Assembly: GCA_030550555.1 (NCBI GenBank)
Contig: JAUQPD010000019.1
Location: 1-34,808, forward strand
Direction of reading: 5' to 3'
Length of the DNA stretch: 34,808 nt
Source: Thermodesulfobacteriota bacterium
Lineage (GTDB): Bacteria > Desulfobacterota > Thermodesulfobacteria > Thermodesulfobacteriales > Thermodesulfobacteriaceae
Shown: positions 1 through 34,808 of the stretch, one piece after another
Layout of the letters: every line of letters starts with the position of its first letter
Position numbering within the stretch: the stretch's first letter is position 1
Program-made: the position numbers and the translations under genes
The notes under the pieces: generated by a model
The model's database searches: none
The model's input: only the letters and a program-made list of their open reading frames with translations
What the model was told of the DNA's origin: nothing

Positions 1-680
1 GTGGAACGAATCCCAAGCCCGGAGAGATTAGTCTTGCCCACAATGGGGTTCTTTTTCTTGATGAATTTACGGAGTTTAGAAGGGATGTCATTGAATCTCT
101 AAGACAGCCCATAGAGGAAGGAAAAGTCACTATTTCTCGAGCATCTACCTCAGTTACTTATCCTGCAAGATTCCTACTCATTGCCTCAGCAAACCCCTGT
201 AAATGTGGTTTCCTCGGACATCCAACAAGGCCCTGTCAATGCACCTATCAAGAAATCAGGAAATATAGGAGCAAACTAACAGGTCCTGTAATTGATCGCA
301 TTGATTTACATGTTGAAGTGCCCCCAGTTGATACGAGGGAGATCTTAATTGGATATACGGAGTCTGGTGAAAGTTCAGCAATAATAAGGGAGAGGGTAAT
401 TAGGGCAAGAGAGTTACAAAAAAGACGTTATGGATCACCAACAAAACTTAATGCCCATCTTACTCCAAAAGAGATTAAAAAATTTATAAAACTCGACTTA
501 AAGGCAGAGACCTTCCTTACTAAAGCTCTTGAAAAACTACCTCTTACCGCAAGAGCGGTGCATAAGATACTAAAGATTGCCCGCACTATTGCAGATTTAA
601 GAGAGAGTGACATAATTAGAAAGGAAGATGTGGCCGAGGCTCTACAGTATAGAGTCCTTGATAGAAAAATCTACGAGTAG
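1..680 (+). CDS. ComM/YifB-family Mg-chelatase-like AAA+ ATPase, 3' part (left-truncated)
   Basis: The frame is open from base 3 to the stop at 678-680, so about 225 C-terminal residues are present and the N-terminus lies outside the window. The first residues read PGEISLAHNGVLFLDEF, the Walker B region of the YifB/ComM family. They are followed by an SRAS...PARFLLIASANPC stretch and a Cys cluster (CKCG...CQC) typical of this family, then the DRIDLHVEVPPV segment and a helical C-terminal lid with an LTARAVHKILKIARTIADL motif. In Proteobacteria ComM is a DnaB-like hexameric helicase that promotes branch migration during natural transformation; elsewhere the role is less clear. The next gene starts 25 bp downstream on the same strand. 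The family call is secure. A role in DNA uptake is inference only. Confidence 0.93.
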   Translation, partial: GTNPKPGEISLAHNGVLFLDEFTEFRRDVIESLRQPIEEGKVTISRASTSVTYPARFLLIASANPCKCGFLGHPTRPCQCTYQEIRKYRSKLTGPVIDRIDLHVEVPPVDTREILIGYTESGESSAIIRERVIRARELQKRRYGSPTKLNAHLTPKEIKKFIKLDLKAETFLTKALEKLPLTARAVHKILKIARTIADLRESDIIRKEDVAEALQYRVLDRKIYE

Positions 681-705
681 GCAAGACAAATCACTGTAGA
701 CGATT

Positions 706-1305
706 ATGAGTAAGATAAGTCTTACAGAGAGAATAAAAATAACTACAGAACCTTTGCTTATGCCTGTTGTGCGTCTTCTTATGTCTCTTAATGTCCATCC
801 TAATGTTGTGACTATACTTTGTTTTTCAGGCTTTTTTCTTGGAGCCCTTTTTATTGCCCAGGGAAAATTTCTCTTGGCAGGTCTCATTCTTTTAATTTTT
901 GCACCCCTTGATGCCATTGATGGTCTCCTTGCACGAACTGCAAAGAAGGTCACTACTTTTGGTGCCTTTCTTGACTCAACTATGGATAGGTATGGAGAAA
1001 TTTTTGTGTTTCTTGCCTTTACATACTATTTTATCTTAAAGGGGTCTATGTTGGGAATAATTCTTTCATTTTTAGGAATTACAGGCTCTCTTATGGTAAG
1101 TTACACGAGAGCAAGAGCTGAAGGTGTGGGTATCGACTGTAAAGTAGGTTTATTGACGCGTTTTGAACGGCTAACCATCCTTATCTTTTCGCTACTTTTT
1201 GATTTAGTTATATTAAGTTTAGCGATACTTGCAATTTTGACACATCTTACTGCCCTTCAGCGGGTATGGCACGTCTATCGTAAATCTAAGGAAATCTCAA
1301 ATTGA
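706..1305 (+). CDS. CDP-alcohol phosphatidyltransferase, probably phosphatidylinositol-phosphate synthase-like
   Basis: This 199-residue integral membrane protein carries the full CDP-alcohol phosphotransferase signature: D69-x2-D72-G73-x2-A76-R77-x8-G86-x3-D90-x3-D94. These residues bind two metal ions and the CDP-linked lipid donor. About five to six hydrophobic helices surround it. A SYTRARAEG stretch and a GLLTRFERL stretch near residues 125-155 resemble the phosphatidylinositol-phosphate and archaetidylinositol-phosphate synthases more than PgsA or PssA, so a phospho-inositol acceptor is my best guess, at moderate confidence. The start ATG has only a weak ribosome binding site. hypC begins 3 bp after the stop, so the two genes are probably co-transcribed although unrelated in function. 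Confidence 0.85.
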   Translation: MSKISLTERIKITTEPLLMPVVRLLMSLNVHPNVVTILCFSGFFLGALFIAQGKFLLAGLILLIFAPLDAIDGLLARTAKKVTTFGAFLDSTMDRYGEIFVFLAFTYYFILKGSMLGIILSFLGITGSLMVSYTRARAEGVGIDCKVGLLTRFERLTILIFSLLFDLVILSLAILAILTHLTALQRVWHVYRKSKEISN

Positions 1306-1308
1306 GAT

Positions 1309-1539
1309 ATGTGTCTTGCCTATCCCTATCGCATTATTGAAATCACCGGTCCTTTTACTGCAAGGGCAGAAGTAAATGGAGTTTCAACAGAGATTTATAC
1401 TTCTCTTCTTCCAGAGGAACCTAAGCCCGGTGACTGGGTCTTAGTTCACGTTGGATTTGCTATACAGAAAATTGACGAAAAGTCTGCACTTGAGACTCTA
1501 AAACTCTACTATGAGCTCCTCTCTGAGTCATCTGATTAG
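1309..1539 (+). CDS. hypC: Hydrogenase maturation chaperone HypC
   Basis: A 76-residue protein starting MCLAYPYRI, with the N-terminal Met-Cys essential in the HypC/HybG/HupF family, and a central PGDWVLVHVGFAIQKID stretch of the OB-like barrel. HypC forms a complex with HypD, carries the iron being fitted with CN and CO ligands, and delivers it to the hydrogenase large-subunit precursor. The gene starts 3 bp after the phosphatidyltransferase stop, and its 3' end overlaps hypD by 29 bp in another frame, which suggests translational coupling. The [NiFe] hydrogenase it would serve lies about 1.1 kb away on the opposite strand. hypA, hypB, hypE and hypF are not in the window. Confidence 0.95.
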   Translation: MCLAYPYRIIEITGPFTARAEVNGVSTEIYTSLLPEEPKPGDWVLVHVGFAIQKIDEKSALETLKLYYELLSESSD

Positions 1540-2623
1540 TCAACTCAATAAGCCTGTAGTACTCCAATTTTTGATTGAAAGGTTGAAAAAGCTGTGTGAC
1601 AAGTTGGGACGGAGCATCAAGGTAATGGAATTCTGTGGAGGGCATACTCATAGTATCCTGCGATATGGTCTTGATGAGGTCTTATCTCCTGAAATTGAAT
1701 TTCTACATGGCCCAGGATGTCCTGTGTGTGTGCTCAGTGTGGAGAGTATTGAATATGCTCTAAAACTAGCCAAATTGGAAAATACTATCTTCATAACCTA
1801 CGGAGACCTTTTAAGAGTTCCTAATCCCTCAGGAATAAGTCTTCAGACCTTGAGAGGTGAGGGCAGAAACATAAAAATGATTTCTTCAGCAATGGAAGCT
1901 CTTGATACAGCCATTCATAATCCGGACAAATTGGTCATTTTCTTTGCCTTTGGATTTGAAACAACCGCACCAGCAACAGCCTTTTTACTAAGGCAAGCAA
2001 AAGCTTTAGGTCTGAAAAACCTTAAAGTTATCTCCAATCATCTCTTGACACCTTCAATTCTTGAGTTTCTTTTTACAAAGAATGGTAGATATGTTGATGG
2101 TGTAGTTGGTCCTGGGCACGTCTCCGCAGTAATTGGTGCCAATTCTTATGAAAAGATTGCAAAGACCTTTGAAATTCCCATTGTAATAGCAGGTTTTGAA
2201 CCATCAGACATCTTAGAAGCTCTGATAATGCTTGTGGAGAGGATACGAGTTGGTCAAGCAGAGGTTGGCTTAGCCTATCGCAGAGCTGTAACTTTTGAGG
2301 GAAACACTAAGGCAAAGAGCCTTTTAGAAGAGGCCTTTGTTGTTAGGGATAGTTTCCCCTGGAGAGGTCTTGGAACTGTGATAAGGAGTGGACTTGCTAT
2401 TTCAAAGAGTTATGAGGAGTTTGATGGAGAAAGGATCTGGGAGAGACCTCAAGTCTCAGAACAAATCCATGGATGCATATGTGGAAAGATTTTGCAGGGC
2501 AAAGCCAAACCTTTGGATTGCCCCCTATTCAGAAAGAGATGTAGCCCACAAACACCTATAGGACCATGTATGGTCTCTTCAGAAGGAGCCTGTATATCCT
2601 ACTATCGGTTTAAACTTGCATAA
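1511..2623 (+). CDS. hypD: Hydrogenase maturation protein HypD
   Basis: 370 residues, the usual length for HypD. Family motifs are present: EFCGGHTHSI near residue 42, HGPGCPVCV near residue 67, and FFAFGFETTAPATA near residue 145. A C-terminal Cys-rich region (CICGKI...DCPLFRKRC...GPCMVSSEGAC) supplies the [4Fe-4S] ligands. HypD is the iron-sulfur scaffold on which, with HypC and HypE, CN and CO are attached to the active-site iron. It overlaps the end of hypC by 29 bp. Its stop lies only 11 bp from the end of the convergent cytochrome b gene, leaving no room for a normal terminator. Confidence 0.96.
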   Translation: MSSSLSHLISQLNKPVVLQFLIERLKKLCDKLGRSIKVMEFCGGHTHSILRYGLDEVLSPEIEFLHGPGCPVCVLSVESIEYALKLAKLENTIFITYGDLLRVPNPSGISLQTLRGEGRNIKMISSAMEALDTAIHNPDKLVIFFAFGFETTAPATAFLLRQAKALGLKNLKVISNHLLTPSILEFLFTKNGRYVDGVVGPGHVSAVIGANSYEKIAKTFEIPIVIAGFEPSDILEALIMLVERIRVGQAEVGLAYRRAVTFEGNTKAKSLLEEAFVVRDSFPWRGLGTVIRSGLAISKSYEEFDGERIWERPQVSEQIHGCICGKILQGKAKPLDCPLFRKRCSPQTPIGPCMVSSEGACISYYRFKLA

Positions 2624-2634
2624 AGCAATTTCAG

Positions 2635-3312
2635 CTATTGTAAATCCGTTGAACGGGAAAATTTCTTGCCTGAGACAATTGAGGAAATAAGCCCTTCAGG
2701 CTCCCTTATTTCATGCCAGACTAAAATGTAGAGATGAGTGAGTATGAAAATAGGAAAAAACCAAAAGAGTAAATAGTGGAGAGCTCTTGCAGACTGCTGA
2801 GTACCAAAGAGAAATGATCCAAGAGATTTAATCCATCCGGTTTCAGGATAGAGCATATATAGGCCAGTTAGAATCATTATGAGACTGAAAAGAAAAGTTA
2901 ATACATATATGGTGCCTGCAAGGACATTGTGTCCTTTGGCACCTTCACTATGAGGAGTTAAGTAGAGATAATACTTAATTGTATGAATAAGTGATTTGAA
3001 GTTTTGTTTATTAATTGGAATAAAGTCTGCGATTTTTTCATATTTATTTCCGAAAAAAAGGAGATAAAGTCTAAGTATCATTGCAGATATTAGAAAGTAG
3101 CCTGCAATGAAGTGTAGTTGTCGAACATTAGAAAAGAAAAAATTTGCTTTTTCTACTGTAAATGATGATAATACTGGTGGATTATTGATAATTAATCCTG
3201 TAAATATAAGTATAATGATGGATATAGCATAGGTCCAATGGAATATTCTTAGTGTCCAACTCCAAATATGATAACTTTTGTAGGTTCGGGAGTTTTTGCT
3301 TTTGGTGGTCAT
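2635..3312 (-). CDS. [NiFe]-hydrogenase b-type cytochrome subunit
   Basis: 225 residues with at least four transmembrane segments. Histidines placed as expected for diheme hydrogenase cytochrome b occur near the N-terminus (SYHIWSWTLRIFHWTY), in the second helix (QLHFIAGYFL) and in the last helix region (ALHYLLFWFF...LTHLYILVWHEI). It is the membrane anchor of a HyaC/HupC-type uptake hydrogenase, taking electrons from the small subunit's distal Fe-S cluster and passing them to the quinone pool. It is the last gene of the operon and follows the large-subunit stop by 11 bp, with a GAGG element before its ATG. A downstream protease gene such as hyaD is absent. Confidence 0.9.
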   Translation of the reverse strand: MTTKSKNSRTYKSYHIWSWTLRIFHWTYAISIIILIFTGLIINNPPVLSSFTVEKANFFFSNVRQLHFIAGYFLISAMILRLYLLFFGNKYEKIADFIPINKQNFKSLIHTIKYYLYLTPHSEGAKGHNVLAGTIYVLTFLFSLIMILTGLYMLYPETGWIKSLGSFLFGTQQSARALHYLLFWFFPIFILTHLYILVWHEIREPEGLISSIVSGKKFSRSTDLQ

Positions 3313-3323
3313 TTGTTACCTCC

Positions 3324-5033
3324 TCAGAGGACTTTTACTCTTGTTATTTCTCTACGCTCCTTGTCAATAAGATGGACTGCGCAGGCAATGCAGGGATCAA
3401 AGGAGTGAATGGTTCTTAGCACTTCTAATGGTTGATCTGGTTTAACAACAGGGTTATTTATTAGAGCTTCCTCATAGGGACCGCGTCTTCCCTTTTCATC
3501 TCTTGGGCTAACGTTCCAGGTTGAGGGAACTACTGCTTGATAATTTTTTATTTTGCCATTCGAGATTACCACCCAATGAGATAGCGTTCCCCGAGGTGCC
3601 TCATGAAAGCCAAATCCCCTGATTTCACCTGAGGGAAATTTAACTCCAGTTTTGTAGGGATATATTTCAAGATCCCCTTTGGCAATATTTTGCTCTAAGA
3701 GGTCAAGATGTTTTAGTGCTAAATCTGCTAACATAGAAGCTCTGATAGCTCTTGCAAGATGTCTTCCCATCGTAGATTGAAGTTTATCAATCGTTATGGG
3801 TTTCTTGGCAATGGAAGAACATTTATCCAAGGCGAAATTGACCCATTTCATCGTGAGCTCATGTTTTGAGGCAACTCCCATGAGTATTTGAGCAAGTGGG
3901 CCAACTTGCATGGGTTCTCCCTGAAATCTTGGTGCCTTAGACCAAGTATATTTTCCGTCCTCCTTAAAGCCAGTATAATCTGGCAGAGTGTCTCCTTGCC
4001 AGGGATGCTTGACACCAATGTCCTTATACCAAGAGTGTACAACACTTTCAGATACATTGTCCCTGAAATATGAATCAGTGAAGCTGGTAATAGGCTTATA
4101 GGTTGAGAGATCTCCATTGAAAATAGTTCCTCCTGGTAGATCAAATTGGGTGCCCTTTGTGTCAAGGGGAAGATCTGGTACAGCAAGGTAATTGGTCACT
4201 CCCTTGCCGATTTCAAACCAATCAGAATATAGAGCAGAAAGAGCTATGGCATCTATGAGGTAGACCTTTTGGACGAAGTTTTTGACCTCATTTAGAAGTT
4301 CTCTGGCAAGCATGATCCTCTCTAAGTTGAGGGCACTTGGGTTGTCAGGGTTGATGGCAAGGGCAACACCGCCGACAATGACAGTCTGGATGTGGGGAGT
4401 TTTCGCCCCGAAGATTGCAACAACTTGATTGGCCTTGTATTGATAGTCAAGGGCGGTAAGATAGTGGGCAACAGCCAAAAGATTAACCTCTGGTGGTAGC
4501 TTCATCTGGGGATGTCCCCAGTAACCTGATCCAAAGGGCCCAAGCTGACCACTTGTTACAAAATTGTTGAGTTTGTTTTTGATATCTCTGAAGTAGGTCT
4601 CGGAATTGCCCACCCAATCTGAGAGACTTTGGGCTAATTCTGCGGTTTTCTTGGGATCAGCTTTAAGGGCAGATAGGACATCCACCCAATCAAGGGCAGA
4701 GAGATGATAGAAATGGACGATGTGATCATGAAGTGCATGGGCGCAGAGGATGATGTTTCGAACATATTGGGCATTGAGGGGGATTTCAAGGCCAAGGGCA
4801 TTTTCTACTGCTCTCACAGAAGCAATTGCATGGACTGTTGTGCATACACCACAAAACCTCTGGGTAAACATCCAGGCATCACGGGGATCTCTGCCTCTGA
4901 GAATAATCTCAATTCCTCTCCACATTTGGGCTGAAGACCAGGCATTTGTTACTCTTCCTCCATCTACCTCCACATCTATCCTAAGGTGTCCTTCAATTCT
5001 CGTTATCGGATCAATTGTTATCCTCTTTGCCAT
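3324..5033 (-). CDS. Group 1 [NiFe]-hydrogenase large subunit
   Basis: 569 residues. The N-terminal L1 motif RFCGVCTTVH supplies C61 and C64, and the C-terminal L2 motif DPCIACAVH supplies C548 and C551; these four Cys bind the Ni-Fe(CN)2CO site. After H554 there is a 15-residue tail (LIDKERREITRVKVL). In this family a maturation endopeptidase removes that tail after nickel insertion. The IDPITRIEGHLRI stretch at residues 7-19 is also typical. There is no signal peptide of its own, as expected for a subunit exported together with the Tat-signalled small subunit. It begins 3 bp after the small-subunit stop and precedes the cytochrome gene. The role is hydrogen oxidation on the outer face of the cytoplasmic membrane. 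Confidence 0.97.
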   Translation of the reverse strand: MAKRITIDPITRIEGHLRIDVEVDGGRVTNAWSSAQMWRGIEIILRGRDPRDAWMFTQRFCGVCTTVHAIASVRAVENALGLEIPLNAQYVRNIILCAHALHDHIVHFYHLSALDWVDVLSALKADPKKTAELAQSLSDWVGNSETYFRDIKNKLNNFVTSGQLGPFGSGYWGHPQMKLPPEVNLLAVAHYLTALDYQYKANQVVAIFGAKTPHIQTVIVGGVALAINPDNPSALNLERIMLARELLNEVKNFVQKVYLIDAIALSALYSDWFEIGKGVTNYLAVPDLPLDTKGTQFDLPGGTIFNGDLSTYKPITSFTDSYFRDNVSESVVHSWYKDIGVKHPWQGDTLPDYTGFKEDGKYTWSKAPRFQGEPMQVGPLAQILMGVASKHELTMKWVNFALDKCSSIAKKPITIDKLQSTMGRHLARAIRASMLADLALKHLDLLEQNIAKGDLEIYPYKTGVKFPSGEIRGFGFHEAPRGTLSHWVVISNGKIKNYQAVVPSTWNVSPRDEKGRRGPYEEALINNPVVKPDQPLEVLRTIHSFDPCIACAVHLIDKERREITRVKVL

Positions 5034-5036
5034 GTC

Positions 5037-6119
5037 TTAGGCCCCCTCCTCTTTTTTGTTTTCATCGTTTGCTCTATTTTTTAAGGCCTTTTTGACAAAG
5101 CCAGCTCCTGCATGAACTGCAATTGCAAGTCCTGCACCTGCTAAGGCAATTGCACCAATTTTCTCAGCATTTGAAATAATACCACCTCCGGGAATGGGGA
5201 CATCCTTGAGATGTTCGTAGAAAGGCGTCATTTTGTCCCAAAAATCAGGTTCAGTGCAACCTAAACAGGGATGCCCTGCACCAATTGGCCAAGCTCCAAT
5301 ATCACAGAATTTGAGTGTCATACAGTTGGCATAGGTCACTGGTCCCTTACATCCAAGTTTATAGAGACAGTATCCCCTCTTATGTCCTTCATCTCCAAAG
5401 GATTCTGCAAATCTACCCTCATCAAAATGGGCCCTCCTCTCACAGTGGTCATGTATCCTCCTTCCATAGGCAAAGAGAGGCCTTTTGAATTCGTCAAGAG
5501 GAGGAACTCTGTTGAAAGTCAAGAGATAAGCCACCGTTGCCAAGAGATTGTATGGATTAGGGGGGCATCCCGAAACGTTGATTAGTTTTGAGGTACCAAT
5601 GATCTCAGAGACTCCAACAGCCCCTGTGGGATTAGGATCTGCAGATTGAATTCCTCCAAAGGTTGCACAAGTACCATAGGCAATTACCAATTTAGCGTCT
5701 TTTGCAACCTCTTTGAGGATTTGAAGAGCAGGCCTTCCTCCAATTTGGCAATAGATACCACCATCTTTTGTGGAAACTGCCCCTTCAACCACTAAAATAA
5801 ATTCGCCCTTGTTCTCTTTTACTGCTTTATGGAGACTCTCCTCTGCTTGCAATCCAGCCCCAGCCATCAGAGTTTCATGATAGGGAAGATCTACGATCTC
5901 AAGAAGAAATCTACCAAGAGGGGGATGGGATGCTCTAAGAAGCGTCTCAGAACAACCAGTGCATTCCATAAAATGGAGCCATATAACAGTAGGTTTCCTT
6001 TTCGCCTGCACTGCAGATTGAACTGTTTCCACATAGGTAAAGGGTAAACCAAGGGTTGCAGTTATTGCTGTGCAGATACGAAGAAAGTCTCTTCTGCTAA
6101 GCTCTTTAAGCTCTAACAT
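5037..6119 (-). CDS. Group 1 [NiFe]-hydrogenase small subunit, Tat-exported
   Basis: I chose the ATG at 6119 (360 residues) because a G-rich ribosome binding site (six Gs at 6125-6130) lies 5 nt upstream and the Tat signal SRRDFLRICTAITATLGLP then sits at residues 8-26. An upstream ATG at 6170 would add 17 unlikely residues. C53 and C56 (ECTGCSE), a GTCATFGG Cys and a GCPP Cys are the proximal-cluster ligands. The HDHCERR, CLYKLGCKG, NCMTLKFC and HPCLGC segments hold the medial and distal cluster ligands. The residue between C53 and C56 region, TG, lacks the supernumerary Cys found in oxygen-tolerant group 1d enzymes. A hydrophobic helix near residues 315-335 is the C-terminal membrane anchor. 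First gene of the operon. Confidence 0.96.
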   Translation of the reverse strand: MLELKELSRRDFLRICTAITATLGLPFTYVETVQSAVQAKRKPTVIWLHFMECTGCSETLLRASHPPLGRFLLEIVDLPYHETLMAGAGLQAEESLHKAVKENKGEFILVVEGAVSTKDGGIYCQIGGRPALQILKEVAKDAKLVIAYGTCATFGGIQSADPNPTGAVGVSEIIGTSKLINVSGCPPNPYNLLATVAYLLTFNRVPPLDEFKRPLFAYGRRIHDHCERRAHFDEGRFAESFGDEGHKRGYCLYKLGCKGPVTYANCMTLKFCDIGAWPIGAGHPCLGCTEPDFWDKMTPFYEHLKDVPIPGGGIISNAEKIGAIALAGAGLAIAVHAGAGFVKKALKNRANDENKKEEGA

Positions 6120-6158
6120 CAAGACCCCCCAAAGTTTTATTTTCAACGATACTTGGTG

Positions 6159-6187
6159 ATTAGTACACAATATGAAGAAATTGTCAA
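6159..6187 (-). promoter_or_regulatory. Candidate sigma-70 promoter of the hydrogenase operon
   Basis: On the minus strand a perfect -35 box TTGACA (6187-6182) is followed after 17 bp by ACTAAT (6164-6159), a 4/6 match to the -10 consensus. This would give a leader of about 35 nt before the small-subunit ATG at 6119. The -10 is weak, so the call is tentative. Confidence 0.4.
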
Positions 6188-6230
6188 TAGAGAAAAATTC
6201 CGCAATTTCTTCCCGCTGTAGAAATTACCC

Positions 6231-6259
6231 TTGACTTTTAAAATCCACCCTCCTAAAAT
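6231..6259 (+). promoter_or_regulatory. Sigma-70-type promoter of the TauE/SafE exporter gene
   Basis: TTGACT at 6231-6236, a 17-bp spacer, and TAAAAT at 6254-6259. This is a good consensus match, placed about 60 bp before the exporter ATG and pointing away from the hydrogenase operon. Confidence 0.6.
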
Positions 6260-6318
6260 TCATTGAGAAAAATTAAGTTATGTTTAAACAATTAAACTTC
6301 TTTTGGGGAGGTTAGTCG

Positions 6319-7575
6319 ATGGGACTTGGAAGGAAAATCTATGAGTTTTTCTTTTCCGCTCTTAGGTATCAAGCCAGATGGGAAAAGGAGATGAGTGATA
6401 ATATTTTGGGAAATAAGATAACGCTTGCCATCTTAATCGTTCTTACTATTCCCATTGTTATTTTTCACATAGCCTACGCCTCTGGAGAATTTCTTGGGGG
6501 TAAGTATGCCTATGGAGCAGTTCATTTTTCACCTTATGTCTTTTGGGGCGCAACCGCTATAGGTTTTGCTGCAGGATTAATCACAGGATGCATTGGTGCG
6601 GGAGGAGGTTTCATTATAGCCCCAGCTCTAATGTCTATGGGAGTTAAGGGAATCATGGCAGTTGGAACTGACCAATTTCACATCTTTGCTAAGGCAATTA
6701 TGGGTAGTGTGATTCACAAGAAACTAGGAAATGTATCAGTAGCCCTTGCAGTTGCCTTCATTGCGGGATCTATACCTGGAGCAACCTTAGGTGGATTTAT
6801 CAACCGCTTTATCTACTCTAAGAATCCCATCTGGAGCGATATCTTTATTAGTTCAATCTATGCAATTCTTCTTGGATTTTTGGGTTTCTATACAATCTAC
6901 GACTACTTTTCTGCCAGACGCAAAAGACATCTGATACAGACAGAGAGCCAGGAAAAACAGATTGTTGGAATGACCAATCTTGCAAGAAAGTTACAGAGTA
7001 TGCGCGGGCTTCCTCCAAGAATTAAATTTGATCAGGAATTTGGGGGACGCGAAATTTCCTGGATATTCGTAGCCATGGGAGGATTTGTTGTGGGATTAGT
7101 GGCAGCTCTAATGGGAGTTGGTGGGGGATTTCTTGCTTTTCCAATCATGATATACGTCCTTGGAGTCTCCACAACTACAACTGTCGGAACAGATCTCCTA
7201 CAGATTATCTTTACCGCTGGCTATAGTTCCATATTTCAGTATGCAATCTATGGCTACATTGCCTATGTGGTGGAGATGGGACTTCTCCTTGGCTCTCTAA
7301 TCGGAGTGCAAATTGGTGCACTCACAACAAAAGTAGTTCCAGGTATAACAATAAGAGGGTTCTATGCGGTAACCATTATATCTGCCTTCGTAAACAGGAT
7401 CTTCGCTCTTCCAGATAAATTAAGAACTCTTGGATATTTAAACTGGCCAAGAGAGTTCACTCTTATGATTAATCAGATAGGTAACTATCTCTTTTGGGGG
7501 ATCGTCCTGATCTTCGTTCTCTGGGTGCTTTACGAATTTTTCAAGAACCTCAAAAGCTTGAGACAGGAGGTCTAA
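6319..7575 (+). CDS. TauE/SafE (DUF81) family membrane transporter
   Basis: 418 residues with about eight to nine transmembrane helices. Two internally repeated glycine-rich motifs mark the two halves of this family: GCIGAGGGFIIAPALMSMG near residue 93 and GVGGGFLAFPIMIYVLG near residue 268. A polar cytoplasmic linker around residues 195-245 separates the halves. Members export sulfite, sulfoacetate or other organosulfur anions, but substrates vary and none can be assigned here. The ATG has a GGGGAGG ribosome binding site about 7 nt upstream. The next gene starts 1 bp after this stop, so the two proteins probably work together. A link to sulfur metabolism is plausible for a sulfidogenic host but is inference. 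Confidence 0.87.
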   Translation: MGLGRKIYEFFFSALRYQARWEKEMSDNILGNKITLAILIVLTIPIVIFHIAYASGEFLGGKYAYGAVHFSPYVFWGATAIGFAAGLITGCIGAGGGFIIAPALMSMGVKGIMAVGTDQFHIFAKAIMGSVIHKKLGNVSVALAVAFIAGSIPGATLGGFINRFIYSKNPIWSDIFISSIYAILLGFLGFYTIYDYFSARRKRHLIQTESQEKQIVGMTNLARKLQSMRGLPPRIKFDQEFGGREISWIFVAMGGFVVGLVAALMGVGGGFLAFPIMIYVLGVSTTTTVGTDLLQIIFTAGYSSIFQYAIYGYIAYVVEMGLLLGSLIGVQIGALTTKVVPGITIRGFYAVTIISAFVNRIFALPDKLRTLGYLNWPREFTLMINQIGNYLFWGIVLIFVLWVLYEFFKNLKSLRQEV

Positions 7576-7576
7576 T

Positions 7577-8320
7577 ATGATTATTGTAGATAGGGGAAAA
7601 TTCTTAGTTGGAAGTGCCCTGCTCCTTGCCTTTGTGGTTGTCCTAATCTTGATGTTTGTACCTCTATTTGGGCCCCAAAGAAATCTCCATTTCATTGACT
7701 ATGCTCAACAGATTCTTAACAGCCTTGCAAAGGGATCTGCTTATTTCATACCTAAACTTCGTAAGGATCTTGAAACTTGGAAAGGCAAGGAACTTAACAT
7801 CGAATTATCTGTTAGTCAACTAGGTAAGAATCCTGATGAAGCAAGGGCACTTGCAGAGAAGATTCTATCTGTTGCCATTCCTGGAGGATATGAACTTCAA
7901 GATGGTAAACTCTTTCTGAGAGTAGATATAGGCTTACTTCTTGAAGTGATTGTTAATGATAGTGAAGAGATGTATTTTAATAAAGGTGAAGTAATACGTA
8001 AAAAATATCAGGTTGAGAATGAAAAGGCTGTACTTAGATTTTGGCATACTCTACTGTCACGGGTAGAGAGAAAACTATATGTGGAGGAGAAGAAATTTGC
8101 TGAGGCAGAAATTATTAAGGAGATCAAAATAAAAGCAGTAGAGCCTGCTCACAACTATTATGGAACTCCAATCAGTAATGTAAGGGAAAATCCGATACCT
8201 CTTGCGTTGTTACTTATTTGGTATATCATTTATACCATCTGGTATGGAATAGGAACACTATACTTTTTTGAAGGTTTAGGCCTTACTGCTAAGAAGCCAA
8301 AAAAGAAAAGAGAAATCTAG
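7577..8320 (+). CDS. Unidentified protein with N- and C-terminal membrane segments, coupled to the TauE/SafE gene
   Basis: I do not recognise this 247-residue protein. It has a hydrophobic segment at about residues 9-31, a soluble mostly helical middle of about 170 residues rich in Lys and Glu, a second hydrophobic segment at about residues 208-233 (LALLLIWYIIYTIWYGIG), and a very basic tail ending KKPKKKREI. With both ends membrane-anchored and a basic tail likely inside, the middle part probably faces the periplasm. It starts 1 bp after the transporter stop and uses the AGGAGG just before it, so it is almost certainly a partner of that transporter. Its last 4 bp overlap the end of the convergent sigma-54 activator gene. 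Confidence 0.75.
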   Translation: MIIVDRGKFLVGSALLLAFVVVLILMFVPLFGPQRNLHFIDYAQQILNSLAKGSAYFIPKLRKDLETWKGKELNIELSVSQLGKNPDEARALAEKILSVAIPGGYELQDGKLFLRVDIGLLLEVIVNDSEEMYFNKGEVIRKKYQVENEKAVLRFWHTLLSRVERKLYVEEKKFAEAEIIKEIKIKAVEPAHNYYGTPISNVRENPIPLALLLIWYIIYTIWYGIGTLYFFEGLGLTAKKPKKKREI

Positions 8321-9885
8321 GCCCCTTTGTAGCTAGTGATAAAGTATTTTTTTAGTCTATAGCTTAACTGTCTTCGGGTCATACCGAGAAGGCGCGCAGT
8401 TTTACTCAGATTAAATTGACACTGTTCTAAAGCTTGTAAAATCTTGTTTTTCTCTAACTCCTTTAGATCTGCAAGAAGGCCTCCTTTAGAGCTTGCAGAT
8501 ACCTCGGAGTTTACTATCTCAGATAGAGGTGAGACTTCTTTCTTTTTTAAGAATTTCTCAATATCTGCCTTTCCGATTACCTTTTTTTCACTAAGGAGAA
8601 CAATTCGCTCAAGAAGATTTTCGAGCTCTCTAACATTACCAGGAAAGGGGTAATCAATAAGGGTTTCCATTGCTTCAGGTGTGATCTTGAGTTCTTTTCC
8701 GTAGAGGTTATTAAATTTTTTGAGAAAGTGATTTACCAGATGGGGTATGTCCTCTTTGCGGTCGCGTAGAGGAGGAATGAAAAGAGGTACCACGTTTAGC
8801 CTCCAATATAGATCCTCTCGAAATTCTCCTCTCTTTACCATCTCTTCAAGGTTCCTGTTTGTGGCAGAGATAATTCTTACATCTACTTTTATGGTTTTGG
8901 TCCCACCAAGTCTCTCAAAAGTCTGTTCCTGAAGGACTCTGAGAAGCTTTGCCTGAAGAGAAAGGGGAAGATCTCCAACTTCATCTAGGAAAATAGTTCC
9001 CCCATCTGCAAGCTCAAACTTACCCTTTTTTGTTGTATAAGCTCCTGTAAAGGCACCTTTTTCGAATCCAAAGAGCTCTGCCTCAAGAAGAGTTTCAGGT
9101 ATGGCAGCACAGTTAATAGCAATAAAGGGATTTTTGGCTCTCGGTGAAGAAAAATGGATTGCTTTTGCAAGTAGCTCCTTTCCAGTACCAGACTCTCCCC
9201 TCAGAAGGATAGTCGCTCTTGTTGGAGCAACCTTTAGAGCAGTTTTAATTATTTCACGCATAACAGGACTTGCGCAAATGATGTTTTGAAACTGATAGCG
9301 TTCAATAAGTTCTTGCTCTAGTTCCTGTCGCTTGGAGCGTTCTTCATAGTAGGCTTGATAGAGCTTTAATGCCTGAGCAATAAGAGTAGCAACAATCTCC
9401 AAAACTCGAAGATCTTCCTCAAAAGAGATAGTTTCATCAAAGAGACGATCAACTGAAAGCACTCCAAGAATTTCACTCTTAAATCTTATAGGAACACAGA
9501 GGAAGGAAATATTATCTTTTTCTATTCGAGCACCAGTTCTGTTGAGAAAAAGAGGCTCTTTACCAATGTCAGGAACAATAATTGGTGCACCCGTCTCCAC
9601 AACTCTTCCAACAATTCCCTCCCCAATTTTATACCGACCTCTGGCAATCTGCTCAGGAGTAAGTCCATAGGCTACTGCAATTTTCAATTCTCCTGTTGTG
9701 GGATCAAGTAAAGTTATTGTACCTCTACGCATATCCAGATAATCAGATAAAAGCTTCATAGCTTGATAGAGATTGTCATAGAGATCAAAGGAGGAACTTA
9801 GGACTTTGCTAACTTCAAGTAGAACAGAAAGCTCAGCATTCTTACGTTCTAAATGATCCTTCATAGCTGATATCGATTTTAACAT
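8317..9885 (-). CDS. Sigma-54-dependent activator with GAF, AAA+ and Fis-type HTH domains (NifA-like)
   Basis: From the ATG at 9885 the protein has 522 residues. A short coiled-coil leads into a GAF domain (about 25-175), then the AAA+ domain (about 200-430) with Walker A GESGTGKE (230-237), the sigma-54 contact loop GAFTGA (277-282) and Walker B GGTIFLDE (295-302). A Fis-type helix-turn-helix lies at the C-terminus (SKTARLLGMTRRQLSYRLKK). Domain order and HTH sequence most resemble NifA. No receiver domain is present, so it is not NtrC. It is divergent from glnA, which suggests nitrogen control, but no nif gene is in the window. The start is uncertain: no good ribosome binding site precedes 9885 or the next ATG at 9864. 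Longer forms would run into the glnA leader. Confidence 0.88.
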   Translation of the reverse strand: MLKSISAMKDHLERKNAELSVLLEVSKVLSSSFDLYDNLYQAMKLLSDYLDMRRGTITLLDPTTGELKIAVAYGLTPEQIARGRYKIGEGIVGRVVETGAPIIVPDIGKEPLFLNRTGARIEKDNISFLCVPIRFKSEILGVLSVDRLFDETISFEEDLRVLEIVATLIAQALKLYQAYYEERSKRQELEQELIERYQFQNIICASPVMREIIKTALKVAPTRATILLRGESGTGKELLAKAIHFSSPRAKNPFIAINCAAIPETLLEAELFGFEKGAFTGAYTTKKGKFELADGGTIFLDEVGDLPLSLQAKLLRVLQEQTFERLGGTKTIKVDVRIISATNRNLEEMVKRGEFREDLYWRLNVVPLFIPPLRDRKEDIPHLVNHFLKKFNNLYGKELKITPEAMETLIDYPFPGNVRELENLLERIVLLSEKKVIGKADIEKFLKKKEVSPLSEIVNSEVSASSKGGLLADLKELEKNKILQALEQCQFNLSKTARLLGMTRRQLSYRLKKYFITSYKGA

Positions 9886-10082
9886 TTTGGTCAAATTTGT
9901 GCAATAGTTGTAGAGTTTGGACAAAATTGAACATGATTGTACACTTGAAAGAGTTGTATCACTTGGGGTGAACTTAAGAACAGGGCAATTTTGGAGGGGA
10001 ATAGCTAATTTTGAAGAACCTGCTTTCAGAATTGGTATATTTTTTGAAAAGGGATAATTAAAGTTTGAAGAGGAGGTTAGAG

Positions 10083-11417
10083 ATGGTTGAAAAGCCAAGA
10101 GATTCCAAGGATGTGTTGGAATTGGTCAAGAAGTATGATGTTCGTTTTGTGAGGTTTTGGTTTGTTGACATTCTTGGGCAGTTGAAAAGTTTTGCGGTTC
10201 ATGTGGACGAACTAGAGACTGCCTTTGAAGAGGGAATGGGATTTGATGGGTCATCAATTAAGGGTTTTGCTCGGATTGACGAGTCTGACATGATAGCAAT
10301 TCCTGACCCAACAACTTTCGTTATTCTTCCTTGGAGACCAAAAGAGAAGGCTGTTGCCAGGATGTTCTGCGATATCTACAATCCTGATGGGACACCCTAT
10401 CAGGGAGATCCCAGGTATGCTCTCAAAAGGGCTCTTGAAAAGATGAAAGCTATGGGATTTACCAACTTTTATGTTGGGCCAGAATTAGAGTTTTTCTATT
10501 TTAAATCTGACAAGGCTCCTGAGATACTTGATGAGGGAGGATATTTTGATTATCCCATGGACGCAGCAGAAGATCTAAGAAGAGAGACCATTCTTGCACT
10601 TGAATCTATGGGGATAAGAGTTGAATACTCTCATCATGAAGTAGCACCATCTCAACATGAAATTGATCTCCGATATGCTGATGCCTTAGAAATGGCTGAC
10701 ATAGTTATGACATATAAAGTGACAGTTAAAGAAGTTGCTAGGAAGTATGGAGTTTACGCTACATTTATGCCTAAACCTATTTATGGTGTTAATGGAAGTG
10801 GTATGCATACTCATCAAAGTCTTTTTATTGGTAACAAAAATGCCTTCTTTGATCCCAATGACCCCTTCCATTTATCAGATATTGCTAAGCATTACACTGC
10901 TGGACTTCTCAAGCATATAAAAGAAATCACCTTAGTTTTGAATCAGTGGGTCAATTCTTATAAACGTCTTGTCCCTGGTTATGAGGCCCCAGTTTACATC
11001 TGCTGGGCAAGAAGGAATCGTTCCGCACTCATTAGAATCCCTATGTATAAACCTGGAAAGGAGAAGGCTACCCGTATTGAGCTCAGATCTCCAGATCCTG
11101 GTTGCAATCCCTACCTCGCCTTTGCCTGTATGCTTACAGCAGGATTAAAGGGAATTGAGAGAAAATATCCCCTCCCTGATCCTGTTGAGCAAGATGTTTA
11201 TCACATGTGCCCAACTGATAGAGCCAAACTTGGTATTGAGGAGCTTCCAGGTAGTCTCATTGAAGCCATTGAACATGCAGAAAAGAGCGAGATCTTGAGA
11301 GAGGCCCTTGGTGATCACATCTTTGAACAACTAATTATAAACAAAAAAATGGAGTGGGATGACTATAGAGTAAGGGTTACGGAGTACGAAATTCATAGAT
11401 ATCTACCTATATTGTAG
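10083..11417 (+). CDS. glnA: Glutamine synthetase, class I-alpha
   Basis: ATP-dependent amidation of glutamate with ammonia, the entry point of ammonium assimilation. I chose the ATG at 10083 (444 residues), which has an AGGAGG 6 nt upstream. Signatures include FDGSSIKGF, the metal-site GPELEFFYF, NGSGMHTHQSLF and RNRSALIRIP. At about 440 residues and without the insertion and Tyr loop of the beta class, it belongs to GSI-alpha, which is normally controlled by feedback and regulatory proteins rather than by adenylylation. The Arg in KGFARIDESDM matches the position used for feedback inhibition in Bacillus. It is divergent from a NifA-like activator. A strong hairpin follows the stop, and nadE follows that. 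Confidence 0.97.
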   Translation: MVEKPRDSKDVLELVKKYDVRFVRFWFVDILGQLKSFAVHVDELETAFEEGMGFDGSSIKGFARIDESDMIAIPDPTTFVILPWRPKEKAVARMFCDIYNPDGTPYQGDPRYALKRALEKMKAMGFTNFYVGPELEFFYFKSDKAPEILDEGGYFDYPMDAAEDLRRETILALESMGIRVEYSHHEVAPSQHEIDLRYADALEMADIVMTYKVTVKEVARKYGVYATFMPKPIYGVNGSGMHTHQSLFIGNKNAFFDPNDPFHLSDIAKHYTAGLLKHIKEITLVLNQWVNSYKRLVPGYEAPVYICWARRNRSALIRIPMYKPGKEKATRIELRSPDPGCNPYLAFACMLTAGLKGIERKYPLPDPVEQDVYHMCPTDRAKLGIEELPGSLIEAIEHAEKSEILREALGDHIFEQLIINKKMEWDDYRVRVTEYEIHRYLPIL

Positions 11418-11427
11418 AAACTAAAGA

Positions 11428-11455
11428 CTCCCCATCCTATGAGATGGATGGGGAG
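11428..11455 (+). promoter_or_regulatory. Perfect 10-bp hairpin between glnA and nadE overlapping the nadE ribosome binding site
   Basis: CTCCCCATCC (11428-11437) pairs perfectly with GGATGGGGAG (11446-11455) around an 8-nt loop. No T-run follows, so it is not a standard intrinsic terminator. The 3' arm contains the first bases of the purine-rich GGGGAGGGAG (11450-11459) that serves as nadE ribosome binding site. The folded RNA would partly hide that site, and may also stabilise the 3' end of glnA mRNA. Confidence 0.6.
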
Positions 11456-11468
11456 GGAGTGTTAGTTT

Positions 11469-13160
11469 ATGAGATATCTTAATATCGCTCTTTCCCAAAT
11501 TAATCCTACTTTGGGGGATTTTAAGCAAAATCTTTCTAGAATTTTGGATTTTATTAGAAGAGTAGGAGAGAGGGCTCACCTTGTGGTATTTCCAGAGCTT
11601 GCTCTTCCTGGCTATCCAGCACATGATCTTCTCCTAAGAAGAGACTTTCTCTATGAAGTCAAAACTGCCTTAAGTGACCTTCAAGACGCTACCAAAGATT
11701 TTGATTCAGTTATCCTTCTTGGCCTTCCCTTCTACAAAGAGGATGGCCTTTATAACAGCGTGGTCTCACTACATAAAGGAAAAATTATTGGAATTTGCCA
11801 TAAAAGATACCTCTCTCGATGGGGAGCATTTGGTGAAGAGAGATATTTTAGGATGGGAGATGGTTTACTATTTTTGGATGTAAATGGCATTTCTTGTGGG
11901 GTGACTTTTTGGGAAGATTTATGGATGCCTTCAGCGATTAATAATAAGTATAAAACATTGATTGCTATTGGGGTCTTGCCATATGAAATTGGTGGATATA
12001 ATGCAAGAGAAAATTTGCTTAAAGCTCGAGCTTTAGAAACCCAGGCCTATGTGGTATATGTCAATATGGTTGGGGGGCAAGATGATTTGGTTTTTGATGG
12101 GAGATCACTGGTTATTTCACCCCAGGGCAAGATCATAGCTAGAGCTAAGGCTTTTGAGGAAGACCTTCTTATTGTAAGCTTACCAATGGAGCCTCTAGAG
12201 AGTTTAAGATTACTCGAGCCACGCTTAAGGGAGGAATCAAGAGTGGAAGATATAGAAACGATTACCATTCACTTGAGAGGGGAGCCCCCATATTTTGAGG
12301 GAAGAATTGAGGCGAACCTTGAAGGGGAGGCGGAGATCTATTCAGCCCTAAAACTTTCCCTCTCGGACTATGTGAGGAAAAATGGTTTTAAAGGGGTTAT
12401 CTTGGGTCTATCGGGTGGTATTGATTCTGCTCTGGTTGCAACCCTTGCGGTTGATACCCTTGGGAGGGAGAGAGTTAAGGCCCTTTTTATGCCAAGTGAG
12501 TTTACCTCTCGGGAGTCCTATGAGGATGCAAAAAGGCTTTCTGAAAACCTTGGAATTGAACTTCTTGAACTACCTATCTTGCAAATATTTAAATGCTACC
12601 GTGATGAGTTAGCCCAAAGGCTTCACTGTTGGGATTTTACAGTGGCGGATGAAAATCTTCAGGCAAGAATTAGGGCAAATCTCCTTTTTTATCTCTCCAA
12701 CCGAGAGGGCTATCTTGTGCTCTCTACTTCTAATAAAAGTGAGTCTGCGACTGGTTATGGGACCATCTATGGCGACATTGCTGGTGGCTTTGCCCCTCTA
12801 AAAGATGTATACAAAACCTGGGTTTATAGGCTTGCCAGATATCGCAACTCTCTAAGCCCTGTAATTCCTGAACGCATACTCCTTAAGGCTCCCTCTGCTG
12901 AGCTTAGGCCAGGTCAAACTGATCAAGAGACACTTCCCCCTTATGACCTTTTGGATGAGATCTTGCAACTTCACCTGGAAGAGGGGATGACCCCTCAGGA
13001 GATTATTGAAAGGGGCTTTGAAGCAGAGACAGTCTACAAAGTTATGAAGATGGTTAAGTCCGCTGAATACAAACGAAGACAGGCCCCAGTTGGTCCAAAG
13101 ATTACAAAAAGGGCCTTTGGAACAGATATTTACCTTCCCCTAACCTGCGGTTTCCTATGA
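11469..13160 (+). CDS. nadE: Two-domain NAD+ synthetase with a probably inactive glutaminase domain
   Basis: 563 residues: an N-terminal nitrilase-type glutaminase domain (about 1-260) fused to a C-terminal NAD synthetase domain. The latter has the ATP-pyrophosphatase loop LGLSGGIDSA near residue 315, STSNKSE, GDIAGGFAPLKDVYK and PSAELRPGQTDQ. It adenylates and amidates nicotinate adenine dinucleotide to NAD+. In the glutaminase triad, E43 (FPELALPGYP) and K112 (HKRYL) are present, but the catalytic Cys of the usual CEDLW motif is W148 (FWEDLW). The codon at 11910-11912 is TGG. The usual LPNYGVFDE loop reads LSRWGAFGE. The enzyme probably uses free ammonia, which would fit its position next to glnA. 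The ribosome binding site overlaps the hairpin described at 11428-11455. Confidence 0.95.
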   Translation: MRYLNIALSQINPTLGDFKQNLSRILDFIRRVGERAHLVVFPELALPGYPAHDLLLRRDFLYEVKTALSDLQDATKDFDSVILLGLPFYKEDGLYNSVVSLHKGKIIGICHKRYLSRWGAFGEERYFRMGDGLLFLDVNGISCGVTFWEDLWMPSAINNKYKTLIAIGVLPYEIGGYNARENLLKARALETQAYVVYVNMVGGQDDLVFDGRSLVISPQGKIIARAKAFEEDLLIVSLPMEPLESLRLLEPRLREESRVEDIETITIHLRGEPPYFEGRIEANLEGEAEIYSALKLSLSDYVRKNGFKGVILGLSGGIDSALVATLAVDTLGRERVKALFMPSEFTSRESYEDAKRLSENLGIELLELPILQIFKCYRDELAQRLHCWDFTVADENLQARIRANLLFYLSNREGYLVLSTSNKSESATGYGTIYGDIAGGFAPLKDVYKTWVYRLARYRNSLSPVIPERILLKAPSAELRPGQTDQETLPPYDLLDEILQLHLEEGMTPQEIIERGFEAETVYKVMKMVKSAEYKRRQAPVGPKITKRAFGTDIYLPLTCGFL

Positions 13161-13356
13161 AAATGTTACTTTAAAGCAGACATGAACCAAACAGGCTCTT
13201 TAGAGATATTGGAGACGAAAAAATTTTCACAAAGAGGAAGGGACCTTCATCAGAAGAGGGATAAAAAAAGAATAAAAAATTTGAGTAGGACTCCTATTTT
13301 TAAAAAATGAGATTATAATAACTTGACCTGGCTATAGAAAGGAGGAAGAAGGGCAG

Positions 13357-14880
13357 ATGTCTACACCTATTTTTGCAAATTTTCATCCTGATTTTTATGT
13401 CGAGAGACTTTGGGATAAGTGCATCAAATGTAAACGCTGTATAAGGGAATGCACCTATGGAGTCCATATTTGGGATGAGAAAAAAAAGACTCTTAAGGAG
13501 GACCACACTAAATGTGTGGGGTGTCACCGTTGTTCCGCAATGTGCCCCACAAATGCTTTGATTATTCGCAGGCATCCTTCAGATTTTAGGGAACATGCCC
13601 TTTGGACTCCGTGGTTCATTAAAAATATATACAAGCAAGCTGATCAAGGGGGAGTGCTTTTAACCTCAACAGGCTGTGCTCTGCCCTACAAGAATTACTT
13701 TGATCACTTAGTAATAGATGCCTGTCAGGTCACTAATCCGCCGATAGATCCGTTAAGAGAGCCCATGGAACTTAGGACCTTCATTGGGCCTAAGCCTGAA
13801 GCTGTAGAAGTAGAAGAAGTGAATGGGCGATTTAGACTCAAGAAAAAATTACCTCCTGTTATAAGGATAGAAGTTCCCATAATGTTTGCGGGGATGTCCT
13901 ATGGAGCAATAAGTCTTCATGTGCACCAGGGATTAGCTCGAGCTGCAAGGGATCTTGGAACTCTTTACAATACAGGTGAAGGTGGGCTCCATGCATCCCT
14001 TTACGAATATGGAGCAAACACCATTGTTCAATGTGCCTCAGGACGATTTGGACTTCATATTGATTATCTTAACGCAGGGGTAGCTATAGAGATAAAGATT
14101 GGGCAAGGTGCAAAGCCTGGCATTGGTGGACATCTGCCTGGAGAAAAGGTGACTGAAGAGATTTCAAAGACCAGGATGATTCCTGTTGGAAGTGACGCTC
14201 TGTCTCCAGCTCCTCACCATGATATCTATTCCATTGAGGATTTAAGAGGACTTATTTTTGCTCTAAAGGAGGCAACAGAATACAAAAAATTAGTCTTTGT
14301 TAAGATTGCAGCGGTTCACAATGTAGCTGCTATTGCATCTGGCATTGTTAGGGCTGGTGCTGATGCGGTAGTGATAGATGGGTTAAAAGGGGGAACTGGT
14401 GCATCTCCTACTATGTTTAGAGACAATATTGGTATTCCTATAGAGCTTGCGATTTCAGCGGTAGATAAGAGGCTTAGAGAGGAGGGTATACGCCACAGAA
14501 CAAGCATTATTGCCTCTGGTGGGATTCGCTGTAGTGCAGATGTCGTAAAGGCCATAGCTCTTGGGGCGGATGCGGTCTATATTGGCACTGCTGCGCTTAT
14601 TGCCTGTGGATGTACTATGTGTCAGAGATGCCATACAGGTAAATGTCCCTGGGGTATTGCCACTAACAATCCTGAGCTGATGAAGAGACTCCCTCCAGAG
14701 GTTGCCTATGAGAAGATTTACAATCTCGTAAAAGGTTGGGCCCATGAGATCAAGGAAATGCTTGGAGCAATGGGTATCAATTCAATCGAAAGTCTCAAGG
14801 GAAATAGAGACAAATTGCGAGCAGTGGGTCTAACCAGGGAAGAAATGGAAATCTTAGAAGTAAAACATGCTGGGGAGTAG
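13357..14880 (+). CDS. Glutamate synthase, archaeal-type central FMN/Fe-S subunit
   Basis: 507 residues. The N-terminus has a ferredoxin-like pair of [4Fe-4S] motifs (CIKCKRCIREC and CVGCHRCSAMC, about residues 22-70), followed by the FMN-binding TIM-barrel glutamate synthase domain. Signatures are MFAGMSYGAIS, the GQGAKPGIGGHLPG loop, IDGLKGGTGASP and the GADAVYIGTAAL stretch. CGCTMCQRCHTGKC near residue 418 is the [3Fe-4S] cluster site. It reduces the 2-oxoglutarate/ammonia adduct to glutamate. In archaea and some thermophiles GltB is split into three proteins, and here the other two parts follow directly. An AAAGGAGG ribosome binding site lies 11 nt before the ATG. The electron donor subunit GltD is not in the window, and the ferredoxin domain suggests ferredoxin or an unlinked partner. 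Confidence 0.94.
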   Translation: MSTPIFANFHPDFYVERLWDKCIKCKRCIRECTYGVHIWDEKKKTLKEDHTKCVGCHRCSAMCPTNALIIRRHPSDFREHALWTPWFIKNIYKQADQGGVLLTSTGCALPYKNYFDHLVIDACQVTNPPIDPLREPMELRTFIGPKPEAVEVEEVNGRFRLKKKLPPVIRIEVPIMFAGMSYGAISLHVHQGLARAARDLGTLYNTGEGGLHASLYEYGANTIVQCASGRFGLHIDYLNAGVAIEIKIGQGAKPGIGGHLPGEKVTEEISKTRMIPVGSDALSPAPHHDIYSIEDLRGLIFALKEATEYKKLVFVKIAAVHNVAAIASGIVRAGADAVVIDGLKGGTGASPTMFRDNIGIPIELAISAVDKRLREEGIRHRTSIIASGGIRCSADVVKAIALGADAVYIGTAALIACGCTMCQRCHTGKCPWGIATNNPELMKRLPPEVAYEKIYNLVKGWAHEIKEMLGAMGINSIESLKGNRDKLRAVGLTREEMEILEVKHAGE

Positions 14881-14886
14881 AGTCCT

Positions 14887-16086
14887 ATGTGGAATATCTA
14901 TTTGAGAGCAAAGGAAATTTCAGGCTGTGGGATATCAGGTATCATTCACAGGAAGGGAGAGTTAATTCCTGGAGAAATGATCATTAAATCAATCTGTTGT
15001 CAGTATGAGCGTGGAAATGGGCTTGGTGCTGGGTTTGCTGCCTATGGTATCTATCCAGAATTCAAAGATTTCTACGCTTTGCATGTCATGGGCCAATGTA
15101 GGGAATCCCTTGAAAGGGTAGAGGAATTTCTTCACAAGAGGACCTATGTTAGCTTTCAGGAACCTATACCAACAAGGAGAGTAAAAACAATCAAGAATCC
15201 TCCTCTTTTTAAGAGATACTTTGTCCGACCCAAATTTGAGGGGGAGATTGTTGAGGCAGAAGATGGGCAGTCTGAGGATGATTTCATGGTAAATCTTGTT
15301 ATGGAAATAAATGAGAAGATTTCCGGAGCCTATGTTATCTCTTCTGGCAAGAACATGGGTGTTTTTAAGGGTGTAGGATTTCCCGATGAAATTGCGGAGT
15401 TTTTCAGAATTGATGAATATCAGGCTTACATATGGACAGCCCATAACAGGTTCCCCACAAACACACCTGGTTGGTGGGGTGGAGCCCATCCTTTCACTCT
15501 ACTTGATTGGTCTATAGTTCACAATGGTGAGATCTCAAGTTATGGAACAAATAAGAGATATTTAGAACTCTTTGGCTATAAATGTACACTTCTCACAGAT
15601 ACGGAGGTTGTAGCTTATATTTTGGATCTCCTAATTCGCAGACATGGACTTCCTTTGGAGCTTGCCTGTAAGGTGATGGCACCACCATTTTGGATTGAAA
15701 TTGATGAAATGGATGAGGAAGATAGAGAACTCTACACAGCTCTTCGGATGGTTTATGGAGGGGCGGTCCTGAATGGACCTTTTGCGATCCTTTTTGCCTA
15801 TAATGGAGGCCTTGTGGGATTGAATGACCGAGTTAAGCTAAGACCTCTTGTTGTTGCCAACAAGGGTGACCTCTATGTGATGGGGTCTGAGGAGGCAGCA
15901 ATAAGGACTATTCTTCCTGATCCAGAGAGGGTTTGGGCTCCCAAGGCAGGTGAGCCTGTAATAGTGGAAATGGAAGAAGCCACCATACCCAATCAAAAAA
16001 GTTATCTAAAAGTGAGACCCAAGGAGGAAAGAGAGGATGCCCTTAGAATTGGAAGTTACCCCCTTTCACTATTCACAAGTAAATAA
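14887..16086 (+). CDS. Glutamate synthase, class II glutamine amidotransferase subunit
   Basis: 399 residues homologous to the amidotransferase domain of GltB. The catalytic nucleophile is C14 in SGCGISGII, so the first 13 residues (MWNIYLRAKEISG) must be removed to expose an N-terminal Cys, as for large bacterial GltB. No start codon lies directly before that Cys. AHNRFPTNTPGWWGGAHPF, IVHNGEISSYG and LLTDTEVVAYILD are typical substrate-binding segments. The protein releases ammonia from glutamine for the FMN subunit. The gene starts 6 bp after that subunit's stop, with a GGGGAG ribosome binding site, and its 3' end overlaps the next gene by 50 bp. Confidence 0.93.
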   Translation: MWNIYLRAKEISGCGISGIIHRKGELIPGEMIIKSICCQYERGNGLGAGFAAYGIYPEFKDFYALHVMGQCRESLERVEEFLHKRTYVSFQEPIPTRRVKTIKNPPLFKRYFVRPKFEGEIVEAEDGQSEDDFMVNLVMEINEKISGAYVISSGKNMGVFKGVGFPDEIAEFFRIDEYQAYIWTAHNRFPTNTPGWWGGAHPFTLLDWSIVHNGEISSYGTNKRYLELFGYKCTLLTDTEVVAYILDLLIRRHGLPLELACKVMAPPFWIEIDEMDEEDRELYTALRMVYGGAVLNGPFAILFAYNGGLVGLNDRVKLRPLVVANKGDLYVMGSEEAAIRTILPDPERVWAPKAGEPVIVEMEEATIPNQKSYLKVRPKEEREDALRIGSYPLSLFTSK

Positions 16087-16780
16087 GATAATTAGAGAAC
16101 ACATCAGCAAAGGAGAGAGGGAATTCGTTCTTCGGGGAGTTAACGGACATCGCTATCTTTTTGCAGGGGTCTCTGCAGAGGTTTCTGCTGTGATTTATGG
16201 GACTCCTGGCCTTGATCTTGGAGCCTTTATGAGGGGGCCTGTTATAAGGGTCTTTGGAAGTGTCCAAGATGGAGCAGGAAACACCATGGATCACGGGAAA
16301 ATAATTGTTCATGGAATGGCAGGCGATGTGATTGGCTATGCAATGAGAGGCGGAAAAATTCATATTTTCGGCGACGTAGGATATCGAGTCGGTATCCATA
16401 TGAAGGCCTATATGGACAAAGTCCCAGTAATCATTATTGGTGGTAAAGCAGGGGACTTTCTTGGTGAATACATGGCAGGTGGGATAATCATCCTCCTTGG
16501 TATGAATACTATATATCCTGAGCGTCCGATAGCTGGTCTATTTTTAGGCACAGGTATGCATGGTGGAGCAATCTATATTAGAGGTAAAGTCAGAGAGAAT
16601 CAACTTGGGCTTGGCTTAAAACCTTATGCCCTAGATAGTGACGACGAAAAGCTTTTAGAAAGCTACCTTAAAGAATACTGCGATGACTTTGGACTAGACA
16701 TTTCAGAAATCCTCAAGGAAGACTTCATAAAGATCATCCCCTATACCCACAGACCGTATGGTAAACTCTATGCCTACTGA
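16037..16780 (+). CDS. Glutamate synthase, GXGXG-domain subunit
   Basis: 247 residues. From about residue 60 to 200 the protein shows the repeated Gly-rich beta-helix of the GltB C-terminal domain (GTPGLDLGAFMRGP, GSVQDGAGNTMDHG, GMAGDVIGYAMRGG, GGKAGDFLGEYMAGG, GTGMHGGAIYIRG). The domain is structural and helps connect the amidotransferase and FMN domains and the ammonia tunnel. The ATG at 16037 has an AAGGAGG 9 nt upstream and lies inside the preceding gene, so translation is likely coupled. The C-terminal 50 residues are helical and acidic. Its last bases overlap the 3' end of a decayed gene on the other strand. Confidence 0.92.
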   Translation: MPLELEVTPFHYSQVNKIIREHISKGEREFVLRGVNGHRYLFAGVSAEVSAVIYGTPGLDLGAFMRGPVIRVFGSVQDGAGNTMDHGKIIVHGMAGDVIGYAMRGGKIHIFGDVGYRVGIHMKAYMDKVPVIIIGGKAGDFLGEYMAGGIIILLGMNTIYPERPIAGLFLGTGMHGGAIYIRGKVRENQLGLGLKPYALDSDDEKLLESYLKEYCDDFGLDISEILKEDFIKIIPYTHRPYGKLYAY

Positions 16781-17218
16781 GGTGGTTCTTTAGACTTGTA
16801 ATAGAAAACTAATACACCTATCACAAGCAAGAGAGCAAGAGCAAATAAAAGGGTCTCTAGGGCGTTTTCCCATTGAACTTTTTTTTAGACTTGCAAGCTT
16901 TGCCTTGAGCTGATCAACTCCCTCTACTACAAGCTATTTTGGAAGTCTCAACTGTCCAATAAAAAGACCATATCCCATTGAGAAAATATAAAGTATAATA
17001 GCTAATAAAAAAACGTCCATTATGGCTATAAATTTGGTCGAAACAAAAGTGCTAGCATAGGGGGATTGACTTGTTATAATTTTTACTATAGTTTCTACAA
17101 TAAGATAACATCCATAAAAAATGAGGAAAGTAAAAGATATTAGTAAAGCTATTACGGGAAAAATTACAATGAATTTACTTTTTTCAATTAACCATTTGAA
17201 AAATTGTTTCCTCTTTTG
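16774..17218 (-). pseudogene. Decayed YqhA (UPF0114) family membrane protein gene
   Basis: This gap of about 510 bp has no intact gene, but the minus strand reads as a broken YqhA/UPF0114 protein. One frame gives KSKFIVIFPVIALLISFTF, then after about 45 more residues MDVFLLAIILYIFSMGYGLF and GQLRLPK, which match the conserved core of the family. The next codon is TAG (16936-16934), where the family has Trp (TGG). The frame then continues LVVEGVDQLKAKLASLKKKF up to a run of eight As (plus-strand Ts, 16879-16886). A frameshift there leads to ENALETLLFALALLLVIGVL and a normal-looking C-terminus ending at 16774, inside the gltB GXGXG gene end. No start codon is seen after the upstream stop at 17221-17219. 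Both lesions would need resequencing to exclude assembly error. Confidence 0.75.
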
Positions 17219-17292
17219 CTATGAAAACAAGTTTAGTGAATAAAATATAGTTTGCTTTACACAATTTGTAAGTCTAATTTTCCTTAATTGGG

Positions 17293-18057
17293 ATGAGAGA
17301 GCTTAGGGCTGGAGAGAGATTTTTCATAAGCTTTGAAGGTGAGGAGGGATTGCTCACGCAAGAGGAGAGTCATCATGCAATCAGAGTTCTTCGAAGGAGA
17401 GAGGGCGATGAACTAAAACTTATAGATGGGAAGGGCAGAGAATACAGGGGAAGAATTTTGGAAATAATTTGGAAAAAAAGAAGTCCAATCGTTAGGGTGA
17501 GAATCTTAGATCTTTTGAGGGAGGAACAAAGGCCATCCTACGAAATTAGAGCTCTAATACCACTTTTAAAAGGTGATTTAACGGAGTTCCTCATTGAGAA
17601 GGGCACAGAGCTTGGTGTTACGCAGTTTCTTCTCTATATTTCTGATCGCACAGTGATTAGATCTCTAGAATTAAAGATAGAGAGGTTTTTAGATAAGGCA
17701 AGATCTGCTTTGAAGCAGTCAGGAAGACTCTATCTTCCAGAAATTACTCCAATTGGGGATCTAAAGGCCTGGTTGACTCACTTAGAAGAGGGGGATGAAA
17801 TAAGAGTGCTTGCTCATGGTAGTGGTACTGATCACCTTGAGAGCCTTATTGAGGGGCTCTCAAAAGGGAAGAAGAGAGTCCTTTTTGCAATTGGTCCCGA
17901 GGGTGATTTTTCTGAAGAAGAACTCAATTTCTTTGATAAAAAGGGATTTCTTTTCCTTAAACTTGGTCCGAATGTCTTGCGAGCTGAGACTGCTTTCTGT
18001 GTGCTCTGTGGAATTATTTCTCTTTTCCTATGGCATAGCACTAAGAGACCCAAGTAA
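17293..18057 (+). CDS. rsmE: 16S rRNA (uracil-1498-N3)-methyltransferase
   Basis: 254 residues, normal for RsmE. An N-terminal PUA-like domain (about 1-70, with EESHHAIRVLRRREGDELKLIDGKG) is followed by a SPOUT methyltransferase domain. The knotted SAM site is visible as LFAIGPEGDFSEEEL near residue 198 and LGPNVLRAETA near residue 225. The usual GPEGG is GPEGD here. It methylates U1498 of 16S rRNA using S-adenosylmethionine. The ribosome binding site before the ATG is weak (TTGGG). A possible but poor promoter (TTGCTT, 17 bp, TAATTT at 17275-17280) lies just upstream. The stop is 13 bp from the end of the convergent YkgJ-type gene. Confidence 0.93.
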   Translation: MRELRAGERFFISFEGEEGLLTQEESHHAIRVLRRREGDELKLIDGKGREYRGRILEIIWKKRSPIVRVRILDLLREEQRPSYEIRALIPLLKGDLTEFLIEKGTELGVTQFLLYISDRTVIRSLELKIERFLDKARSALKQSGRLYLPEITPIGDLKAWLTHLEEGDEIRVLAHGSGTDHLESLIEGLSKGKKRVLFAIGPEGDFSEEELNFFDKKGFLFLKLGPNVLRAETAFCVLCGIISLFLWHSTKRPK

Positions 18058-18070
18058 GGGATTTGAGAAC

Positions 18071-18883
18071 TTAGAAAGGTTTTGCTCTTTTTACAGAGGG
18101 AGCATCTTTTTTCTTAGTAATTAGTTTTTCGCCAAAAAGGACCGTTTTCAGCCATTTAAAACCAAATTGTAATAATTTTAGGTCATCCTTTTTAATTTCT
18201 TCGAGTAAATTTGGGTCTACTTCAAAAATGTCGAGGAATTTAGTTTCAAATATAAAGGCTCTGAAACGCTCTGGGTTAGTTGAAACCATAAAAAAGAGCT
18301 CTAAGCTCTTTTCTGGAACTTCAATTGGTCCAAGAGATTCTTTTTTCATTATAATTTCTGCCCATTCAAAAATGGGTTCCTCTAAACCTGGAATACCTTG
18401 GGATTTTCTATATTCTTCAACTGTCATTTCACTTCCAGATTCAAGGCCTTGGCAGAAACCTTCTTTGACGAGGTAGTAGAACTCTTCATTTCGCTTTTCG
18501 TCTCTGTTTCGAAAGAGTCCAAATCCAAGGGGGTAGTATCTGCAGGCAAGAGGTCTTACTTCATAAATGGTGCATCCACCTTCTCCGAGAAAAGGACAGG
18601 TCCTCTCTTCATCGTCTCTCATTTTTAGTCTTGCAATGGGAAGGCCTGATTTGGGGAGTATAAAGGGTTCGGTGTAGAGAAGCATGAACTCATCAGTAGA
18701 TAGTTTAAGGAAATCTCTAATTCTAATAATATCATAAGGGGTGAGAGGCAGATGGAGATCAGAACAGCAGAGTTTAAAACAGGGAACCCCTGGATAACAC
18801 TGAAAGATGAAGCGAGAATTTGAGGTCAGCCTTATTGGTTCAATAATTTTTTCATAGCCCTTTAATTTTTGAATCCCTTCCAT
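18071..18883 (-). CDS. YkgJ-family cysteine-cluster (putative Fe/Zn-binding) protein
   Basis: I chose the ATG at 18883 (270 residues), which has a GAGGTG ribosome binding site 6 nt upstream. An ATG pair at 18898/18895 would be closer to the promoter. The conserved Cys pattern of the YkgJ/CxxCxxCC family is present: C29, C35, C39 and C40 (CYPGVPCFKLCC), then CPFLGEGGCTIYEVRPLACRYYP near residues 100-122. The family binds iron or zinc, some members cluster with methyltransferases, and molecular roles are mostly unknown. The C-terminal half (about 130 residues) is helical and not recognised. Transcription is divergent from the MTA/SAH deaminase gene, with overlapping promoter regions. Confidence 0.85.
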   Translation of the reverse strand: MEGIQKLKGYEKIIEPIRLTSNSRFIFQCYPGVPCFKLCCSDLHLPLTPYDIIRIRDFLKLSTDEFMLLYTEPFILPKSGLPIARLKMRDDEERTCPFLGEGGCTIYEVRPLACRYYPLGFGLFRNRDEKRNEEFYYLVKEGFCQGLESGSEMTVEEYRKSQGIPGLEEPIFEWAEIIMKKESLGPIEVPEKSLELFFMVSTNPERFRAFIFETKFLDIFEVDPNLLEEIKKDDLKLLQFGFKWLKTVLFGEKLITKKKDAPSVKRAKPF

Positions 18884-18914
18884 AGGACACCTCATCATTA
18901 AGTATTTATTTAAA

Positions 18915-18942
18915 ATTATAGGGCAATTTTACTTTCTGCCAA
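18915..18942 (-). promoter_or_regulatory. Sigma-70-type promoter of the YkgJ-family gene
   Basis: Minus strand: TTGGCA (18942-18937), a 16-bp spacer, and a perfect TATAAT (18920-18915). The predicted start near 18908 leaves about 25 nt before the ATG at 18883. Confidence 0.65.
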
Positions 18943-18950
18943 GTTTAGAA

Positions 18951-18979
18951 TTGACGAGTTTTGGGATTTTTGTTACAAT
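18951..18979 (+). promoter_or_regulatory. Sigma-70-type promoter of the MTA/SAH deaminase gene
   Basis: TTGACG (18951-18956), a 17-bp spacer, and TACAAT (18974-18979). The predicted start near 18986 leaves about 24 nt before the ATG at 19010 and argues against the TTG at 18989. The -35 box is 8 bp from that of the divergent promoter. Confidence 0.68.
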
Positions 18980-19009
18980 TATTTCAAATTGATACCTGGA
19001 AATAATAAC

Positions 19010-20335
19010 ATGAAAGGAAAAATTCTTACAGCAGACTGGGTGATCTGTTCAGCAGAGCATCCACCAATACGTGAAGGAGCTATTCTCATAGAGGGCTCAA
19101 AGATAATTGAGGTCGGGCCCCAATCTCAGATATTAGCAAAATACAGACACTATCCGATTGTCCCGCTAACCGAAAGACTGATCATTCCAGGACTTGTCAA
19201 TGCTCACACGCACGCACCAATGAGTATCCTCCGCGGAGTCGCAGAGGATTTACCTCTTATGACATGGTTAACTAAATATATTTTTCCGGTTGAGAGTCAG
19301 CTAAGGAGGGAGTGGGTCTACTGGGGGACAAAGCTTTCTCTTCTTGAAATGATTAGATCGGGAATCACTCTTTTTTGCGATATGTATCTTTTTGAACCAG
19401 AGGTTATAAGAGCCACAGAGGAGACAGGGCTAAAGGCCCTTTTAGGGGAAGGACTTTTTGACTTTCCTTCACCAGGGTATGGCCCTTTGGAGAAAGGCTT
19501 AAAACTCACTGAGGAATTATTAGATGCCTTTCAGAATCACAAGAAGATCAAAATTGCAGTATCTCCCCATACACTTTATACCTGTAGTCCTGATACAATT
19601 AAAAAGTGTATAAAAATTGCAGAGAAGTATTCTGCCCAAATACACATTCACCTTGCGGAAAATAGGGAAGAGATTGAGGAGATATACAGGCGCTATGGAA
19701 AAAGGCCTGTGCAACTTCTAGATGAATTGGGAGGGTTAAGGGAGAACCTTCTTGCGGTTCACTGTGTAAAACTTACGAATGAGGAAATTGAACAACTTGC
19801 CAAGAAGGGTGTCAAAATAGCTCACTGTCCTGAGAGTAATTTAAAACTTGGATCGGGCATTGCACCTTTGACTGAAATGTTAAAGGCAGGGTTGATTGTG
19901 GGTATTGGAACTGATGGTCCTGCAAGTAACAATGATTTGGATCTTTTTTCTGAGATGCGAACCGCAACGCTTATTCAAAAAGGTCTCAAGGAGGATCCTA
20001 CAGTAGTTACCGCAAAAGAGGTCTTTGCCATGGCAACAGAGTGGGGTGCTAAAGCTCTCGGTTTTAGGGACTCAGGCAAATTACTTCCTGGTTATAGAGC
20101 AGATCTTGCGGTTCTTGACTTAAGACATCTTGCGCTTCAACCTGACTATAATCCTCTTGCTTTAGTTGTCTATAGTGCTAAAGCGGGTTATGTTTCTGAC
20201 CTAATGGTTGATGGAGAATTTATTATGAGAAATTATCAGATCCTTACTATAAAGGAATCTCTTGTAAAGGAGAGAATCGCCGAAATTAAAGAGGAAATTT
20301 TTCGCATCATTAAGAGTAATTTCACACCATCTTGA
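19010..20335 (+). CDS. mtaD: 5'-methylthioadenosine/S-adenosylhomocysteine deaminase
   Basis: Amidohydrolase of 441 residues from the ATG at 19010. Metal-binding H66 and H68 lie in VNAHTHAPMSILRGVAEDL, a stretch diagnostic for the MTA/SAH deaminase clade. Further ligands and active-site residues are in IHIHLAENREE, AVHCVKL and GTDGPASNNDLDLFSEM. It deaminates MTA and S-adenosylhomocysteine to the inosine forms, salvaging products of SAM use; in some organisms 5'-deoxyadenosine is also a substrate. An in-frame TTG at 18989 would add seven residues but lies only about 3 nt from the predicted transcription start. The C-terminal beta strands (GYRADLAVLDL) close the composite domain. Confidence 0.92.
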   Translation: MKGKILTADWVICSAEHPPIREGAILIEGSKIIEVGPQSQILAKYRHYPIVPLTERLIIPGLVNAHTHAPMSILRGVAEDLPLMTWLTKYIFPVESQLRREWVYWGTKLSLLEMIRSGITLFCDMYLFEPEVIRATEETGLKALLGEGLFDFPSPGYGPLEKGLKLTEELLDAFQNHKKIKIAVSPHTLYTCSPDTIKKCIKIAEKYSAQIHIHLAENREEIEEIYRRYGKRPVQLLDELGGLRENLLAVHCVKLTNEEIEQLAKKGVKIAHCPESNLKLGSGIAPLTEMLKAGLIVGIGTDGPASNNDLDLFSEMRTATLIQKGLKEDPTVVTAKEVFAMATEWGAKALGFRDSGKLLPGYRADLAVLDLRHLALQPDYNPLALVVYSAKAGYVSDLMVDGEFIMRNYQILTIKESLVKERIAEIKEEIFRIIKSNFTPS

Positions 20336-20362
20336 CAAGAAAAAATTTTTTTGTTTTTTATA
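20332..20362 (+). promoter_or_regulatory. Candidate promoter of acsA
   Basis: A perfect -35 box TTGACA (20332-20337) overlaps the stop codon of the deaminase gene. A T/A-rich stretch provides a -10 such as TTTATA (20357-20362) at a 19-bp spacing. The -35 is strong, but the -10 choice and long spacer are uncertain. Confidence 0.45.
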
Positions 20363-20388
20363 TATGAAAAAATTCAGGAGGTAGACCG

Positions 20389-22374
20389 ATGGCTGAGATT
20401 GAGGCTCTTCTGAAAGAGGAGAGGATTTTTTACCCACCCCAGGAAGGTAAAGATCAAGCTTTTATCAGTAGTAAGTATCAGTATGAGCAGATCTATGAAT
20501 ACTCTCTCAGAGATCCCGATGGATTTTGGTCTGAGAGAGCAAAGGAATTGATAACCTGGTTTAAATATTGGGAAAGGACCTGTTATTGGGATTTTCACAA
20601 GCCGGAGATTCGCTTTTTCGAAGGTGGCAAATTAAATGCCTCCTACAATTGTCTTGATAGACACCTAGCAAATCCTGAAACTAAGAACAAGGCTGCCATA
20701 ATCTGGCAGGGAGAGCCTGACAAAGATGTGAGAGTGCTTACCTATCAGATGCTTCATGATGAGGTTTGTAGGTTTGCCAATATATTGAAGTCTTTGGGAG
20801 TGAAGAAAGGTGATAGAGTCGCAATTTACATGCCCATGATGCCTGAAGCAGTTGCTGCCATGCTTGCCTGTGCAAGGATTGGTGCTATCCACAGTGTAGT
20901 ATTTGGAGGATTCTCTGCTGAAGCTCTTAAATCCCGTATCCTTGATGCAGGTGCAAAGATCTTAATCACCGCAGATGGTACTTATCGCGGAGGCAGAAAG
21001 ATTCCTCTTCTTCCAAACGCAGAGACAGCAGTTGCTGAATGTGATTGTATTGAAAAGTATATTGTTATTAATCGTTTTGGTGAACCTATTCAGCTTTCTG
21101 ATCCAAAGAGAGGGCTCCTTTATGAAGAGCTGATTAAGAATCCTGATTTTGCCAAATTCTGCCCCTGTGAAGAGATGGATGCTGAGGATGTTCTTTTTAT
21201 CCTTTATACATCAGGTTCCACTGGAAAGCCAAAAGGAATCTTTCACACAACTGGTGGTTATATGGTATATGTTGCCCATACGACTCAATGGGTCTTTGAT
21301 CTGAAGCCAGAGGATATTTTCTGGTGCACTGCAGATATCGGATGGATAACCGGGCATTCTTATGGAGTCTATGGCCCCCTTGCCCTTGGTGGCACTGTCT
21401 TTATGTATGAGGGTGTGCCTACATATCCCAATCCAGGCAGGTGGTGGGAGCTTGTTGATCGCTACAAAGTAACTATCTTCTACACCGCACCCACAGTAAT
21501 ACGTGCACTGATGAGAGAAGGAGAGGAGTGGCCAGCAAAATATGATCTGTCTACTTTGAGAATTTTGGGAACAGTTGGTGAGCCAATTAATCCTGAGGCT
21601 TGGATATGGTATCACAAAAATATTGGAAAGGGAAGAATACCGGTTGTTGACACTTGGTGGCAGACTGAGACTGGAGGGCATTTAATTTCACCTCTTCCAT
21701 ACGCTATTCCTCAGAAACCTGGTTCTGCAACTCTTCCATTGCCTGGCATTGAGCCAGTTATACTCAGAGCAGACGGCACACCTGCTGATGTAAATGAAGG
21801 TGGACATCTCTGCCTGAAGAGAGCCTGGCCAGGTATGGCAAGAGGTGTGTGGGGAGATCCGCAGAAATTTAAGGAAATATATTTTAGCAGATTCCCCGGC
21901 TATTATCTCACAGGAGATGGTGCCCGTGTTGATGAAGATGGTTATTTCTGGATAATGGGAAGACTTGATGATGTTATTAATGTCTCTGGTCACAGGATCG
22001 GAACGATGGAACTTGAATCAGCCTTTGTTGCACATCCAGCAGTTGCTGAAGCAGCAGTTGTTGGTATGCCCCATGACATCAAGGGTGAAGCAATTTATGC
22101 CTATATTGTTCTCAAAGAGGGTTATCAGCCATCAGAAGAATTGAGGAAAGAACTCGTTCAGCACATCAGAAAGGAAATTGGACCTGTTGCTACACCTGAT
22201 GTAATCCAGTTTACTTCAGGGCTTCCCAAGACCAGATCTGGAAAAATTATGAGGCGTATTCTCAGAAAGATCGCTGCAGGGGTTTATGACGATCTTGGAG
22301 ACACTTCAACTCTAGCAGATCCTTCTGTAGTCGATGAAATTATTCAAGGAAGGAAGGCTCTCTTTGGCAAATAA
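20389..22374 (+). CDS. acsA: Acetyl-CoA synthetase (AMP-forming)
   Basis: 661 residues, full length for Acs. The enzyme converts acetate, ATP and CoA to acetyl-CoA, AMP and PPi. The adenylate-forming P-loop [15 protein letters not shown] lies at about residues 270-284. [11 protein letters not shown] is the A5-type motif, and [35 protein letters not shown] contains the hinge region (too long to be chance). K619 in [12 protein letters not shown] is the conserved lysine that is acetylated for control in many bacteria. AGGAGG lies 8 nt before the ATG. A rho-independent terminator follows, so the gene is probably monocistronic. Presumably it assimilates acetate. Confidence 0.97.
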
Positions 22375-22402
22375 CTGCCTGTAACGTAACTAATTAAAAC
22401 AA

Positions 22403-22440
22403 AAGCTTGGGCCCTATGATTGGGGCCCTTCTTATTTTAT
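22403..22440 (+). terminator. Rho-independent terminator of acsA
   Basis: GGGCCC (22409-22414) and GGGCCC (22423-22428) form a 6-bp GC stem with an 8-nt loop; AAG (22403-22405) and CTT (22431-22433) can extend it. A T-rich tail follows (22429-22440). It lies 30-60 bp after the acsA stop and overlaps the only upstream start of the next gene, which rules that start out. Confidence 0.8.
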
Positions 22441-22445
22441 ACTCT

Positions 22446-23606
22446 ATGCGGGATTTCGAATTTTACTTTCCAACTAGGATCTTCTTCGGAAAAAAAAGTC
22501 TAAAAACCTTGGAGACAGAACTATCAAAATTTGGTAAAAAAATACTCTTTGTTTATGGTAGAAATGCTATCAAAAATCTGGGACTCTACGAGCGAATCAC
22601 AAACATCTTCGTAGCGAATGGGATATCTTGGGAGGAGTTTTCTGGGGTCAAACCTAATCCTCCATTAAGACAAGTTTTTGAAGGCATTGAAATTGCGCGA
22701 GATTTTAAGCCTGACTTGATCCTTGCGGTTGGTGGAGGCAGTGTTATTGATTGTGCTAAAGCTATAGCCTGTGGATATTTCATTGGTGAGAGATTGTGGG
22801 ACCTTTTTGAGAGAAAAGGGCAGGTAGAAAGGGCAATTCCCATAGTAACTATCCCAACAGTTGCTGGAACAGGTTCTGAAGTAAATGACGTCACCGTTAT
22901 TGTTAATGAAGACAAGGGCTTAAAACTGAGCCTCCGCTCGCCCCTTCTTTTTCCGAAGGCATCTTTTATAGATCCAACAGTAACATTCTCCCTCTCTCGA
23001 GAACAGACCGCATATGGGCTTTTTGATGCTTTTTCACATCTTTTTGAGTATTTTCACTTTAGACTCCATAGAGAAGAGGGCCTTAATGAAGAATTTCTAG
23101 TCCTATTGATGAGGACCCTTATTGAGAGAGGAAGAACACTAATGCAAGATCAAAAGAATTATGTGGCAAGAAGTGAAATTTTTTGGATTTCAAGCCTTGC
23201 CCTATCTCCATTCGTGCGTGCAGGGCTTGGCGCCTATAGGTTTTTTCTACACTCCTTAGAGCACCCCCTTAGTGGTTCCTTTGATCAACCTCATGGATTA
23301 GGTCTTGCAATATTGATGAGGGCCTATCTCAAAAGATTTTCCCATACCCAAATTGTTAGAAGATTTTTTTTAAAGGTTCTACAAATTGAGGCAGGGCAAG
23401 ATCTTTCAAAAAGGGGACTTAGGGCTTTCGATAACCTTCTTGAAGAATTCGGTTTGCCAAAGACGTTACGAGAGATAGGGGTTCGCAGAGAGGATCTGAA
23501 GCTCCTTGTGGAGAAAGCCTGGGAAATTCTTTACTTTTGGAAGGCAGAAACTGAATTTAATAGCCAAATTGTTCAAGAAATCTACGAACTTGCCTATGAA
23601 GAATAA
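22446..23606 (+). CDS. Iron-type (group III) alcohol dehydrogenase
   Basis: 386 residues from the ATG at 22446 (MRDFEFYFPTRIFFG, the classic family start). An ATG at 22407 lies inside the acsA terminator and is rejected. The nucleotide-binding loop AVGGGSVIDCAKAIA lies near residues 92-106 and IPTVAGTGSEVNDVTVI near residue 135. Metal ligands fit the DxxxHx(n)Hx(n)H pattern: D and H of GLFDAFSHLFE, H of LHSLEHPLSG, and H of FDQPHGLGLAI. These enzymes reduce aldehydes or oxidise alcohols with NAD(P)H; the BDH/YqhD-like branch fits best, but the substrate cannot be read from sequence. The last 13 bp overlap the convergent ribD-type gene. Confidence 0.9.
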   Translation: MRDFEFYFPTRIFFGKKSLKTLETELSKFGKKILFVYGRNAIKNLGLYERITNIFVANGISWEEFSGVKPNPPLRQVFEGIEIARDFKPDLILAVGGGSVIDCAKAIACGYFIGERLWDLFERKGQVERAIPIVTIPTVAGTGSEVNDVTVIVNEDKGLKLSLRSPLLFPKASFIDPTVTFSLSREQTAYGLFDAFSHLFEYFHFRLHREEGLNEEFLVLLMRTLIERGRTLMQDQKNYVARSEIFWISSLALSPFVRAGLGAYRFFLHSLEHPLSGSFDQPHGLGLAILMRAYLKRFSHTQIVRRFFLKVLQIEAGQDLSKRGLRAFDNLLEEFGLPKTLREIGVRREDLKLLVEKAWEILYFWKAETEFNSQIVQEIYELAYEE

Positions 23607-24271
23607 CCTTTTTTAACCTTCCATTCGGTGATTAAAAAATTATCAATAATGAAGTGTTTTTGTATTTCGAAGTGAAGGAGTCTTTTTAGGCTCTTGAAAC
23701 CTTCACCTCCAACGAGTGTAGGGACATTTTCTCCACCTATGACCACAGGAAGATGGATTAACCTTAACTCATCAATGAATCCAAGTCTGACAAATTCCCA
23801 GTTAATTGAAGCTCCCCCCTCAACCATGAGTCTTTTGATGCCCCTTTTATAGAGTTCTGGAAGTAAGATCTTAAAATCAACAAGGTCTTCCCCTGCGAAG
23901 ATGACTTCAGCTCCAAGAGCACGGATTTTTTCTATTCTCTCAGAAGGTGCTCTTTTAGTGGTTACTATTATTGTAGGGGCATCTGGAGAAAAAATGTTAG
24001 CATTATAGGGAACATTGGCAGTAGAACAAGGTATGATCCTAATGGGACTTTTTCCTTCTACGTATCTCACTGTAAGACTGGGATCATCAGTTCTTACAGT
24101 TTCACATCCAACCATGATCCCATCAACTTGAGCTCTAATACTGTGTAGATATTTGTATACCTCCTTGCTCATGAGACTCATTAATTCTTTAGAAGAGGCA
24201 CCTCTATAGAGAGTAAGTTTACCATCAAGGGTAACCTCAGAGACTATGATTACATAGGGCCTCTCACTCAT
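23594..24271 (-). CDS. Stand-alone RibD-type pyrimidine reductase (archaeal RIB7-like)
   Basis: 225 residues of the dihydrofolate reductase-like RibD C-terminal family, without the deaminase domain to which it is fused in most bacteria. The N-terminal PYVIIVSEVTLDGKLTL, the substrate loop MVGCETVRTDDPSLTVR and the LMVEGGASINWEFVRLGFIDEL stretch near residue 155 are typical. The archaeal homologue reduces 2,5-diamino-6-ribosylamino-pyrimidinone 5'-phosphate in riboflavin synthesis. Its start overlaps the end of the upstream phosphatidyltransferase gene by 8 bp, so the pair is likely one operon. Whether a separate deaminase exists elsewhere cannot be told. Confidence 0.88.
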   Translation of the reverse strand: MSERPYVIIVSEVTLDGKLTLYRGASSKELMSLMSKEVYKYLHSIRAQVDGIMVGCETVRTDDPSLTVRYVEGKSPIRIIPCSTANVPYNANIFSPDAPTIIVTTKRAPSERIEKIRALGAEVIFAGEDLVDFKILLPELYKRGIKRLMVEGGASINWEFVRLGFIDELRLIHLPVVIGGENVPTLVGGEGFKSLKRLLHFEIQKHFIIDNFLITEWKVKKGYSS

Positions 24272-24890
24272 CCTTCACCTTCCCGAAGTTTTTGTATAGA
24301 TAAATAAGTCTTAGTAAAAGCGAGATGCTTGAAAGTAGAGTTATAACTTTTATTCCAAGGGAAAGTCCTATTCCAATATGGGTCTTTTCCAGAATGGTAA
24401 AGACTGCCAGGGCAAAGTGAGTTTCAGGTCTGCCAAAAAATCCTACCCCTTCAAGTGGATCTGTTATCTTCCCCTTAAGCTTTACCTCATAGCCAATCTC
24501 TGCATAGACGACAGGTTTAATGAAGGAGTGGAGCATTGAGATAACAATAGCAAATATAGCCCATCCGGGCCCAGCAAAGACAAATCCCACTGTGCCAAGA
24601 ATGAGACCATCTACCCATTTATCTACAATCCAGTCATAAACCGCACCGAATTTTGTAGGTCTTTCTTGGAATCTGGCAACTTCTCCATCAAGCAAATCAA
24701 AAAGACCGGAAAGTAAAAGGAATAAAAGGGCAGTAAGAAGGTTTTCATTATAATAGGCTAAAGCTGATGCGGTTCCGCAAAGTAAAGCAAGAGAAGTTAG
24801 TATATTGGGAGTTATACCAATTTTTGAAATAACATAAGCAAGAGGAAGATAAAACCTACGAAAGAGATCTCTTCTAACAGTAAGATTCAT
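24264..24890 (-). CDS. CDP-alcohol phosphatidyltransferase family protein
   Basis: 208 residues, about five to six transmembrane helices. The signature is intact: D65-x2-D68-G69-x2-A72-R73-x8-G82-x3-D86-x3-D90 (GLFDLLDGEVARF...FGAVYDWIVDKW). The loop after helix four (YEVKLKGKITDPLEG) and the following sequence differ from the enzyme at 706-1305, so the two are not recent duplicates. The acceptor alcohol cannot be assigned: phospholipid head-group transfer or a thermophile solute pathway are both possible. The upstream promoter places the predicted transcription start at the ATG itself, and no ribosome binding site is visible. Confidence 0.85.
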   Translation of the reverse strand: MNLTVRRDLFRRFYLPLAYVISKIGITPNILTSLALLCGTASALAYYNENLLTALLFLLLSGLFDLLDGEVARFQERPTKFGAVYDWIVDKWVDGLILGTVGFVFAGPGWAIFAIVISMLHSFIKPVVYAEIGYEVKLKGKITDPLEGVGFFGRPETHFALAVFTILEKTHIGIGLSLGIKVITLLSSISLLLRLIYLYKNFGKVKDE

Positions 24891-24897
24891 ATGTATT

Positions 24898-24926
24898 ATT
24901 TTACGGAAATATGTCTATGTTGTCAA
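24898..24926 (-). promoter_or_regulatory. Strong promoter giving a predicted leaderless mRNA for the phosphatidyltransferase gene
   Basis: Minus strand: perfect TTGACA (24926-24921), exactly 17 bp, then TAAAAT (24903-24898). Only 7 nt separate the -10 from the ATG at 24890, so transcription should start at or next to the start codon. Confidence 0.72.
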
Positions 24927-24968
24927 GCAAAATTTCGCCTGCTTTTGTCAAGGCAGGTATTCTCCCAA

Positions 24969-24988
24969 AAACTCTATCTATAGAGTTT
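24969..24988. repeat. 20-bp palindrome in the 24891-25376 gap
   Basis: AAACTCTAT (24969-24977) and ATAGAGTTT (24980-24988) are perfect inverted repeats separated by 2 bp. The site lies about 45 bp upstream of the phosphatidyltransferase promoter. It could be a dimeric regulator site or part of the decayed region; nothing in the sequence decides between these. Confidence 0.5.
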
Positions 24989-25148
24989 GGTCGTTAATAG
25001 TTGTCTGACAGTTTCGATCCTTGATCCTCTTATCCCTTTGACCTTTGCTCTGAGAGGAGATGTCGATTTGCAGGCCTGTCAAGGAAGTAAGTCTAGTTGC
25101 AAGGATGATAGCCATCTAGAGTACCGAACAAGTCTTGACTGGATTTAA

Positions 25149-25319
25149 AAAACCTATTTTTTCTCTATCTGTTTAGCTATAGCCATGATGACTTTTGGGA
25201 AACAACATCCAGAAGTTGCTTTAGTAATAACGCTTGCCTTTGTTATTCAAGTTCAATCAGCTGCATGGTATGTTAGGTTTTCTGATAAAATTTTTGGACC
25301 GCCCATAAAAGCACAATAA
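25149..25319 (+). pseudogene. Remnant of a membrane transporter C-terminus (possibly bile-acid:sodium symporter/ACR3-like)
   Basis: The 24891-25376 gap holds no intact gene. From 25149 to the TAA at 25317-25319 one frame encodes about 56 residues that look like the end of a polytopic membrane protein: SICLAIAMMTFGKQHPEV, then ALVITLAFVIQVQSAAWYV and a short polar tail. The pattern of a small-residue helix, a loop with PEVAL and a last helix recalls the BASS/ACR3 carriers, at low to moderate confidence. An in-frame stop lies just upstream at 25146-25148. Protein-like fragments continue upstream in other frames (for example DPLIPLTFALRGDVDLQAC at about 25027-25083), which fits a gene broken by several frameshifts. 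The two ATGs at about 25183 have no ribosome binding site. Confidence 0.5.
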
Positions 25320-25342
25320 CACTTCAAATTCTACATCTTGTC

Positions 25343-25370
25343 TTGTCTTTGAGAAGTTTTAGTTTATAAT
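25343..25370 (+). promoter_or_regulatory. Promoter giving a predicted leaderless lysA mRNA
   Basis: TTGTCT (25343-25348), a 16-bp spacer, and a perfect TATAAT (25365-25370). The lysA ATG starts 6 nt after the -10 box, so the transcript should begin at or beside the A of the ATG. The GAGG at 25371-25374 is too close to the ATG to act as a ribosome binding site. Confidence 0.65.
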
Positions 25371-25376
25371 GAGGCC

Positions 25377-26639
25377 ATGCACTATTTCGTGTATCATAGT
25401 GGGGAACTTTATTGTGAAAGTTTGCCGATCAGAGTCCTTGTAGAAAAATTCGGAACTCCTCTGTATGTATATTCCGCAAAAACAATTAGAAGACACTTTA
25501 GAGTCTTTGATTCTGCCTTTTCTGAGATTGATCATCTAACCTGCTATTCAGTAAAGGCAAATTCCAATATTGGGATTCTTGCTCTCCTAGCACAAGAAGG
25601 TGCTGGGGCTGACATAGTGTCAGGAGGAGAGCTTTATAGGGCTATAAAAGCAGGAATACCTCCTAAAAAAATCGTTTTCTCTGGAGTAGGTAAGACCCCA
25701 GAAGAAATAGAGTTTGCCCTTAAGGAGAGAATACTCTTATTCAATGTTGAAAGTGGACAAGAACTAGAGACTCTTGGCGAGATTGCAAAGAGGTTAAAGA
25801 TTAGGGCTCCCTTTGCTTTAAGAGCCAATCCAGATGTTGATCCTAAGACCCATCCCTATATTTCAACTGGACTTCGCAAGAATAAATTTGGAGTTCCTGA
25901 AGAGGAGGTTATACCTCTCTATCTCAAGGCAAAGGAAAATCCTTATCTTGAACCACTTGGTATAGATGCTCACATTGGGTCTCAATTAACAACGGTATCT
26001 CCTTTCGTGGATGCCTTAAAAAGGCTTAGAAAACTTTGGGAAGAGCTTACATCTCTTGGTTTTGAGTTGAGGTATATTGACATCGGCGGTGGACTAGGTA
26101 TACCTTATGAAAATGAAGAACCCCCCCTTCCTGATGATTACTCAAAGGCAATCTTGGAAGTATTGAAGGGGCTTCCGGTGAGTTTAATATTGGAGCCAGG
26201 GAGAGTGATTGTAGGAAATGCGGGAATTCTTGTCACAAAAGTCCTCTATACGAAGTCCAATAGGGAAAAGAATTTTATCATAGTTGATGCAGGTATGAAT
26301 GACCTCATAAGACCTGCTCTTTATCAGGCCTACCACAAGATAATACCAGTTGTTGATAGAGAGGAAGAGGAGATTGTTGCTGATGTCGTTGGACCAGTAT
26401 GTGAGAGTGGAGACTTCTTTGCAAGGGATAGGAAAATCAAAAGAGTTAGACAGGGAGATCTTCTTGCAATTATGAGTGCTGGAGCCTATGGTTTTGTTAT
26501 GAGTTCTAATTACAACTCAAGATTGAGACCTGCAGAGGTTCTCGTTGATGGCGATCAATTTTTCCTAATAAGGAAAAGAGAAACCCTTGATGATTTAATA
26601 AGATTAGAGGAGATACCTGAATTTTACAGAACTCAATAG
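25377..26639 (+). CDS. lysA: Diaminopimelate decarboxylase
   Basis: 420 residues, PLP-dependent fold III decarboxylase that makes lysine from meso-diaminopimelate. The PLP lysine is in TCYSVKANSN near residue 60. GIDAHIGSQL near residue 200, the phosphate-binding YIDIGGGLGIPY near residue 239, EPGRVIVGNAG near residue 277 and the dimer-partner motif GPVCESGDFFARDR near residue 343 are all present. The start follows directly from the promoter and probably lacks a leader. queA begins immediately after the stop codon, so lysA, queA and perhaps the nuclease gene form one transcription unit. Confidence 0.96.
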   Translation: MHYFVYHSGELYCESLPIRVLVEKFGTPLYVYSAKTIRRHFRVFDSAFSEIDHLTCYSVKANSNIGILALLAQEGAGADIVSGGELYRAIKAGIPPKKIVFSGVGKTPEEIEFALKERILLFNVESGQELETLGEIAKRLKIRAPFALRANPDVDPKTHPYISTGLRKNKFGVPEEEVIPLYLKAKENPYLEPLGIDAHIGSQLTTVSPFVDALKRLRKLWEELTSLGFELRYIDIGGGLGIPYENEEPPLPDDYSKAILEVLKGLPVSLILEPGRVIVGNAGILVTKVLYTKSNREKNFIIVDAGMNDLIRPALYQAYHKIIPVVDREEEEIVADVVGPVCESGDFFARDRKIKRVRQGDLLAIMSAGAYGFVMSSNYNSRLRPAEVLVDGDQFFLIRKRETLDDLIRLEEIPEFYRTQ

Positions 26640-27692
26640 ATGCCTCAGATACCTCAGGAATACGATCTAAATTTTTATGATTATCAGCTTCCTGAAGAGC
26701 TCATAGCCTATTTCCCACCTGAGAAAAGGACTGAAAGTAGACTTCTTGTGATAAATCGTAAAACAGGGGAGCTCTTTTTTCATGACCAATTTTCCGAGAT
26801 TGAGACCTATTTTCATAGAGGAGATCTCCTTGTCTTAAACGATACTAAAGTGTTTCCTGCGAGATTGAAGGTCAAGAAGAAAACTGGTGGCGAGGTAGAA
26901 ATTCTACTCTTCAAAAAGCCAGTAGGATATCAATTTGAAACTATCGCCCTTGTCAAAGGCAAGAGACTTAGACCTGGCCTTGAACTCTTGCATGAAAGCA
27001 AGATATTAAAAGTTATCCTTTTAGAGTCTCTCGAGGGAGGTAAATTCAAGGTCCTACTTGAATCCAAGGAAAGTCCTCTTGAAGATTTGATTTATAAGCT
27101 TGGTCTTGTTCCGCTTCCGCCATATATTAAAAGAGAACCAGAAAAAATTGATATAGAGCGTTATCAAACTGTTTTTGCCAAAAAAGAAGGTTCCATTGCT
27201 GCTCCTACTGCAGGATTTCACTTTGATGAAGCTCTCCTTGAGACCCTTAAGCAAAAGGGTGTAGAGATTGCTTTTATAACTCTTCATGTGGGGTATGGCA
27301 CCTTTGCCCCCATAAAGCACAGAGATATCCGTCTGCATAGGGTTGAAGAAGAATATGTAACCGTGTCCGTTGAGACTGCAAAATTACTAAAGGAGGCAAA
27401 AGATCAGGGCAGACGAATAATTGCTGTTGGAACAACGGCAACTAGAACTCTTGAATTCCTAGCAAGGCGCAACTTTGAACCCTACGAAGGCCTCTGCGAT
27501 CTATATATCTATCCGGGATTTGAGTTTCAAGCGATTTCGGCCTTGGTGACTAACTTTCATCTTCCTAAATCGTCTCTCCTTCTCCTTGTTTGTGCCTTTG
27601 CTGGAAGAGACCTTATCCTTAAGGCATACAATGAAGCCATAAAAAGACGATATAGATTCTTTTCCTATGGTGATGCTACGTTTATACTTTAA
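26640..27692 (+). CDS. queA: S-adenosylmethionine:tRNA ribosyltransferase-isomerase
   Basis: 350 residues, typical for QueA, which transfers and isomerises the ribosyl group of SAM onto preQ1 in tRNA to make epoxyqueuosine. The N-terminus reads FYDYQLPEELIAYFPPEKR, followed by GDLLVLNDTKVFPARLKVKK. The active-site region AAPTAGFHFDEALLETLKQKG is near residue 185, HVGYGTFAPIKHRDIRLHRVEEE near 220 (both are split here by normal loops), and LVTNFHLPKSSLLLLVCAFAG near 302. The ATG follows the lysA stop with no gap. The AT-rich 25-bp spacer to the next gene contains two TATAAAAC repeats. Confidence 0.96.
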   Translation: MPQIPQEYDLNFYDYQLPEELIAYFPPEKRTESRLLVINRKTGELFFHDQFSEIETYFHRGDLLVLNDTKVFPARLKVKKKTGGEVEILLFKKPVGYQFETIALVKGKRLRPGLELLHESKILKVILLESLEGGKFKVLLESKESPLEDLIYKLGLVPLPPYIKREPEKIDIERYQTVFAKKEGSIAAPTAGFHFDEALLETLKQKGVEIAFITLHVGYGTFAPIKHRDIRLHRVEEEYVTVSVETAKLLKEAKDQGRRIIAVGTTATRTLEFLARRNFEPYEGLCDLYIYPGFEFQAISALVTNFHLPKSSLLLLVCAFAGRDLILKAYNEAIKRRYRFFSYGDATFIL

Positions 27693-27717
27693 AACTATAA
27701 AACAAAAAGTATAAAAC

Positions 27718-29707
<1,990 letters not shown>

Positions 29708-29710
29708 CTA

Positions 29711-29738
29711 AGAATAACCAATAGCTTCCAAATTGCAA
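29711..29738 (-). promoter_or_regulatory. Weak candidate promoter of serS with leaderless spacing
   Basis: TTGCAA, 16 bp, TATTCT on the minus strand, with 6 nt between the -10 box and the ATG at 29704. Both boxes are imperfect, so this is supported mainly by its spacing matching the other leaderless candidates. Confidence 0.35.
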
Positions 29739-29750
29739 GAGCTTTGAAGA

Positions 29751-30443
29751 TTAGAATCTTCTTATTAAGGTAGCAGAGGGAAGATGCCTTTTTAGTTCTT
29801 CATAAATCAAAAGATACTCCTCTTCAGTGTAGGGCTTACAAGCCTTTCCTGAAAGGTTCTTTTCTGGAAGATATTTCTGAAGGGCAATCATCCTAAAGGG
29901 TTGCAAATAGGGGACAAGGTCCCTTATGTTTTCTCTGTCGATATATGGCGGATAAAGAGTAATTCTAATCTCAATCATATCAGAATAGCCCTGAAGAACT
30001 CTCAAGGTCTCTGCAATCTTTGAAAAATTGCCTCCTAGCTCAGAGTATCTCTCAGGAGTCGTCTTAAGATCGAGAGCAACAAAGTCAATGAGATCCTCGG
30101 AAAGTAGCACGCCCAGAAGTTCAGGATTTGACCCGTTTGTGTCAAGTTTTATAGGATGATTAAGATAGGTCTTAAGCTTTTCTAAGAAATTAATTAGTCG
30201 CTCACCCCATATAGTTGGCTCTCCACCTGTAATTACAACACCTTGTATAAAATTTTCTCTTTCCTTTAATTTTGATATAATTTCCTCTTCAGCTATATTT
30301 GGAAGTTTTCTATAATATTCAGGTAGAACTAGTTCAATATTATAACAATATGGACATCTAAAATTACATCCATAGGTATAAATGACAGAAGCAATTTTCT
30401 CAGGATAATCTACAAGACTTGTTCCTCTAAAACCTTTAATCAT
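29751..30443 (-). CDS. Radical SAM activating enzyme of anaerobic ribonucleotide reductase (NrdG2-like)
   Basis: 230 residues starting IKGFRGTSLVDYPEKIASV, the usual start of the NrdG2 type. The radical SAM cysteines are C26, C30 and C33 in YGCNFRCPYCYN. GVVITGGEPT near residue 72 is the SAM-binding GGE motif. It generates the glycyl radical in class III ribonucleotide reductase, consistent with an anaerobic host; other activase roles are possible because no nrdD is in the window. Its ATG overlaps the end of panB by 8 bp, so it is the last gene of a ruvB-panB-activase unit. Confidence 0.88.
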   Translation of the reverse strand: MIKGFRGTSLVDYPEKIASVIYTYGCNFRCPYCYNIELVLPEYYRKLPNIAEEEIISKLKERENFIQGVVITGGEPTIWGERLINFLEKLKTYLNHPIKLDTNGSNPELLGVLLSEDLIDFVALDLKTTPERYSELGGNFSKIAETLRVLQGYSDMIEIRITLYPPYIDRENIRDLVPYLQPFRMIALQKYLPEKNLSGKACKPYTEEEYLLIYEELKRHLPSATLIRRF

Positions 30444-31281
30444 AAATCTTCCTCAACTCTTCTATAATTTCTTGTGAAACTGTAAAAGAATGTTCCCTAT
30501 TTGGGAAATTCTTTTCTTTGACATCCTTAACATAAGAACTTAAAGCATCTCTAAAAAGTTCGTATCCATTAATATAGCTTTTGACAAATTTAGGTCTGAT
30601 ATTCGGAAAGAGTCCGACTACGTCATGAAAAACTAAGATTTGACCATCGGTCTTTGGTCCAGCACCTATTCCAATTGTAGGAATTTTTACTTTTTCTGTT
30701 ATATATTCTGATAGCTCAGAGGGGATGCATTCAAGCACAATTGCAAAGACTCCAGCTTTCTCCAGGGCAAGGGCCGAGTCCAAAATGTCTTTCGCAATTT
30801 CAAGGTTTTTCCCTCTGACTTTAAGGCCTCCAATTTCCATACTTCTTTGTGGAGTAACTCCTATATGCCCCATAACAGGAATTCCAGCACGAACAATTGC
30901 TTCAACTATGGGAACAACTTCAAGGCCTCCCTCTATTTTTACGCCATGACATCTTCCCTCCTTAATAAAGAGCCCTGCATTATAAATAGCCTGTTCCTTA
31001 GAGACCTGATAACTCAAAAAAGGCATATCTCCTATTCGAAGTGTCTTTTCTGCGCCCCTTGAAACTGCCTTACAAAAAAGCAGAATCTCATCCATTGTTA
31101 TAGGAAAGGTATCAGGATGTCCCAACATGACCATACTTGCTGAATCACCAATTAAGATAAAATCTACGCCTGTTTCTTCAGCAAGGCGAGCAGATATGTA
31201 GTCATAGGCGGTTATCCCTACAATTTTTTCTTTGCCTTTTTTGTCTACCAATTGATGAGGACTAAGTTGGAAAAGCGACAT
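30436..31281 (-). CDS. panB: 3-methyl-2-oxobutanoate hydroxymethyltransferase
   Basis: I chose the ATG at 31281 (281 residues, near the family's usual 265-280) because it lies 1 bp after the ruvB stop, and the longer form from 31362 would add 27 residues that overlap ruvB. Motifs are GITAYDYISARLAEETGVDF, DSASMVMLGHPDT, the metal/substrate segments VKIEGG and GHIGVTPQ, and IGIGAGPKTDGQILVFHD. The enzyme adds a one-carbon unit from methylene-tetrahydrofolate to 2-oxoisovalerate, the first step of pantothenate and CoA synthesis. The spacing implies translational coupling with ruvB, although the functions are unrelated. Confidence 0.95.
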   Translation of the reverse strand: MSLFQLSPHQLVDKKGKEKIVGITAYDYISARLAEETGVDFILIGDSASMVMLGHPDTFPITMDEILLFCKAVSRGAEKTLRIGDMPFLSYQVSKEQAIYNAGLFIKEGRCHGVKIEGGLEVVPIVEAIVRAGIPVMGHIGVTPQRSMEIGGLKVRGKNLEIAKDILDSALALEKAGVFAIVLECIPSELSEYITEKVKIPTIGIGAGPKTDGQILVFHDVVGLFPNIRPKFVKSYINGYELFRDALSSYVKDVKEKNFPNREHSFTVSQEIIEELRKIYD

Positions 31282-31282
31282 C

Positions 31283-32245
31283 TTATATAGCCCTCTCAAG
31301 GAGATATTTTTTTCCAAGAGGGGTGAGGATTCTACCTCTTCGTGTTCTTGCAAGAAGACCAAGTCTAATTAAGGCAGGTTCATAGATTGTTTCAAACTCT
31401 TCAGGACTTAAGTGGGCAGAGAGTGCAAGAGATTGAGCACCAACTGGACCTCCATTAAAATCCTTATAGAGCACTAAAAGGCAACGTCTATCCTCAGGAG
31501 TCAAACCCCATTCGTCAATTTCTAGAAGATTAAAAAATTCTCTCACTTTCTCAAAGTTCACTCTTCTGATCCCTGCTAATTCTTGATTGTCAAGGGCAAT
31601 AAGAAAGTCTTTTAGTCTTTTTAGGAGATTTAGTGCCTGACGGGGGATCCCCTTTGCTCCTCTTGCAAGCCTCTTTGCAACTTCTTCCTCAAGCTCAAGC
31701 CCCCAAAGCCTTCCAACCTTTTTTACAATCCTTTCCAGTTCTTTTTCCTTGTAATAATCTAATTTAAATGTAAGCTGAAAACGATCCAGCAAAGGTCCAA
31801 GAAGAAGATTTGGTTTATTTGTAGCACAAATTAGAGCAAAGCGAGGAAGACTAAGTCTTATAGTCCTTGCCCCTTGATTTTTGCCAATCACAATATCTAA
31901 AGCAAAATCTTCCATTGCAGAATAGAGAATCTCTTGACAAGGCTTGGGCATACGATGAATTTCATCTATAAATAAGATATCGCCCTCTTCAAGATTAGTT
32001 AAGATACCAGCAACTGAGCCAGGTTTATCAAGAACTGGACCAGAGGTAATTTTTATATCTCTCCCTAGTTCATTGGCAATAATTCTAGCAAGTGTTGTTT
32101 TGCCAAGTCCTGGAGCCCCAATAAAAAGTGTGTGAGGAAAGAAGCCACCTTGCTTCTTTGCTGAGTCTATGTAAATAGCAAGCTCCTTCTTAATCCTGCT
32201 CTGACCAATGAATTCCTCTAAGCTCTTTGGCCTATACTCCCACAT
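31283..32245 (-). CDS. ruvB: Holliday junction branch-migration ATPase RuvB, divergent
   Basis: 320 residues. The N-terminal YRPKSLEEFIGQ, Walker A IGAPGLGKTTLA near residue 42 (usually GPPGLGKTT), Walker B ILFIDEIHRM near residue 89, the arginine-finger region PLLDRFQ, and sensor 2 GIPRQALNLLKR all match RuvB. The C-terminal winged helix has GGPVGAQSLAL and YEPALIRLGLLARTRRGR. The sensor 1 region, usually GATTRAGLL, is CATNKPNLL here, which is unusual. RuvB hexamers drive branch migration with RuvA. A TTGACA promoter lies in the 61-bp gap after comF. panB follows with 1 bp between. Confidence 0.92.
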   Translation of the reverse strand: MWEYRPKSLEEFIGQSRIKKELAIYIDSAKKQGGFFPHTLFIGAPGLGKTTLARIIANELGRDIKITSGPVLDKPGSVAGILTNLEEGDILFIDEIHRMPKPCQEILYSAMEDFALDIVIGKNQGARTIRLSLPRFALICATNKPNLLLGPLLDRFQLTFKLDYYKEKELERIVKKVGRLWGLELEEEVAKRLARGAKGIPRQALNLLKRLKDFLIALDNQELAGIRRVNFEKVREFFNLLEIDEWGLTPEDRRCLLVLYKDFNGGPVGAQSLALSAHLSPEEFETIYEPALIRLGLLARTRRGRILTPLGKKYLLERAI

Positions 32246-32258
32246 CCTGCCCTAAGTT

Positions 32259-32286
32259 ATTTAAACGATTTTGTCCTATCTGTCAA
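32259..32286 (-). promoter_or_regulatory. Candidate promoter of the ruvB-panB-activase unit
   Basis: Minus strand: perfect TTGACA (32286-32281), 16 bp, TTAAAT (32264-32259), a 4/6 -10 match. The leader would be only a few nucleotides with a short AGGG element before the ATG at 32245. Confidence 0.45.
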
Positions 32287-32306
32287 TAGAGATCTGAGAT
32301 TGAAAG

Positions 32307-33014
32307 CTATGCACGTGCAACTGCAAGAACATGGACCTCTCTTGCTCCGGCATCCTTAAGGGCTCTTGATGCCTCTTTAAGAGTTTCACCTGTTGTCATC
32401 ACGTCATCAAGAAGAAGAACTTTTTTTCCCACCAAGGAAATCCTCACAGCAAAGGCATCCTTGACATTTTTCTTTCTCTCTGAGAAGGAGAGTTCACTTT
32501 GAGGAAAGGTATAACGAATTCTCTGGAGATAATCTCTCTGTAAGCGGACTCCCATAAATCCCCAAAGTATAAGAAGACTCTGGTTGTAGCCTCTCTCCCT
32601 TTCTCGCAAAGGGTGAAGAGGTATAGGAAGCACTACATCATAATGTTTTGGATCTACGGGGAGAATGTTTCGCAGAAGTCTACCTAGCTGATATGAAAGT
32701 GCATAGTCCTCATTGAATTTTGTCTGGAGAATCAATTCTCTAATCGGAGATTCATATTTGAAGGCAAGAAAGACTCTGTCAAAGGGTGGTTTTTCAGAAA
32801 GACAGTTTCCACAAAAGTTAAGCTCTTCCTGTGAAAAATTTTGGAGGAGACTTTCATTTAATGGCGTTCCACAGGTCCTACAATAGGCCTTTAGAATAGG
32901 AAGACTCTTAAGACAGGATATACAATAGAGAGCCTCTTCAGCAGATAGAGAACCTTTACATCTGAGGCAAAAAGAGGGAAAGAGGAAGTTAATTATTTCT
33001 TGAAAAATTTTCAC
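32307..33014 (-). CDS. ComF-family phosphoribosyltransferase-like protein
   Basis: 235 residues. The N-terminus has Cys pairs of a zinc-ribbon (CLRCKGSL, CISC, CRTCGTP, CGNC, about residues 17-65). The C-terminal phosphoribosyltransferase fold ends with the PRPP loop KKVLLLDDVMTTGETL near residue 197, and HPLRERERGYNQ near 136 is the family signature. ComF proteins support natural transformation in several bacteria and interact with the DNA-uptake helicase machinery; the biochemical role is not settled. The start overlaps the upstream peptidase gene by 26 bp. Together with the ComM-type gene at the other end of the window it is a weak hint of competence. Confidence 0.88.
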   Translation of the reverse strand: MKIFQEIINFLFPSFCLRCKGSLSAEEALYCISCLKSLPILKAYCRTCGTPLNESLLQNFSQEELNFCGNCLSEKPPFDRVFLAFKYESPIRELILQTKFNEDYALSYQLGRLLRNILPVDPKHYDVVLPIPLHPLRERERGYNQSLLILWGFMGVRLQRDYLQRIRYTFPQSELSFSERKKNVKDAFAVRISLVGKKVLLLDDVMTTGETLKEASRALKDAGAREVHVLAVARA

Positions 33015-34137
33015 TATAAACTCGAATGATTTCTAAGGTTAAGCGGGCAGAAGCAATTAGATCACTTATCTTGATAAACTCTTCAGTTGTGTGGACTTTT
33101 TGCATGCCTGTCCCAAGGATAAAGGTCTTAATTCCTCTTTCATTGAAGACATTGGCATCAGAACCGCCTTCTTTCTTGCGAAAGGTAAGTTCAAGGCCTG
33201 CCCTTCTTCCAGCTTCAATTAGGAGCTTTGCCTCTTGACTATCCTCTGGAATATGAAAGGCTTGAAAAACCGAATTAAACTCTATTTTGTAGTCTGGTAA
33301 GTTTCCAATCTTTTGAGGATAATTTCTAATTATCTCCTCAGTCACCTTTAGAATCTCTTCTTTAAGAGCCTGTAATTTCTCTTCCTTATGACTTCTCATT
33401 TCTCCTTCTACGAAAGCCAGATCAGGCACCACATTTACATAGGCACCACCATTGATCTTCCCTATGTTCATTGTTGTCTCTTCATCAAGACGCCCAGTAG
33501 GAAGGTTAACTACAACCTGAGCAAGGAGTTTTATAGCATTAATGCCCTTTTCTGGCTCAAGTCCTGCATGGGCTGATTTGCCATACACCTTAAGTAAGAA
33601 TTGATAGGAAGAAGGAGCTCTATTAATGACTTCATGTGGATTCTCAGAGTCCAGTACGAAACCAAGCTTTGATTCAATCAGGCGATAGTCTAAATACTTT
33701 GCTCCAAGCAGACCGATCTCCTCACAAGTGGTAAATACAAGTTCAATAGGTGGTGAGGCAATATCATTTTCTTTGATTACTCTGGCAATCTCAACAAGGA
33801 CCGCGATCCCTGCCTTATCATCTGCTCCTAAGATGGTCTTTCCACTGCTTCTTATAACCCCATCTTCCTCAATGACTTCTACTCCTTCACAGGGACCAAC
33901 TGTATCAAGATGGGCACAAAACATAAGAGGAGGAATATTGAGCTTTCCTGGAATTTTTACAATAAGATTTCCTACCTCTGAGCCAGTATTCTCTCCAGAT
34001 TTGTCAAAGAAGGAGGGAAAGCCAAGGGCCTCAAAGAGATCCGCAAGATAGTAGGCTAACTTTCCTTCCTTCTTTGAGGGGCTCTCTATGGTTAGTAAAG
34101 TCTTAAACTCAAGAAGTAATCTCTCTATGTCAATCAT
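32989..34137 (-). CDS. M20-family metallopeptidase, PepT-like
   Basis: 382 residues. Metal ligands and catalytic residues of the M20 clan are present: H76 and D78 in FCAHLDTVGP, the bridging Asp in LGADDKAG (about 105-108), the catalytic and metal Glu pair in TTCEEIGLL (139-140), D in VLDSENP near residue 170, and a late His in VHTTEEFI near residue 350. The GGSDANVFNERGI stretch and overall length place it with PepT-like tripeptide aminopeptidases, but other dipeptidase or deacylase activities cannot be excluded. It starts 22 bp after the acyP stop and overlaps comF, so acyP, the peptidase and comF are probably one transcript. Confidence 0.88.
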   Translation of the reverse strand: MIDIERLLLEFKTLLTIESPSKKEGKLAYYLADLFEALGFPSFFDKSGENTGSEVGNLIVKIPGKLNIPPLMFCAHLDTVGPCEGVEVIEEDGVIRSSGKTILGADDKAGIAVLVEIARVIKENDIASPPIELVFTTCEEIGLLGAKYLDYRLIESKLGFVLDSENPHEVINRAPSSYQFLLKVYGKSAHAGLEPEKGINAIKLLAQVVVNLPTGRLDEETTMNIGKINGGAYVNVVPDLAFVEGEMRSHKEEKLQALKEEILKVTEEIIRNYPQKIGNLPDYKIEFNSVFQAFHIPEDSQEAKLLIEAGRRAGLELTFRKKEGGSDANVFNERGIKTFILGTGMQKVHTTEEFIKISDLIASARLTLEIIRVYSENFSRNN

Positions 34138-34159
34138 TTTTTGTCCTGAGAGATTTTAA

Positions 34160-34435
34160 CTAATATCTAATTGAAAAATCTTTAAATTCTCCTCTATAAG
34201 GCTCTTCCTCCACTTCTACGGAAGTTACTTTAGATGAGGGAGAACCGCGATGGCACCACTTAATCATTTCCTCAACTGCCTCAGCAGGCCCCTCAAAGAG
34301 AGCTTCCACCCTCCCATCAGGGAGATTCCGAACCCATCCCTTTATTCCAAGTTTATCTGCCTCTTCCTTAGTGTAGGCCCTAAAAAATACTCCCTGAACT
34401 TTCCCAGAAATGTAAACCCTTACCCTCCTCATCAT
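34160..34435 (-). CDS. acyP: Acylphosphatase
   Basis: 91 residues, full length. The catalytic R19 (QGVFFRAYT) and N37 (GWVRNLPDG) of the acylphosphatase fold are both present, with the usual VRVYISGKVQGV start. It hydrolyses acyl phosphates such as acetyl or carbamoyl phosphate. The start is either 34435 or the next codon, also ATG. No ribosome binding site lies upstream, and a strong promoter ends 7 nt before the first ATG, so the mRNA is predicted to be leaderless. It is the first gene of the acyP-peptidase-comF run. Confidence 0.94.
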   Translation of the reverse strand: MMRRVRVYISGKVQGVFFRAYTKEEADKLGIKGWVRNLPDGRVEALFEGPAEAVEEMIKWCHRGSPSSKVTSVEVEEEPYRGEFKDFSIRY

Positions 34436-34442
34436 ATTTATT

Positions 34443-34471
34443 TTTATACCACTTTCTTATTTCCAAGTCAA
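34443..34471 (-). promoter_or_regulatory. Strong promoter giving a predicted leaderless acyP mRNA
   Basis: Minus strand: TTGACT (34471-34466), exactly 17 bp, TATAAA (34448-34443). Seven nucleotides separate the -10 from the ATG at 34435. Confidence 0.72.
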
Positions 34472-34520
34472 GGGACTTTGAGAGGGTGTTCTATAAAAGT
34501 CAGCCACCCCAAAAGTTTAT

Positions 34521-34545
34521 CAAAAAGAGGGGACAAAGCTCCCCT
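34521..34545 (-). terminator. Rho-independent terminator of the coiled-coil gene
   Basis: On the minus strand AGGGGA (34545-34540) pairs with TCCCCT (34533-34528) around a 6-nt loop, followed by CTTTTTG (34527-34521). It lies about 70 bp after the stop of the repeat-containing gene and upstream of the acyP promoter. The stem is short, so confidence is moderate. Confidence 0.55.
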
Positions 34546-34616
34546 GCAAAATAGAAAAAGGATAGTAACTAAGGAAATTTAAGAATGGAGAGTGGATTTA
34601 TAAGTATAAATTGAAC

Positions 34617-34808
34617 CTATTTTATAAAATTTAATAAACCGATAAGTATACTCAAAATAGTAAAACCAACACCAACAAACCATTGCATATGATTAAAACG
34701 TTTCTCCAAGGCCTCAAAACGTGTGTTCATTTCTTTTTGCAGTGCCTCAAAGCGTGTGTTCATTTCCTTTTGCAATGCCTCAAAGCGTGTGTTCATTTCC
34801 CTTTGCAG
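34617..34808 (-). CDS. Coiled-coil protein with 11-residue repeats and a C-terminal membrane anchor (right-truncated)
   Basis: The minus-strand frame is open from the window edge to the TAG at 34619-34617, giving the last 63 residues of a protein whose start lies outside. Three consecutive 11-residue units (LQREMNTRFEA, then LQKEMNTRFEA twice) are followed by a degenerate unit LEKRFNHMQ and a transmembrane helix (about 20 residues, WFVGVGFTILSILIGLLNF) with a short IK tail. Hydrophobic residues at unit positions 1, 5 and 9 follow 4-4-3 spacing, the hendecad pattern of a right-handed or straight coiled coil. Similar short anchored coiled-coil proteins occur in thermophiles, but I know no function for them. 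Confidence 0.85.
   Translation of the reverse strand: MQREMNTRFEALQKEMNTRFEALQKEMNTRFEALEKRFNHMQWFVGVGFTILSILIGLLNFIK
34710..34808 (-). repeat. Three 33-bp in-frame tandem repeats
   Basis: Units at 34808-34776, 34775-34743 and 34742-34710 are nearly identical in DNA as well as protein, differing at a few positions only. They continue to the window edge, so the full copy number is unknown. High DNA identity implies recent duplication or recombination. Confidence 0.9.

Follow-up and report, generated by a model that had tools for sequence, protein, structure and literature searches.

The nadE locus

The window analysed here is a 34,808-nucleotide stretch of DNA from a Thermodesulfobacteriota genome (G000), and all of its genes described below lie on the forward strand. 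It carries a nadE gene (11469..13160) encoding a two-domain NAD+ synthetase of 563 aa, recognized from its open reading frame, NCBIfam, Pfam and a structure model. The protein scores 647.9 bits against NCBIfam NF010588 (NadE-Gln, type F), above the cut-off of 479, and Pfam places a CN_hydrolase domain at residues 6-247 and an NAD_synthase domain at residues 291-539. AlphaFold2 yielded a confident two-domain model (pLDDT 89.4, pTM 0.91) that matches PDB 3n05 over 519 residues (Z 41.1, 2.0 Å). The N-terminal, nitrilase-like glutaminase domain (residues 1-280; 11469..12308) retains its fold in the model and is predicted to be catalytically dead, on the grounds of C148W and the loss of seven near-invariant residues. 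The C-terminal synthetase domain (residues 285-563; 12321..13157) is conserved and keeps its SGGIDS loop, its substrate-site motifs and a C-terminal extension. This extended loop is a type F feature that touches the glutaminase domain in NadE-Gln (PMC3376133); residues 533-563 of the window protein align with it in intact relatives, and the model has low pLDDT at residues 551-563.

Directly upstream, after a gap of 51 bases, lies glnA (10065..11417), a glutamine synthetase gene identified by its open reading frame and by 89-93% identity to same-genus genes. An earlier note on this DNA had described the adjacency correctly and had read it as an argument for a switch of nitrogen donor. This argument does not hold, because nadE also lies beside glnA in G005 and G006, where the CEDIW site is intact. 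Downstream of nadE are three glutamate-synthase-like genes (13357..16780), called from open reading frames and named by sequence recognition; we take them to encode an FMN/ferredoxin part, a class II glutaminase part and a GXGXG part. The trio is conserved with nadE in the window's genus.

The interval between glnA and nadE has features of its own. A strong GC hairpin at 11428-11455 (-25.7 kcal/mol for 61 nt, z -5.7) may be a glnA terminator that has lost its T run; hairpins also follow glnA in G002, G005 and G006, and in G005 a T run comes after it. In G023 and G045, the gene order is a sigma-54-type regulator, glnB, amt, a porin-like gene and nadE, with glnA upstream in G023, where the regulator-glnB-amt segment is still whole (L145 8116-11658). 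Between glnA and nadE, G002 has an amt fragment (L131 2771-3781), G006 an apparent truncated regulator (L136 5100-5270) and G017 an apparent relic, seen by eye and without a Pfam match (L141 4795-5022). These pieces are apparent remnants of the regulator-glnB-amt segment.

The glutaminase active site

The nucleophile position of the window NadE is occupied by Trp148 (TGG, 11910..11912), as placed by alignment and by phmmer against 5kha, 4f4h and 3n05, and this residue is the counterpart of Cys176 in M. tuberculosis NadE and Cys175 in the human enzyme. The motif reads F147-W148-E149-D150-L151-W152, and intact relatives have C-E-D-(I/L)-W. In our alignment of two-domain enzymes, Cys fills this column in 100 of 109 rows and the window has Trp. 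The catalytic Glu43 (GAG, 11595..11597) and Lys112 (AAA, 11802..11804) are retained, leaving an incomplete Cys-Glu-Lys triad, and the second Glu, E123, is also kept. In these respects the alignment agrees with the earlier note, which had reported Trp in place of the catalytic Cys, an otherwise retained triad and a neighbouring loop altered to LSRWGAFGE. Four near-invariant residues of that loop, which follows Lys112 (11814..11837), are changed (P116S, Y118W, V120A and D122G). Its counterpart in the M. tuberculosis enzyme, the 'YRE loop', couples both active sites (PMC6946656). The conserved SPYxxGK segment (11976..11996) is altered in the window as well, with S170L and K176G. Following M. tuberculosis NadE, we take this segment to lie by the glutamine site, with S170 and K176 as putative glutamine-binding residues.

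Near-invariant residues were defined as those at least 93% conserved in 217 Cys-containing homologues, which gives 44 positions in the glutaminase domain (G domain). Besides the Cys, the window NadE has changed at 7 of the other 43 (P51A, P116S, Y118W, V120A, D122G, S170L and K176G); in the synthetase domain the figure is 6 of 73. Intact homologues depart from the 44 at 1.1 positions on average (95th percentile 3). In the structure model the nucleophile elbow is nevertheless formed, with a strand at 141-147 and a helix at 148-152. From model and sequence together, the glutaminase domain is predicted to fold around a broken catalytic site.

Parallel losses in the family and the phylum

Within the window's genus, the Cys is intact in G001, G002, G005 and G006, G003 lacks Glu, Lys and Cys alike, and in G004 nadE runs into a contig end. 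The G002 protein combines an intact Cys with E123K, a change of the second Glu to Lys that is possibly an earlier step of decay. Genus g6 spans a wider range: the site is intact in G017, G023, G044 and G045, reads GWDCW in G011, G013, G019 and G022, and is absent from G015, G021 and G024, whose NadE consists of the synthetase only (256-266 aa), with a fragment of such a protein in G043. The single-domain NadE of G015, G021 and G024 sits at the same glnA locus and is the end state of the loss series. Furthermore, the glutaminase domain of G007 (genus g2) has wholly decayed. The family therefore holds at least five site losses (the Trp of the window, the GWDCW clade, two wholly decayed domains and the single-domain replacement), and the rpoB tree of the relatives requires five changes.

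The losses differ in how far decay has gone. On the rpoB topology, the G domain is strongly accelerated in G003 and G007, with a G/S branch ratio of about 6, and along the stem of the GWDCW clade (1.21 versus 0.32); the window has a ratio of 2.8, and the intact range is 1.1-3.4. Strong relaxation of the window's own G domain was thus rejected, its ratio lying within the intact range. Given this ordinary ratio, the window loss looks recent and looks like an early stage of decay, unlike those of G003 and G007.

Beyond the family, a set of 129 further genes drawn from the phylum includes 11 without the Cys (8 Gly, 1 Ser, 1 His and 1 Asp); the set consists of better-scoring matches and gives no unbiased rate. 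All 11 keep Lys112, and Glu43 is kept wherever the row is complete. The Cys-less protein is the only NadE found in G054, G142, G185, G100, G199 and G224; in G149 a further G-domain piece lies close to a contig end, and G178 has another NadE that is distant. G064, G171 and G229 each carry an intact and a Cys-to-Gly two-domain NadE, which could divide glutamine and ammonia use between them. Outside the phylum, the sole NadE of a Nitrospira genome has Gly at this position. On a synthetase-domain tree of 236 rows, at least eight separate changes are needed, all forced by well-supported branches.

The same residues tend to disappear with the Cys. Of 15 Cys-less representatives, 14 have lost Y118, 13 P116, 12 K176, 11 V120, and 9 each S170 and W152; Glu43, Lys112 and Glu123 are each missing from only 2. 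The window sequence fits this co-loss pattern. Judged from the aligned genes, the Cys loss is not unique to the window gene and is one of many parallel losses; the repeated death of the predicted glutaminase site in fused NadE goes beyond the single case described in the earlier note.

Nitrogen donor and the retained domain

The window's genome is rated 100% complete and has a single NadE; a search of the whole genome found no second, compensating NadE, and a plasmid search returned only distant NadE matches. Since NadA and NadD are also present, the de novo route leads to NaAD, which must be amidated by the window enzyme. In vitro, previously characterised two-domain NadE enzymes work with either glutamine or free ammonia (PMC3376133), and in human NADSYN1 the C175Y substitution, likewise from Cys to an aromatic residue, almost abolishes glutamine activity and leaves ammonia-dependent activity near wild type (PMC10866660). 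The sole NadE, its intact synthetase domain and these precedents speak strongly for an ammonia-dependent enzyme, and by sequence and analogy free ammonia is the most likely nitrogen source of the window NadE. That the glutaminase is disabled and ammonia is the donor, as the earlier note had proposed, is also the best reading of the co-losses and of the repeated losses, and glutamine-dependent activity is probably absent.

The genome has no amt gene for an ammonium transporter, which fits an ammonium-rich life. As a cause of the Cys loss, a missing Amt was rejected: G017 and G044, with intact sites, also lack Amt, and the GWDCW clade has it.

We propose that the nitrilase-like domain of the window NadE is a pseudoenzyme. 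Having no Cys nucleophile, and with its loop and putative glutamine-binding residues altered, it would form no glutamyl-thioester; the synthetase domain would adenylate NaAD and then amidate it with free cytosolic ammonia. The dead domain would stay as a folded part, most likely supporting assembly or stability of the synthetase domain and possibly serving regulation. Taken as a whole, with a pseudo-glutaminase, ammonia as donor and a dead domain retained as a scaffold with a possible regulatory function, we consider this explanation highly probable.

Retention of the domain is best approached through the GWDCW clade, whose synonymous divergence can be measured; synonymous sites of the window gene are saturated in pairwise comparison. 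In that clade, dN/dS is 0.14-0.19 in the dead domain and 0.05-0.09 in the synthetase domain of the same genes, and intact glutaminase domains have 0.07-0.12. The dead domains of this clade are relaxed yet clearly under purifying selection, as would suit a scaffold or a regulatory element. The simplest reading is a structural role, and a role in regulation or ammonia access is possible; for the window NadE itself, we infer the reason for retention.

The constraint on the dead domains could also mean that the former glutaminase has acquired a new positive role, as an ammonium vestibule for the inter-domain tunnel or as a docking or feedback site for PII or NAD. Glu43, Lys112 and Glu123 are each kept in 13 of the 15 Cys-less representatives, and the counterpart of Glu123 lines constriction 1 of the tunnel in M. 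tuberculosis NadE (PMC6946656). Additionally, NAD inhibition of dimeric NadE2-Gln is relieved by PII (PMC7196632), and in G023 and G045 nadE is preceded by glnB and amt. However, a plain structural role accounts for the same constraint, and Glu and Lys are lost as well in two lineages (G003 and G007), so that we regard a new role as rather unlikely. Its broader form, in which NadE proteins with a dead glutaminase and a retained fold make up a recurrent, selected class marked by parallel loss of Cys148, Tyr118, Pro116, Lys176 and Ser170, is put forward only tentatively. We are similarly doubtful that, in such a class, Glu43, Lys112 and Glu123 would be retained for the sake of an emptied pocket that acts as an ammonium entry and tunnel vestibule or as a regulatory site, and is no relic.

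Residual catalysis is far less probable. The domain might still act as a glutaminase through another nucleophile, or as an altered amidase, given that Glu43 and Lys112 are kept and C143 is near, and an altered hydrolase is remotely conceivable with Glu43, Lys112 and Glu123 all in place. In the model, however, C143 is part of the strand that precedes the elbow, and relatives carry Ile, Val, Phe or other residues at this position; C143 is not shared by the sister losses, and the putative glutamine-binding S170 and K176 are gone too. The earlier note had already judged C143 to be off the motif, and nothing suggests that it replaces C148.

It is slightly less plausible still that another nitrilase-like protein hydrolyses glutamine in trans and feeds the window NadE, although a two-subunit NadE is known in Thermus (PMC3376133). 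The genome encodes two other CN_hydrolase proteins. One is an Lnt-like membrane protein; the other (L007 1456-2682, G000:C42) joins a nitrilase domain whose Cys is apparently intact to a cytidylyltransferase-like domain. The cytidylyltransferase-like half of this fusion resembles the heptose-phosphate adenylyltransferase half of HldE, and CN_hydrolase proteins of similar length are found throughout the family. Neither protein is a free-standing glutaminase subunit, and both have counterparts in intact relatives; similar CN_hydrolase proteins of about 400-440 aa in relatives with an intact NadE argue against a replacement, and the docking face is still taken by the fused dead domain.

A misread or misassembled Cys codon can be practically dismissed: TGG is one transversion from TGT or TGC, but the frame is open across 563 codons, relatives show the same kind of loss, and of the seven further near-invariant residues that are changed several, such as Tyr to Trp and Lys to Gly, are two base substitutions away from the codons normally found, more than a single read error can explain.

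The pseudo-glutaminase NadE proposed here stands between known types. With NadE-Gln of type F (3n05, 4f4h, 5kha, 3dla and 6ofb), it shares the domain order, the fold, the synthetase motifs, the C-terminal extension and the triad Glu and Lys, but it lacks the nucleophilic Cys and neighbouring site residues and is predicted to be incapable of using glutamine. Its predicted donor, free ammonia, is that of single-domain NadE-NH3 (type N), from which it differs in keeping an N-terminal domain that is predicted to fold and the extension that touches it. The same Cys is replaced in human NADSYN1 C175Y and M. tuberculosis NadE C176A; whereas these are a disease allele and a laboratory mutant, the window has the replacement as the natural state of its only NadE, with further site residues gone. 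The literature searched, mostly open-access papers, gave no description of a natural two-domain NadE with a dead glutaminase, which is not proof of novelty.

The patchwork of donors across NadE has been explained by horizontal transfer and gene loss in the reference study (PMC3376133). A catalytic site that dies first, and repeatedly, in an otherwise complete enzyme would be the missing intermediate toward ammonia-dependent NadE, and the sequences most likely record a recurrent shift of NAD synthesis from glutamine to ammonia. Two-domain NadE proteins are annotated as glutamine-dependent from architecture alone, and a residue signature (C148, Y118, P116, K176 and S170) would predict the nitrogen donor. 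Natural pseudo-glutaminases also offer material for measuring the non-catalytic job of the domain. Furthermore, they bear on the old question of free ammonia for NAD synthetase in vivo, since genomes with only a dead-site NadE appear to need it.

Follow-up and report, generated by a model that had tools for sequence, protein, structure and literature searches.

Promoters next to the start codons of four genes

The window, a stretch of 34,808 nt from a bacterium of the Thermodesulfobacteriaceae (Thermodesulfobacteriota), makes up one contig of its 1.709-Mb genome. Within it, four genes have a sigma70-like promoter immediately upstream of their start codon, which is ATG in all four. The original prediction had placed the end of the −10 box 7 nt (pgsA-like gene), 6 nt (lysA), 7 nt (acyP) and, as a weaker case, 6 nt (serS) before the ATG. 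Direct reading and scoring of the sequence returned the same distances, together with a −35-like hexamer 16–17 nt upstream of each −10 box, and we confirm the observation.

The pgsA-like gene (24264..24890, minus strand, ATG at 24890), a predicted leaderless gene for a CDP-alcohol phosphatidyltransferase (Pfam PF01066), is preceded by TTGACA-17 nt-TAAAAT (24898..24926, minus strand; 7 nt to the ATG, score 13.3) and shows no Shine-Dalgarno (SD) match. Divergently oriented and separated from it by a 486-nt intergenic region lies lysA (25377..26639, plus strand), also predicted leaderless. It encodes a member of the diaminopimelate decarboxylase family (PF02784/PF00278) that, among the named records found, is closest to that of Thermodesulfobacterium thermophilum (69% identity), followed by Thermosulfurimonas dismutans, which places the genome in or near the Thermodesulfobacteriaceae. 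Its promoter (TTGTCT-16 nt-TATAAT; 25343..25370, plus strand; score 9.9) ends 6 nt before the ATG, and a GAGG only 2 nt from the ATG is too close for use as an SD.

The predicted leaderless serS (28415..29704, minus strand, ATG at 29704), assigned by Pfam to seryl-tRNA synthetase, has the weakest of the four promoters (TTGCAA-16 nt-TATTCT; 29711..29738, minus strand; 6 nt to the ATG, score about 7). Its ATG lies 46 nt past the end of an upstream ORF on the same strand, with the promoter inside this gap, and serS may also be read through from the upstream gene as a longer mRNA. Finally, acyP (34160..34435, minus strand, ATG at 34435; acylphosphatase, PF00708) follows TTGACT-17 nt-TATAAA (34443..34471, minus strand; score 8.6), with 7 nt between this promoter and the first ATG of a pair; the predicted leaderless message would begin with AUGAUG. 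Because its −10 box, without the last T, falls under the −10 cut-off, acyP is absent from the automatic counts given below. An AGGAGG occurs inside the acyP coding sequence, with no in-frame start close after it.

That the four genes have no usable SD, as originally claimed, held for 4/4, each with a match of at most 3 bases. The anti-SD of the same genome is intact (16S rRNA 3′ end: GGATCACCTCCTTT). Clear SDs had been described for other genes of the window, which we found for glnA and acsA (both AGGAGGT) and for the gltB parts (AAGGAGG, GGAG and AAGGAGG). The hydrogenase small subunit, listed with them, has GGGGGGT only, an SD through G·U pairing that our scan scores as ‘no SD’; the large subunit has AGGAGG. 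A search for rpsA, the sole translation factor sought, yielded a single S1-like match that was nearly full-length and, at 405.9 bits, stayed below the curated cut-off (577), and an Rfam scan of the window gave no matches.

The promoters could also be explained if the starts were misassigned, with transcription from these ATGs and translation from a downstream SD-led codon. Judged by coding score alone, the start of lysA would be GTG 25389 and that of acyP its second ATG. We nevertheless consider this very improbable: SD-led orthologues of lysA and serS in other families start at the same ATG, neither the pgsA-like gene nor acyP has an in-frame SD-led start near its N-terminus, and 11/11 close homologues of the pgsA-like protein align from residue 1.

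Three further features of the window were recorded. The region 25164-25319 holds a remnant of an ACR3-like transporter (arsenite efflux family); over its C-terminal stretch it shares 83% identity with the end of an ORF in the relative G001. There, the ACR3-like ORF is intact and lies directly upstream of lysA, and its protein matches TIGR00832 (acr3) below the curated cut-off; no other part of the gene was found in our window. The minus strand at 34690-34808, which is the end of the contig and lies upstream of acyP, carries short coding repeats in tandem (GAAATGAACACACGCTTTGAGGC...). At 18989 (plus strand) lies the TTG start of an amidohydrolase ORF; a good promoter stops 9 nt short of this codon, and the same promoter is 30 nt from a second possible start, the ATG at 19010.

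The 6–7 nt spacing in the genome and its relatives

From the host genome we sampled 634,679 bases (37% of the genome), taken as stretches; comparison samples comprised 400 kb from each of five relatives (G001, G010, G021, G019 and G015) and 250 kb of E. coli K-12. Genes and their starts were called with our own simple hexamer-based finder, which left 2/529 called genes without a usable start. Sigma70-like promoters were scored for each spacing using E. coli base frequencies. The SD scan ignores G·U pairs, so the ‘no SD’ class includes some weak SD genes. Since a −10 box ending 6–7 nt before the ATG (gap 6–7) excludes an SD, all ATG genes were tested together.

The anticipated genome-wide excess of this spacing was found. 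A gap 6–7 promoter precedes 16 of the 441 ATG genes sampled, against about 4.4 expected from the other spacings (p = 1.4e-5), while 40 shuffles gave a mean of 3.2 and a maximum of 7 at this gap. The test was run under three start-choice rules, and the excess was kept under the other two (16/503 and 13/363). By chance, about 1% of ATG-started genes (2 × 2.18 of 441) would have such a promoter, so that about 0.3 would be expected among the 30 genes of the window, compared with the four described.

Four of the five relatives share the peak: 17/283 ATG genes in G001 (p = 3e-10), 9/281 in G021 (p = 0.001), 12/247 in G019 (p = 9e-4) and 13/280 in G010 (p = 0.016), the significance in G021 being lost under the coding-score start rule (5/225, p = 0.10). 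The peak lacks significance in G015, which belongs to the family and has 30% GC (5/319, p = 0.14), and E. coli K-12 shows none (1/180). Among SD-less ATG genes only, the counts at gap 6–7, with the mean per position at other gaps in brackets, are 15/185 (1.41) for the host, 14/101 (0.65) for G001, 10/77 (1.24) for G010, 9/112 (0.53) for G021, 9/74 (0.82) for G019, 4/157 (1.18) for G015 and 1/58 (0.24) for E. coli.

An alternative is that transcription truly starts further upstream, that these genes have unstructured leaders without an SD, and that chance in an AT-rich genome has placed −10-like boxes close to the ATG. The GC content of 0.395 is compatible with this, as is the finding that 170/185 SD-less ATG genes of the host have no gap 6–7 promoter (threshold 6); by this test most SD-less genes here are not leaderless, and other SD-less initiation may therefore exist too. 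However, accidents would not peak at exactly 6–7 nt, nor would they disappear at internal ATGs, where we found no peak (14/2214), or persist in orthologues with a drifted spacer, and we regard this explanation as unlikely for the four genes. SD-less genes with a non-ATG start have such promoters in 2/55 cases.

When the −10 box is scored alone, the signal is concentrated among SD-less genes with at least 40 nt upstream or a divergent neighbour. Of these roomy genes, 18/90 in the host have the box at gap 6–7, against 4.3 expected, and the corresponding figures are 13/50 in G001, 16/45 in G010, 11/63 in G021 and 7/39 in G019; G015 shows no excess (4/77 versus 4.6 expected). SD-less host genes with less upstream room have it in 7/95 cases, where 2.4 are expected. 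This last figure, like the position of serS so close behind its neighbour, would fit mixed use in single genes, notably serS, with a leaderless mRNA made alongside a longer one from an upstream promoter or by read-through. Such mixed use, which is compatible with leaderless initiation at the same ATG, is a possibility that we hold tentatively; against it stands the divergent arrangement of lysA and the pgsA-like gene around their shared intergenic region.

Whole-genome pattern counts were also made. The pattern TTGAC-N16-20-TANNNT-gap-ATG gave no excess in the host genome (15 at gaps 6–7 versus 16 at 10–11); over 31 genomes it occurred 399 times at gaps 6–7 versus 239 times at 10–11, with 6–7 ahead in 27/31. 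The pattern TATAAT-N0-30-ATG was too loose for use.

A relaxed threshold yielded 23 candidates in the host sample, several of which will therefore be chance matches. All were scanned with Pfam, and 20/23 had a match. They include genes for amino-acid and isoprenoid biosynthesis, tRNA modification, seryl-tRNA synthetase, transporters, a sigma-54-type regulator, a PilZ protein and an AAA-ATPase/PD-(D/E)XK protein. The suggestion that leaderless mRNAs serve housekeeping genes holds only in part: the set is mixed, and the regulator, the multicopy AAA-ATPase/PD-(D/E)XK gene, the transporters and the PilZ protein stand next to biosynthetic and tRNA enzymes.

Two observations concern individual candidate genes. 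A multicopy AAA-ATPase_like/PDDEXK_9 family has a −10 box 6–7 nt before the ATG in 5/5 copies seen, one in L162 (18259-19812) and four in G001 (L146, L135, L145 and L144). Pfam was run on the L162 copy, whose N-terminus the others share, and the four G001 matches are not independent, being paralogous members of a single family that resemble each other upstream. An inverted repeat, TTGACANNTGTCAA, is conserved in two species (L112:15776-15821 and L134:15252-15297) at a sigma-54-activator gene of leaderless type, where it overlaps the −35 box and may be an operator.

Initiation mode among orthologues

For lysA, 28/30 loci were used, two distant paralogues (L279 and L280) being left out; for serS, 27/30 were used, leaving out L107, in which the match starts at residue 29, and L110 and L111, which are not serS. 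A gap 6–7 promoter combined with an SD match of at most 3 bases was found for lysA in 7/28 sequences, six from the host's own genus (g1, including the host) and one from its sister genus (g2); these are all the sequences from the two genera that yielded a locus. The remaining lysA sequences have an SD match of at least 4 bases in 21/21 cases.

In serS, gap 6–7 is kept in 9/27 sequences, counting the host and G005, where it belongs to the weaker of two candidates. Stronger versions of the promoter, with TTGACA, occur at this gap among the orthologues. In two of the nine there is, in addition, an SD-like match of 4 bases at a distance of 10 nt; it would lie outside the predicted transcript, 5′ of its start. 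An SD match of at least 4 bases is present in 16 of the remaining 18 sequences, and the other two have only GGT in a G-rich stretch. Almost nothing of the sequence between the −35 and −10 boxes is conserved, while the distance to the ATG is kept.

The two forms can occur within one genus: in g6, two species have a leaderless-type serS and two an SD-led one, and the best −10 box of lysA in two g6 species is at distances of 25 and 30 nt, with an SD next to it. For acyP, two short stretches from a pattern count put the −10 box at 8 nt from the first ATG in G002 and at 13 nt in G004; in the family member G010 an SD is present. The only pgsA-like orthologue read, from G015, has a −10-like box about 10 nt away.

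Across 118 reciprocal-best pairs between the host and G001, both genes are leaderless-type in 5, only the host gene in 2, only the G001 gene in 3 and neither in 108 (Fisher p = 6.4e-6). For G021, both are leaderless-type in 2/62 pairs (p = 0.005). No agreement beyond chance was seen with G010 (1/84, p = 0.26), G015 (0/101, p = 1) or G019 (0/68, p = 1). We give even odds to the idea that single genes of the Thermodesulfobacteriaceae readily change their initiation mode in evolution, with one and the same ATG of lysA or serS having a promoter 6–7 nt away in some species and an SD leader in their near relatives, as though ~20 nt of leader had been added or removed between −10 box and ATG.

Probable leaderless initiation beside SD-led initiation

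The explanation that we prefer, at a probability of roughly 0.87, is that ordinary sigma70-type promoters at the ATG of lysA, serS, the pgsA-like gene and acyP give rise to leaderless mRNAs that are translated by a leaderless route, beside SD initiation. Transcription would begin from a promoter whose −10 box ends 6–7 nt before the ATG. In E. coli, RNA polymerase normally starts 6–8 nt downstream of the −10 box; by this distance the A of the ATG would be at or within one or two nt of +1, and the predicted mRNA would have no 5′ leader, starting at or next to the ATG. As SD pairing is unusable on such a message, the ribosome would have to recognise a 5′-terminal AUG. A leaderless route via 70S or initiator-tRNA-loaded ribosomes is established in other systems, and by analogy the AUG may be read in this way. 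The rest of the genome would use SD initiation with its intact anti-SD. The spacing excess and its retention in orthologues support well, at the level of sequence, the earlier proposal of two initiation modes in one genome: SD-less genes with a promoter at the ATG, an intact anti-SD and differences between orthologues together suggest that the modes coexist and that genes switch between them.

These sites probably belong to the leaderless class described by Zheng et al. 2011 (PMC3160421), whose text reports TA-led (leaderless) genes in 207/953 bacterial genomes. Like those, they combine a −10-like TANNNT box some 12 bp ahead of the start with the lack of an SD, the presence of SD-led genes alongside and a change of mode between orthologues, which that text already describes in Actinobacteria. 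The share here, a few percent by the strict test, is far lower than that paper's values of around 20% for Actinobacteria and around 40% for Deinococcus-Thermus, and the −35 box is often near consensus here. The −10 motif of Deinococcus-Thermus (PMC12340547) is similar in that a box just before the ORF serves as the promoter of leaderless genes, with classical RBS genes alongside; it is found there at about 30% of ORFs and was reporter-tested. The leaderless class of GeneMarkS-2 (Lomsadze et al. 2018, as cited in PMC9581028), in which 21.6% of bacterial species are predicted to use leaderless transcription, likewise comprises genomes with both leaderless and SD-led genes, and the Thermodesulfobacteriaceae lineage may already be in its species table. 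The main texts of Zheng et al. 2011 and of the Deinococcus-Thermus paper contain no word beginning with Thermodesulf, and in the open-licence literature, survey species tables aside, we found no earlier report of leaderless genes in this lineage, Caldimicrobium and Thermodesulfobacterium included.

Our reading would add an anaerobic thermophilic lineage to those with leaderless and SD-led initiation side by side, and the conservation test frees it from dependence on gene-start annotation alone. Automatic annotation may misplace the starts of such genes. Of specialist interest is the apparent switching of single genes between a promoter at the ATG and an SD leader inside one genus; the leaderless and SD-led forms of one gene found there would be natural pairs for testing the benefits of a leaderless message.
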